Under the pieces are notes generated by a model, which saw only the letters and a list, made by a program, of their open reading frames with translations, searched no databases and was not told where the DNA came from. Below, piece by piece: positions 1 through 64,000 of a stretch of 64,000 nt of DNA. The first letter of the stretch is position 1. Every line of letters starts with the position of its first letter. The translations under genes were made by a program, and so were the position numbers. Source of the DNA: Medicago truncatula (Eukaryota; Streptophyta; Magnoliopsida; Fabales; Fabaceae); the NCBI RefSeq assembly GCF_003473485.1, contig NC_053042.1:51733762-51797761 (forward strand), in the 5' to 3' direction.

Positions 1-365
1 TCTTTGGATCAAAATACATTTTTGCCTCAGCTAGTCTAAATCGAACCGCAAAACACACACATACTTCTACGCACCCCAAAATATCTATTTTTAAGACGTA
101 TGTATAAACAGTTTTTTATTCAAGTCCATTGTACATGTATCTCACAGCATAATTTACAATCCTTAGATGCAAAGCAGCATATCGGATCAAAGGATCAAAT
201 CACAAGTTATCAGTTTCGATGTCAAGAAAGTGAAAAAAGGAAAATAAAAAAGGCGAGAAAAATTAGCATCAGATCAACACCATCCCTACCATGACATTGA
301 TATCAGTCTGCAATGCAACATTCAAATAGATTCACAGGGCAGAAGTTTGAGAGCTTAAGTTCTTT

Positions 366-480
366 GCTTTAGAATGCTTTACAAATCAACTAATAACTGA
401 GTCAATTAATGTTGGTGAAGTTTTTACATGAGATCATGAAGCAACAAACTTCTCTTTCATTGATGGATTCCAGTCCCCTG
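366..480 (-). pseudogene. ARL8 GTPase pseudogene, last-exon fragment (copy 1)
   Basis: This minus-strand piece matches, position for position, the last-exon fragments at 6403 and 19679, which encode the C-terminus of the small GTPase ARL8 (reading like [13 protein letters not shown] then a KHSKANN tail). This copy is more decayed and has no usable frame. The intron side is still visible above 480. It was recognised by alignment to the clearer copies, not on its own. Confidence 0.5.
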
Positions 481-1899
481 AAGAAAAGAAAGCTAATTTT
501 TTTTAAATCAATCAATAGCTTGGCTAGAAAAGCTACTAACGTCTTTTATGTAATATCTATGATAATGATCCTAGAAATGGAGATAGTCTTGATGCTAAAC
601 TTAAAGACATTTTAATTGAAAAATCGCCCATTATAGAATTGAATCTCACATTTTCCACTAACAAACTTTCTAGGCATTTTTTATAACCTTATTTTTCCAT
701 AAGGTGAGTAATTGAGAGACTTTGAAAAGAAAATTGTTGGTTTACTCTCGCATAAAGTTTATTGTTTTTGTTGTTAATTGTTAAACATATGGCTAAAAAG
801 GAAAATAAAACAAAAAAAAGGATCAAATTGAAAATTTGCGATTTCTTGGATGGAAACAACATAGACTAGAATATTGTATTGGCAATCTTGTGATAGAGGG
901 AAATTGGAAGACAAAAATAGAGATGGTGTATTTTCATAGACAATGAAAATAATGATGAGAAATTTTCCGAGTTTTAAAAAATGTTAAATCTATTTTCTGA
1001 GTGAAATGTTTGATTTATATTCTCTTATATTTATTAGTTAAAATGAAAACAGTGGAACACACAATAAATAAACAAGTTCTTACTTTCAATTCAAGTGAAA
1101 CTCAAATTAAGTATTTCTTAGAGGAGTTGATAGTTCAACTAATTTGAGCCAATAGTTGAAGTATATTGAAGGAGTTAAAAGACTAGAAATCGAATCCCAA
1201 TGAAAGAGAAAATGCTAATATAACAACTAATGTTTTCATATTGTTCTTGTTGTCTAAAAATGTTATCGGTTTTTATGATTATTTTGTTTCCTAAAAATGC
1301 TAAAAAAATGAAAATATAAAATTAATTTAACTTGTTGTAATAAGTTAAATGTAATTGTCTTAAAGAAAGTTTTGTCATTTACATATAATATATAATAGAT
1401 GGAAACAATTGAGATGTGCATCTGAACCAAATATTGTGAACAAACGAAATGAAAAAACCATGAGGTAAATACAAGTAAACTTATTAATGTTGATGAGGTC
1501 ATTATATATAAAGATTTTATGAGTGGTGGTTCATGAGAATGGATTTCCTCTTGTGAAAATTCCTCTAATCTTCTGTAGTGGCACAGTCTCCACATAAGTT
1601 GTCTTCTCTATTTTGTTTTAATCGTTTAAAATTCTCACATGCATTAATTTTTAATGAACAAGATTTCACTAAATTCTCATCTGACTCGAGAGGATCTAAA
1701 CCCGTGATTCACATGTTACATAAAAAAATTCATCGGGTTAGAGACCCACATCAAAGTTTGGTAGGTCTAAAGAGAATGATACTTTGGATGTCTTTGAAGT
1801 GTATCTCACCTCTCAAAATATGGTCAATAATAAATTTAGAGATAGAAATTCTCAATTTAAACTTAGACCTTTTTGTTATTACTATTATTGATAGATCCT

Positions 1900-2290
1900 A
1901 TATGAGCAAATTAGATTTTGCAGTTATGGTCCACATATTTTCTGAACTCCAAACACGCAACACTGTAACGCATGCATGCATATCACAATTATCAATTTGA
2001 AGATTATTACATGATCAGGTTGGTTATTCTTCTTCTTCTTCTTTAACTTCACCCTTGCTGTAAGTTTATCTTCTTCTTCAATATACTAGTTATTCCACGT
2101 CTCAACTAAACCAACATTTTCATCTCAATATGCAATTCTACACTCAAATTTTTCTCACTCTTCAAAACCCTTTTGAATCTAGTAACTGCTTTTATTCAAA
2201 TAATTTGGCTTTTATTAAATATATGTCTTTACGCTCAATGCCCATTAACTGTTTGTTGAAATGTCTCTTCCAGATGTTATAACTGGTGAT
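1900..2290 (+). repeat. LIP2 5'-leader duplicate (unit A)
   Basis: Matches the leader and first-intron start of LIP2 at 20.65-21.06 kb: the pyrimidine-rich TTCTTCTTC tract, the aacattttcatctcaatatg stretch, 'gaatctagtaactgctttta' and 'ttaactgtttgttgaaatg'. The coding exon of LIP2 is not present here, so this is a truncated duplicate and not a gene. A TC-rich leader with a gtaagt-like donor remnant is still visible. Confidence 0.7.
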
Positions 2291-3124
2291 CATCTCTGAC
2301 CTTGCAAGTTAGTTTTTTAAAGTTTAGACTTCAAGATAGAATACAGAGTGTAGGTTACTTTAGTTGTTGAAGGCTCTAATTCACAGTGCTATGTTGTATA
2401 ATAAGTCAAAAATAAAATTGGTCAAAGTTCAAAATAGATTATAAACCCTTTAGGTGTTTATTTCCCACTTTTGAAATATCACACATAATCATTACAATAT
2501 GTTGGTAAGTTTTCATTGTCTTTGATGAATTCAATTGTTAACTGTAGGAAAAGAAGATATCCAATGCATAAAATACAGTGAGGTTATTGCAGTTAACAGT
2601 TGAGTTTCATTCCTTTATCGAAATTAAAGGGAAAGGTTCAAAAATGCAACTTCTTAGCCTTGACAGAATCCCCTATTTCAGTAAATATAACCACTCATGA
2701 GAAAAATACAGAAATATTCGGCAAGCACAAGGGTTAAGTACTAGAAATTACCCCTTACCAAGGAAATGGGAGCATAGACAGAAATCCAGGTACATCATCA
2801 ATCTCAGTACTTTGGGCTTGAAATGCTTTATCAAATTGGTTTCTTATGCATAGTTTTCATTTGCCTATTGCATTTATTTATCTCACAAGTCTCAGTAGAG
2901 CTATGTTATTCAATATGATAACATTCTGGCTTGAATGTTCTTTTACTTCAGTAATGATCTGATTATGTAATGAGATCCTATTGGATATGAATATTAGCAT
3001 AAAATATTGTCATCAAATTCGTTAGTGATGATCTGTGGTGAAAAATAAATAAGATGCATGAGCATGTTTTTTCTTAAACAATTGTCTCAACTAACTAACT
3101 AACAAACTAAAACTTTTCATATCA

Positions 3125-3196
3125 GGGCATTTGGTCTAGTGGTATGATTCTCGCTTTGGGTGCGAGAGGTCCCGAGTTCGATTCTCGGAATGCCCC
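3125..3196 (+). tRNA. tRNA-Pro (anticodon TGG)
   Basis: 72-nt tRNA with a complete cloverleaf: acceptor GGGCATT/AATGCCC plus discriminator C, D-arm on GGTCTAGTGGTA, anticodon stem CTCGC/GCGAG with loop TTTGGGT (anticodon TGG, reads CCA), and T-stem CCGAG/CTCGG with TTCGATT. A T-run follows directly as a Pol III terminator. It is identical to the copy at 12358 and matches the plant cytosolic tRNA-Pro(UGG) sequence I know. Position 1 in unit A. Confidence 0.95.
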
Positions 3197-3365
3197 TTTT
3201 TGAAGGTCAGGAATTTAACTTTTTAATATTTTAGTTAAATACAAATAAGGTCATCTGGAAGTTGATAAGGTTGACTTATTAATTGGTTAATTAAATACCC
3301 ATAAGCCCCAGTTTTTATGCCTTGAGATGAATACTGTGATACATGAATATTGTACTAGTAGCCAG

Positions 3366-3535
3366 CTACGAAGCACGGACACTCCTCCAATTAGGCGTGT
3401 CCCAGTGTCGGACACGACCGACACTTGTATTTACACTAAAATATGTGACCTTTTTCAAATTATTATCTGTGTCGGCGTGTCAGTGTCCGTGTCGTGTCCG
3501 GTGTCCGTATCCATATCCGTATACGTGCTTCATAG
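3366..3535. mobile_element. hAT-like MITE, 170 bp
   Basis: Terminal inverted repeats CTACGAAGCACG / CTATGAAGCACG, flanked by the 8-bp direct repeat GTAGCCAG (3358-3365 and 3536-3543). The duplicated units at 11.83 and 16.28 kb have the same site uninterrupted (actagtagcca then agttatg or acttatg), so they act as empty sites. The interior is rich in gtgtcggacacg-type palindromes. The 8-bp duplication fits hAT. No transposase. Confidence 0.85.
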
Positions 3536-3649
3536 GTAGCCAGAGTTATGTCCTAACATCACGAACTCTCACTTTTCAATTACAATTGGTAACTAATTTC
3601 TTTTATAATCATATGAAAAGCTGCGTAGTTGCATGAGATAAAGTGTTGG

Positions 3650-3925
3650 GTAACAAAAAGCCAGCACAGAAAGGACTGAGGTCCATGAGGATGCTGTATT
3701 GGATGAGTGGAAATACTAGACAGGATTCATAACAAACAAAAAAAAACTAAAGATAGGAATAGGAACAATCACATTAAAGAGAGGACGTTGGGCTAGCAAG
3801 CTAGCACCAATTGTAAATAAGATGGTTAAATCCCGACTTAGCTGGTTTGGACATGTGTGGAGGAAATCTATTATAGTAAGGAGAATAGATCACATGGATG
3901 GTGGTTCAGTCGATTGATGTAGAGA
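3650..3925 (+). mobile_element. LINE reverse-transcriptase 3' fragment (unit A)
   Basis: One frame near 3817 reads KMVKSRLSWFGHVWRKS, the C-terminal end typical of a plant LINE reverse transcriptase. The part before it (around 'ggactgaggtccatgagg') corresponds to the preceding MRMLRWM region. Frame breaks and a short A-run show it is long dead. The same fragment is in units B (11.94 kb) and C (16.38 kb), so it was carried by the segmental duplication. Confidence 0.7.
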
Positions 3926-4275
3926 AAAACCATGAAAAAATATGAACGAAACAAAACTATTAACAAATGCTTAGACGTCCATATTTTGGCTATATATTAT
4001 TTATGCTAGAACATTATGACGACTTTTGATCCATCTAGCCAATTTTACCTAGTGAGATAGAACTTGATTGTTGTTGTATATGTGAAAATGTAAGATTAAA
4101 TTTCAACAGTGAACTTGTGTATCTTTCAAAAAAACAGTGAACTTGTGTATAATAGTAATGTAAATTTAAATTCGGCTATACATTTCTCGCACTGTAATGA
4201 CATGTGATAACACTGAGAGGTCAAAACTCAATTTTTTCTAACTAATTGATTCACAAACAATAACTTTTCATATAA

Positions 4276-4347
4276 GGGCATTTGGTCTAGTGGTATGATT
4301 CTCGCTTTGGGTGCGAGAGGTCCGGAGTTCGATTCTCCGAATGCCCC
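4276..4347 (+). tRNA. tRNA-Pro (anticodon TGG), T-stem variant B
   Basis: Full 72-nt cloverleaf identical to the 3125 copy, except that the T-stem is CGGAG/CTCCG instead of CCGAG/CTCGG. This is a paired change that keeps the stem intact. Loop TTTGGGT gives anticodon TGG. TTTT follows the discriminator base. Identical in sequence to the copies at 13560 and 18952. Position 2 in unit A. Confidence 0.94.
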
Positions 4348-5175
4348 TTTTGATGGTTATTTAACTTTCCAATATTTTAAGTTAAATACAAATAAGCTCT
4401 GTTTTTTTTTTTTTTTTTTTTTTTTTTGTTGAAGATCTGGAATCTGATAAGGTTGACTTGTTAGATTTTTAAGATCCGGAAGCTGTCAAGTTTTTATGCT
4501 TTTCATTTTTTAAGATCTGGAAGCTGTCAAGTTTGATCTACATACTAGTGTCTAGTAGTATTTATTCTAAGTAAAAACTAGCATTAGGGACTGCATGTGG
4601 CTGCTTTATATGAATGCTGAACAGCGTATGGGTGTTAGCTGAAAAACAAGTGGGTCATATAAGACTATTGTGAGTCATAGTTTATCAAACTTTATCTTAA
4701 CGATAAAATCCTAAGTTAACCCCTGAATGGTAAAAAAGTAAGTAGACTAATACTTTTTTTTTTTTATAAACCAAGTTATCCTCTGCGCACATCAACAGAG
4801 ACTGATATCTCAACTTAGCCGAGAATCATTTCAGGAGATGATCTCTTATAAATGATGTTTTATCTTTATGCAATAATCAGGGGTCGAACCTCCAACTAAA
4901 TGATTAAATGACTCTTTGATATCTTGCCTAGAAAAACATGTTAGCCTTAGAGATCGGTAGCTTCGTCCAGTGGCCTCATTATCAAGAGAAGAGCAGCCAG
5001 TTTCTGTTGGGTACGTTATATGTTGAAGAACAACTAACAATTGTGTATCCAAATAAGCAGATCTGGTCATTTTCATGCTAAATTACTTTACAACTGCAGA
5101 CCATGTGGCATGCATAAACAATTTTAATAGTAACAAGAAGTCATATATCTCACCTAACCATGCTTACTTCAATAT

Positions 5176-5247
5176 GGGCATTTGGTCTAGTGGTATGATT
5201 CTCGCTTCGGGTGCGAGAGGTTCCGAGTTCGATTCTCGGAATGCCCC
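5176..5247 (+). tRNA. tRNA-Pro (anticodon CGG)
   Basis: 72-nt cloverleaf with loop TTCGGGT, giving anticodon CGG (reads CCG). It differs from its neighbours at the wobble base and at one base next to the T-stem (GGTTCCGAG). Acceptor, D-arm, anticodon stem and T-arm all pair. The downstream T-run is weaker (atctttta). The matching position in unit B (12964) keeps TGG, and in unit C it is deleted. Either a real CCG isoacceptor or a recent wobble-base mutant. Confidence 0.92.
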
Positions 5248-5785
5248 ATCTTTTATATAGCGTTAGTTAGTTTTTACTATTGTCGGTGTTTGAAAACTGC
5301 CCAAGACCAATTTTTATTCAACATTTGTGGATCTTCAATAAAATCTGTTCAGATTGGATTTCATATTCTTTCTGAAATCAATCCATAGCCAAATTGCACA
5401 CATATAGTTTGATTTGCATATTGCATTTATTTATTCATATTAGAAATATGGTATTCCAATTTCCAATGTTGATAACATTCTGATTTGAATGTTTTTGCTT
5501 TAGTCCTCATCAGAATACATAATGAGATCCTAATGGATATTAGAAAGAAATCTTGTCATTAACTTGTGTTGTGATTACATGTGGTGAAAATCAGAGGTAT
5601 AAATTAATTTTTTTCCTAAAACAATCGTCCAAGCAACTCACACATAGGAGGATGTTATTAATAGGAGAATGTTATCAATGTAATGATGACATGTGGTAAA
5701 ATAAGAGGTCTAAATTAAATATTCTCCAATAATAATTGCGTGAACTAACTAATATAGATATCCAGAAACATAACTTTTCATATCA

Positions 5786-5857
5786 GGGCATTTGGTCTAG
5801 TGGTATGATTCTCGCTTTGGGTGCGAGAGGCCCGGAGTTCGATTCTCTGAATGCCCC
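5786..5857 (+). tRNA. tRNA-Pro (anticodon TGG), T-stem variant with wobble
   Basis: 72-nt cloverleaf, anticodon TGG. The T-stem is CGGAG/CTCTG, so one Watson-Crick pair of variant B has become a G-T wobble. Otherwise intact, followed by TTTTT. Position 4 in unit A. Confidence 0.92.
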
Positions 5858-6402
5858 TTTTTGAAGGTTAGGGGTTTTATTTTTCAACATTTTAGTTAAA
5901 TACAAATAAGGTCAGTATTTTTTTTATTGTTGAAGATCTTGATGCTGACAATGTTGACTAATTAATTGGTTAGTTGAATCTCAACAAGCATCAGTTTGTA
6001 TATACTTCTAGTTTTTTAAGATCTAGAAGCTGTCAAGTTTGACTTATATGCTGTGTACAGTACTAGTACATAAATAACAATTAACATCAGGCTCTGCATG
6101 CGAATGCCTTGTTCAGATGAATGCTGGAACACATGAATACTGTGTATTGGTGTTGGCTGAAAAACATGTTGGCCATTGAAGAATATTGTGAACCTGTATG
6201 GTAGGTAAATAAGTATAATACTCTCTTTGATACCTTTGTTGGTAAACCTAGTTATTACAAGCTATCAGATTGGATTTAAAGCCAGTCAAATATGGAAAAG
6301 AAAAACTAGTAGTATGATACACCAATATCATCCCTTCAATGACCTTGATATCAGTCTGCAATGTAACATTCAAATAGATTCATATGGCAGAAGTTGAGAG
6401 CT

Positions 6403-6890
6403 TCAGTTGTTTGCTTTAGAATGTTTTACAAACCGACAAATTACTGAGTCAATGTTGTTGGAGTTTTTACATGAGATCATGATGTAACAAACTTCCCTCC
6501 CATTGATTGATTTCAGTCCCCTGCTCATGTGAAACAACATCATATGAATGGAGCACATCCTGAAAAAAAGCAAATTTTTTGAAATCAAAGGATCACACAC
6601 TACTTAAATCTTTTTTGTCAGGTCTTGCTTAGACAAATCCCCAGGTTTGTCAATCTTATTAACCTAGAACCAGCAGTGGAATCCCTCTTTTTTTTTAAAA
6701 TAGCTAATGTTACTATGTTAATTTGTTAGCATTTGCTGGATGTAGGAATCGAATCTGAGATCACCCTTATCACTCCATTCTTTAACTCTTCCACCCTAGC
6801 CACCAAGTCAACCTTATAACTCCCAAGTCATGGAGTTCACTTCTTGAAGCAGGTAAATTCTCATAAGCGGCTGCATCAACATCATACCTG
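6403..6890 (-). pseudogene. ARL8 GTPase pseudogene (copy 2)
   Basis: Minus strand. The last exon (about 6403-6521) reads [20 protein letters not shown] and ends VKHSKANN, close to the C-terminus of plant ARL8. After an intron with an 'acatgagcag'-like acceptor, an upstream exon near 6625-6680 has the nucleotide-binding motif region (NKIDKPG then LSKQD), and a further piece near 6812-6890 matches the DAADYENLP/SELHDLL region. The exons carry frame breaks and an insertion, and the N-terminal exons with the P-loop are missing. Because introns are kept, it is a DNA-level duplicate and not a retrocopy. Confidence 0.75.
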
Positions 6891-6899
6891 CTAGTTCCA

Positions 6900-7634
6900 G
6901 CACAAAAAAATGGATGATAATTGTCCTCTGTGATACCTGGCCATATAAATGATCTAAATGAAGTTCAAATTAGGTAGTAGTAGGTGCTCCTTCCGATTAC
7001 AAGTTTGTAACAACATTGATGTGACAATATCGTCTTAATAGTTTTCACATTGATGCAATTGATTCTATTTGTAGCTTTCGGAGGGGATTTGTGATGCAGA
7101 TTGTGACATGCCATTTGGTGACGTGCCATCACTCTTTTATTCATTTTATTTGCTGGTAAATAACATGGCAAAATGCCACATCAACATAGAGAGGGAGATA
7201 GGTCACGCTTATTTGATTTGAATAATTCTCAGAGTCAATTAATAGCTAGTAAGGTGAGGCTTGAAACAAGATTGTTCATGGGACCTATGTTTCTCCAACC
7301 TTTCCTGTTCGACAAACATTTGACCCCTTGTGAGAATGCAGTTGATCAATTAGGTTGTGTCATGTGTGAGACCCAAGCTTAAGATGCTTTCACTCCTCTG
7401 TGCGTCTCCTATCTTCTATTGCATCTTCTATTGCGACAATCATTGTGATTCTTGTCACCTGATTGTGGGCGTCATAAATTATTGATCCCATTCTATATCC
7501 CGTAGGCCGGACCATCATTGCAAACCTCAATCACAGAGCAATGAATAACAGAAATATATATCAAATAAAACTGTACAAATGGAGGAATTATGGATTGAAT
7601 ATTATAGAACCACAAATGCAGAGATATTAATATC
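6900..7634. other. Spacer between units A and B
   Basis: No gene is supported. 6.96-7.17 kb recurs near 14.76-14.9 and partly near 20.24 kb, and is the tail of the repeat unit. 7.17-7.6 kb has only short unsupported frames. The 10-bp target duplication of the adjacent MITE ends it. Confidence 0.5.
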
Positions 7635-7920
7635 GGGTTAATAGTGCTTTTCAGCCCTGTAATATATGTCATTTCCGATTTTCGCCCCTATAAAATTTTC
7701 GGTTTGATTTGCACCCTCATAAAAATTTTATTTTCCGGAAAACACCCCTAATAGGCCATTTTCAGAATTTTTTTTTCAAGAAATTTTGGTTTTTGAATGG
7801 CCTATTAAGGGTGTTTTCCGGAAAAAAAATAAATTACGAGGTGCAAATTAAACCGAAAATTTTATAAGGACGAAAACCAGAAATGACATATATTAAAGGG
7901 GTAAAAAACACTATTAACCC
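7635..7920. mobile_element. Mutator-like foldback MITE, 286 bp
   Basis: Nearly the whole element is an inverted repeat. The left end gggttaatagtgcttttcag pairs with the right end ctattaaccc, and the arms stay recognisable to a short central spacer. A perfect 10-bp direct repeat TATTAATATC flanks it (7625-7634, 7921-7930). A 9-11 bp duplication and G-rich termini fit MULE-type elements. No coding capacity. Confidence 0.85.
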
Positions 7921-8209
7921 TATTAATATCCCTGTTTTGTTAATTGGATTTAACCGAACCACAAACTCCTATAAATTGTAGACACCCTAAAATATCAATT
8001 TTAAAAACATGTATGAACACAGTTGTTGGTTCAAATCCACTGCATATTTTACAACAGTCGGATGCAAACTTATCAAAGCACAAAGATTAAATCAGTCAAA
8101 AGATGAAAAGAAAAGAAAATAGTATGACACCGACATCATCTCTTCAGCGAACCTTGATATCAATCTGCAATGCAACATTCAAATAGATTCATAGGGCAGG
8201 AGTTGAGAG

Positions 8210-8600
8210 TTCTTTGCTTTAGAAAAATGTTTTACAAAGCAACGCATAACTGAGCCAATGTTGGTGTAGTTTTTACATGAGACCGTGAAGCAATAAACTT
8301 CTTTTTCGTTCCCTGCACATGTGAAAAAATATCAATGAAAGGAAAGTATACACATTCTGGAAAAAAAAAAAGCTAAAATTTAGAAATCAAAGGATCACAA
8401 TAGCTTGGCTACTGGACACACTACTTGCATATTTCTGTCGGGTCTTGCTTAGACAAATTGTCAGGTTTGTCAATTTTATTACCTAAAACCAGCAATTGAA
8501 TCCAATTTTAAGAAGGTTTGCTCAACAAAGTCATGGAGTTCCCTTCTTAAGACAGGGTATATTTTCATAATCAGCTGCATCAACAACATAACGGCCAGTT
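8210..8600 (-). pseudogene. ARL8 GTPase pseudogene (copy 3)
   Basis: Minus strand. Last-exon remnant at about 8210-8320, intron, then pieces of the NKIDKP exon near 8445-8490 and the YVVDAADYENIP exon near 8525-8600. Each piece is in a different frame and the NKID exon reads NKIDKPDNLSKQD. Same architecture as copies 2 and 5. Confidence 0.65.
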
Positions 8601-8619
8601 CCAGTACAAGAAATGGAAA

Positions 8620-9355
8620 ATTTAAAATGAAATTATATAAAAAGGAAAATAAAATGAAAAAAAAAGGATCAAATTGAAAATGCTAAATAAATCTATTTTC
8701 ATAAAAGAAAAATAGCCAATGAAATATTTGATTTTTTTAAGAAGAAATATTTGTTTTATATTCTCTTATAGTATTTATTAAAATAAAAACAGGGGACGTA
8801 CAATAAACAAGTTCTTACTTTCACTTCAAGTGAAGCACATATTAAATATTTCTTAGAGGTGTTGGTAGTTTAACTAATTTAAGCATATAATTAGAAGAAT
8901 ATTGAAAGAGTTCAGAGACTAGAATTCAAATCTCAATAAATGAGAAAATGGTAAATAAAACAACTAATGTTTTCATGATTACTGTTGTTGTCGAAAAATT
9001 CTATAAAAATTTAATTTAACTTGTTGTAATAAGTTGAATGTAAATGTCGTAAAGAGAGTTTTTCATTTGAAAACAATTGTGTGATGCATCTCAATTGAAA
9101 ATTTCACTAGCAAAATTAATGTAAGATACGAAAAGAAAAAACAAGAGGTAAATGCAAGTAAAATTATCAATATGGATGAGATCATTATAGATAAAGATTC
9201 TATGAATGGTGGTTTATATGTTGCATAAAAATTTTGGTGTGGGTTTAAAAGTCTTTGAAGTGTGTCTTAACTCTCAAACTATGATATATAATAAATTTGG
9301 AGGTAGAAATCCTTAGTTTAAATCATGTAAAAAAAGATGGTAAGTATAGAGGAAA
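8620..9355. other. AT-rich spacer, no gene seen
   Basis: Collinear with 780-1870 of unit A (shared 'tcttactttcacttcaagtg' and 'gttttcatgattactgttg' stretches). Nothing coding is supported on either strand. Confidence 0.5.
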
Positions 9356-10134
9356 GGCTATGTTTGGATTGATGGAGAGTGGTGGAATGGAATGGAATGG
9401 AGTGTGATGGAACTCATTCCATCCAATACCACCCATTAAGCCAAATTTTCATTCCCCCTAATTTGGGGTGTATCCAATGGAATGGAATACATAAATAATA
9501 CAATGACAACTATGCCCCTGCCTTTTTTATTTCATCAACTAATGATCCTCCTTTCGTCGTTTTTTTTTCTTCTTCTGTTCATTGCCTTCTTTCTTCTTGC
9601 CTTTCCCATACTTCATACTACTTCCCCATTTTGTTTCCGACATGTTTACTTACTACCGTAGAGAAATTGATTGGCAATTTACTATGTAACAATTGTAAAT
9701 TATGTAAGAATCATTATTATGCATTGCACAATTATCTTCAATTATAACTAATTAGTATTATACGTTTTTTTTTGCAGTTTATGCTTATTATGAACATGTA
9801 TGGACTTGTTTATTCTAACTAATCAGTACTGAACCTTTTTTTTAATTACCCATATTTATTATGTACTTGTTTATTAGGGTGTTACTTGATGCCAAAATAA
9901 ACATATATTGATTACACATTAATATTTTTAAACTAAAGGGTAAAATTGGAATAAAAAAGTTATAACATGTTCCGTTCCATTCACTTTCCAAACAATGGAG
10001 TGGGAAATTAGTTCCATTCTGTCTTAAAATTTCCAAACAATGGAATGAAATTTTTATTCCATACCGTTCCATTCCGTCCCGTCCCCATTCCGCTCCGTTA
10101 GTTTTAGATTATCCAAACAGAGGCAAAGAGTGAT
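9356..10134. mobile_element. hAT-like nonautonomous element, about 0.78 kb
   Basis: The left end GGCTATGTTTGGAT and the right end ATCCAAACAGAGGC are inverted, and both are followed inward by ggaatgg/ccattcc-rich stretches that extend the terminal repeats. Absent from unit A at the matching place. I could not find a convincing target duplication, so the superfamily is a guess from the terminus. Confidence 0.55.
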
Positions 10135-10199
10135 CTCATTGTCCCTTTTTGTTATTATTATTATTATTAACTAATAGATAGATAGATACTACAAGAGTA

Positions 10200-10610
10200 A
10201 ACTAGATTTTGCAGTTATTGTACTCGTATTTTCTTGAACTCCAAACATGCAACACGGTAACATATGCATGCATGTAGTTAGTATATCACAATTCACAACT
10301 CTCAATTTGAAGATTACACGATGATGAGGTTGGTTATCAGTCTTCTCCAATTTCATTTTCCTCACTATATTCTTCTTCTTCAACTTCACCCTTACCGTAA
10401 GTTTATCTTCTTCTTCTTCTTCTTCTTCTTCAATATACCAACATTTTCATCTCAATATGCAATTCCACCTTCATATTTTTCTCACTCTTCAAAACCCTTT
10501 TGAATCTAGTAACTGCTTTTATTCAAATAATTTGCCTTTACACTGAATGCCCGTTAACTGTTTGTTGAAATGTCTCTTCCAACTATAGACTTCATAAGTA
10601 TGCTGCATTT
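10200..10610 (+). repeat. LIP2 5'-leader duplicate (unit B)
   Basis: Same content as at 1900 and as the LIP2 leader itself: TC-rich tract expanded to about eight TTC repeats (10.41-10.43 kb), 'aacattttcatctcaatatg', 'gaatctagtaactgctttta', 'ttaactgtttgttgaaatg'. No LIP2 coding exon follows. Confidence 0.7.
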
Positions 10611-11592
10611 TCTGCTTACTTCTTACATTAGTTCACTTTCTAAATTTCAGATATGATTCATATGAAATGTAGTTAGATTATAAAACAATCGGGGAACTAA
10701 ATGCATGCTACATTTTATCAGATTCACACATTGGATATGTAGTAATATAGTTGGTATGAATAGTGGTTATAAGACTAAGTGGTGACCAATCTCTAACATT
10801 CCAAGTTGTGGTTTTGTAAAGTTGAGTACTTGAGTTAAGCTCAACTTAAATTTTAAGATAGAATGCAAAATGTAACTTACTTCACTTGTTGAACACTCAA
10901 ATTCATAGTGCAATGTTCTATGATAACTCAAAAATTAAATTGCTCTAACTAGTTCAAAATAGACTAGACTATAAGCCCTTTAAAGGTTTGAGGAGTGAGC
11001 AGTGTAGGATTTTCCACTTTTGAAATATCACACTTAATCACAACATGTTCGGAAGTTTTCATTATCTATGATGAATTCAAATTTTAACTGTAGGAATAGA
11101 AGAGATCCAATGCATAGAATACAGTGAGGCCTTGACAAATTCCCCAATTTCAGTAAATATGACAATTACAAGAAAAAGACAGAATTTTTTTGGCAGGCAT
11201 GTTGGTTAAGTACTAGAAATTACCCCTTCCTAAGGAAGTGGGAGCATAGACAGAAATCCAGGTACAGCATCAATCTCAGCACTTTTGGGCTTGAATTGCT
11301 TTATCAAATTGGCTTCTGATGCGTAGTGTTGATTTGCCAGTTGAATTTATTTATCACACAAGTCACGGTAGAGTTATGGTATTCAATATTGATAACATTC
11401 TGGTTTGAATGTTCTTTTACTTCAGTCATGATCAGATCACATAATGAGATCCTATTGGATATGAATATTAGCATAAATATTGTCATCAAATTGATTAGTG
11501 ATGACCTGTGGTGAAAATAAGAGGTATAAACATGTTTTTTCTTAAACAATTGTCTCAACTAACTTACTACCAAACTAAAACTTTTCATATCA

Positions 11593-11665
11593 GGGCATTT
11601 GGTCCTAGTGGTATCATTCTCGCTTTGGGTGCGAGAGGTCCCAAGTTTGATTCTCGGAATGCCCC
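11593..11665 (+). pseudogene. tRNA-Pro(TGG) pseudogene, D-arm insertion
   Basis: 73-nt copy at position 1 of unit B. It has an extra C in the D-arm (GGTCCTAG), a G-to-C change before the anticodon stem (tatcatt), a T-stem mismatch (CCAAG/CTCGG) and a changed B-box (TTTGATT). Anticodon loop TTTGGGT is intact. The internal promoter and folding are probably impaired. Confidence 0.8.
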
Positions 11666-11934
11666 CTTTTGAAGGCCTGAGTTTAACTTTTTAATATTTT
11701 AGTTAAATACAAATAGGCTCATCTCGAAGTTGATAAGGTTGACTTATTAATTGGTTAATTAAATACCCATTAACATCGGTTGTTATGCCTTGAGATGAAT
11801 GCTGTGATACATGAAGAATGTACTAGTAGCCAAAGTTATGTCCTAATATCATGAACTCTCCCTTTTCAATTTCAATTGATGACTAATTTCTGTTATAATC
11901 ATATGAAAAAGCTGTGTTGTTGTATGAGATAGAG

Positions 11935-12235
11935 TGTTGGGTAGTAAAAAGCCAGCACAAAAAGGATTGAGGTCCATGAGGATGCTGTACTTGATGAGTG
12001 GCAATACTAGACGAGAAAGGATCCATAACAAAGAAAAACACGAGATAGGAATAGGAACAATAACATTAAAGAGAGGGAGTTGGGCTAGCAAGCTAGCACC
12101 AATTGTAATAAGATGGTTAAATCTCGACTTAGCTGGTTTGGACATGTGTGAAGGAAATCTATAGATTCTATAGTAAGAAGAATAGATCACATATGTGGTG
12201 GATCAGTCGATAGATGTAGAGAAAAACTATGAAAA
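11935..12235 (+). mobile_element. LINE reverse-transcriptase 3' fragment (unit B)
   Basis: Duplicate of the 3650 fragment. It shows the same KMVKSRLSWFGHV stretch in one frame near 12.11 kb, interrupted before and after by frame breaks. Confidence 0.65.
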
Positions 12236-12357
12236 ATGTGAAGTCTACCAATGTAATGATGACAATGACATGTGACAAAAATAAGAGGTCAAAACTTCAA
12301 TTTTTCTAAACTAATTGTTTGAACTAATTGAATCACAAACAATAACTTTTCATATAA

Positions 12358-12429
12358 GGGCATTTGGTCTAGTGGTATGATTCTCGCTTTGGGTGCGAGA
12401 GGTCCCGAGTTCGATTCTCGGAATGCCCC
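12358..12429 (+). tRNA. tRNA-Pro (anticodon TGG)
   Basis: 72 nt, identical to the 3125 copy, complete cloverleaf, TTTT after the discriminator base. Position 2 in unit B. Its equivalent in unit A has the other T-stem, so the T-stem type does not simply follow position. Confidence 0.95.
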
Positions 12430-12963
12430 TTTTGAAGGTTAGGAGGTTAACTTTCCAATATATTAGTTAAATACCAATAAGCTCTGTTTTTTGTTTTGGT
12501 TGAAGATTTGGAATCTGATAAGGTTGACTTATTAGTTTTAAGATCCAGAAGCTTTCAAGTTTATATGCTTTTCATTTTTTAAGATCTGGAAGCTGTCAAG
12601 TTTTATCTACATACTAGTGTCTAGTAGCATCTATATACTTAAGTAAAAACTAGCATTAGGGACTGCATGTGGCTGCTTTATATGAATGCTGAACAGTGTA
12701 TGGGTGTTAGCTGAAAAACAAGCGGATCATATAAGACTATTGTGAGTCATGGTTTATCAAACTTTATCTTTAATGATAAAATCCCAAGTTAACCCCTGAC
12801 TGGTACATAAGTAAGTAGACTCTAATACTTTTTTTTATAAACCAAGTTATCCTCTGCGCACAACTAATATTACAATACAACTGCAGACCATGTGGTATGC
12901 ATTAACATTTTCAATAGTAAACAAGAAGACATATATCTCACCTAACCTTGCTTACTTCAATAT

Positions 12964-13035
12964 GGCCATTTGGTCTAGTGGTATGATTCTCGCTTTGGGT
13001 GTGAGAGGTTCCGAGTTCGATTCTCGGAATGCCCC
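12964..13035 (+). tRNA. tRNA-Pro (anticodon TGG), mildly decayed
   Basis: 72 nt at position 3 of unit B. The acceptor starts GGCCATT, giving one mismatch against AATGCCC, and the anticodon stem is CTCGC/GTGAG with one wobble pair. Anticodon TGG, T-arm normal. The downstream tract is atttttt. Function is uncertain because of the acceptor mismatch. Confidence 0.75.
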
Positions 13036-13559
13036 ATTTTTTGTTAATTTAGTATTCTCAGTGTTTGAAAACTGCCCAAAACCAATTTTCATTCAATATT
13101 TTTGGATCTTCTTCAATAAAATCTGTTCAGATCGGGTTTTATATTCTTTCTTAAACCAATCCATAGCCAAATTACACACATCTAGTTTGATTTGCATATT
13201 GCATTTATTTATTCATTCATATTAGAGAACATGGTATTCAATGTTGATAACATTCTGATTTGAATGTTTTTGCTTTAGTCCTCATCAGAATACATAATGA
13301 GATCCTAATGCATATTAGAAAGAAATCTTGTCATTAATTTGTGTTGTGATTACATGTGGTGAAAATAAGAGGTATGAATTAATTATTTTCCTAAAACAAT
13401 CGTCCAAGTAACTCACACAGGAAGATGTTATTAAAGTGAGAATGTTATCAATGTAATGATGACATGTGGTAAAATAAGAGGTCTAAATTCAATATTTTTC
13501 TTCAAATAATTGCGTGAACTAACTAATATAGACATTCATAAACAAAACTTTTCATAGTA

Positions 13560-13631
13560 GGGCATTTGGTCTAGTGGTATGATTCTCGCTTTGGGTGCGA
13601 GAGGTCCGGAGTTCGATTCTCCGAATGCCCC
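13560..13631 (+). tRNA. tRNA-Pro (anticodon TGG), T-stem variant B
   Basis: Complete cloverleaf with T-stem CGGAG/CTCCG, identical to the 4276 and 18952 copies. Followed by ccttttg. Position 4 in unit B. Confidence 0.94.
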
Positions 13632-13855
13632 CTTTTGTGAAGGTTAGGAGTTTTATTTTTCAACATTTTAGTTAAAGACAAATAAACTCAGTATTTTTTT
13701 TTTATTGTTGAAGATCTTGAAGCTGACAAGGATGACTTATTAATTGGTTAGTTGAATCTCAATAAGCATCAGTTTGTATACTTCTAGTTTTTAAAGATCT
13801 GGAATCTGTCAAGTTTGACTTATATGTTGTGTACAATACTAGTAGATAGATAATA

Positions 13856-13982
13856 CTCCCTCTGGTCCTTTTTATAAGACACAAACTTGTCAACAAAAGT
13901 AAATGTATTTGGTCCACATTATGAACCAAATACATCAACTTTAGTTGACCAATTTGTCTCTTATAAAAAGGACCATAGGGAG
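13856..13982. mobile_element. Stowaway MITE, 127 bp
   Basis: TA target duplication (13854-55, 13983-84). Termini CTCCCTCTGGTCCTTTTTAT and the inverse ending GGACCATAGGGAG. The whole element folds into a hairpin. Tc1/mariner-type, nonautonomous. Confidence 0.88.
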
Positions 13983-14344
13983 TAATTAACTTCAGGTGCT
14001 GCATGCAAATGTCTTGTTGAGATGAATGCTGGAATACATGAATAATGTGTATTGGTGGTTGCTGAAAAACATGTTGGCCATTGAAGAATGTTGTGAACCT
14101 GAATGGTAAATAAGTATAATACTCTCTTTGATACCTTTGTTGGTAAACCAAGCTATCACAAGATTAAATCACAAGCTATCAGATTTGGTTTAAATCCAGT
14201 CAAAAATAGAAAAGGAAAACTAGTAGCAGTCTGCAATGTTGTTGGAGTCTGCAATGTAACATACCAACATCATCTCTTCAAAGACCTTGATATCAGTCTG
14301 CAATGTAACATTCAAATTGATTCATATGGCAAGAGTTGAGAGCT

Positions 14345-14650
14345 TCAATTGTTTGCTTTAGAATGTTTTATAACTGAGTCCATGTTGTTGGAGTTTTTAC
14401 ACGAGATCATGATGTAACAAACTTCCCTCCCTTTACACGAGATCATGATGTAACAAACTTCCTTCCCATATATTGATTTCAGTCCCCTGCACATGTGAAA
14501 CAACATCATATGAAAGGCAAGTACGGACACATCCTGATTAAAAGCTAAAATTTGAAATCATAGGATCACACACTACTTAAACCTTTTCTGTCAGGTCTTG
14601 CTTAGACAAATCCCCAGGTTTATCAATCTTGTTACTTAGAACCAGCAGTG
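14345..14650 (-). pseudogene. ARL8 GTPase pseudogene (copy 4)
   Basis: Minus strand last exon reads [18 protein letters not shown], then repeats [13 protein letters not shown] because of a small internal tandem duplication of about 36 nt, then ends KHSKANN. The upstream NKID exon remnant lies near 14.59-14.65 kb. The internal duplication is unique to this copy. Confidence 0.7.
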
Positions 14651-14920
14651 GATGTGTCCACTCTTTTAACTCTTCCACCCCAGCCACCAAGTCAACCTTA
14701 TAACTCCCATGTCATGGGATGATAACTGTACTTTGTGATACCTGGCCATATAGATAATCAAAATGAAATTGATTCTATTTGTGGTGCAGTGCAGATTGTG
14801 ACATGCCATTTGGTGACGTGCCATCACTCTTTTATTCATTTTATTTGCTGGAAAATAACATGGCAGTGTGCCACATCAGCATATAGAGGGAGATAGATCA
14901 TGCTAATTTACGTACATGTG

Positions 14921-15129
14921 GTTAACCTCGTTAATGTTTTTTTAATGAAAATGAAAAACAGACTAATGGAAAAATAAAAATAAAAAAATAAAGGATTCAG
15001 CATGAACAAAAATTAAAAAAGAATTACGGAATTAATTATACACACTTTCCAGTTTCCAACACATAAAAAAGAAAAGGTTATATTTCAAGTATTTGCTTGA
15101 ACTAAGACGGTAAATTCTAGCTTCCACTG
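14921..15129. other. Junction between units B and C
   Basis: A-rich stretch at 14.94-15.03 kb with no gene. Unit C starts here without the leading ARL8 piece that opens units A and B. Confidence 0.5.
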
Positions 15130-15395
15130 TCTTGTCTCAACATGCACATGCATAGCATAGCAGGACTTCATCAGGTTAGTTATTCATCATTTTCTCACAA
15201 TATTATTCTTCTATTGCCGTAAACTTGTCCTCTTCTTCAATACACCAATTGCATTGTTATAATCTTAACTGAACCAACATTTTCATTTCAATATCCAATT
15301 CTACATTCAAATTTTTCTCACTATTGAAAACCATTTGCATCTATTAACTGCTTTTATTCAAATAATTTGTCGTTTATCGAATATATATTAGATTA
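15130..15395 (+). repeat. LIP2 5'-leader duplicate (unit C)
   Basis: Contains the TC-rich leader, a gtaaact donor remnant, 'aaccaacattttcatttcaa' and 'taactgcttttattcaaata', matching the LIP2 leader. No coding exon. Confidence 0.65.
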
Positions 15396-16077
15396 TAAAC
15401 CCTTTAATTGTTTGAGGAGTGAGCATTGTAGGATTTCCGACTTTTGAACTATCACACATAATCATCACAATATGTTTGTAAGTTTTCATTGTCTTTGATG
15501 AATTCAATTTTTAACTGTAGGAAAAGAAGCGATCCAATGCATAAAATACAGTGAGGTTATTGCAGTTAACAGTTGAGTTTCATTCCTTTTATTGAAATTA
15601 AAGGGAAAGGTTAAAAAATTCAACTTCTTGGCCTTGACAGAATCCCCAATTTCAGTAGATATGACAATAACAAGAAAAAGTCGCAAGCACGATGGTTAAG
15701 GCCTAGATATTATCCCTGCCCCAAGAAATGGAAGCATAGCCAGAAATCCAGGTACAACATCAATCTCAGCATTTTTGGGCTTGAATTGCTTTATCAAATT
15801 GGTTTCTGATGCATAGTTTTGATTTTCCTGTTGCATTTATTTATCTCACATGTCACAATAGAATTATGGTTTTCAATGTTGATAACATTCTGATTGAATG
15901 TTCTTTTGCTTCAGTCATGATCAGATTAATAATGAGATTATTGAATATGAATATTAGAAAGAAATATTGTCATCTAATTGTTTAGTCATGACATTTGGTG
16001 AAAACAAGAGGTATAAACTTTTTTTTTTCCTTATACAATTGTCTCAACTAACTTACAAACTAATACTTTTCATATCA

Positions 16078-16149
16078 GGGCATTTGGTCTAGTGGTATAA
16101 TTCTCGCTTTGGGTGCGAGAGGTCCCGAGTTCAATTCTCGGAATGCCCC
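16078..16149 (+). tRNA. tRNA-Pro (anticodon TGG), B-box changed
   Basis: 72 nt with all stems pairing, anticodon TGG. Two changes from the consensus: tataatt for tatgatt, and TTCAATT for TTCGATT in the T-loop. The latter alters the internal B-box, so transcription may be reduced. TTTTT follows. Position 1 in unit C. Confidence 0.8.
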
Positions 16150-16379
16150 TTTTTGAAGGTTAGAAGTTTAACTTTTCAATATTTTGGCTGACTTTTTATT
16201 TGGTTAGATAAATACCCATAGGCATCAGTTTTTATGCCTTGAGATGAATGCTGTGATACTTGAATAATGAACTAGTAGCCAGACTTATGTTCTTATTTTA
16301 CAAACTCTCGTTTTGCTATGACAATCAACAAATAATTTCTTTTTTAATCTTGTGAAAAAGTTGCTTTGTTGTATGAGAT

Positions 16380-16545
16380 GAACTGTTGGGTAGTAAAAAG
16401 CCAAGATGAAAAGGATTGAGATTCATGAGGATGCTGCACTGTATGAGCAGAAATACCAAACGAGAAAGGACCCCTAACAAAAAAAAAAGCCGAGATAGGA
16501 TTAGATATCATTAAAGAGAGAGAGTTGGGCTAGCAAGCTAAATGA
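16380..16545 (+). mobile_element. LINE reverse-transcriptase 3' fragment (unit C)
   Basis: Shorter duplicate of the fragments at 3650 and 11935 ('aaggattgagattcatgagg', 'gttgggctagcaagcta'), ending before the WFGHV region. Recognised only through the other two copies. Confidence 0.55.
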
Positions 16546-17268
16546 ATGCTACATTATACATAACATTATAGGATCGTGCATAAGTGGTTAGCAATCTCTA
16601 ACCTTGCAAGTTGTGGTTTTGTAAAGTTGAGTCAAGTCCAACTTAAATTTTATCATAGAATGCAAAATGTAACTTACTTTAGTTGTCAAATGCAAAATGT
16701 AGGACTTCCCACTTATGAAATATCAGAACAATATCCTTTGTATCTTTTCATTGTCTTCGATGAATTCAATTTTTTACTGTGAGAAAATTAGAGATCCATT
16801 GCATAAAATACAGTGAGGTTATTGCAACTAACATCAGAGTTTCATTCCTTTATCAAAATTTAAAGGAAGAGTTCAAAACGTAAACTTCTTGGCTTTGACT
16901 GAAGCTCCAATTTCAGTAAGTATGACAATAACAAGAAAATACAGAAATATTTGACAGGCTTGATAGTTAAGGCCTAGAAATTACCCCTGCCCCAAGAAAC
17001 AGAAGCATAGACGGAAATCTAACTGCAGTATCAATCAAGGTGGTTTCTGATGCATAGTTTGATCTGTCTAATGCATTTATTCATCTCGCAAGTCACAACA
17101 GAACTAGGTATTCAATGTTTATAACAATCTGATTTGAATGTTCTTTTGCTTCTGTCATGATCTGATTACATACTGAGATCCAATTGGATTTGGATATGGA
17201 TATTAGAAAGAAATATTGTCATCAATTTTTTTAGTGATGACATGTGGGGAAAATAAGAAATATAAACA

Positions 17269-17334
17269 TTTTTCTAGTGAAATGATTCTCGCTTTGGGTG
17301 CGAGAGGTCCTGAGTTCGATTCTCAGAATGCCGC
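17269..17334 (+). pseudogene. tRNA-Pro(TGG) pseudogene, 5' end lost
   Basis: The first bases of the acceptor and D-arm are gone (reads tttttctagtgaaatgattc), the 3' acceptor is AATGCCGC, and the D-loop is altered. The anticodon loop TTTGGGT and stem remain. The T-stem is CTGAG/CTCAG, again a compensated pair, so it may have drifted while still functional. Confidence 0.8.
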
Positions 17335-17465
17335 TTTTCGAAGGTCAGGAGTTTAACTTTTCAATATTTTAGTTAAATACAAATAAGCTGTGTTTTTTAT
17401 TTATTTTTGTTGAAGACCTGGAGGCTGGCAAGGCTGACTTTTGTACTAGTAGCCAGACTTATGTC

Positions 17466-17467
<2 letters not shown>

Positions 17468-17502
<35 letters not shown>

Positions 17503-17552
17503 AGGGAGGGAGGGAGGGAGGGAGGGAGGGAGAGAGAGAGAGAGAGAGAGAG
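17468..17552. repeat. Compound GA / GGGA microsatellite
   Basis: About 14 GA repeats, then about nine GGGA repeats, then about ten GA repeats on the plus strand. Purine-only over about 85 nt, able to form triplex-type DNA. Not in units A or B. Confidence 0.95.
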
Positions 17553-17687
17553 CTAATTCATAATAGCAGTTAAAATTTGAATGCTACCAATGTAATGATA
17601 ACAATGACATGTGGTAAAATTCCAATTTTTCCTAACCTAATTGTCTGAATTAATTAATTCATAAACAAAACCTTTCATATCAGGGCA

Positions 17688-17759
17688 GGGCATTTGGTCT
17701 AGAGGTATGATTCTCGCTTTGGGTGCGAGAGGTTCCGAGTTCAATTCTCGGAATGCCCC
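17688..17759 (+). tRNA. tRNA-Pro (anticodon TGG), mildly decayed
   Basis: 72 nt at position 2 of unit C, anticodon TGG, all stems pair. A-box changed to GTCTAGAGG and T-loop to TTCAATT. The 5' end is preceded by a short duplication (cagggcaggg). Followed by a seven-T run. Confidence 0.78.
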
Positions 17760-18472
17760 TGTTTTTTTAATTAAACACAAATAAGTTTTTTTTTTTAATA
17801 TTGTTGAAGATCTGGAATCTGACAAGGTTGACTTATTTGTTTTTAAGATCCAGAAGCTGTCAAGTTTTTATGCTTTTTCGTTTTTTAAGATCTGGAAGCT
17901 GTCAAGTTTGATCTATATACTAGTGTGCAGTTCTAGTATTTATTATTACCTAACAATTAGCATTAGAGACTGCATGTGACTGCTGGGATACATGAATAGT
18001 GTATGGGTGTTGGCTGAAAAACAAGTTGGTCATGAAAGACTATTGTGGGTCATAGTTTATCTTATAAGTTATGTTTTTATACGCATCGATCTGAGATCAA
18101 ACCTCTTACTAAATGATTAAATGACTCAAGTATCTACCACTTATGTCATACCATGGTGGTGACTCTTTGATGTCTTACTTAGAATACCATCTTAGCTTTT
18201 GAGATGGTAGCTTCATCCAGTGGTCAACCGATTCATCCAGTGGTCTCGTTATCATGAGAAGTCACAGGACTGTATTTAGCACCTGGTTTCTGTTGTCAAT
18301 ATTAAGATGTGAAGAACAACCAACAATTGTGTATCCAAATAAGCAGATTTGGTCATTTTCATGCAATATTACAATACAACTGCAGACCATGTGGTATTCA
18401 TGAACAATTTCATTACTAAACAAGAAGACATAGATCTCACCTAACCTTGCTTACTTCAATATGGGCATTTCT

Positions 18473-18485
18473 GCCCAAAACCAAT
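18473..18485 (+). pseudogene. tRNA-Pro deletion remnant (position 3, unit C)
   Basis: The flank 'cttgcttacttcaatatggg' is the same as that before the copies at 5176 and 12964, but only the first bases (gggcattt) remain. The sequence then jumps to 'ctgcccaaaaccaatttt', which lies well downstream of the tRNA in the other units. A single deletion removed nearly the whole gene and its 3' flank. Confidence 0.85.
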
Positions 18486-18951
18486 TTTCATTTGATATTT
18501 TTGGATCTTTTATAAAATCTGTTCGGAAACGATATCATATTCATTCTGAAACCAATTCATAGCCAAATTGCACACATATAGTTTGATTTGGATATTCCTT
18601 TTATTTAGCTCATATTAGAAATATGGTTTTCAATGTTGACAACATTCTGATTTGAATTTTTTTGCTTTAGTCCTCATCAGAATACAAAATGAGATCCTAA
18701 TGGATATGGATATTAGAAAGAATTATTGTCATTAACTTGTGTTGTGATTACATGAGGTGAAAATAAGAGGTATAAATTAATTTTTTCCTAAATTGTGCAA
18801 GTAACTCACACATGGTAAGACATTATTAAAATGAGAATTCTATCAATGTAATGATCACATGTGGTAAAATAAGGTCTAAATTCATTTATTTTCTTAAATA
18901 ATTGCCTGAACTAACTAATAGATACATTCACAAACAAAACTTTTCATAGCA

Positions 18952-19023
18952 GGGCATTTGGTCTAGTGGTATGATTCTCGCTTTGGGTGCGAGAGGTCCG
19001 GAGTTCGATTCTCCGAATGCCCC
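18952..19023 (+). tRNA. tRNA-Pro (anticodon TGG), T-stem variant B
   Basis: Complete 72-nt cloverleaf, identical to the 4276 and 13560 copies, TTTTT downstream. Position 4 in unit C. This position keeps a CGGAG-type T-stem in all three units. Confidence 0.94.
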
Positions 19024-19678
19024 TTTTTGAAGGTTAGGAGTTTTATTTTTCAACATTTTAGTTATATACAAATAAGCTCAGTATTTTCTTTTTGACTCAC
19101 TCAGTATTTTATATTTTTATTGCTGAAGATCTTGAAGCTGACAATGTTGACTTATTAATTGGTTAGTTGAATCTCAATAAGCAACAGTTTGTATACTTCT
19201 AGTTTTTTAAGATCGGTAAGCTGTCAAGTTTGACTTATATGCTCTGTACAGTACTAGTAGATAAATAACAATTAACATCTTGAAGGCTAGGAGGTTAATT
19301 TTTCAATATTTTAGTTAAATACAAATAAGCTCGGTATTTTTGATTTATTGTTGAAGATCTTGAAGATGAATGTTGCATGTGGATGCCTTATTGAGATGAA
19401 TGCTGGAAGCCTGGAACACATGAGTATTGTTTGTTGGTGTTGGCTGAAAAACATGTTGGTCTATGAAGAATATTGTGAATCTGAATGGTATATAAGTAAG
19501 TAGACTCTCTTTGATACCTTTGATGGTAAACCAAGTTATCATATGATTTTATTAAAAGCTGTTCCAAAATAAAAAACTAGTATGACACAGACACGCACCA
19601 ATATCATCCCTTCAATGACCTTGATATCAGTCTGCAATGTAACATTCAAATAGAATCCTAGGGCAGAAGTTGAGAGCT

Positions 19679-20069
19679 TCAGTTCTTTGCGTTAGAATGT
19701 TTTACAAACCAACAAATAACTGAGTCGATGTTGGTGGAGTTTTTACTTGAGATCATGATGCAACAAACTTCTCTCTCATTTATTGATTTCAGTCTCCAGT
19801 GCACGTGAAACAACATCAATGAAAGGAAAGTACAAGCACATCCTGAACAAATATAAAATTTTGAAATCAAAGGATCACAATAGCTTGGCTAGACACACTA
19901 CACAGTACTTACATCTTTTCTGTCGTGTCTTGCTTAGACAAAGCACCAGGTTTGTCAATCTTATTACCAAGAACCAGAAGCTGAATCACATTTAAAGATG
20001 CTTAACAAATGATGGAGTTCATTTCTTGAGACAGGTAGATTCTCATAATCACCTGCATCAACAACGTAA
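19679..20069 (-). pseudogene. ARL8 GTPase pseudogene (copy 5, best preserved)
   Basis: Minus strand. The last exon reads [20 protein letters not shown] then [18 protein letters not shown]. The middle exon near 19.93-19.99 kb reads [18 protein letters not shown], with the NKID guanine-specificity motif intact. The upstream exon near 20.0-20.07 kb reads YVVDAGDYENLPVSRNELHH before the frame breaks. P-loop and switch exons are absent. It is the copy closest to a functional ARL8 and the key to recognising the other four. Confidence 0.8.
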
Positions 20070-20640
20070 CTTAGAGTTCCGGCAAAAAAAGTGGATGATA
20101 ATTGATCTTTATTTGCTTGGGATAATCTAAAATGAAATTTAACAAAAACGGAAGAAAAAATGAAGTTGAAAATTTATGATGGCTTGGCTGGAAACAACTA
20201 AAGCTATGTCTTGGCAATTTTAGTTTCACTGAAGTTTGAACTAGGCTTTCAAGTGCAAGTTTGCTACAAAATTGATGAAACAATATCATCCTAATAGTTT
20301 TCACATTGATGCAATCATCGAGGAAATATTGAGAGAAATAAATCAACAAAACCTACGTGGCACTTATATTTTTGATTGAAGATGTGTTTGATGTCCAATA
20401 CGATACAACGACACATGTAGTTAAATTCTTCTACTTCAATTTTTTCAAATTGTTACCATTGTCGACTCGCCAATATCATTGCCATGTCTGGGTTAAATTT
20501 ATGAGTATATTCAAAAACTTAGTTGGTAGTTAGTTTGTTTTAAATTTCCATTGATTGATAAAAACTATTTAAAAGAAAATTCATCTAAAAAACCCAAAGC
20601 AAAATAAATTAAATAAATAAAAAGCCAATAAATTTAAATA
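20070..20640. other. Spacer before LIP2, promoter region
   Basis: No gene is supported. 20.24-20.33 kb resembles 6.98-7.07 kb. The last 300 bp should contain the LIP2 promoter; I see no clear TATA element. Confidence 0.4.
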
Positions 20641-20857
20641 AAGAGTAAATTACATTGGGCAGTTATGCTCCACATATTTTCTTCCACTACAACACTGGGA
20701 ATTCTATCTTCTCCAATTCCATTCCCTCACAATATTCTTCTTCTTCACATTTTCACTTCACGATCACATACTTCTCCTTCTATTGAAGTAAATTGTCCGA
20801 ATTGCACTGTTACCCATCTCAATTTTCACTCATCAAGTACCATTTTTATTTTTCCAG
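20641..20857 (+). promoter_or_regulatory. LIP2: LIP2 5' UTR exon with upstream ORF
   Basis: Inferred noncoding first exon. It ends at a strong donor (ccag|gtaagt, 20857/20858), and the intron runs to the acceptor acag|gc at 21261/21262, three bases before the LIP2 start. An ATG at 20665 opens a frame through the whole exon that is out of frame with LIP2 after splicing, so it would act as an upstream ORF. The exon 5' end is a guess from similarity with the duplicated leaders. Confidence 0.6.
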
Positions 20858-21264
20858 GTAAGTCTTTCTTAAATTCAATATGCAATTCTACATTGGAAAT
20901 TTTGCTCACCGTTGAAAACCCATTTGAATCTAGTAACAGCTTTTATTCATAAAAATTGAAATTTATTGAATATATGACTTTACCGTGAATGCCCTTTAAC
21001 TGTTTGTTGGAATGTTTCTTCCAACTGTTTGTATGGATTCTAATATTCTGCTGTATTTTGCGGTTACTTATGGGAAGTGGGATTCTATGGATGCAATTTT
21101 TGGTGTAGGGCATTCTAAATAAAAAGGAATTCACTTTCTAGATTTGAGAAATGAAAAGTAGTTTTTTTTTTTTTTTTTAAGTCAAACTAGCACACCGAAA
21201 TTGTGAAAAGTAGTTATATTATAAAAGCATTTTATGTAATTGATAATGTCCTTGTGAACAGGCA

Positions 21265-21972
21265 ATGAGGGCTTTGCGAACCCTTGAGGTATGGAAAATG
21301 GGAGTCGTCAACTATTTGGATGCGTTAAAACTGCAGGAAAAGCTAGTCTTGGATAGAAAATCGCATAAGAGATGTGATACTCTATTGTCTTTGCAACACC
21401 CTCCTACATACACCGTTGGCAAAAGACAAACTGTTCATAATTTATTAATCCCTCAGTCAGAATTGGAACAGATCGGAGCTGAGCTTCACTACACACAACG
21501 TGGAGGAGACATTACATTTCACGGTCCACACCAAGCCATTTTATATCCTATCATATCGCTTCGTGACACGGGACTTGGTGCTAGAAAATTTGTAGAAAAA
21601 ATTGAGTCAACTATGATTGAACTGGCAGGTCTATACGGCGTGAAAGCTTGTCCTGGAAAGAAGTGTGAGACAGGAGTTTGGGTTGGAGAAAGAAAGATAG
21701 GTGCAATTGGTGTTCGGATATCAAATGCAATCACTTCTCATGGATTGGCATTTAATATTGATCCTGATTTAAACTACTTTAGGCACATCGTTCCCTGTGG
21801 AATTGCTGATAAAGAAGTGACATCTTTGAGAAGAGAGACAGATTTTGACCTTCCCACAGAAGAAATAATACAAGAGCAGTTGGTTTCATGTTTTGCAAGA
21901 ATTTTTGGTTATGATAACTTGATCTGGAAGGAGGATGCTTCTATATCATCCGATAAAAATGAAACTGAATGA
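21265..21972 (+). CDS. LIP2: Lipoyl(octanoyl) transferase, mitochondrial (LipB family)
   Basis: This 235-residue single-exon protein moves octanoate from acyl carrier protein to the lipoyl domains of mitochondrial complexes such as the glycine-decarboxylase H protein. This is the first step before lipoyl synthase. It aligns along its full length with Arabidopsis LIP2 as I remember it, starting MRALRTLEVWKMG. The family signature RGGDITFHGPHQ is at 79-90. The two catalytic residues are present: Lys144 in GERKIGAIGVR and Cys178 in VPCGIADKEV. The start is chosen because the splice acceptor lies three bases upstream and the family begins here. Length is normal. The intact gene is the source of the leader fragments scattered through the window. 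Confidence 0.95.
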   Translation: MRALRTLEVWKMGVVNYLDALKLQEKLVLDRKSHKRCDTLLSLQHPPTYTVGKRQTVHNLLIPQSELEQIGAELHYTQRGGDITFHGPHQAILYPIISLRDTGLGARKFVEKIESTMIELAGLYGVKACPGKKCETGVWVGERKIGAIGVRISNAITSHGLAFNIDPDLNYFRHIVPCGIADKEVTSLRRETDFDLPTEEIIQEQLVSCFARIFGYDNLIWKEDASISSDKNETE

Positions 21973-23877
21973 GACATAGCTACTTTACTGGACATATAGT
22001 TGTATAACAGTTGTTCTTTTCTTATATTGTTTTGAAGTATTTAACCAATACAATTCATGTTTATTCTTCATATACACATGTTCTTTCACTTTTGTCTATC
22101 TATATGATACGTGAATTGGGCAAGACATATTCTGCTTTTACTTGTTGAATTTTAGCGATCGACCGATGATTGATAATGATAAATTCAGTTCAATAGATTG
22201 ATTCTACAAGTGTAATGATATAGTTTTGAATGATAAGAAGACCAAGATTACAAAACTTCACAAATTCATGTTTGATGAGTTGAAAATAGTATTTTCATAT
22301 TGGTGTACTACATTCTCCAAAGGAGGCGATGAAAAAAATACGTCATTACTACAATAACATGCTGATTTTCGCATACACATACTCATCCTTTCTGAAGCCA
22401 CTTTACATTGAGTAATACTAATGCATGATGATAACAGGTACTAGTTAGTAGTGTGTAGTGACACGGATATGATATGACTACTGGTTGGATTTGACTTCAT
22501 GACCACATGCTGACTAATGAGCTATGATATTGCTTTGTTACTATATTTATTTCTCTCCAGATCAGATATGCAAAATCAAATGAGATTGAGACCACACTCC
22601 ATATCTTACGGGATTGGTATCATGCTGATTATATTTGGTTGGATGTTAGGGCTACAAACTTCAATCAGAACCCACCTTGATTCTGTCAAATCACCAAACA
22701 AATTGTGAGGTGCAAAATAACCATCACAAGAGTCACTCAGTATAAGAAATGTAATTGGAAAAATTTGTTGCACAGATTCTACTTTATTCTTGCTGACATA
22801 GACCGTATGTTTTTTCTTAGCTCAAGGAATATTGAAGCCTCAGTCTCCACATGCAAATTTGATTCTAATCAAGTGAGACTCTTTGACTATAACACCTCCA
22901 TTATGAAAAACAGCATTTAGGAGCCATTTGACTACATTATCTATTCATATCAAATAAAGGGTCACATCCTCGATTGAAAGTCTATGTAAGACCTCAAAAT
23001 TACATCAGATTCAATACAAAAAGGTTACATGCTTTGATGGAGCAAGAATTTATCTTGATTGTAGGAAAGTTCTAGTGTGTACACACTCGCATAATATCTG
23101 AGTTACATAAAATTAATTACTGTTTCACACATAAACATTGTGTGCATGAAATTATAGTTCATACAAATCCAAGTAAAACTAATCAGTTGCGACACTTGGA
23201 ATATGATGAATTTGTTAGGAGTCTATCGTCGATTAGTAGCTGTAAATAAACTTCCCTGAAAATGAAGTTGTCCAATTCCTGGAAAGTAAACTTACCCAGC
23301 TCTATTTAGCTGTGTTTGTCATGCTTATGAGAAATACAAGAATAAACAAATAAATATGGTCAAGGATAGGAAACCCATTTTAACATCATGTGATTAGTCA
23401 CATGATCCATATTAGCATGTGATGGAAACATTATAGAAATGTCTGAGAAGTATGGGATTTGATTAAGGATCACATGACAAGCTCCTTCCATTCCATGTTC
23501 TACTCCACAACACAACAAAATGTGGCAGGTCCAATAATCCATTATCCATGTACCTTCCTTCCCTTTCCTATTCCTCAAATCTGATTCTTTCACACAACTA
23601 TTGAGCGGTTGAAAAAATCTTAACTACATTATTTCATTCTTTTTAAAAGAGGGAAGGCAAGTTTATATTTATGCATTACACTAGTATCTTAACCTACTTG
23701 CTTTGTTCTCCATCGTCCATTAAAACCATCAGCCACCAACAAGCTATTGAGAAGAATTGCTTCCCTTTGAGATACATAGACTCCGGTTACAATACATTTT
23801 TATGGGATAGTTCCAAGCACAATAATTCCCTTCTTTTTTCTTGCCTCATCCGTTGTTTGTTTCGAGTAAACCCTGCC
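21973..23877. other. LIP2 3' UTR and spacer
   Basis: LIP2 3' UTR with possible poly(A) signals in the AT-rich stretch to about 22.1 kb. Short frames at 22.5-22.9 and 23.36-23.59 kb have no recognisable motif and no splice support, and I do not call them genes. 23.6-23.87 kb probably holds the promoter and leader of the peptide gene. Confidence 0.4.
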
Positions 23878-24147
23878 ATGATAACCACTCAGCGTACTTT
23901 GTTGGGTCTCTTTGTCCTAATGCTCTTAAATTTAATGACATGTTCTATAGTTTTGATCAATAGTGAAACTAGAAGCAATCTTATAGATAGGTTTCCGTCA
24001 CGAAAGCTGTTGGTTCATGTTTCCTCCTTCTCTGCAAGTTTAAACAAGTCGGAAATATCTTATGAAGCCTCTCAGAGATCTGTAGACACAAGTTTAAGGA
24101 AGACTCCAGCTAGCAAATCAAATCCAATCCAAAACAAGAGACTTTGA
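23878..24147 (+). CDS. Small secreted-peptide precursor, CLE-like tail
   Basis: Open frame of 89 codons starting MITTQRTLLG. Residues about 5-30 form a hydrophobic signal peptide (LFVLMLLNLM...), followed by a variable, Ser-rich middle and a basic tail RKTPASKSNPIQNKRL (74-89). The tail resembles the CLE dodecapeptide pattern (R-x-x-P...N/D-P-I-x-N) but has one extra residue between the Pro and the Asn-Pro, and Gln where His is usual. The frame continues upstream to 23671, but the ATG at 23878 is the one that puts the hydrophobic stretch at the N-terminus. No intron needed. Could also belong to another post-translationally processed peptide family. Confidence 0.6.
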   Translation: MITTQRTLLGLFVLMLLNLMTCSIVLINSETRSNLIDRFPSRKLLVHVSSFSASLNKSEISYEASQRSVDTSLRKTPASKSNPIQNKRL

Positions 24148-24599
24148 CATCATTTGCGTCTGGCGATCTCAATTTCAAGGAGGAATTAAATCTAACATCT
24201 TTCTAGAGTTTTTTAGTTTTGCCTGGCTAGCATTTTGACTAGGTAAGAAAGCTGGATTTGCAATCAAGAGTACATCTTTCACATAGCTGCTAGGACTTTG
24301 TTAAGTTTTATTTTTGTCTTGGATTACAAAATGAGTTATCATCTGATGTAATTGAAGCATATTATACTAGAAAAATAATTACGCAGCATTGCTCTGTACT
24401 TATGTTTTATTAGATTATATCTCTTGTAGTCGCAGTGTCAAATGTATACAAATAGTTTATTTCTAATTTGGATGAAAAGTGTAACATAAAACCAAAAACA
24501 ATCAAGCATGATACTGTGAACCATTTTATTATAATCTTTCAAAATTGAGACAAGTAACTATTGCTTGCTTCAGCAGAAGTTATAAAAAGTTGTTGCTTT
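24148..24599. other. 3' flank shared with xylanase 3
   Basis: 24.23-24.4 kb matches 61.25-61.4 kb (a 'tttgttgagttttattt'-like core and 'gaagcatattncactagaaaa'), so this flank was duplicated together with the xylanase gene. It holds the convergent 3' ends of the peptide gene and xylanase 1. Confidence 0.55.
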
Positions 24600-27587
24600 T
24601 TAGGCATGCATTTTCACATGGATACTTTCCAAAGAAAATTCTTTCCTCACACTTATATTCAGTGTTTTGGAGTAATTGGTTAGAGGATGTGTAACGGTCA
24701 CATCATAATCCCCGTGATGTAATGAAAGATCTATAATTCCTCTACTGTTTGCTATGGCCGTATGTGGCCCAGATCCCCACTCAAGAATCAACTTATCCAC
24801 AACGTCTCCAGTTGGAGTATTTTGAAAATCTGCATCTGCAAGGAGTGTACTGTTGAAACCAGCCTGTGCTGGACCCACAAACATTACAATCCCTTGCACA
24901 GCAGGATGAGAGTAACCTTCTCTAAGAATCTCTTCAAAGTACTCTGCCTGCCAAACAAGCAAAAAATGCAAAAGAAATGTTCATTTTCTATTTGTTCCTG
25001 TCATGGAATGTGGCTTGTAACTGTAATGTGAATGAAACCTGTCATATATTGTTTACTTTTTTTGCAAACAGATGAAAACAGATAGATAAACTATCCATCT
25101 TTGGTCTTAAATCACGAAGCATTGTATTTTAACTAGTGTAATAAGCAGAATTTATAAATAACAAATTTTCTTGAAGAGAAGAAGTTTATTATATTACTTT
25201 TGAAGGTTGAACATACCTGATTTGGCTGAGGATCCACACTGGTTTCTGTGAGCCATATAGGAAGTCCAGTTGCTGCAAGAAGATCAAGACCTGACCTCAT
25301 ATATGCAATGTTTGGCACGCCACTTGAAAAATGGCACTGCAACCCTATGGCCAATGATATTCCAGCATTTCCTGGAAACTGCTGAATCTCCTTAAGCTTC
25401 CGGATATAATTGGTTGGGCTGGCATCCTTATCACCACTGTATTCGATAGTGTTATACTCATTCATGAACATGTTCGTTGTGGGATCAAGATGGTAAGCTG
25501 CTGAATAGTATACTGCAGAGGCATTTTTGCCGAGGTTGTCCTCAAAAAAGTGGAAGTGGACATTCTCATTTACCACGTCCCATGCAATCAATTGTCCTTT
25601 ATACCTTGAGACCACGGATTTCATTCTTTTTGCAGCTGCTTCTCGTAATTCATCAGGAGACAGGGACAAATCCCATTCAGGTTGACGTCTTTCACTGTCC
25701 CACAAAATGTTATGACCTCTGACAGATATGCCATTTTCCTTAGCAAATTTCAGCATGGCATCTGGGATAGTATAGTTTTCATGGCCTTGGATTTTCTCTG
25801 TACTATACCACTTCATCTCGTTAGTGAAAGTTGTGTATTTGAATCTTGACACAAACCATTTCTGGTAGTCACTGTTTGTGAGGATATGACGGTTCATCGC
25901 ACATCCATATGGAAAATTTGCCCTTGTTTGTTTAATAACAACTGTTGCTCCTTCCAACACTGTTTCATTTGGATGAGTTACCTGGAATCTCACCCTGCTC
26001 TTACGTACCTGTAGGTTATAAATCAGATAACTTAAGCATTTTTTCTGCTATACATCTACTACTGATTTTCATTATGCAATTTGGTATGCTATTGAGTTTG
26101 TTCCTCTTAATGACAACATGCTTGACTATTGGTCTGCGAGGCCGAGAGTCGTGATGGTAGTACTAGTAATACAAAAATAAAAGCAACGATTCATCCCCTG
26201 GTGCAAAGCACAGGTATCTATGTGAAAACAATATAAGCATTAGCTTACCCTCTCAATGCTGCTATCTTGGTGTGACCTCCATTGCTCTCTGGTGAATGGT
26301 TGTAAGGAGACACTATGAACCCATAATTCCACAATTGGATTCTCACTCTGCATGCAAGTTGATTTCAGTCAACAAATATCTAAGCACATAAAAACAAGTA
26401 CTTTAACCATTTCATTTCACTCTCACAGGTTACAAATTTTACTCAACTTCCAAGCATGAATAGTTCTCATAGAAAATGACACACTTCTAACTTAACTCTC
26501 CTATAGAAAATGAAATTTACATGCTATTTGAGCATTTGTTCAGAAGAGGGTTAATTGTTAACATTTACACTTTTTTTTTTATATGCAAATACTGAGAAGT
26601 GAAAACTACGTACTTGCAATGACACACTTGAGGAAATATGCAAAATAAGATAAGAAGAAAACCATTTCACCTCAAAAAGAATCTCAGCAGGGCTTGAAAA
26701 GTTTGCAACTATACCGCCTTTTAGCAGCGACCAACATCCATGTTTGGCTATCACATGGCCACCATGCACCAGTTCACTTCCATTTCTTTTAAATACAACT
26801 GACACAATGTCACTTCCTTCACTGAGCTGAAACCAAGCTGAATATAAAGAATGCTTAAGAAAGCTAAATTAATGAATCACAAACATGGCAACATTCATCA
26901 AATAATCATTAAGGACAAAAAAATAGAAGTTACCAGAAAACATGTATATCATTCCTTTCTTCAGTTGGACCTTCTGTGAGAAACCATCCAATGTTTGTCT
27001 TCTGTTGCTAGCAACAATGAATCTATTTTCATCATTTGATATTCGTTCCTCGATTGTTCCATTTCCAAACACTCTCCAACCCTTTATGTTGTGATCAAAT
27101 CCTGGATTTACTATAATGCCTCCTCCATATTGTGCCCTCTTAGGTTCTGTCACACACTGCTTTATTTCAAGGCATAGAATAAGCTCAACTTAGGCCATGT
27201 TTGGATAAACAACTTAATTTGCAGCTTATAGCATAAGCCCTTATCATGATTAGTCCTAATGTAGAAACAATTTCTATAGCAAAAGATAAAATAAAGTAAA
27301 ACTATTTTTGTATAAGTTATAAGTTGATTTCATAAGTTAAAAAGAACTTATAAACAATTGATAAGCTGTGATCATAAATTCTCAGAATCAGTGTCACAAG
27401 TGTTTATGCACTAAGATTTTTTGTCGGTATATAAAAAACTAGTAATAAAGAAGAGATAAGGAAGTGGCATTGCCTGAGTAGTAGCAGAATAATCATAAGG
27501 CATAGAATGTTGTAGCTCTGATGAAAAGTGAAGAAGGCAAGATGTGGTGAACAACAAAATGCATAGCTCTGCTGCACCGACCTTCAT
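24600..27587 (-). CDS. Endo-1,4-beta-xylanase 1 (CBM22-GH10), six exons
   Basis: Secreted wall enzyme predicted to cut beta-1,4-xylan. My exons on the minus strand are 27587-27474, 27156-26934, 26837-26671, 26347-26249, 26008-25217 and 24947-24600, joining to 580 codons with phases matching xylanase 2. Residues 1-28 are a signal peptide, about 39-195 a CBM22-type xylan-binding module (AQYGGGIIVNPGFD start), and about 205-500 the GH10 barrel. The acid/base Glu349 lies in WDVVNE and the nucleophile Glu456 in LPIWLTET; FTNEMKW and RGHNILWD are also kept. It differs from its sisters at GCAMNR (others GCGMN) and GLQCHF (others GVQGHF). Intron 1 has a GC donor. A TATATA at about 27653-27658 (minus strand) lies upstream of the ATG. 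Confidence 0.92.
27191..27400. mobile_element. hAT-like MITE remnant in xylanase 1 intron 1
   Basis: Begins GGCCATGTTTGGATAAACA, a terminus type seen in plant hAT MITEs, and continues with ataagttataagttgattt-like inverted motifs. The far end is not clear, so it is probably truncated. Absent from the matching xylanase 2 intron. Confidence 0.5.
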
Positions 27588-27659
27588 ATTGTATGATTTA
27601 TCAAACAAACAAACAAACAAACAAACAACCCTTCAACTTATGCACCGTCCACTATATAT

Positions 27660-28490
27660 CCATTTTCCGTCAAACATTGCAGTTGGTAAGTAACCGTTCA
27701 TTAACTCACTACTTTTTTTCTTTATTACCTTCTTATTTACTACTTTACTTACTATTTACTCAAATTTCTCTCCTTCTTTTTACTTGAGTTAAATCTCTCT
27801 TGTTTAGTAAAACTCATACACACTCGGTGATCAAGATTGAAAATGTAAGTTCAAACATACGTTTAGTGCTTGACTTTCTCTCCTTTTTTTTTTGAGTGAT
27901 AGTGCTTGAGTTATTTATTTTTTTGTGGGTTTGTGTTTTGAATTACTATAACAATGATCAAATATTATTCCATTAAATGAGTTTGGTTAGTTGGATCGAA
28001 TTATGTCATATTTCATCCCAAAATTAGGTTCATTGACTATCTAATATATGTACTATATATTATAGATCAAATACATTACGTATTTAATAAACTTACAAGT
28101 TTTTTTATTTTTTTATTTTTTATAATTGTGACTGAAAAGAGTAATGTTTTATATTAAATCATATTTGGATCCAATTCATCAACCTCGAAATTTTTCCTAA
28201 CAATTTCTCCTATAGTTTTCCTAGATCATGATCTATCTCTTTTGATCCGACTCTTCTCATATAATCTATTCTTTGTATTATAACATATATATATATATAT
28301 ATAATATAAGTTTTCTCTCGTTCAAACCCTCTTTTCGTTACCACAACTCTCTCAGATTGTTTCTTTTCTAATCTTATCCCGTCTAGTTTTACCACTCATC
28401 CAACATAAATTTATCATTTTTGATATGCTTAATTGATTCTCGTATAGTATTTTCAGTGTTGTTTTGAAACATGCTTTAATTGTTTTTATT
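27660..28490. other. Promoter of xylanase 1 and AT-rich spacer
   Basis: Upstream region of xylanase 1. It shows a run of (CAAA)n at 27.60-27.63 kb and an (AT)n run at 28.28-28.31 kb, otherwise low-complexity AT-rich DNA with no gene supported. Confidence 0.45.
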
Positions 28491-28495
28491 ACTTA

Positions 28496-28632
28496 TTATC
28501 TTAGTGTGGTCCCACATTTAATTGTTTTACCGTAAATTATGTCCTTTAACTGTTTGTTGAAGTGTTTCTTCCACCTGTTTATATAGATTTTAAAATTCTG
28601 GTGTATTTTGTGGTAGATTTCTGACAAAGAGG
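28496..28632 (+). repeat. LIP2-leader duplicate at 3' flank of xylanase 2
   Basis: 'ctttaactgtttgttgaagt' followed by 'tttcttccacctgtttatat' and 'ggtgtattttgtggt' match 21.0-21.07 kb in the first intron of LIP2. It breaks off exactly where the xylanase 3' flank (gatgaaaagtgtaa) begins, so this is a duplication junction. Confidence 0.7.
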
Positions 28633-28777
28633 GTTCATTTCTGATTTCGATGAAAAGTGTAATATTACAAAAAATAATCAACTTGATGGTGCAAACCATT
28701 TTATTACTATAATCTTTCAAAATTGACAGAGTTAACTATTGCTAGCTTCAGTATAAGTTGTAAAAGTTGGTATCTTT

Positions 28778-31700
28778 TTAGGCATGCATTTTTACATGGA
28801 TGGTTTCCGGTGAAAATCCTTTCCTTACACTTATATTCAGTTTTTTGGAGTATCGGATTAGAGGATGTGTAACAGTTACATCATAATCTCCATGATGTAG
28901 TGAAATATCTATCATTCCTCTACTGTCTGCTATGGCTGTATGAGTTCCAGTTCCCCACTCACCAATAAGCTTGTCCACAACGTCTCCGGTTGGAGTATTT
29001 TGAAAATTTGCGTCTGCAAGTTGTGTGTTGGTGAAACCGGCTTGTGCTGGACCTACAAACATTATAATCCCTTCAACATCTGGATGAGAGTAAGCCTCTC
29101 TTAGTATCTCTTCAAAATACATTGCCTGCCCAACACACAAAAATAAGAAAAAAAATAATAATTTTCTATTTGACCCTGTCATATAATGTGGCTACTGATG
29201 CTAATGAAACTAATAGTTCTGAAATTTTTCTTAGCTAAATTCAGGTTTGTTTCTTTTACTTCTATGACCAAGCAGAAGTTATTACTTTTAAAGTTTAGGA
29301 AATACCTGATTTGGATTAGAATCCACACTACTTTCAGTGAGCCATATAGGAAGTCCAGTTGCACCAAGAAGATCTAGACCTGACCTCATGTAAGCAATGT
29401 TTGGCACGCCGCGTGAAAAATGGCCTTGCACCCCTATAGTCAATAACATTCCAGTAGTGCCTGGAAATTGTTGAATCTGCTTAAGTTTCCTGATATAATT
29501 GGGTGGGCTGGCAACTTGGTCTGGACTGAATTCAATGGTGTTAAATTCATTCATAAACATGCTGGTGTTCGGATCAAGATAGTACGCTGTTGAATAATAT
29601 ACTGCAGAGGCATTTTCGCCGAGTTTGTCCTCAAAAAAGCGGTTATGGACATTCTCGTTCACAACGTCCCATGCAATTAATTGTCCACTATATCTTGAAA
29701 CCACAGATTTCATTCTTTTTGCAGCCGCTTCTCGTAATTCTTCAGGAGATAGGGACTTCACCCATTGGGGCTGAAATCTTTCATCGTCCCACAAAATGGC
29801 ATGACCTCTGACAGAAATGCCATTTTCTTTGGCAAATTTCAGCATGGCATCAGGAATAGTATAGTTTTCCTGGCCTTGAATTTTCTCTGTACTATACCAC
29901 TTCATCTCATTAGTGAAAGTTGTGTACTTGAATCTTGACACAAACCATTTCTGGTACTCAATGTTTGTGAGGATGTGATAGTTCATCCCACATCCGAATG
30001 GGAAATCTGCCTTTGTTTGTTTGATGACAACCGTTGCTCCTTCCAATGATGTTTCGTTTAGATGATTTACTTGGAATGTCACCTTGCTCTTACGTACCTG
30101 CAGGATATAGATCGCAATTCTTTAATAATTTTCTGTTATACTTTTACAACTTATTTTAAGAATGCAGGTTATGTATATTTTTTCTGCTATACTTGGATTG
30201 GATTAGCTTACCCTCTCAATGCTGTCGGCTTGGTGTGATCTCCATTGTGTTTTGTTGAATGGTTGTAAAGAGACACTATCAGTCCATAATTCCACACCTG
30301 GACTTGGATTCTTGCTCTGCATTGCTAGTAAATTTCAGTTGACAATATTTAACAAATATCTAAATAGATAAATCCAATAACTTCCACTATTTTATTTCAC
30401 TCTCTGATTATGCATTTTACTCAGCTTCCAAGTATGTATTATTTAAAATCGACATTTGACTGAAAACATATGGTGAATTATTGCACAGTGGATCTAAAGT
30501 CTTAACACTCTTGAAAATGATTTTTCTGAAGTAAAGGGTGACCCAATGAATCTTTGATAGATTTTAATACCATCATATAATTAAAATTCAGCTCGACTCG
30601 TCTATACAAAACGGTTTGTTTTGTGAGAGATCTTTCTCTTTATACTACCTCCGTCCCTAATTACAAAACCCTTTTGAAAAAATAACGGGAATTAAAATAG
30701 TAGATATTTGTATTAAATATGTTTGTAATTACTATTATTTTTACAATTTTATCCTTTAAGAAAGAGGGTTGGCTTATGTTTTCAACATTCTATTTATTGT
30801 TGATTGAAGAAAAAGATGTATAATAAATAGGGGCATGTATGTAAAGAAATAATTAATTTAGTTGGAAATAGAAAAGGGGTCTTATAAAAAGGGACAAATT
30901 TTTTTTTCAAAAGGGTCTTATAATTAGAGACGGAGGTAGTAATTTTTTTTAAGGCCGTTTCTATTTACTATCCAAGACTTCAATACTTTTTTTTATATAC
31001 CCTATAATGCCCAACACTATTGTGCTTGGTGAGTAAGTTGATAATTTAATGGGTGGACCTAATGAAAAGACTTTAATACCATATTAGGTTCTTATATCAA
31101 ATTTAACTCAATGCTACCAAATTGACTTGTAAGGTAAGAATGTCTTCAATTTATAAACTTATATCTCATCAGATGTGAGACTCTTAACATAACGCCGAAG
31201 AAATATTTAAATAGTCAATTTCATTTTCTATTTGAGAGTGAAGAGACAAAATGATAATAAAAACCATGTAATCATGTATTTGAGGAAATTTGAAGAAATA
31301 AAAGCAAAATAAGATAAGATAAAAACCATTTAACCTCAAAAAGGATTTCAGCAGGGCTTGAAAATTTTGCAACTATGCCTCCTTTTAGAAGAGACCAACA
31401 TCCATATTTTGCTATCACATGGCCACCTTTTACCAATTCACTTCCATTTATTTTAAATACCACAGAAATTGTGTCACTTCCTTCACTCAGCTGGAACCAA
31501 GCTGAATTAGGAAAATGTTTTAGAAAAGTAAATTAATGAATCAACAACATGGTAACATACATCATTAACAAAAGAGAAACATAGGTTACCAGAAAAAATA
31601 TATATCATTTCTTTCTCCAGTTGGACTTTTTGTGATAAACTATCTAATGGTTGTGTTCTGTTGCTGACAACAATAAATGTATTTCCATCATTTGATGTTC

Positions 31701-33031
31701 GTTCCTTGATTGTTCCATGCTCAAACACCGTCCAATCCTTAATGTTGTGATCAAATCCTGGATTTACTATAATGCCACCTCCATATTGTGCTCTCTGAGG
31801 TTCTGGGACACACTGGTTTATTTCAAGACAAGTTTGTGACTTAAAACACATTGATGTGAAATCATCCAATTGGATTAATAATATACTAGTTTTATGTCAC
31901 GTCAATAAAAAAAGTTGCTAATTCGCAATTTTTGATTCAAAACTATGAGTGCGGGACAAAAATGGATTTTATGAAGGAGAAAATTGTGAGTGAGTAAAAA
32001 TATGACCAAAACTACAATTGAGTCTCATCGTAATTTTTTTGACGAGACACTTTTAGTAAATAAAATGACTAAAAAGAATAGAAAAATGCTAAAAGACACG
32101 ATAAATATTTTCGTGCTACACACACGAATGTGGTAACAACCTCCATATACAAGGGTTTCTCTCTATTTCTATATTGGGTTTTCATCTTCATATCATCCTT
32201 TTATATTTTCAATCGTTATTGAGACCTCTTTTATATTGTCGGTGGTACTAGAATCATATGCTGCCACGATTATGAGGATCAATTTTGGAGCATTTTTTAT
32301 TTGCCTTTCTCTTTAATATTAAAATAATAATTAAAACAAGCCTATAAATAGTAATGTTCACTAAAAAATATATATAATATTAATCATGACAATTCCAAAG
32401 AGCTCATTATCTCTAGGAATATAAATGACATAAAAGCATTGTATTACAATGCATTCATGGCATACTTCAGCATTCTAACCATATGCTAGTTTCTACGTTT
32501 AATACATATATAATACAAAAAAATAAAAAAATAAAAAAAAAAAAAAAAAAAAGAGGCATAAGGGAGAAGCCTTAATGACTTTTTGAGCACAAACCCATAA
32601 GTGAAAAATGTTGTAGTATTGGTTGATTCATAAACAGCTTGCCTGATTTAAAGTTTATAAAATAATTGAAACAATTTTGTTTTCTTCATTTATAGAACAG
32701 ATAAAATGTGAAAAAGAATCAAGTTGTAAAAAGAACACTCTTATTTTTCGATTAGTACGTGTGTATATAACTAATGTATAATTAACTAATTTTGTTAAAA
32801 AAAACTAATATAACTAAAATGATAAAGTAGTGACATTGCCTCAGTCGTAGCAGAATAATCATAAGGCATAGATTGGAGTTGGAGCCCTGCATGTGTGTTG
32901 AAAAGATAAGTTATTAGAGAAAAGGGACAGTAAAGAGTAGTTAGAGTGAGGGACAAAAAGAAACCTGAAATAAGTACAAGGCAGGATGTGTTGAACAAAA
33001 ATATGCACAGTTCTGTTGCAACCTTCATCAT
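28778..33031 (-). CDS. Endo-1,4-beta-xylanase 2 (CBM22-GH10), seven exons
   Basis: Paralogue of xylanase 1. Minus-strand exons are 33031-32965, 32886-32840, 31812-31590, 31501-31335, 30316-30212, 30097-29306 and 29125-28778, giving 582 codons with all junction phases consistent. The signal peptide is in the first coding exon (MMKVATELCIFLF), CBM22 at about 39-197 and GH10 at about 207-502. Acid/base Glu351 lies in WDVVNE and nucleophile Glu458 in LPIWLTES. Exon 5 is exactly 792 nt and the last exon exactly 348 nt in all three copies. It has one intron more than xylanase 1, splitting the signal-peptide exon, and the same GC-donor intron after YDYSATTE. TATATAAAA near 33081-33090 (plus-strand coordinates; reverse it for the gene) lies about 50 bp upstream. 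Looks intact. Confidence 0.92.
30645..30939. mobile_element. Stowaway MITE, 295 bp, in xylanase 2 intron
   Basis: TA target duplication, termini CTACCTCCGTCCCTAATTA and the inverse TAATTAGAGACGGAGGTAG. Lies in the intron between the last CBM22 exon and the linker exon. Confidence 0.88.
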
Positions 33032-33039
33032 TGTCACTA

Positions 33040-33300
33040 ATCAAACAATGCTTCATCTTATGCCCCTTGCCACCTTCCAATATATAAAAAATTTCCAACA
33101 TGTGAAACATTGCAGATTGTAAACATCATTAACTGTTTTGACCCAAAAAAAAAAAAAAAAATCATTAACTGTCTGCTGTTTTTCTTTGTTAATTACTTAT
33201 TTATTTAATCAAACAGCCTCCATCTCCTATATTTCTCTCTCTCTCTCTCTCTTTTGTGTGGTAATGTTATATTTCTCCATCTATCAAATAAATAAATTGA
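33040..33300. other. Promoter region of xylanase 2
   Basis: Resembles the xylanase 1 upstream region (ttgcagattgtaaacatcat versus ttgcagttggtaagtaaccg), so the promoters were copied too. It contains an A-run at 33.15 kb and a (TC)n run at 33.23-33.25 kb. Confidence 0.55.
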
Positions 33301-33301
33301 T

Positions 33302-33590
33302 ATTCCCTCGGTCCCAAATTATAAATTGTTTTGATCATTTCACACAAATTAATAAATATAATAAATTTTGTATGGGAAAGAAAGATTATAAGTTATTTTA
33401 TAAAATTATTCTACATTAATGGTGTGCGAAAGATAAATGATAAAGTTAAAAGAAAAGAGTAATAAATAGTTAAGGTCATAATATGAAAAAATAACATTAA
33501 AATTTCATTGGTATTGTAAAACAACGTAACTTATAATTTGGAACATTTTTTTTCTTCCTAAATTGACTTATAATTTGGAACGGTAGATGT
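33302..33590. mobile_element. Decayed Stowaway-type MITE
   Basis: The left end 'tccctcggtcccaaattata' is inverse to 'cttataatttggaacggtag' at the right, with a third internal copy of the terminus near 33.53 kb. No clean target duplication remains. Confidence 0.6.
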
Positions 33591-33659
33591 GCTTAATAAT
33601 TCTCATTGTGCTTAGTATTGCACAAGTTAATATACACACGCACACATATATATTGATCT

Positions 33660-34080
33660 ATCCGGGAACATAGCTTATGGATGACACAATTGTGGTTCTC
33701 ATGCTGCGGTGAAACGGTGCGGCGGAGGAGGAACTCCGGTGCGGTTGAGGATTGCTTCTACCTGCAAAACAGACAATCGCTCCGATGTCCAAGTCAGTAT
33801 TTGTCAAGAGAGAGAAGTGTAAAAGTGTGCTTCTGAGATCGTACCTGGGCGTGGTAGAGATGCCATACTTGTATAGATTGTTTGGTTGCAACTGTTTTTG
33901 TGTAAACCGACTTGTTGCGGAATATAGTTGAATGAGTACAAGTTAACGACCAAGATCGTCTTCAGGCAGTGTTCCTGTGCGGTAAGACGCGCGGGTTACC
34001 TTGTGTAAGCATCTTTTGAGCCGGTGTGTCCATTAGTTGGGCTTTTGTTAATGGGTCGTTGTTGAGTCGAGGTCCGGTCC
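33660..34080. other. GC-richer island of unknown origin
   Basis: About 400 bp with clearly higher GC than its surroundings (gcggtgaaacggtgcggcgg, gcggtaagacgcgcgggtta). Only short frames; I do not recognise a protein. Probably the end of a transposon whose body is not here. Confidence 0.35.
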
Positions 34081-34358
34081 AAAACATTTATATACGCATT
34101 ATATTCTTAATAAAATTATTATTTCATTGTGTAAAAAAACATCATTATATATTATTTCATAAACCTACAACTGTAATTTGAAGGCAAAATCATCAAATGA
34201 ATCTCCCCGACCCAATCAATCATCAACGTTGATGGAAACTACTTTGAAAATTCTTTTCAAAAAGATAGATCGGGTTAGCTTTGGTGATCTCATTCGAAGC
34301 TCCAGTAATGTTTGGTGTATATGAGCTCTAATAAGGAAGAAAGATAAGACGGAAGCTT

Positions 34359-34732
34359 GGCGGACAATTAAGATAAGCAATATATCTTTCTTTTTAAAAT
34401 AATTGGAAAGTTAGACGGGAAAGTTAGGCGAACTATCAAGATAAGCAATGTATATTTATTTAAATGTTTGTTTTAACAAAAAAAAAATTAGGGAAATGCT
34501 AACCGATGCTCCGGGGTACTGGTTAAGGATATGTAAAAGGAAATTATATAATAGTTAATGCATTGAAATTGTGTAATTAATTTATAATAAAGTCAAAAAC
34601 AGTTTCCTTTTATGGTAATAATTATCTTTTATAGTATGCTTAACCGGTGCTCCAGAACACCGGTCAGCAGGACCCAAAAACTATTATAAATGTTGAAAAG
34701 AAAGATATATTGCTTATCTTAATTGTCCGCCT
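34359..34732. repeat. Inverted repeat enclosing a MITE
   Basis: Two essentially perfect 36-nt arms (34359-34394 and 34697-34732; core 'gcggacaattaagataagca' on the left) face each other. A third, direct, partial copy lies at about 34.43-34.45 kb. Between the arms sits the MITE listed next. Confidence 0.8.
34498..34669. mobile_element. Small MITE, about 172 bp
   Basis: Terminal inverted repeats of about 35 nt: 'tgctaaccgatgctccgggg' at the left, inverse to 'gctccagaacaccggtcagc' at the right. No target duplication that I trust. Confidence 0.7.
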
Positions 34733-34968
34733 AAGTTACCATCTTTGCTCCTAACTTTCCACCGAAAACAATTGTGATTCTAAATTTGGCATGTATAAGG
34801 AAATAATTGTGATTCCATGGGAGATTAATCAACTCTTTTCTACCATTAAATTTTGGTACCACTCCACAAAGTCGGTACAACAAGTTAAGAGACCTAAACT
34901 AAATATTATGTGTAAAATAAAAATAAAATAAAATAAAATAAAAACCTACACAATGTTTATAAAAAAAT

Positions 34969-35347
34969 GGGTTAATATCTCTTTTCGTTCATGTAATATT
35001 AGCGAATTCTGGTTTTAGTTCCTGTAATAAAAAAGATTTAGATTTTGTCCCTGTAATTTCATATTATTCCACTTTTGCTCCCTCCTTTCATCACATCAGC
35101 AGAATATGCATAAATTACGTCCCTGTAATTTCAAATTCCTCCCACTTTTGATCCCTGTAATTTCAGATTCCTCCACTTTTGGTCCCTCATTTTACGTGAC
35201 ATGTATGCAGATTCTGCTGACGTGGTGAAATGAGGACCCAAAAGTGGAAGAATATGAAATTACAGGGACATAATCTAAATATTTTTTTTTACAAGGACTA
35301 AAACCGGAATTCACTAATATTACAATGACGAAAAGAGGTATTTACCC
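34969..35347. mobile_element. Mutator-like foldback MITE, 379 bp
   Basis: Arms of roughly 120 nt. The left end gggttaatatctcttttcgt is inverse to the right end acgaaaagaggtatttaccc. Flanks are TAAAAAAAT and TA(8)T, a near-perfect 9-bp target duplication differing by one A. The terminus type is shared with the 7635 element. Confidence 0.82.
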
Positions 35348-35348
35348 T

Positions 35349-37530
35349 AAAAAAAATTGGTCAAATACCTCACTGGGTCTTTATTGTTAGGGTCTAAAAG
35401 TTGGGCCAATGTCCGCGCGTTGAGGGCGGCCCTTGTGTTGTTCGAGGCTATGTCGGGTTTGAAAGTGAATTTTCATAAGAGTATGCTGGTGGTGGTGAAT
35501 ATTGGGTCGTCCTGGTTATATGAAGCTGCATCCGTGTTGAGTTGTAAAGTTGGAACTGTCCCTTTCTTGTACCTAGGTATGCCTATTGGTGGTAACCCTC
35601 GAAGATTGTGTTTCTGGGAACCTATTGTGAATCGTATTAAATCTAGACTGTCGGGTTGGAATAGTCGGTTTCTCTCTTTTGGTGGTCGCTTGGTTCTACT
35701 CAAATCTGTCTTGACCTCTCTGCCTGTCTATGCGCTTTCCTTCTTCAAAGCTCCAGCAGGTATAATCTCCTCTATTGATTCTTTGTTTATTAATTTTTTT
35801 TGAGGGGGGGGGGGAGTGAGTATAATAGGAAAATTTCTTGGTTAAGTTGGCAAACTGTTTGTTTAAAAAAGGAGTGTGGCGGTTTGGTGGTGCGGAAATT
35901 GAAGGAGTTTAATTTAGCTTTGTTAGGAAAATGGTGTTGGCGGATGTTGGTGGATAGAGGTGGTTTGTGGTATCGGGTTTTAGTCGTCAGGTATGGCGAA
36001 TTAGGTGGCAGGTTGGAGGTTGGGGGCCGGAGTGTTTCTTGCTGGTGGTCGGAGGTGAGGCGTCTTAGGGATGGGGTAGGCGATGGTGGTAGCGGGTGGT
36101 TTGGGGATCAGGTGTTGAGGAGAGTTGGTGATGCGGTTGTTACTTCGTTTTGGTCTGATAGGTGGATAGGGGAGGCTCCTCTTTGTGTGCGGTTTAGGCG
36201 GTTGTTTGAGTTAACAGAGAATAAGTCTATGTCCGTTGCCGACTTGCTCTCTGTTGATTCGGAGCGGTGGGGGGAGGTGTGGAGGTGGAGACGTAGGTTA
36301 TGGGAGTGGGAGGAGGAGTTGCTAGATGAGTGTGGGGCTTTACTTCTTGATGTTTCCTTGAATCCTATTGTTTCAGATAGCTGGGTGTGGCTTCCGGACC
36401 CATCTGGTGGTTACACAGTTCGAGGTGCATATAGTTTGTTAATCTCTCAGGTACCTTCGGTCGCCGTCGATGATCTGGATTTGGTGTGGCACAAACAGGT
36501 TCCCTTGAAGGTTTCCGTTTTTGCGTGGAGGCTCCTCCGTGATCGTTTACCAACAAGGACAAATTTGATTGCTCGACGGGTGTTGTCGTCTGACATGTCT
36601 TCGTGTGTTGCTGGCTACGGTCATCCTGAATCGGCTCGACATCTATTTTTATTGTGTGATACTTTTGGTTCTCTGTGGCATTTGGTGCGTGATTGGATCG
36701 GTTGCTTTGGGGTGGACACAGATAATATTTCAGCTCATTTTTTTACAGTTCACTCATTTGATAGGTGGTGGTGCTGTTAGACGTTCTTTTATGCAACTAA
36801 TCTGGCTTCTTTGTGCCTGGGTTGTTTGGAATGAACGTAATAACCGTATGTTTAATCACGTTGTTACCCCCATCCCCTGTTTACTTGATAAGGTTAAGCT
36901 GTTGTCTCTAGGTTGGTTGAAAGCTAAAAAAGCTACCTTTGTTTTTGGGACTCAGCAGTGGTGGTCAAGCCCTCTTGTTTGTTTGGGTATTGGCTAAGGT
37001 TTTTCTGTTGTGTTTTGTATGTAATCGTTGTAACTCTTGGTTTCTGAGGTAGTCTCTAAAGGCACACCTTGTGCGTTTGGAACTACTAATTCGTATATAA
37101 TTCCATTTTGGCTTGTTCAAAAAAAAAAGTTTTTAAAGTTTCAGATAGGTCCTTTAAGTTTCGAGTTTGTTTCGGATAGGTCATTTCTGTCAACCTCCGT
37201 TAAGCCAAAGTTGTTCTGTCCGTTAAGGCAAAACTGATATGTCCTTAAGTGGGTGAGGTGGTTCTCTCTGACACTTAGCATCAATTTTTTCCCCAACCAG
37301 ATCAACTTTGGCTTAACGGACAGATAACTTTGGCTTAACGGAGGTTGATAGAAAGGACATATCTGAAACAAACTCAAAACTTAAATGACCTATCTGAAAC
37401 CTTAGAAACTTAAAGGACATATCTGAAACAAACTCGAAACTTAAAGGACTTATCTTAAACTTAGAAACTTAAAGGACCTATCTGAAACAAACATAAAACT
37501 TAAAGGATCCGGGGAGGTATTTGGTAAAAA
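35349..37530. mobile_element. Foldback element split by the LINE
   Basis: Right part 37131-37530: arms built of 'aacttaaaggacctatctga' repeats and inverse copies around a centre near 37.25 kb, including 'caacctccgttaagccaaag' on one side and its inverse at 37.32-37.35 kb. The far end ggaggtatttggtaaaaaaatt is inverse to 'aaattggtcaaatacctc' at 35.35 kb, just left of the LINE. The simplest reading is that the LINE landed inside the left end of this foldback. Confidence 0.6.
35385..37130 (+). mobile_element. LINE (L1-like), 5'-truncated
   Basis: Encodes the C-terminal part of a reverse transcriptase and its tail. 35.39-35.80 kb reads GLKVNFHKS, PFLYLGMPIGG and FGGRLVLLKSVL, the region after the catalytic core. 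35.80-36.78 kb continues with WRLLRDRLPTRTNL and the zf-RVT zinc motif, in which one cysteine is replaced (CVAGYGHPESARH). 36.78-36.99 kb ends WVVWNERNNRMF. Two frameshifts interrupt it, one at a G-run near 35.80 kb and one near 36.74 kb. A poly(A) tail lies at 37121-37130. The YADD core and endonuclease are absent, so it was dead on arrival. Confidence 0.85.
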
Positions 37531-37817
37531 AATTGCTAAGTTCAAGATTTGAACCCAAGACTAAAAGAATTTGAGGCCTAAATCTTGATAAACTAAGCTA
37601 GGAAAACATATATAATTCGTTTCTAAAAAATTACCAAACTTCGTTTTTTTTTTTTTTGTTCTCATAAAAGAAACGATGTGTTTGCAACTGCATCCCTACA
37701 AAAAATTTAGCATGCAGTTTTAGTTGCTGTTAAATTAAAATTTGTAAAAATATTCTTCAACTTATAAATATTTGAATGATTTGTCAAAAAAAAAAATATT
37801 TGAATGATTTTGTGGAG

Positions 37818-39610
37818 ACACTAGTTTGGACACCCGTGCCAGGCACGGGTTAGATTGTCGACTATTTACTTTTATTATATAAACATTAATTAAATGGAAA
37901 ATTCATTGTTTTTATACATAATATATTAATAAAACATATTGTTATTGTGTTATTAATTAAACATTGTACATTAATACTAACACATGTAACACTGAAATAA
38001 TAATCTTTAACGCGGGAAGATCTCACGCGGATAACTAAAATCAAGCCGATATTATTAATATGAATATCGATAATAAATGAATTTATCCAAAAACAAAGCA
38101 AAATTGATTATGGAGATGAGTTTTTTTGTGTGTTCTTCTGGTAATTGAGGGGTTGGGGTCTCAAATTCAACCACGCATATACAATGAATTATCTCTACCA
38201 ATTAAGTAAAGCTCACGGAAACTTAATAAACTTGTTCGTTAAAAAAAATGAAAGCAACATTCTATATTTTTTGTCAATTGATCTCCATACCTGATACCGT
38301 TATATATATATATATATATATATATACACCCTCTGGTCACTATTATAAGCAAAAATTAATATTTTAGGTTCATTCATTAAATGATGTATGTGGTCTATAA
38401 TAAAGATCATATACGTTATTAATTGAATGAATCTAAAATATAAAGTTTTGCTTATATTAGTGACTGGAGGGTGTAGTTTCTTTCAAATTCTATGATCTCT
38501 TTCACGCATATACTGGATTCACTTAACATCTAACGTGAATTTGTAATTATTTAATTGTGTAAAAAATAAGTATAACAAATAATAATAAAGACACCAACTA
38601 TTTGAGACCAACAAAATATCGTCAAAAAGGGGTTAAAATAATACTTCATAAAACATAATATTCAAGTTCGACATATAAAAAACCTATATCATCTAGAACG
38701 ACCAGTTAAACGTTCTGAAATAGAAATACATCACGGTACACAACATTAGTGGTTTTAGTGGACACACGATCTTCTTCATCCAGTATAAGCATTTTAAATC
38801 CCTTTTTGGAAGTGACTTGAGTGAAAAACAGTTTGGAAAGATAGTTTCCAACATTAGATGACGACTGACCTTGACTTTTATTTATCGTGATTGCGAAACA
38901 TAAAGTCGGCGGGAACTGTCTCCTCGTTCCACATAAGGAGGCTTACTTGATGGACCGCCTCTTTCATATGAAATCCCTCACTTGTTGAAGCACATAGGTA
39001 GTGGGAACTGTCTTAACCAAAGACTCGTTAAGTGATTGACTATCATTACTCGCACTGTGATATATATATATATATATATAAACACATTAAAAATATTCCT
39101 TTGGTATATAACAAAAATATGAAAATAAATTTAAACAATATCGTATCGGAAATGCTTATATTGATTCTTCGACTCGTTTTGTGTGTCGTATATATAAATT
39201 TGTGCAAATTTCGGCGTAGAATCCGACTCTGGCATCATACTACCCATGTTATGATAGTTTTGACCTCTAAGAACAAAATATACAACTCCATCTCCATCAT
39301 TTGTTGTATGATCAATCTTACCTCGCATTTATGTGAATGGAAATATACTATTGTAAGGTCTAATATTATCTAAATACTGCTTACTCTTTGGATGATCGCT
39401 GCGTAACAAATTAAATAAAAGTTTCAGAGGTTTCTGAATGTGGGGAAGGTTCACCTTTCCCTTTGTGCAACATAGCAAAAATTCAACATTACCTTCACTT
39501 CCGCTTCATTCAAGGTTCACCCAACAACATCTTTGCACCACACCACCGACAACACATAATAAGGTCTCCAGCATCAAACAATATCGTACAATGTGAAAAT
39601 TCGATGTCAC
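37818..39610 (-). mobile_element. Decayed Helitron, 3' end and Rep/helicase remnants
   Basis: On the minus strand, four pieces lie in the right order. About 39.61-39.42 kb reads DAGDLIMCCRWCGAKML, the zinc region before Rep. 39.33-39.13 kb reads YFVLRGQNYHNMGSMMPES then PKFAQIYIYDTQNE, the Helitron-like N domain. 38.96-38.69 kb reads TINKSQGQS-like sequence (frame-broken) and GFKMLILDEEDRVSTKTTNV, the helicase C-terminus. At 37.82-37.85 kb there is a 3' hairpin (ACCCGTGCC/GGCACGGGT) followed by CTAG and then T. Most of Rep and helicase is deleted. The 5' end was not found, so the right boundary is a minimum. Confidence 0.78.
38327..38473. mobile_element. Stowaway MITE, 147 bp, inside the Helitron
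   Basis: TA duplication on both sides, termini CACCCTCTGGTCACTATTAT and inverse ATATTAGTGACTGGAGGGTG, hairpin throughout. Its position between the helicase remnant and the Helitron 3' end shows it inserted into the Helitron. A (TA)n run abuts the left end. Confidence 0.88.
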
Positions 39611-39965
39611 TAATCGCTTCTGTCTTTTTTAAACAAAAGTAAAATCATATGAAAATAATAACTATATCTAAAACAATAGCATTTGAAAATCATACATTCA
39701 CACTAAGCCATTTCGTACATAAGTGATTTTGTGTTGATGGTAGATCCACCTTATGTAATAAAAATGCATATGATAAGAAATTAGTTTGTAAGTAGGGAAA
39801 ATCTCTAACATTTAGAGTTCAAATTTCCAACCAAGCAACATATAACCTTAATTAGTCCTTGTGTTGATACGTTAATTTTACTATGATATACCTTGAGTGG
39901 TTGAAAAAATATCTAGTAATTCATCATAAGATATATTGTTGATATCAAGAACTATCGATCTTAGT

Positions 39966-40167
39966 AAATCCCCTTGACTGAACATGCGAGTAAAATGTCT
40001 GTTATATGTAGCACTGTCAATGCTTCCAACAATGACCTCATAATTCATATTTATATATGTTTTTTTAAATCCCCTTGATTGGACATGCAAGTAAAATGTC
40101 TGTTATATGTAGCGATGTCACTGCTTCCAACAATGACCTCATAATTCATATTTGTATATGTTTTTTT
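39966..40167. repeat. 101-bp tandem duplication
   Basis: Two head-to-tail copies (about 39966-40066 and 40067-40167) with 'aaatccccttga', 'gtaaaatgtctgttatatgt' and 'caatgacctcataattcata' in both, differing at several bases. No function seen. Confidence 0.88.
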
Positions 40168-40169
40168 AT

Positions 40170-42940
40170 GCACAAACAAATTGTATATTTATAAGAATCG
40201 ATACAAAATATTTTTTAATATATTTGATATAGTTATGTCGGATGGTAAACATGCTATATATATTTTTCCTTGAATAAGGTATACATTTTATAATTGTCAA
40301 TAAGTATTTATTATAATATGTAAACGTAGTTATTCAAAACAAATAATAAAAATGAGTCAATGATAATAAAAAAAAATGCATCGAACGTATATATCGTTCC
40401 GTAGAAGAGTTATTGCACGACGTTGTAGGAAGAGTTTTGGTTTTATTTATTTTACGACGAAAAGACAATGGGTCCTCAAAATCGATGTCTCTATCACGTT
40501 TAGGTGTGCAGGTTAAGATACTTTTAGGATCCTTTGAAGTATGTCTCTCAAAACGTGCTTACGTCGTGGCCAAATCTAAACATAAAGAATATAAAATGTT
40601 AATTATTAATAACAAATAACAATGTAAATTAGAACCACCAAGATTAAAAGAACCACCAAGATTATGTTGAAATAATTATAAAGGGTTTTTTCTATTATCT
40701 ACAAATTTGCACATGTTAAGAAATTTAAAATGTTAATTTTGTCTTAGAACTTCTGTATTTTATGTTAAATATATTGCTTTTCAATAAATAATTGATGTTT
40801 TTCAATAAAAAAAAGTACTACTTTTAGTTGATTTAACATGTGCAATATTGCACATGTTAAACAAACTCAATTACAAATTATTGTTTAAATACAAAGACTC
40901 AACCATCACATAAATTGAATTAGCTGCAAAATTGATTTTGATTTTCGCCTTGATAGATAGAAAAGTGTATAATTCATGCCCATCCAATTATACAATCATA
41001 TAGTTCCAACTAATAATTTTTTCAGAACTTCCAATAAAGTTAGTGACGCAGAATACAACCGTTTAAGAATAAGATTATTGTATCAACCAAATTGTAAGTA
41101 TCGATATTAGATTGAAGAGGAATCATGAGGAAACTCTTACACAATCAAGAAAAGCTAAACCAATCGGGATGCCCAATCATCAGGTTTTGAATTTGGGATC
41201 TCGGAGGATGCCTAAATATACAAAGTGGACGTGTTTAGTAGCAAGCCTATGTCAATGTCCTATGGATCGAATTCAAACTACGTGATTTTTTCATTTTGCA
41301 TAGGCGATCGTTTTGCACTTTCCGTTAATATTGTGAGTTGGTTGTTTGGTGTGTGAGTTTTGCGTATATTAGAGCAACCCTAAGGGTGGACATCATATAA
41401 GAGTATTTTTTGGGCTGCATTAAGCCACACCATCTTGAAGCAACTCATTCGATTATTACTCCAATGGTGCATCAAATTTAACTTATAATAATATTACAGT
41501 CCTCCTTTTGAGTCTATCGATGTTCAGTTATTTGCAATTTTTCTAAAAGATTGTATTAACGAATCGTTCATTATAATTGATTTAATTTAAAAACCTAAAT
41601 AATTACAAAAATCGAAAGCAAGAATGTATATATCCAAACAACCAAAGACCCCTTAAAAAATTAAAACTAAGATAATAAATAAGGTACTTGTCGAAATCTG
41701 CCTAGAATTACAATGTTTCTATTGCTGTATGAGCTTCCTTCTTGCTCGGGCCGCTCTTGCAGCTAAAATATTCATATCAATTCTTACTATGGACACCAAA
41801 TACCTAAGGGGATATCAATATTGGTGAAGTTGTGAAAGAATCAATATAGATGAAGTTGCTAATGATTTTTGTTTTGTTTAGGTTACATGAAGCTGCTAAT
41901 GATTAAGATAAAAAAAAAATGAACTATAAAGGGAAAAAAAAAAAAAAAAAAAGACACTTGATGCCAAAATAAGGTCGGATGTTAGCATGTTGCAAATTAG
42001 TGACTATTTGAAGATTTTTTTGTTTTTTTTTTGTTAAGGGAATGAAGCAATGTCTTCATGTTAGTTGTAATATGTTAGCCGAAGAAATTGAGAAATCTGG
42101 CATACTCTTTCGGAGAGTTTTTTTTTTTTATAGAGAATGATACATAAATGTTAACATATTTTTAATATTTAAAGTATTATAACAATATAAATTAAAGTTG
42201 AAGAATTTATCCAAGTCTCCAACACTTCTCATCCAACACACAATTTTTTAATTTTCCCACATTAGGAGAATTTTATACCATAACAAAATAAATAAGCCTT
42301 CAAAAAGATCGAGAGCCAATTTTTTATTTTTTTTATAATTGTAAAGTAAATTATAATATGCATACTGGTTAGTTGGTGACTATTAAAATTGACATACTCT
42401 TTTTTTAGGGAATTAAAGTTTTTCTCAAATTATATATATCAACGTCATACATGACGACTGAATTCTATTACCTTGAATATATAAATAAATAAATACAAAT
42501 TTAAAACAAAATATGGTCTAATAAGTTTGATTGGAAATTTTACCTAGCTTGATTTATTTTTCTAAAAATTAAAACAAATTTTTGGAATTTTTTTTTAAAT
42601 TCTCGTAGGATATTAAATTTTAGTTGAAAAAGAAATAATTATTTTTGTTGGGGTGGTTTAATATGTAAAAATGATTTTTTTTTCTATTTACTTGAAATAG
42701 GGAACAATGACATGAATTTTGTTATCATAGAAATCCTTCAATCAATATATAAAAATGAGTTAGGATTAAATGACATTAATTTGTCAAAGTTAATTTGATA
42801 CAAAATTTTAGCAATTGATTTATTTTAATTCAATAATGATATTGATTCAGTTAAGGAGGTCACATGATCATCATGCTGCCATCAAGAAAACGAAAATAAA
42901 ATTAAAACACATTGCATGAATAAAGAAAACGAAAACAAAT
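40170..42940. other. AT-rich spacer, no gene seen
   Basis: Long noncoding AT-rich stretch between the Helitron remnants and the microsatellites. It may include the missing Helitron 5' end. Apart from the 30-bp palindrome at 40.83 kb I see no organised feature. Confidence 0.45.
40832..40861. repeat. Perfect 30-bp palindrome
   Basis: Perfect dyad with no spacer; half-site TTTAACATGTGCAAT. The half-site core gcacatgtta also occurs nearby at 40.71 kb. Confidence 0.9.
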
Positions 42941-42944
42941 AAAA

Positions 42945-42989
42945 TTATAAACATATATGTAAAAACAATACTTAAACATCCATAATAAT

Positions 42990-43067
<78 letters not shown>

Positions 43068-43126
43068 ACGAAAACAAATAAAATTATAAACATATATGTA
43101 AAAACAATACTTAAACATCCATAATA

Positions 43127-43200
<74 letters not shown>
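42945..43200. repeat. Duplicated block with AT and GA microsatellites
   Basis: Two copies of a block ('aaattataaacatatatgta' then 'cttaaacatccataataatc'), each followed by a pure (TA)n run and then (GA)n: 43.0-43.07 kb and 43.13-43.20 kb. The duplication carried the microsatellites along, and they since changed length. Confidence 0.9.
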
Positions 43201-43203
<3 letters not shown>

Positions 43204-43452
43204 TGTGCATCACAATGAAAATAGAGAGAAAAGATGTGTGTTACGATGAAGATGAAAATGATGACAAACATATTGAACATATATAGATTTCATTGTTCTA
43301 AGCTGGAAAAATTACCAAACTTCATCTAAATGAAAAGTGACCAACTTTTTGGAGTAACATTATTTTTATTTTTGAATATTTATGAAAAACAAACTTTAGA
43401 ATGCAATGTCCCAAAAAAAAATTGAAAGCAAGACAGTTGTATAATGATATAA

Positions 43453-43706
43453 TAGTAAAAATGAAATAAAAGAATGTGATAAGAATTGATTAAATTACTA
43501 TTCAATCAGAAAATAAAAAGAATCATCACAAACTCCGATTGATCAAGTATTTTTTTTTGATAGTCGATTTACAATAATAAGCATAGTAAAAATGAAATAG
43601 AAGATTGTGATAAGAATTGATTAAATTACTATTCAATAAGAATATAAAAAACATGATCATAAACTCTATTTTATTTTGATAGTCGATTTACAACAATAAG
43701 CATGCT
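43453..43706. repeat. 131-bp imperfect tandem duplication
   Basis: 'tagtaaaaatgaaata', 'gataagaattgattaaatta' and 'gatagtcgatttacaa' occur in order twice, offset by 131 nt. No coding content. Confidence 0.85.
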
Positions 43707-44263
43707 TAGTAACAATTTACATGACATTCTTGTTTAACAAAACGAACGAACCAAACATGTATAATTCACGCGACTATGCTTCATGGTTCTTCAACTGAAT
43801 TAATTTCTGAGATGTCATCAAATGAAAGGAGTAACGATGAAAGGAGTAATGAGATGAAAATGATGCAAATTTGATCGAATATATATATAGGGGAAATGAC
43901 AACCAAATTACTTTTAAACCCTTGATCATAATCATATGATGATGGAAAAATTACACATGTTAGAATTTTGTTGGCTTAAAAATATCATGTAACACTTGTT
44001 ATTATTGGATTGGTTTTATGATCACATTGAAACATTTGAAATAGAAGAAGCATATCAACTATTTTCCTTTATCATGTTTAAATTTGTCATAAATAAATAA
44101 GGCAGTGCTAGTTAATAGCATTTACACACCATAAACAATTCATTTTTAGTCAACAATTGAGTTAGATGAGAGGAATATGATGTTAGAAAAGCATTAAATG
44201 AGTTATTGCATTTTAAAGTACCATGTGTACTATTGCATTTAGGCAAGGCAAATATATATAATA

Positions 44264-44515
44264 GAGATGTTTAAAACAAGTCATTAGTATTAATTTATGT
44301 GTTAATGATCTTATCAAAAATATAAGATGATTATCACATCCTAAATATAAGATGATTTGAATATAAGATGATTATCAAGAATAGATATTTGAATGATTAT
44401 CACATCTTAAATTTATTTTAAATTTAGGATGTGATAATCATCTTATATTCTTGATAAGATGTGATAAGATCATTATCACATCAATTAATACTAATGACTT
44501 GTTTTGAACATGTCT
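44264..44515. mobile_element. Foldback MITE, about 250 bp
   Basis: 'acaagtcattagtattaatt' near the left end is matched inversely near the right end, and the inner stretch (tataagatgattatcacatc) is also matched, with extra internal copies. The whole folds on itself. No clear target duplication. Confidence 0.7.
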
Positions 44516-44732
44516 CCACAAATTATCTTATACTCTGTAGCTGTGCCGGAGTTTCTGCAGCTGGCCAGAAAACTCAGTTGCATTAATTTCATCCCATTAA
44601 AATATTGACCCAATGGGTGTTGTTAGGGAATCGTTGATGGGTTTTCATTGTGGTGAGGGTTTGTGGGACAAATAAATTGGAAGGAGATCCTGAGATTCGA
44701 TTGACAATAATGAGGGTTTGTGAGATTAAGCT
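44516..44732. other. Left flank of the LTR element
   Basis: Host sequence ending in AAGCT (44728-44732), the target duplication. It may be the upstream part of the TBC/RabGAP fragment seen at 59.2 kb, but I cannot show coding similarity here. Confidence 0.4.
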
Positions 44733-47700
44733 TGTTATACCCTGTTTTTGGACCTAAAAATACTGGGCCCAATTTCATTTCAAACTTTGTCAATTATCAA
44801 ATTTCAACTGCACAGTTCAAACTGTCTCTGCCTCGCAGTATTTTTCAATCACAATTTTACCTATGTTTTTCTTGCATAAAACCTTTTGAAATGTCTTTAC
44901 TTGTCTTGTAAGTCATTTAAAAGTGTCTCTGAATCATTACGTTGCTTTTTTTTTTTTTTTTTTTTTTTTTTTTCACAGTTTATTTCAAAATTTGCAAAAA
45001 GTCATACAGAAGGGTATTTTGGTCATTTCCTGCAATGGGACCCATTTTCATCCTTGTGACTGTCTCTGAGTCTTTTCAAATTCATTTTTTTACTTTCCAT
45101 CAGTAAACCTTGCTAATTTCATTTCGAACTTGCATCTGAGTCAGTGTCGAGTCAATTTGAATCTGTTTAGGTCGTTTTTAGCCCTAGGGGCATTTTGGTC
45201 ATTTCACATAAAATTTTGGCATGGGGAGGTTACTTTGAAGTACCTCATTTAGGCCATTGGTTCGTTTTAGTCCGTTTTGTCAATTTTATTTTAGTTTCAC
45301 TTTACGTTTTGTCAGATTGCCAATTTTATTCCAATTTTATTTTATTTTACATTTTGATCCCCAAGAGGTCCAAAATTGCGTGTCAGTCCAGAATTTTCTT
45401 TTTTTTACATTTCAGTCCTTTTTGTCAATTGCAGTTCAGTCCCTTAATTTTTCAATTTTGCAGAAAGGTCCCAAATTAATTCTAAGTCCAAGGCCGTGCC
45501 ATTTCCATACAAATCCAGGTGTCACATTTTCATTGGCTCAAGTGTACACATGTCAACTATATAAACAGTGAGTCAGATTCAAAGCCATTAACAACACGCC
45601 AACTCATAAACACAATTCCAACTTTCTCTCTCTCAGCAATCAGATCAAAACAAGAAAATTCTCAGAATTTCTCAAGAACACCAAGAACAAAAACCCTAAC
45701 CGTTTTTTCAGAAATCAAATTCATCAGAATCAACAGTTTTTGAATCAATTCTCAGAGATTCTGTTGAATCTTCATCATCGAATTGATCATTCTCTGCAAT
45801 TCCAAACGCGAGCTCGCATTGAAGCAAGCTCAAGCGTTGATCACAGAGCGTGAAAAGAAGAGGGAAAGAAGCGAAGTTCTAAACCGGCGAAGAAGATGAA
45901 GAATCTGGACCGGTGAAGCAAACAGAATCAAAATCATCAAGAACAGAATCAAGATTTCCAAAGATTTTCTCCATTAAAGGTTTCAACCAAAACCTTAGGT
46001 AAAACTCATAAACTTTTCTCAGAAATAATATCACTGTTAAACCTGTAGAAAACAATCACGTGAGCAAAGCACACCAAAAAATTCCAGAATTCAAAGAAAA
46101 CTGTAACCGTAAACACGAAACCTAGATCCATAAGGATCTAGGTTTTGAAAGCAAGAACGAGTACTAGAAGCGTAATCAAACAACGAAACGATGTAGATCT
46201 TGAAACGATCTAAACCTTTCTTTTCAAAAAACCAAAAAATCAGTTTCAAAACCGTACGGAACTTTTTAGATCTACAACGTTTCAAACCGTATTTGAAAAA
46301 ACAGCTGCTGGATTCGTGTTTAGGGTTAAAGGACGAATCAAATGAAGTAAGAATCTTTGAAATCTGGAAATTTAGGTCACCGGAAACTGCATGAACTCGC
46401 CGGAGAAGATGAAGTTTCCGGCGGACCTTCAAGGTCTCCGCCGTAGCTTCATCCTCGCCGGCGGCGAGGTTAGTGAGAGGTGAGAGAAGAGAGAAGAGTT
46501 AGAGAGAGAATGAGAGCAGCAAAATGAAACAAACCGGAGCTCTGCCACTTTTATAAGCCAGTGAACCGGACCGGTCCAAGACCGGTCCAGTCCCTTTTGT
46601 TCCTGGCCGTTTGATCTAGGGTTTCAGAACCCTGGATCAATCGTACGCCCCCTGTGCATCCGGACCTTGTAGCTTTGGGCTTTGGGTTTGGGCTTAGTTT
46701 TCTTTCACGTTTTTTTGCTTTTTTGCTACTTGCACCATACTTGCCTGCTGTTTGCACCTCTGTTCATGTTAATTTTTATCAATAAATTCCAAGAAATTTA
46801 CTATGTCATTTTACTATTTTTCTTGTTAATTTTCAGTGGTATTTTACTTGGAAAAGTTGATAAAAATTTTAGTGTTGTTTTGTCAAGGGTTTTTACAATT
46901 TTGAGTCTTTTTTCTCACATGTTTACCCGTTACTTCGTGTGCATAATGTTCGTATTCGTCATGTTTGATTTGCATACTATTTCATATGAATTTTGCTACT
47001 GTTTGCTATGCATATGTCACTGTTTTGATGTGTTGGGTTTTATTCTTGCATCATGCGCATTATTCACCACACGTTTCCGGCTTATTTTCATCGTCACTCT
47101 ATCGTCTTATGCCATACTTTCTTCTATCACTTTATGTCATACTCTTCTTTTACCATTTTCTACTAACATTTCCTTTCATGTTGATCACTTCATAGCACTT
47201 CATTATCTTCACCATTGTCTTCTTTAGCTTAGTTTTCCCTTTTACAAATTGTAATTCATTTGGTGATGTAATATTTTACCATTGGTTTGTAGCTTGGCAA
47301 AGAGGCCATAGAATGTATTTAGGAAATGTTGTAATATGGACTATGGACACTATGGAGCATCGACACGCACACACTCACCTTAGATGCATGCATAGGATTG
47401 TATGGTTAGATAAGCGCTTAGGTTTTAAACACTTAGAGAAAATCCATCTTTTCTTTCAAAAAAAAAAAACAATTGAACTTCACTTCAAAAATTTTCATAA
47501 TAAGTATGAAGTCAACACTTCATTTCTTTTTCCTTTCTTTTTTCTTAAGAAAAATTCAATTCATCTTAATCATTTAGACTTTCTTTTTAATCACTAAACA
47601 AACCTCACTTTTTTTGCTAAATCTAATGCCCTTGAGGCCTCTCATCCCTATTCTTCAAAACCTCTTTTCAAACTTAAAACCAAACAATTAAAACAAAAAA

Positions 47701-48071
47701 ACAAGTTTTTTTAGCAAGAACTACGAACGGTTTTGATCCCTTAAAAGGGTACGTAGGCAATGAGTCAAAACTCATCCAAGCCGAAATAAAACTAAATTCT
47801 ACTTCTTCTCTCCCCCCATTCTTAACTAAATAAACCTCCCATTTTCAAAAGTAAGTAAAAATAAGCGTAGAAATCAACTTAGGAAAACGGCTCCTATAGA
47901 GGACTATAGTTACTCCGGGTGCCTAACACCTTCCCGTAGTAAAACCGACCCCCGAACTTAGAATCTAAGGGTTTTTTCTCAATTTTTCCCTTCCCAAGAA
48001 AAAAGAGAGATATCAACGGTCGAAAGGTACAAGTCCAATTAATGGCTTGACACCCAAAAACCATGATAACA
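44733..48071 (+). repeat. 5' LTR of the Ogre-like element (3339 bp)
   Basis: Starts TGTTATACCC and ends CCATGATAACA. A TATATAAA near 45559-45566 is the likely promoter. Long open frames inside (for example 46682-47227) recur in both LTRs and have no known match. I treat them as chance frames. Confidence 0.95.
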
Positions 48072-48075
48072 GAAA

Positions 48076-48092
48076 TGGCGACTTCACTGGGG
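48076..48092 (+). other. Primer-binding site, tRNA-Arg type
   Basis: TGGCGACTTCACTGGGG begins four bases after the LTR. It resembles the tRNA-Arg primer site reported for Ogre elements, with one base different from the form I remember. Confidence 0.75.
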
Positions 48093-49009
48093 ATTTCTTT
48101 TTAGCGGGTCGCGCCTAGTTTTCCTTAGTTTATATTTACGCTTTGTTTTATTACTTACATATGTGAATATTTGTTTACTTTCATTCAACGTGTGGGGTGA
48201 GAATATCAAAAGTCCTAACCCGGGCTGAGTGAACTTATGTTTAGGTAGAGATATAATCGACAATTCGATCCGGGGGTTGCCTCGTGTATTGGATTATGCG
48301 ATCAATCTCACATAGCTGAGGCATTTTGAAGGTGATATTGTCGGCGTGTGTTGTCATGCTTAGGCACTTCACTTTCAATTGTTCGACGAAGCTATGAACC
48401 GTAGTTACCAAACTCATCCTAGCCTTTTTAGGACGTAGTGCGGTGGCTAAATTGAGTGTTGTCTCAAACTTTAGTCGTCACGCGATACTACACTCAAACT
48501 AGACCTTCTCACAAATAATCATGGAACGGGTGTCGTCCTGTACTACCATGATATATGTGAGAGAGGTTGCAGTTTGGGAACTGTGTTAGAACCTTGGTTA
48601 CTACTATCCAAAGCCTTAGTTCACCGGACGCCGTGTCCATCCGTGGCCCTGTTACTTTGAATCTCAACCCACCTTGTTCTTTGTAACTAAACAAAACAAC
48701 CATGCATACATGCATTCATGCATAAGTTTTTTTTCACGCATACATCGAAGATTTTTTTAGACAGATCGAAACATTGTAAGACACCGCAGGTGTGAACTTG
48801 TATTCATAAGTTTACCATTGTAAAACCTTATTTTGCTTGTTTAACAGTGTTCACAATGTTTCGAATTTGTTTAAAAAGTCCTTCGATGACATTAAAAAGA
48901 GTCGTTTTTGCATTTGCATCTGCATATCATGCATCATATGCATCATACATCGGTCACAAAGGCTTCCAATTGCTCACTACTTCCTGGTTCCTCTGCCACA
49001 GTTTGAAAA

Positions 49010-50356
49010 GTGGCTCGTGCTCAGAAGGTCTACGAACCTGATAGAATCGATCGAACCAGAGAGTACAGAAGAAGGAAAAAGGCTATGGAAGAAGAGAACG
49101 CTCAGCTCCGTACCGAGTTAGCCACTCTAAGGGAGGAATTGGCTAAAGCTAATGATGTCATGACTGCTCTGCTAGCCGCTCAAGAGCAATCAGCTACAGC
49201 TATCCCTACAGCCACAACTGCACCGGTGACTACAAGCGTGCTCCCAACCGCATCTGCAGACGCTCGCTTTGCTATGACAGCTGGGTTTCCGTATGGGCTT
49301 CCACCGTTCTTCACTCCCAGTACTGCAGCTGGCGTTTCTGGTACTGTCAATAATGGCCAGATTCCTGGGAAGAACCATGTCTCTGTCAAGACCACCTTGC
49401 CTCAGACAACGGCCACTCTGGATCGATTGAGCTATCGGGGAACTCCCTTGGGAATGAGCACCTTTCTGGTTAAAGCCTTCGACGGATCCCGTAAGAACAT
49501 TCTTGGGGAGATAGATCTGCCAATAACTATCTGTCCCGAAACCTTTCTGATCACGTTCCAGGTCATGGACATCAATGCTGCTCAGCTACCTCCGTCGTAC
49601 ACGTATGCGCAATACTCTCAGCATCCCTTCTTTCCACCATTCTATCATCAGTATCCTTTGCCATCGGGTCAACCTCAGGTACCCGTTAATGCCGTCGTCC
49701 AGCGAATGCAACAACAGCCTCCAGCTCAACAACGACAGCAGCAACAGGCTAGACCTACCTTTCCTCTGATACCAATGTTATATGCTGAATTACTCCCGAC
49801 TCTACTTCTCAAAGGGCACTGCACAACCAGACAGGGCAAGCCTCCACCTGATCCATCGCCTCCCAAGTTCCGTTCGGACCTCAAGTGTGATTTCCATCAA
49901 GGTGCTATGGGTCATGATGTCGAAGGATGCTACGCGTTGAGGTACATTGTAAAAAAACTCATAGACCAAGGAAAATTGACCTTTGAGAATAACGTCCCTC
50001 ATGTCGTCGACAATCCTCTTCCGAATCACGCTGCTGTAAACATGATTGAGGTATATGAGGAAGCTCCCAGATCGGACGTTTGTAACGTTGCAACTCCTCT
50101 GGTGCCACTACACATCGAGTTATGCCAAGCCTCTCTGTTTGACCATGATCATGCCAGTTGCCCAGAATGCTTCCATAATCCTTGGGGTTGCTACGTTGTT
50201 CAGAATGACATCCAGAAACTGATGAACGACAATTATCTGACTGTCAATGACATCCAAGAAGGACAAGCTGCTGGCTGGGGCAAGTTAATACAACTCCTTG
50301 AGAATAAGCATAAAGAGGGTCTAGGATATTCCCCAACTTCAGGAGTCTCCACATGA
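49010..50356 (+). pseudogene. gag-like part of the Ogre-like element
   Basis: Fossil part. The N-terminal portion is charged and coiled-coil-like (AMEEENAQLRTELATLREEL). The C-terminal portion has the Cys/His block CDFHQGAMGHDVEGC seen in gag-derived proteins of plant gypsy elements. Part of a broken element. Confidence 0.75.
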
Positions 50357-50804
50357 ATCTTCTACAGTGCTGAGTTTATCAATGCAATTACTGAAGAGGC
50401 GACTGGATGTAGTCCTAGGCCTATGTTTGTTATACCAGGGGCATTGCGAGAAATTGGGATGCCATCATCATTCCTTCAATCATGCATGTTTCCGAGTAAT
50501 GTGTCTTGTTGCTTAAGTGTTTTGTTTTTCAAAAATAACAATCCTCTCGCTCTGCCCGAAGCGACAGTGATATTTTCTGTAAGGGCATGTTTGTTTCGGC
50601 ATCGCCGTTATTAATAAAAATTGTCGTTTCTTTCACGACTTTTATTTTTTTTAGTGCTTTTTTCCTTGGAAATAATGGTAATACCAGAAAAAACCAAAAC
50701 ATCTTTATTTTTCTTATCAATTTCAAAGAACTGCATAAAAGAAAAAAAAACCATTTTCTAAAATCATTCAACCATTCTATGCAGTTTGAACCATAATAAA
50801 CCCG

Positions 50805-53247
50805 TTGAACACAGTAATCCTACGGTTCCTCCAAATTTTGAATTCCCTGTGTATGAAGCCGAAGATGAAGAGGATGATGATATACCATATGAGATCACTC
50901 GACTGCTTGAGCAAGAATCAGCCTATTGTATGGAACGATGAATGCCAAGAAGCTTTTGATAGCATCAAGAATTACCTGCTGGAACCACCTATCCTTGTCC
51001 CTCCCGTGGAAGGAAGACCTTTGATTTTGTATTTGTCAGTGTTTGATGAATCTGTGGGATGCGTGCTTGGTCAACAAGATGAGACTGGAAAGAAAGAACA
51101 TGTTATCTACTACCTAAGCAAGAAGTTTACCGATTGCGAAACTCGGTATACAATGCTTGAGAAGACTTGTTGTGCTTTGGCCTGGGCCGCTAAACGCCTG
51201 CGTCATTATTTGGTGAATCATACAACTTGGTTGATATCCAGAATGGATCCGATAAAGTATATCTTTGAGAAAGCTGCTGTTACTGGGAAGATTGCACGCT
51301 GGCAGATGCTTTTGTCTGAATATGATATTGTGTTCAAAACTCAAAAGGCAATCAAAGGTAGCATTCTTGCCGATCACCTTGCTTACCAACCTCTTGATGA
51401 TTACCAACCAATTGAATTCGATTTCCCCGATGAAGAGATCATGTATTTGAAATCCAAAGACTGCGAAGAACCGTTGATTGATGAAGGTCCAGATCCCAAT
51501 AGCAAGTGGGGTTTAATCTTTGATGGTGCTGTCAATGCTTATGGTAAAGGAATTGGGGCAGTCATTGTATCCCCACAGGGGCATCACATTCCTTTTACCG
51601 CCAGAATCCTGTTCGAATGTACCAACAATATGGCTGAGTATGAAGCATGTATCTTCGGGATCGAGGAAGCCATTGACATGAGAATCAAACACCTCGACAT
51701 CTATGGAGATTCTGCGCTCGTCATCAATCAGATAAAGGGTGAATGGGAGACCCACCATGCTAAGTTGATTCCTTATCGTGATTATGCGAGACGTCTTCTG
51801 ACATATTTTACAAAGGTTGAGCTGCACCATATTCCTCGTGATGAGAACCAAATGGCTGATGCTCTTGCTACTCTATCCTCCATGTTTCGGGTAAACCATT
51901 GGAATGATGTGCCAATAATCAAAGTGCAACGCCTTGAAAGACCTTCGCATGTGTTTGCTATTGGGGATGTGATCGATCAGGCTGGTGAAAATATGGTTGA
52001 CTATAAACCCTGGTACTATGACATCAAGCAGTTCTTGCTAAGCCGCGAATATCCGCCGGGTGCTTCCAAACAAGATAAGAAGACCCTGAGAAGATTGGCC
52101 GGTAGATTCCTGTTAGATGGAGATATCCTGTACAAGAGGAACTATGACATGGTACTGTTAAGATGTGTTGATGAACATGAAGCAGAGCAGTTAATGCATG
52201 ATGTACATGACGGTACCTTCGGGACCCATGCTACAGGTAAGAAAGTTGCTACGGGCAGGTTACTACTGGATGGCCATGGAGCATGATTGCTACCAATACG
52301 CCAGAAAATGCCACAAATGTCAAATCTATGCTGATAAGATTCATGTGCCTCCGCACGCTCTCAATGTTATTTCATCCCCATGGCCGTTCTCAATGTGGGG
52401 CATCGACATGATCGGAAGAATTGAACCGAAAGCTTCAAATGGTCATCGTTTCATCTTAGTGGCAATTGACTACTTTACCAAGTGGGTTGAAGCAGCATCT
52501 TATACCAATGTGACCAAGCAAGTGGTAGCTAAGTTCATCAAGAACAACATCATCTGTCGATATGGTGTTCCCAGCAAGATTATTACCGACAATGGTACCA
52601 ACCTGAACAACAATGTGGTGCAAGCTCTTTGTGAAGAATTCAAAATTGAGCATCATAACTCTTCTCCCTATAGACCTCAGATGAATGGTGCAGTTGAGGC
52701 CGCCAACAAGAATATCAAGAGAATTGTCCAGAAGATGGTAACCACTTACAAGGACTGGCATGAGATGTTACCCTATGCTCTGCATGGCTACCGTACTACT
52801 GTGCGCAGTTCAACCGGGGCAACCCCTTTCTCTCTTGTATATGGTATGGAAGCAGTTCTTCCTTTGGAAGTGGAGATCCCATCTCTCCGTGTGATAATGG
52901 AAGCAAAGTTATCTGAGGCTGATTGGTGCCAAAGCCGGTATGACCAGTTGAATTTGATTGAGGAAAAACGTATGGATGCCATGGCTCGCGGACAGTCATA
53001 TCAAGCAAGAATGAAGACTGCTTTTGACAAGAAAGTCCATCCTCGAGAATTCAAGGTAGGGGAACTTGTATTGAAAAGGAGGATAAGCCAGCAACCCGAC
53101 CCAAGGGGCAAGTGGACGCCTAACTATGAAGGTCCTTATGTTGTCAAGAAGGCCTTCTCCGGTGGTGCTTTAATCCTTACACACATGGATGGTGTAGAAC
53201 TTCCAAATCCAGTGAATGCCGATATAGTCAAGAAATACTTTGCCTAG
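50805..53247 (+). pseudogene. pol-like part (RNase H, second RNase H, integrase)
   Basis: Fossil part. Recognised in order: the RNase H that belongs to the reverse transcriptase (ILYLSVFDESVGCVL); a second, archaeal-type RNase H (LIFDGAVNAYGKG, NNMAEYEAC, YGDSALVINQ, MADALATL); an integrase zinc region (CHKC); and the integrase core (WGIDMIG, ITDNGTN, NGAVEAANKN). Dual RNase H is a Tat-lineage mark. The coding region is not whole. Confidence 0.85.
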
Positions 53248-53269
53248 AAATATGAAAAGAACAGCGTGG

Positions 53270-54146
53270 TAGGTCGAAAACCCGAAAGGGCGGCCTAGGC
53301 AAAAATGCGCTTCCCGGTGGATCGAAAACCCGAAAGGGCGGTCCAGGCAAAAATAAGGGACAAAAAAAACAAATATGAAAAGCTCGCTGAGATTGTAAAC
53401 AACTCAGGCAAGAATGAGCGTCTCGATGAGCCGAAAACCCGGAAGGGCGGTTCATGCAAAAATGAGATTGAAACAAAAGGCAAGTAACTATATCTGGCTA
53501 ACCACCGTCCCCCTTGGGGCATTTGCAGCTGTTAATGACTATCTTCATCAAAAGCTCCTACACTTGCGAATTCAAAGTTTCCAGGAAATGTAATGATTGC
53601 TGTGTTCAATGTACCACCAACCAATAAAATTACCATTTTCCAAGCTTTGTGAATCCGTGGAGTCATGCCTTCGGCTGACCACCACTCTTATACATCAATT
53701 TGAGCTTGTGCTTTTGTTTAAAACTCTGTTTTCTTTCTACTTTCAAAGCTATATACAAAACATTTTCTTTCTATTTTGATAATGACAATGCTTGAAACAA
53801 ACATTTTGAAAATTGAAAACTTTTTGTCTATTTTGAAAAGCAAACCTGAGCAACAGGGTACATTCAAATGAAACATGCATGAGTGAGAGTATGTTGATGT
53901 CTATTTCAATATGTGTTACAAGCAGGTTCTCCTCCAGGATAGTCTGTGGTCAATGGCAAGAATGAAAAAACAGAATGAAAATGCATGAAAATGAAAAGGC
54001 TCGCTAAGTTGAAAACCCGGAAGGGCGGCTTAGGCAAGAATGAGCACCCCGCTGGATTGAAAACCCGAAAGGGCAGTTCAGGCAAAAATGGGGCATTGAA
54101 AAGAATTTATTTCCCCGGTGGATCGAAAACCCGAAAGGGCGATCCA
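53270..54146 (+). repeat. Covarying hairpin family 1 (six 28-nt copies)
   Basis: Six copies of exactly 28 nt at 53270, 53318, 53427, 54005, 54053 and 54119. Each is a 7-nt left arm, AAAA, CCC, a GNRA tetraloop (GAAA four times, GGAA twice), GGG, and a 7-nt right arm. All 42 outer-stem pairs form on the plus strand: left arms TAGGTCG, TGGATCG, TGAGCCG, TAAGTTG, TGGATTG, TGGATCG pair with right arms CGGCCTA, CGGTCCA, CGGTTCA, CGGCTTA, CAGTTCA, CGATCCA. Columns 2 to 4 swap A-T and G-C between copies. Wobbles are all U-G or G-U on the plus strand. 'ggcaaaaatg'-like sequence often follows. Confidence 0.8.
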
Positions 54147-54730
54147 GGCAAAAATGGGATGCAAAAAATGAATGAATGAAATTAAGAATATAACATGCAA
54201 AAAGCATTGACCACAGATGCAATGTCTACAACATATCCAGCACTGAAATGCCCAGCACAACGGCATTTTCCCCAGTCAGGTCTTCCAAGATTCTATCTCC
54301 AGCAAGTTGCATATCTACCTGCCCTCAGCTATGGTTCCGACACGTCTCCCAACGACGTCATCTCCAAAGAGGATTTCCAAGAATGTGTAACATAGCACGA
54401 GCCACTACGTGCCCAATACTCTAATGTCTTGTCTTCCCCGTGAAGTCGTGCCTACAAACTGCCAACAGTCATGCATTACAAGCATTCATACATGCATAAT
54501 CATGCATATTGTGTACCCATGCATTTAATGAAACTGTTATATCATCCATGCATATCGCATTTCCAATGTCAACATCAGTCTCAATTCAATACTCATGTCA
54601 GGTTCTCTGTCAAAACCTTGTGAGCCAATAATATCGGTCAATTTCTACCTTTCAATTCAAATCGGTGTCAAGTCAATCTCAATCTATATTTTGTCAAACA
54701 AACTGATCCCCAGTGAATATGTTTCTGTTT

Positions 54731-55546
54731 GGTCAAGTGGCTAGTTCAAGTCCAAGAACAGCTTGTACCTATCAATTTGCTTATGTTATCGGTCGAGTGC
54801 CCAGCTCAATCCAAGAGCAACTTGTACCTGTCTATCTGTTTCTGTCCGGTGGAGTAACCAGTTCGCATCCAAGAACAAGCTCACACCTGTTTATTTGCCT
54901 TTGCTTTCGGTCGAGTGACCAGTTCGAATCCAAGAACAACTCGTACCTATCTACTTTTCCATGACCCCGGTCGAGTTACCAGTTCGAATCCAAGAACAGC
55001 TCGTACCTGTCTATGTGTCTATGATTTTGGGTCAAGTGGCTAGTTCAAGTCCAAGAACAGCTTGTACCCGTCTATCTGTTTCTGTTCGCTCAAGTGGCTA
55101 GCTCGATCCAAGAGCAGCTTGCGCCTGTCTATTTTGTATTTGTCTCCGGTGGAGTAACCAGTTCGCATCCAAGAACAAGCTCGCACCTGTCTATTTGCCT
55201 TGCTTTCAGTCGAGTAACCAGTTCGAATCCTTAAGAACAACTCGTACCTGCCAATTTTACATGTTTTCAGTCGAGTCACCAGTTCGAATCCATAAGAACA
55301 ACTCGTACTTGCCAATTTTCTCTTTTTCCCAGTCGGGTCACCAGTTCGAATCCATAAGAACAACTCGCACTTTCCAATATCCCCAAGTGAGTTACCAGTT
55401 CGAATCCATAAGAACAACTCATGTTTGTCCAGTAACCTCTATCCCCTGTGAAGTGACCAGTTCGAATCCATAAGAACAACTCGCAGTTGTCTGTTTGTTT
55501 CATCCCCGGTCAAGTGGCTAGTTTGAATCCAAGAACAGCTTGTACC
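54731..55546 (+). repeat. Covarying hairpin family 2 (14 tandem units)
   Basis: Fourteen tandem units of about 55-65 nt. A typical unit is GGT-CGAGT-nACCA-GTTC-gaatccaa-GAAC-a-ACTCG-t-ACC, a two-part stem. Outer stem forms include CGAGT/ACTCG (54909), CAAGT/GCTTG (54731, 55091) and TGAGT/ACTCA (55388). Inner stem forms are GTTC/GAAC and GCTC/GAGC (54.8 kb, 55.1 kb). Outermost GGT/ACC becomes AGT/ACT in the units near 55.27 and 55.33 kb. A few units (3, 8, 13) pair only partly. Units 1-5 resemble units 6-10, so a five-unit block was duplicated. Confidence 0.78.
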
Positions 55547-55811
55547 TGTCCAACTTGCTTCTAGTTTCCCGTTACTCTGCTATTCACTATCTTTGTCAAT
55601 GTCTACCAATCCCGCAATGGATACGACATATTTTGTTAATTCCAATCCCCATGAGGTCTTGCATTCATAATCCAAATGATGCATGGCATGCATATTATTT
55701 GAAAATGGGTAGGCGTATTTTTACGTCCAAACACAGTGCAAATGCTAATATTTAAGTATCTTCGTCCTGTCAAGCCAAAGACTCCGTCTCTTGACTCTCC
55801 AGACAAAGAAA

Positions 55812-55827
55812 CTTAAATAGGGGCAGC
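55812..55827 (+). other. Polypurine tract before the 3' LTR
   Basis: cttaaataggggcagc lies directly before the 3' LTR; the purine-rich core AAATAGGGGCAG is the expected second-strand priming site. Confidence 0.7.
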
Positions 55828-58800
55828 TGTTATACCCTGTTTTTGGACCTAAAAATACTGGGCCCAATTTCATTTCAAACTTTGTCAATTATCAAATTTC
55901 AACTGCACAGTTCAAACTGTCTCTGCCTCGCAGTATTTTTCAATCACAATTTTACCTATGTTTTTCTTGCATAAAACCTTTTGAAATGTCTTTACTTGTC
56001 TTGTAAGTCATTTAAAAGTGTCTCTGAATCATTACGTTGCTTTTTTTTTTTTTTTTTTTTTTTTTTTCACAGTTTATTTCAAAATTTGCAAAAAGTCATA
56101 CAGAAGGGTATTTTGGTCATTTCCTGCAATGGGACCCATTTTCATCCTTGTGACTGTCTCTGAGTCTTTTCAAATTCATTTTTTTACTTTCCATCAGTAA
56201 ACCTTGCTAATTTCATTTCGAACTTGCATCTGAGTCAGTGTCGAGTCAATTTGAATCTGTTTAGGTCGTTTTTAGCCCTAGGGGCATTTTGGTCATTTCA
56301 CATAAAATTTTGGCATGGGGAGGTTACTTTGAAGTACCTCATTTAGGCCATTGGTTCGTTTTAGTCCGTTTTGTCAATTTTATTTTAGTTTCACTTTACG
56401 TTTTGTCAGATTGCCAATTTTATTCCAATTTTATTTTATTTTACATTTTGATCCCCAAGAGGTCCAAAATTGCGTGTCAGTCCAGAATTTTCTTTTTTTT
56501 ACATTTCAGTCCTTTTTGTCAATTGCAGTTCAGTCCCTTAATTTTTCAATTTTGCAGAAAGGTCCCAAATTAATTCTAAGTCCAAGGCCGTGCCATTTCC
56601 ATACAAATCCAGGTGTCACATTTTCATTGGCTCAAGTGTACACATGTCAACTATATAAACAGTGAGTCAGATTCAAAGCCATTAACAACACGCCAACTCA
56701 TAAACACAATTCCAACTTTCTCTCTCTCAGCAATCAGATCAAAACAAGAAAATTCTCAGAATTTCTCAAGAACACCAAGAACAAAAACCCTAACCGTTTT
56801 TTCAGAAATCAAATTCATCAGAATCAACAGTTTTTGAATCAATTCTCAGAGATTCTGTTGAATCTTCATCATCGAATTGATCATTCTCTGCAATTCCAAA
56901 CGCGAGCTCGCATTGAAGCAAGCTCAAGCGTTGATCACAGAGCGTGAAAAGAAGAGGGAAAGAAGCGAAGTTCTAAACCGGCGAAGAAGATGAAGAATCT
57001 GGACCGGTGAAGCAAACAGAATCAAAATCATCAAGAACAGAATCAAGATTTCCAAAGATTTTCTCCATTAAAGGTTTCAACCAAAACCTTAGGTAAAACT
57101 CATAAACTTTTCTCAGAAATAATATCACTGTTAAACCTGTAGAAAACAATCACGTGAGCAAAGCACACCAAAAAATTCCAGAATTCAAAGAAAACTGTAA
57201 CCGTAAACACGAAACCTAGATCCATAAGGATCTAGGTTTTGAAAGCAAGAACGAGTACTAGAAGCGTAATCAAACAACGAAACGATGTAGATCTTGAAAC
57301 GATCTAAACCTTTCTTTTCAAAAAACCAAAAAATCAGTTTCAAAACCGTACGGAACTTTTTAGATCTACAACGTTTCAAACCGTATTTGAAAAAACAGCT
57401 GCTGGATTCGTGTTTAGGGTTAAAGGACGAATCAAATGAAGTAAGAATCTTTGAAATCTGGAAATTTAGGTCACCGGAAACTGCATGAACTCGCCGGAGA
57501 AGATGAAGTTTCCGGCGGACCTTCAAGGTCTCCGCCGTAGCTTCATCCTCGCCGGCGGCGAGGTTAGTGAGAGGTGAGAGAAGAGAGAAGAGTTAGAGAG
57601 AGAATGAGAGCAGCAAAATGAAACAAACCGGAGCTCTGCCACTTTTATAAGCCAGTGAACCGGACCGGTCCAAGACCGGTCCAGTCCCTTTTGTTCCTGG
57701 CCGTTTGATCTAGGGTTTCAGAACCCTGGATCAATCGTACGCCCCCTGTGCATCCGGACCTTGTAGCTTTGGGCTTTGGGTTTGGGCTTAGTTTTCTTTC
57801 ACGTTTTTTTGCTTTTTTGCTACTTGCACCATACTTGCCTGCTGTTTGCACCTCTGTTCATGTTAATTTTTATCAATAAATTCCAAGAAATTTACTATGT
57901 CATTTTACTATTTTTCTTGTTAATTTTCAGTGGTATTTTACTTGGAAAAGTTGATAAAAATTTTAGTGTTGTTTTGTCAAGGGTTTTTACAATTTTGAGT
58001 CTTTTTTCTCACATGTTTACCCGTTACTTCGTGTGCATAATGTTCGTATTCGTCATGTTTGATTTGCATACTATTTCATATGAATTTTGCTACTGTTTGC
58101 TATGCATATGTCACTGTTTTGATGTGTTGGGTTTTATTCTTGCATCATGCGCATTATTCACCACACGTTTCCGGCTTATTTTCATCGTCACTCTATCGTC
58201 TTATGCCATACTTTCTTCTATCACTTTATGTCATACTCTTCTTTTACCATTTTCTACTAACATTTCCTTTCATGTTGATCACTTCATAGCACTTCATTAT
58301 CTTCACCATTGTCTTCTTTAGCTTAGTTTTCCCTTTTACAAATTGTAATTCATTTGGTGATGTAATATTTTACCATTGGTTTGTAGCTTGGCAAAGAGGC
58401 CATAGAATGTATTTAGGAAATGTTGTAATATGGACTATGGACACTATGGAGCACCGACACGCACACACTCACCTTAGATGCATGCATAGGATTGTATGGT
58501 TAGATAAGCGCTTAGGTTTTAAACACTTAGAGAAAATCCATCTTTTCTTTCAAAAAAAAAAACAATTGAACTTCACTTCAAAAATTTTCATAATAAGTAT
58601 GAAGTCAACACTTCATTTCTTTTTCCTTTCTTTTTTCTTAAGAAAAATTCAATTCATCTTAATCATTTAGACTTTCTTTTTAATCACTAAACAAACCTCA
58701 CTTTTTTTGCTAAATCTAATGCCCTTGAGGCCTCTCATCCCTATTCTTCAAAACCTCTTTTCAAACTTAAAACCAAACAATTAAAACAAAAAAACAAGTT

Positions 58801-59164
58801 TTTTTAGCAAGAACTACGAACGGTTTTGATCCCTTAAAAGGGTACGTAGGCAATGAGTCAAAACTCATCCAAGCCGAAATAAAACTAAATTCTACTTCTT
58901 CTCTCCCCCCATTCTTAACTAAATAAACCTCCCATTTTCAAAAGTAAGTAAAAATAAGCGTAGAAATCAACTTAGGAAAACGGCTCCTATAGAGGACTAT
59001 AGTTACTCCGGGTGCCTAACACCTTCCCGTAGTAAAACCGACCCCCGAACTTAGAATCTAAGGGTTTTTTCTCAATTTTTCTCTTCCCAAGAAAAAAGAG
59101 AGATATCAACGGTCGAAAGGTACAAGTCCAATTAATGGCTTGACACCCAAAAACCATGATAACA
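55828..59164 (+). repeat. 3' LTR of the Ogre-like element (3337 bp)
   Basis: Near-identical to the 5' LTR, same termini, followed by AAGCT. Confidence 0.95.
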
Positions 59165-59200
59165 AAGCTTATGCGAGATGCTCACTGAGATAGTTTTTTC

Positions 59201-59335
59201 CAACACAGCTCATCGTCTAATAAACTGGAAGGTGCTAAAATTGTATATTCCAAGGATAATGTTGCAATTCATCCAACTCAGTTTGCTGTTAGTGGAAGAT
59301 TGAAGTTAATTAAGCAAGGGTCTTCCTTATTTATG
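59201..59335 (+). pseudogene. TBC/RabGAP gene fragment (N-terminal exon)
   Basis: 45 codons starting QHSSSSNKLEGAKIVY and containing KDNVAIHPTQFA and SGRLKLIKQGSSLFM. This matches the conserved N-terminal segment of plant TBC-domain RabGAP proteins (the Arabidopsis At5g52580 type as I recall it), where ASERISGRLKL is usual. Here three residues of that segment are missing. A GT follows the last codon as in a donor site, but no later exon is seen. A host gene fragment, not part of the LTR element. Confidence 0.75.
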
Positions 59336-60890
59336 GTCAAAATCGATTAATTGTTTCGTTAATTTTTGGTTTTTTTTTTTTATGTAAATGATGTATTAAG
59401 AGAATGAGATAATTATAAAGTTTGATGAATTGCTGAAATTTTTTCGGGCTTTTTATGAAGATTATGAGGATGATGAGGGTTATGTTGGTTAATTTGTTTA
59501 TGTTGGTTGTGTTTTATGGAATTCTTTGATTGATTTATATTCTGTTAAATGAGAGTTGGGTTGTTGTTTTGTGTTGATGTTATTGATGTGGAAGTGAGTT
59601 TTGTTCTTCCGGGGTTGTTATTGATAGCAATTGATGGTGATGGTGATGATGATGTTGTTGTTGTTGTTGTTGATGATTGTTGATGTTTTTGAATTTTTCT
59701 GGAAAAATAATGAAGATGATGATGGTGTTCATGAATGTGATATTGAAGATGATGATAAGAGTAAGGAAGAAGATGAAGAAAAAGAAAATTAATTAGTTGT
59801 TATCGACTCACCGTAAGATAAAATACACCTATGTAATCCAATGGTCCTCGTAAAAAAAAAGATCAAACGATTAATATTTAAATAATTAATAGGATCTATG
59901 GTAGACCACTCTTAAGGTTGGTCCACCATATACATTTGAGGTTAAACTTAACAGTAGGGATTTATTTGACCGACGGAGACAAACCTAAGGGACTAAAACA
60001 TGAGTTTTATTAGTTATGGGACCAAAATAAAAATTGGAAATTAATTAGAGGACTAAATGACCTATTAAGCCAACCGTATAGTTAAGTCATTTCATTCATA
60101 ATCAACAAATACAAAGTAGTTGGTACATTATTGAAAATACGAGGGCTGGAGTGATATATGGATGCCCTAGCTATTCTATGAGCAAAACCTATTTGGTGGC
60201 CTCCGAACATGCAACACTACAAAGTCTGGTCTATTTAGTAAGAGATTTTTACATTGTAAAATAAGATCACCAAATTCATTTAGAGGACCATTGGTGGTGG
60301 CAAGAGCAACATATAGAAATTCACGATTAGTTTCAAACAAAACAACATTCATTCAGTTTGATATGACCACTTTGATAGCTTCCCGCAAATCTATGGTTTT
60401 AGCTTCTAGAAGAGTGACAAAGAAGTAGAAATATTATGATTTGCCAAGAATGTGCATCCCGAAGATTCTCTAAAGCACATGTTGTACCTCATATATAGAA
60501 TTATTGTTGAAAGAGGTTGTCTCCATGTTACATTTGATCGTGCTCAGTGATGGTTTGCTCCGAAAATCAAAGGTGTCCAACATCGAAAGATAAGTTATAA
60601 GTTTAGACGAGGAAACCTTTCGACATATGGAAGGTTAGGACAGTTGAGTGAGAGAAATATGATTCTCTATCAAATCTATTGACTAGTATATGAATATGAG
60701 AGAAGTAAATATAAATAATTTTGTAGGTGTTCTTTGATCCCTAAAGTTTTTTTTTTGTGGTCGAGATTTGAACTGGATCTTACATATAATGTATTGTCCC
60801 TAACAATGAGATAAGATCCCTCATCTTAAATATTCTTAAACAACAAAAAAACAATTTTAAAATGATTCCTCCAACAAAACAAAACCAAAG
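59336..60890. other. Spacer with GAT/GTT-rich low complexity
   Basis: 59.62-59.78 kb is rich in gatgatg and (GTT)n repeats. Nothing coding is supported. 59.99-60.07 kb carries a 'gggaccaaaataaaaattgg' type retroelement-like scrap. Confidence 0.4.
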
Positions 60891-60899
60891 TGAAACACA

Positions 60900-61175
60900 G
60901 GTTCTTCATCTTCTCCAATTCCATTCCCTCACATAATTCTTCTTCTTCGTTTGCTTCAATATAGTACTCATTACACCGTTACACATCTTTTATTAATTAA
61001 TTCCAAATCACTCTTCTATCTCAACCGAACCAACATTTTAATCTTAATATGCTATTCTACTATACTGTTAAGTTTTGCTCATCACTGAATACTATTTGAA
61101 TGCACTTTAACTGCTTGTTGAAATGTTTCTTCGACCTATTTATTTGTATTAAAAAACTCTGCTGCATTTTGTAGT
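60900..61175 (+). repeat. LIP2-leader duplicate at 3' flank of xylanase 3
   Basis: 'cttcatcttctccaattcca' and 'ttccctcacataattcttct', 'aaccaacattttaatcttaa', then 'tttaactgcttgttgaaatg' match the LIP2 leader exon and intron start. As beside xylanase 2, no LIP2 coding exon follows. Confidence 0.75.
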
Positions 61176-61181
61176 TAACTA

Positions 61182-61204
61182 GCAAAAAACCCGTGTTAAG
61201 CATA
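61182..61204 (-). mobile_element. Possible second Helitron 3' end, degraded
   Basis: On the minus strand the stretch reads ...ACACGGGTTTTTTGCTAG then T, like the 3' ends of plant Helitrons (GC hairpin, short spacer, CTAG). The distal half of the hairpin is decayed. Confidence 0.35.
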
Positions 61205-61516
61205 ATTTTCAATCTCTTTCTACTTTATTTTGTAGTTTTATCCGGTTAATTGTTGATTAGGTAGGAAAGATATATATTCAATCAATATTACTATTTTCAC
61301 CTTGCTGATATTACTTTGTTGAGTTTTATTTGTTTCAGATTATAAAACGAGTTCTCAGCTGATGATGGAAGCATATTGCACTAGAAAATTAATCATGTAG
61401 TATTTCTGATTCAAATTAAAAGTGTAATATAACCAAAAAACTAATCAAGCTTGATGCTGCAAGTCATCATTTTATTACTATAATCTGTCAAAATTGACAT
61501 AAAAGGTGGCTGCTTT

Positions 61517-63993
61517 TTAGGCATGCATTTTCACATGGATAGTTTCCGGTGAAGATCCTTTCTTTACACTTATATTCAATTTTTTGGAGTGTTTGGTTAG
61601 AGGATGTGTAACAGTTACATCATAATCTCCATGATGAAGTGAAATATCTATAATCCCTCTACTGTCTGCTATGGCTGTATGAGTTCCAGTTCCCCACTCA
61701 CGAATCAGCTTGTCCACAATGTCTCCAGTTGGAGTATTTCGAAAATTTGCATCTGCGAGTAATGTATCGCCGAAACCAACTTGTTCCGGACCAGCAAAAA
61801 TTATAATCCCTTGAACAGCTGGATGAGAGTAAGCCTCTCTTAGCACGTCTTCAAGATACTCTGCCTGCCCAACAAAAAAAAATGAGAAAGAAATGTTTAT
61901 TTTCCGTTTGTTCTTGTCATAATGTGGCATATGACACCAATGAAAATTAATAGTTCTGAAATTTCTCTTCACTATATTCAGATTTCTTTCTTTTGCTTTT
62001 ATTTCACTAATAGATGGAAATTAAAGATAAATATATTGTGCATCTTCTGTATTAAATCATGCAGCATTGTATTTTGACTTGAGTAATAAGCAGAAGTTAT
62101 AACTAACAAATTTCCCTGAAGAGGAAGGAGCTTATTAGATTAGTTTTGAAAATGAAGAAATACCTGATTTGGTTGAGGATTGACACTTGTTTCTGTGAGC
62201 CATATAGGAAGTCCAGTTGCACCAAGAAGATCTAGACTTGACCTCATGTAAGCATAGTTTGGTCGACCAAGTCTAAAATGGCCTTGCACCCCAATGGCCA
62301 ATGATATTCCAGCAGTTCCTGGAAATCGCTGAATCTCCTTAAGTTTCCTGATATAATTAGGTGGGCTGACTACCCGATCTCCACTTGATTCAATGGTGTT
62401 AAACTCATTCATGAACATTTTGATTTCTGGATCAAGATGGTAAGCTGTTGAATAATATATTGGCGAGGCATTTTCGCCGAGTTTGTTCTCAAAAAAGTGG
62501 TAGTGGACATTCTCATTCACAACGTCCCATGCAATCAGTTGTCCTCTATACCTTGAAACCACAGATCTTATTCTTTTTGCAGCCGCTTTTCGTAATTCTT
62601 CAGGAGATAGGAACTTAACCCATTTAGGCTGAAAAGTTTCATCGTCCCAGAAAACGGTATGACCTCTGACAGAAATGCCATTTTCTTTGGCGAATTTCAT
62701 CATGGCATCTGGGATAGTATAGTTTTCCTGGCCTTGAAATCTCTCTGTACTATACCACTTCATCTCATTAGTAAAAGCTGTGTACTTGAATCTTGACACA
62801 AACCATCTCTGGTACTCAAAGTTTGTAAGGATGTAATGGTTCATCCCACATCCAAGTGGGAAATTTGCCTTTGTTTGTTTGATGACAATTGATGCTCCTT
62901 CCATTTCTGTTTTGTTTAGATGAGTTACATGGAATCTCACCTTGCTCTTGCGTACCTGCAGTTTATAAATCACAAAAATCATTACTAGTTTTTTCTGCTA
63001 CAGTTCTACTAATTCTCACAATGTAATTTGGTCTGCTATTAAGTTCATTTCTGTTGCTGACAACATGATTACTAGGATCTAAAGTGAAAATAAGATAAGA
63101 GGCATTGACTTTTATGTAAATTTAATGTCTAAAATGTCGAGTGAGTAGTATTGAAAATTTGGACTAGCTTACCCTCTCAACGCTATCGTCTTGCTGTGAT
63201 CTCCATTGTTTCTTGGTGAATGGTTGTAAGGAGACACTATCAGCCCATAGTTCCACAGTTGGATTCTCGCACTGCATTGCCAATAAATTTCAGTTATAAC
63301 AAATATCTAAATACACAAGCATAACTACTTTCACCATCTTCTTTCAGTCTCTGATTATGGATTTTTCTCATATGATATATGTTATTTTGACACAAAAAAT
63401 GGACACAATATGTCAGAATACACTCCGAGCTAGTATTTTTTTTCCGAGGTGAGAAAAAAAAGTATATTTATACGGTATTAGAATATGTGGCACAAAAACA
63501 TTTATGAATGAAAACACATGATTCTCATTTCTCAGTACTTTCATAAAAGAAAATGTGGTAAATTTTAATAGTTAACTCTCCAATGTATTAGATTTTTATA
63601 TTAGGTCTAACATAACCCTATAGAAGAGTTAAGTGTCGTCCTTGTGAGCTTAGCTCAGTTGGTATGGACAATGCATAAAATATGCAAGGTTTGGGGTTCA
63701 AACCTTGACCACCATCAAAAAAAGAAGAGTTAAGTGTCATTTGAGATAATAAGGGATTTCTTTTATCACATAGTTTAGGAAATTTGAAGAAATATGCAAA
63801 ATAAGATAAAATGAAAACCATTTCACCTCAAAAAGAATCTCAGCAGGGCTTGAAAAGTTGGCAACTATGCCACCTTTTAGAAGAGACCAGCATCCATGCT
63901 TTGCTATCACATGACCACCTCGTACAAATTCACTTCCATTTATTTTAAATACAACTGATACAAACTCACTTCCTTCACTCAACTGAAACCAAG
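61517..63993 (-). CDS. Endo-1,4-beta-xylanase 3 (CBM22-GH10), 5' part beyond window
   Basis: Third paralogue. Minus-strand exons seen are 63993-63827 (end of CBM22), 63271-63173, 62955-62164 (792 nt, GH10) and 61864-61517 (348 nt, ends KMHA like the others). Exon lengths and phases equal those of xylanase 1. Both catalytic glutamates are present (WDVVNE, LPIWLTET), as are GCGMNHYILTN and FTNEMKW. No frame breaks in what is visible. The signal peptide and first CBM22 exon lie beyond position 64000. A short SINE sits in the first visible intron. Confidence 0.9.
63638..63722 (+). mobile_element. tRNA-derived SINE in xylanase 3 intron, 85 bp
   Basis: Contains an A-box-like TAGCTCAGTTGG and a B-box-like GGTTCAAACC at tRNA-like spacing and ends in an A-rich tail. 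It is flanked by a perfect 16-bp duplication AGAAGAGTTAAGTGTC (63622-63637 and 63723-63738). It is antisense to the gene. It does not fold as a normal tRNA, so I call it a SINE and not a tRNA gene. Confidence 0.85.
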
Positions 63994-64000
63994 CTGAATG

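Follow-up and report, generated by a model that had tools for sequence, protein, structure and literature searches.

A predicted six-hairpin array in the sense RNA of Ogre retrotransposons of Medicago truncatula

Behind the pol gene of an Ogre-type retrotransposon of Medicago truncatula lie six hairpins of one architecture. Comparing genomic copies, we find a sense-strand RNA structure, predicted from its pairing, that sits just after pol and has been maintained where coding capacity is gone. The original prediction held that the hairpin matters, or mattered, for the RNA of the element. Our analysis supports this: the structured strand is the sense strand, the stems covary at the level of the whole helix, and pairing is kept in genome places found with the arms left free. 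The shape of the hairpins was kept while their letters changed, even next to a wrecked integrase. Hence it probably helps the element's own RNA to survive, to leave the nucleus or to be packaged. All compared sequences come from one genome, that of M. truncatula.

Results

The host element

The window, a 64-kb stretch of DNA, contains a Ty3/Gypsy LTR retrotransposon of the Tat/Ogre type at 44733-59164. The hairpin array lies on its + strand, between pol and the 3' LTR. Apart from the hairpins, the element and its surroundings consist of:

44733..48071, + strand: 5' LTR, preceded by the 5-bp target duplication AAGCT at 44728-44732
48072..48100, + strand: putative primer binding site, with TGGCGAC a few bases past the 5' LTR
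49007..50356, + strand: rearranged open frame without Pfam match and with no RT domain after it; by eye, protease-like and then gag-like
50790..52286, + strand: RNase H and additional RNase H (aRH) of pol (Pfam PF17917, PF13456)
52198..53247, + strand: integrase, the end of pol (Pfam PF00665, E 2.5e-13)
54731..55564, + strand: tandem array of ~60-bp monomers, separate from the hairpins; the hypervariable 3' region typical of Tat elements
55828..59164, + strand: 3' LTR, with the target duplication AAGCT directly after it

The Tat/Ogre label, already given in the original prediction, fits both the domain order RNase H, aRH, integrase and the multi-kilobase LTRs. The Pfam order is RT_RNaseH, RVT_3, rve, which places aRH between RH and integrase as in Ogre/Retand elements (PMC6317226). 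LTRs of 3.34 kb together with the AAGCT duplication are what is expected of the Ogre clade (multi-kilobase LTRs, a target duplication). The two LTRs are 99.85% identical, with 2 mismatches and 3 gap openings in 3343 columns. We take the TGGCGAC after the 5' LTR to resemble a tRNA-Arg primer site. In M. truncatula Ogre1 the primer is reported to be tRNA-Arg and the LTR to measure 3529 bp (PMC2533021); the LTR size of the window element fits, and its putative primer site would fit as well.

Within the frames of the element, Pfam recognises no RT domain, and we therefore regard the window copy as RT-less. Its protease-like/gag-like junction, placed by eye, lies at 49540-49620. The junction 35-mer has 56 exact occurrences in the genome, thus the window copy is a member of an amplified subfamily, and the 35-mer probably marks a subfamily that is non-autonomous as well as amplified. 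The pol stop codon ends at 53247, 15 bases follow, and the first hairpin unit starts at 53263. The end of the array is located about 1.7 kb upstream of the 3' LTR.

Some features of the surrounding sequence were noted in passing. The ~60-bp monomers at 54731-55564 contain GGTCAAGTGGC and AGTTCGAATCC, which we take to resemble box A and box B of pol III promoters (tRNA D-arm and T-arm). A tRNA-like nature of these repeats was rejected after an ARAGORN scan of 47000-58900 gave no tRNA. Immediately upstream of the 5' LTR (44263-44515) there are nested inverted repeats with 54-nt arms that are 93% and 68-nt arms that are 84% complementary; they look like a MITE or another foldback element.

Anatomy of the hairpin units

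The six units are:

53263..53311, + strand: unit 1; P1 AGCGT/GCGCT, core 53270-53297, loop GGCAAAAAT
53312..53360, + strand: unit 2; P1 TCCC/GGGA, core 53318-53345; adjoins unit 1 without a linker
53420..53468, + strand: unit 3; P1 GTCTC/GAGAT, core 53427-53454
53999..54045, + strand: unit 4; P1 GCTC/GAGC, core 54005-54032; 1 base before unit 5
54047..54093, + strand: unit 5; P1 CCCC/GGGG, core 54053-54080; the P1 of slot 5 was tested in other copies
54114..54158, + strand: unit 6; P1 CCC/GGG, core 54119-54146

We confirm six 28-nt copies of one architecture, starting at 53270, 53318, 53427, 54005, 54053 and 54119, all on the + strand. A 7-bp outer stem, AAAA on the 5' side only and CCC-GNRA-GGG are present in 6/6 window copies. 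All 42 outer pairs form, and so do 18/18 inner pairs. The only loops in the window are GAAA (four copies) and GGAA (two). The 28 nucleotides described originally are the core of the unit and not its full extent, because an outer helix, P1, flanks every hairpin. Neither P1 nor the fusion of two hairpin pairs had been noticed before.

A complete unit runs from P1 through a conserved A-rich loop to P2 (7 bp), an A4 bulge on the 5' strand, P3 (3 bp) and the GNRA tip. The internal loop between P1 and P2 sets two nucleotides on the 5' side (G, then G/A/C) opposite a conserved strand, xGCAAAA(A/G)T(TA). Among 142 distinct rows the first base of the 5' side is G in 137. On the 3' side, +2 is G in 134 and +3 is C in 133, and A is found at +4, +5, +6 and +7 in 142, 141, 129 and 141 rows. 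Positions -1/+1 are Watson-Crick in 63/136 distinct cores (G.G in 51/136) and positions -2/+3 are G-C in 129/142 distinct rows. Hence some of the units may have a P2 that is longer by two pairs and bulges out a single G. The tip, closed by a stem as in a GNRA-tetraloop hairpin, is GNRA in 121/136 distinct cores and AAAA, GAAG, TAAA, AGAA or CAAC in the other 15.

In the window, P1 of unit 1 adjoins that of unit 2 and P1 of unit 4 adjoins that of unit 5, leaving a gap of 0-1 nt at a spacing of 48 nt; units 3 and 6 are single. The layout is thus two modules of 2+1 hairpins. Most loci show a distance of 48-49 nt within the fused pairs (L088 has 54), and the gaps elsewhere in the array are more variable. 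Because they are joined end to end at P1, the fused units probably also stack end to end. Of four whole-pair folds, three gave two rods side by side; the piece from L016 ended short of P1. Single-unit fold energies are modestly better than those of shuffles (z -0.8 to -2.4), which counts against the structure.

Tandem Repeats Finder reports no tandem array at 53263-54158, and the units, being slot-specific, do not have the form of a Tat satellite. A cmscan search with Rfam 15 (53200-55850, to E 5) gave no match on any hairpin and three weak matches elsewhere. The hairpins thus match no Rfam family, known ribozymes included. A small-RNA precursor was set aside because we assume that the hairpin stem is too short for Dicer.

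Abundance and orthologous slots

The core pattern GAAAACCCGNAAGGGC has 2273 + 2133 = 4,406 exact matches in the genome (430 Mb), and the reversed control has 0 + 0. With up to 3 mismatches, 0.70 matches are expected in the window and the maximum of 100 shuffles is 4. We find 7, namely the six units, all exact, and one match elsewhere with 3 mismatches. In viral and genome contig collections, all of them other than plant collections, the degenerate hairpin pattern has no match; the integrase of the element has none in the viral contig collection.

An alignment of 20 other loci with the window copy shows that the six slots are orthologous positions. Ten of these loci, from several subfamilies, show 64-66% identity with the window copy across this region. 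L010, L017 and L021 have five slots instead of six, and some other pieces are incomplete. The letters of P1 belong to the slot: slots 1 and 4 of most subfamilies have GCTC/GAGC, slot 2 has GTCTC/GAGAC, slot 3 has ATCCT/AGGAT, slot 5 has GTCCC/GGGGC and slot 6 has TCCC/GGGA.

Primary sequence does not single out the units. In nine divergent loci, the identity of the units in 50-nt bins is 0.54-0.86, not uniformly above the stretch between the modules. The inter-module spacer itself reaches 0.70-0.71 at 53600-53700, which counts against the units being special. Between the modules (53480-53960) the short linear motifs AAGTAACTGCATC, GTGTTCAATGTACC and AATTTGAGC are conserved across subfamilies. 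A common fold of these 480 nt is unconvincing, with only -13 kcal/mol from RNAalifold for nine sequences.

L087 has three successive slot-5/6-like hairpins at 1021-1174, spaced by 63 nt, perhaps an array expansion in progress. In L022 (1158-1216) unit 6 begins with a 5' half taken from unit 5, which would fit gene conversion between slots 5 and 6.

Pairing is maintained while the letters change

In an alignment of 47 rows (A1), 97.2% of 470 cells are paired. Changes on both sides of a pair number 62, against 19.6 (sd 6.6) in shuffled alignments, and none of 500 shuffles reaches the observed value. When the arms are slid by 1-3 columns, pairing drops to only 26-52%.

We then asked how far this holds on a tree, with an R-scape-like test in which substitutions, reconstructed by Fitch parsimony on a FastTree tree, are placed again at random columns. 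The summed score of P2 and P3 over 171 sequences is 336, against a mean of 12 (sd 61, largest 217) in the simulations, and 0/500 reach it. The result is the same, 0/500 each, after thinning to 40 and to 17 sequences, and slides of up to 6 columns score -54 to 37. Single base pairs do not become significant under this null: the best E is 0.19 with 64 sequences (861 column pairs) and 0.26 with 171 (946 pairs). With 64 sequences the top five column pairs are all helix pairs, if the P2 extension -1/+1 is counted. With 171 sequences helix pairs take ranks 1, 2, 3, 5 and 10, interspersed with column pairs that do not pair, and the remaining six stand at rank 36 or below. Since the six copies are paralogues with few deep changes, covariation pair by pair is not independent evidence. 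The 'full stem covariation' of the original prediction therefore stands for the helix as a whole and fails for individual pairs. The check proposed with it, a covariance model followed by R-scape-type statistics, ended in the same way. No single pair was significant, but the matches of the model (built from 47 rows, searched on both strands of the window to E 1) are confined to the array region; they form a list of 4 rows because overlapping fused units compete.

P1 was tested by re-dealing its 3' strands among rows; real rows and shuffled ones were both scored at their best among seven registers. In 222 distinct rows P1 has 4.10 bp, against 3.13 with shuffled partners (0/2000), and in 18 thinned rows 3.78 against 2.74 bp (0/2000). 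At least 4 bp form in 179 of the 222 rows and fewer in the rest.

Searches with parts of the stem left free point the same way. With five arm positions per side free, the pattern finds 3112 places in the genome and its control 0. The arms do not diverge without compensation: among the 100 of these places that were listed, 96 keep all arm pairs. These 100 places hold 26 distinct strings (scored by script, with the rows per string counted by reading), and 4 strings, each seen once, have one broken pair. With P3 left free there are 680 places (control 0). The 100 listed among them have CCC/GGG, the compensated TCC/GGA, wobble forms and a few broken forms. For the last P3 pair, genome-wide counts are 307 for the compensated CCT/AGG (control 0 + 1), 132 for the G.U form CCT/GGG and 58 for CCC/AGG, which is broken in the sense RNA; family amplification inflates the compensated class.

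A larger pool came from nhmmer, whose 491 matches gave 478 gap-free cores, 136 of them distinct, after 13 with gaps in the core were dropped. The pooled cores come partly from overlapping loci, so that most counts use distinct sequences. P2 and P3 are fully paired in 98/136 distinct cores and 429/478 gap-free matches, and the other 38 distinct cores have at least one broken pair. The 31 haplotypes seen at least three times keep 307/310 pairs, and changes between them keep pairing in 28/31 cases. Rare variants one or two steps away behave differently: of 71 changes, 46 keep pairing, 23 break it and 2 are of another kind, a tally that excludes 24 rare variants further than two steps.

The structured strand is the sense strand

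Across P2 and P3 of the 136 distinct cores there are 1137 Watson-Crick cells, 180 G.U, 24 A.C and 19 others. Much of the G.U falls at two fixed-wobble positions; without these, counted by hand, 57 G.U and 19 A.C remain. G.U is far above A.C when read on the + strand, hence the structured molecule would be the sense RNA, as originally proposed.

The orientation of the array agrees. Thirty loci were selected by pol alone (integrase similarity), as the best of 150 scored among 4350 candidates. In 30/30 the hairpins lie in the sense of pol, with 3 to 7 each in a relaxed scan. All thirty are 100% identical over the 215-aa query, so they represent one young family. On the opposite strand the same scan finds 1-2 weak matches per locus, with 7/10 pairs where a score was given. 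At these loci the repeat is thus not spread equally over both strands.

Families with broken coding genes keep the array

Most subfamily loci were chosen by the hairpin motif (L009-L028, L059-L072, L085-L098; L079-L084 lie upstream of such loci), others by integrase (L029-L058, L073-L078) or by RNase H (L102-L105). At least one hairpin per motif-selected locus is ascertained, therefore the pair fractions are somewhat high. Among eight loci found by RNase H alone, four (L102-L105) have integrase and hairpins and four (L099-L101, L106) have neither.

In two families the integrase is broken. L082, L085 and L097 have a common 7-nt deletion and overlapping deletions of 43-52 nt. L090 and L093 have common deletions of 2, 56 and 7 nt, the last across the stop codon. 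Because the deletions are common to loci within each family, the break would predate the spread of the family, as far as these five loci tell. In L083 and L084 the integrase is in pieces with stops, and in L079-L081 it is 80-83% identical, matches in one piece and is likewise accompanied by the array.

Both families keep 97-98% of the scored stem pairs. The first (L009, L025, L028, L085, L094, L097) keeps 323/330 pairs, with 27/33 hairpins fully paired. The second (L010, L011, L013, L088, L090, L093) keeps 282/290, with 21/29 hairpins fully paired and 6 further gapped hairpins left unscored. Loci were assigned to families by similarity and hairpin letters, L088 and L094 by hairpin letters only. 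Loci of the window family keep 603/610 pairs. Seven loci taken as RT-less from their 822-aa frame keep 375/380, RT loss having been tested directly only in the window copy. As the two broken-integrase families retain so many of their stem pairs, the array very likely acts in cis.

Discussion

Possible function

We tentatively read the six hairpins as a cis-acting structural array in Ogre sense RNA that serves as a multivalent protein platform for export and/or stability, and we rate this reading a little short of an even chance. Six rod-shaped units would form the array. The repeated, near-identical unpaired A-rich elements and the GNRA tips would bind one protein several times, and such multivalent binding would raise the export and/or stability of the full-length RNA. 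Enough unspliced genomic RNA could then reach the cytoplasm. The chances are evenly balanced that Ogre elements have an ancestral cis-acting RNA device, two 2+1 modules of GNRA rods that bind a plant or element protein and decide the fate of the genomic RNA (export, stability or packaging), and that RT-less and integrase-dead families use it in trans.

Structured 3' cis elements of retroelements are already known. The natural place of the CTE and the RTE is before the 3' LTR. Both are cis RNA structures that export unspliced RNA, the CTE in simian type D retroviruses and the RTE in mouse IAP; in reporters they were placed between gag and the 3' LTR, and extra CTE copies are reported to act more strongly in some settings (PMC1363727, PMC4829213). 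The Ogre array resembles them as a predicted structured sense RNA between the genes and the 3' LTR. It differs in that its units have no Rfam match. Moreover, the CTE binds NXF1, the receptor of CTE and RTE, which plants are said not to use (PMC12786077), and this counts against export. The ENE (element for nuclear expression) of Arabidopsis Evade/Copia93 raises transcript stability and mobility; it occupies the same spacer as the Ogre array, works in cis on the RNA of its element, as the Ogre array very likely does, and has repeated tracts (PMC12501189). However, the internal loops of the ENE are U-rich and build a triple helix together with the poly(A) tail (PMC12501189). In the Ogre array the bulges and loops are A-rich, the tips are GNRA, and there are six separate copies. 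No U-rich internal loop flanked by G-C is found in them, the unpaired parts being AAAA and xGCAAAA(A/G)T, and we rule out that the Ogre unit is an ENE.

Other repeated motifs of plant elements are also distinct. The hypervariable 3' UTR tandem repeats of Tat/Ogre elements occur in the same lineage and the same region between pol and the 3' LTR, but they are arranged head to tail and vary in monomer sequence and length (PMC7004042, PMC11963269). They are described as family-specific (PMC11963269), whereas the hairpins are common to several subfamilies, not in tandem, and have slot-specific arms. The Sirevirus boxes are palindromes built on a CGG-CCG core; they lie in the LTR, ahead of its TATA box, and in some cases near the ENV gene (PMC2829016). 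They too are symmetric motifs of plant LTR retrotransposons that are strongly conserved and occur in multiple copies in non-coding sequence (PMC2829016). These elements have boxes and repeated PPTs, and the available part of the paper describes no asymmetric-bulge GNRA RNA unit (PMC2829016). Searches of open-licence literature gave no paper with the hairpin strings, and among the titles and opening lines of abstracts listed for keywords none concerns hairpins in Ogre/Tat 3' regions; the Ogre/Tat papers examined do not use the term 'hairpin' in their main text. Neither the unit nor its layout of 2+1 and 2+1 was found in these searches.

Alternative explanations

The main rival to export or stability is packaging. 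Gag, or its nucleocapsid part, would bind the repeated hairpins and select genomic RNA for virus-like particles, perhaps with dimerisation by docking between hairpins through their GNRA tips. Repeated near-identical units suit multivalent binding, GNRA tips are present in 121/136 distinct cores, and the array is kept in broken-integrase families as well as in the window copy, an RT-less element that has to be packaged in trans. Yet known retroviral packaging signals lie mostly at the 5' end, and GNRA tetraloops are closed, without the flexible loop G favoured by the zinc knuckles of nucleocapsid. MMTV, for its part, is reported to need the 5' UTR and gag (PMC3473059). We consider packaging unlikely, though well worth keeping in view. 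Export or stability seems preferable because the location would match that of the Evade ENE and, in part as generally understood, that of the CTE and RTE. The partially spliced intron of Ogre (PMC6317226) would favour it too. Less probable again is a stability element of another kind, whose rods block 3' to 5' decay or recruit a protective host protein and have no role in export. It would share its spacer with the ENE of Evade, an element that increases both the stability of transcripts and mobility (PMC12501189). But the units are without U-rich internal loops, so that no ENE-type triple helix with poly(A) can form, and the array ends about 1.7 kb upstream of the 3' LTR.

The array could also be history only: one hairpin duplicated to six, its arms copied together by gene conversion or recent amplification, with no present function. 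Independent double changes are few, the per-pair tree test is not significant, many copies are very young, and the slot in L022 looks like conversion between units 5 and 6. Nevertheless, common variants keep 307/310 pairs and the changes between them stay paired in 28/31, whereas changes in rare variants 1-2 steps off break pairing in 23/71. Copying would not favour G.U over A.C. The P1 arms differ between slots and match within each, and most loci hold units 1-2 and 4-5 at a spacing of 48-49 nt (L088 at 54), with more variation in the remaining gaps. We therefore find this explanation quite improbable. Least credible of all is an element at the DNA level, in which hairpins extruded from duplex DNA or from single-stranded cDNA take part in recombination or reverse transcription; in the latter, the purine-rich strands may give extra plus-strand priming next to them. 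The 3' strand of P1 is indeed rich in purines, and some units carry a version of it (TTAGGGGCA) that looks like the probable polypurine tract TAGGGGCAG upstream of the 3' LTR. But the 5' strand of P1 changes in step with it, and the excess of G.U over A.C on the sense strand is a signature of RNA.

Significance

Ogre clade elements carry an intron between the PROT and RT parts. This intron is partially spliced (PMC6317226). In pea, Ogre-like elements account for more than 20% of the genome (PMC2206039). When the LTR families of M. truncatula were surveyed in 2008, Ogre1 ranked first in size among 85 (PMC2533021). A review of December 2025 states that RNA export of plant LTR retrotransposons has not been studied directly (PMC12786077). 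A compact unit that covaries in six copies offers an experimental handle: it can be inserted into reporters, its stems can be broken and restored, and it can serve as bait for proteins. The array may explain how RT-less and integrase-dead families could stay clients of active ones. If Ogre elements do have such an RNA device, it would be a first repeated RNA platform of this sort in plant Ty3/Gypsy elements, one that families lacking RT or a working integrase would use in trans.
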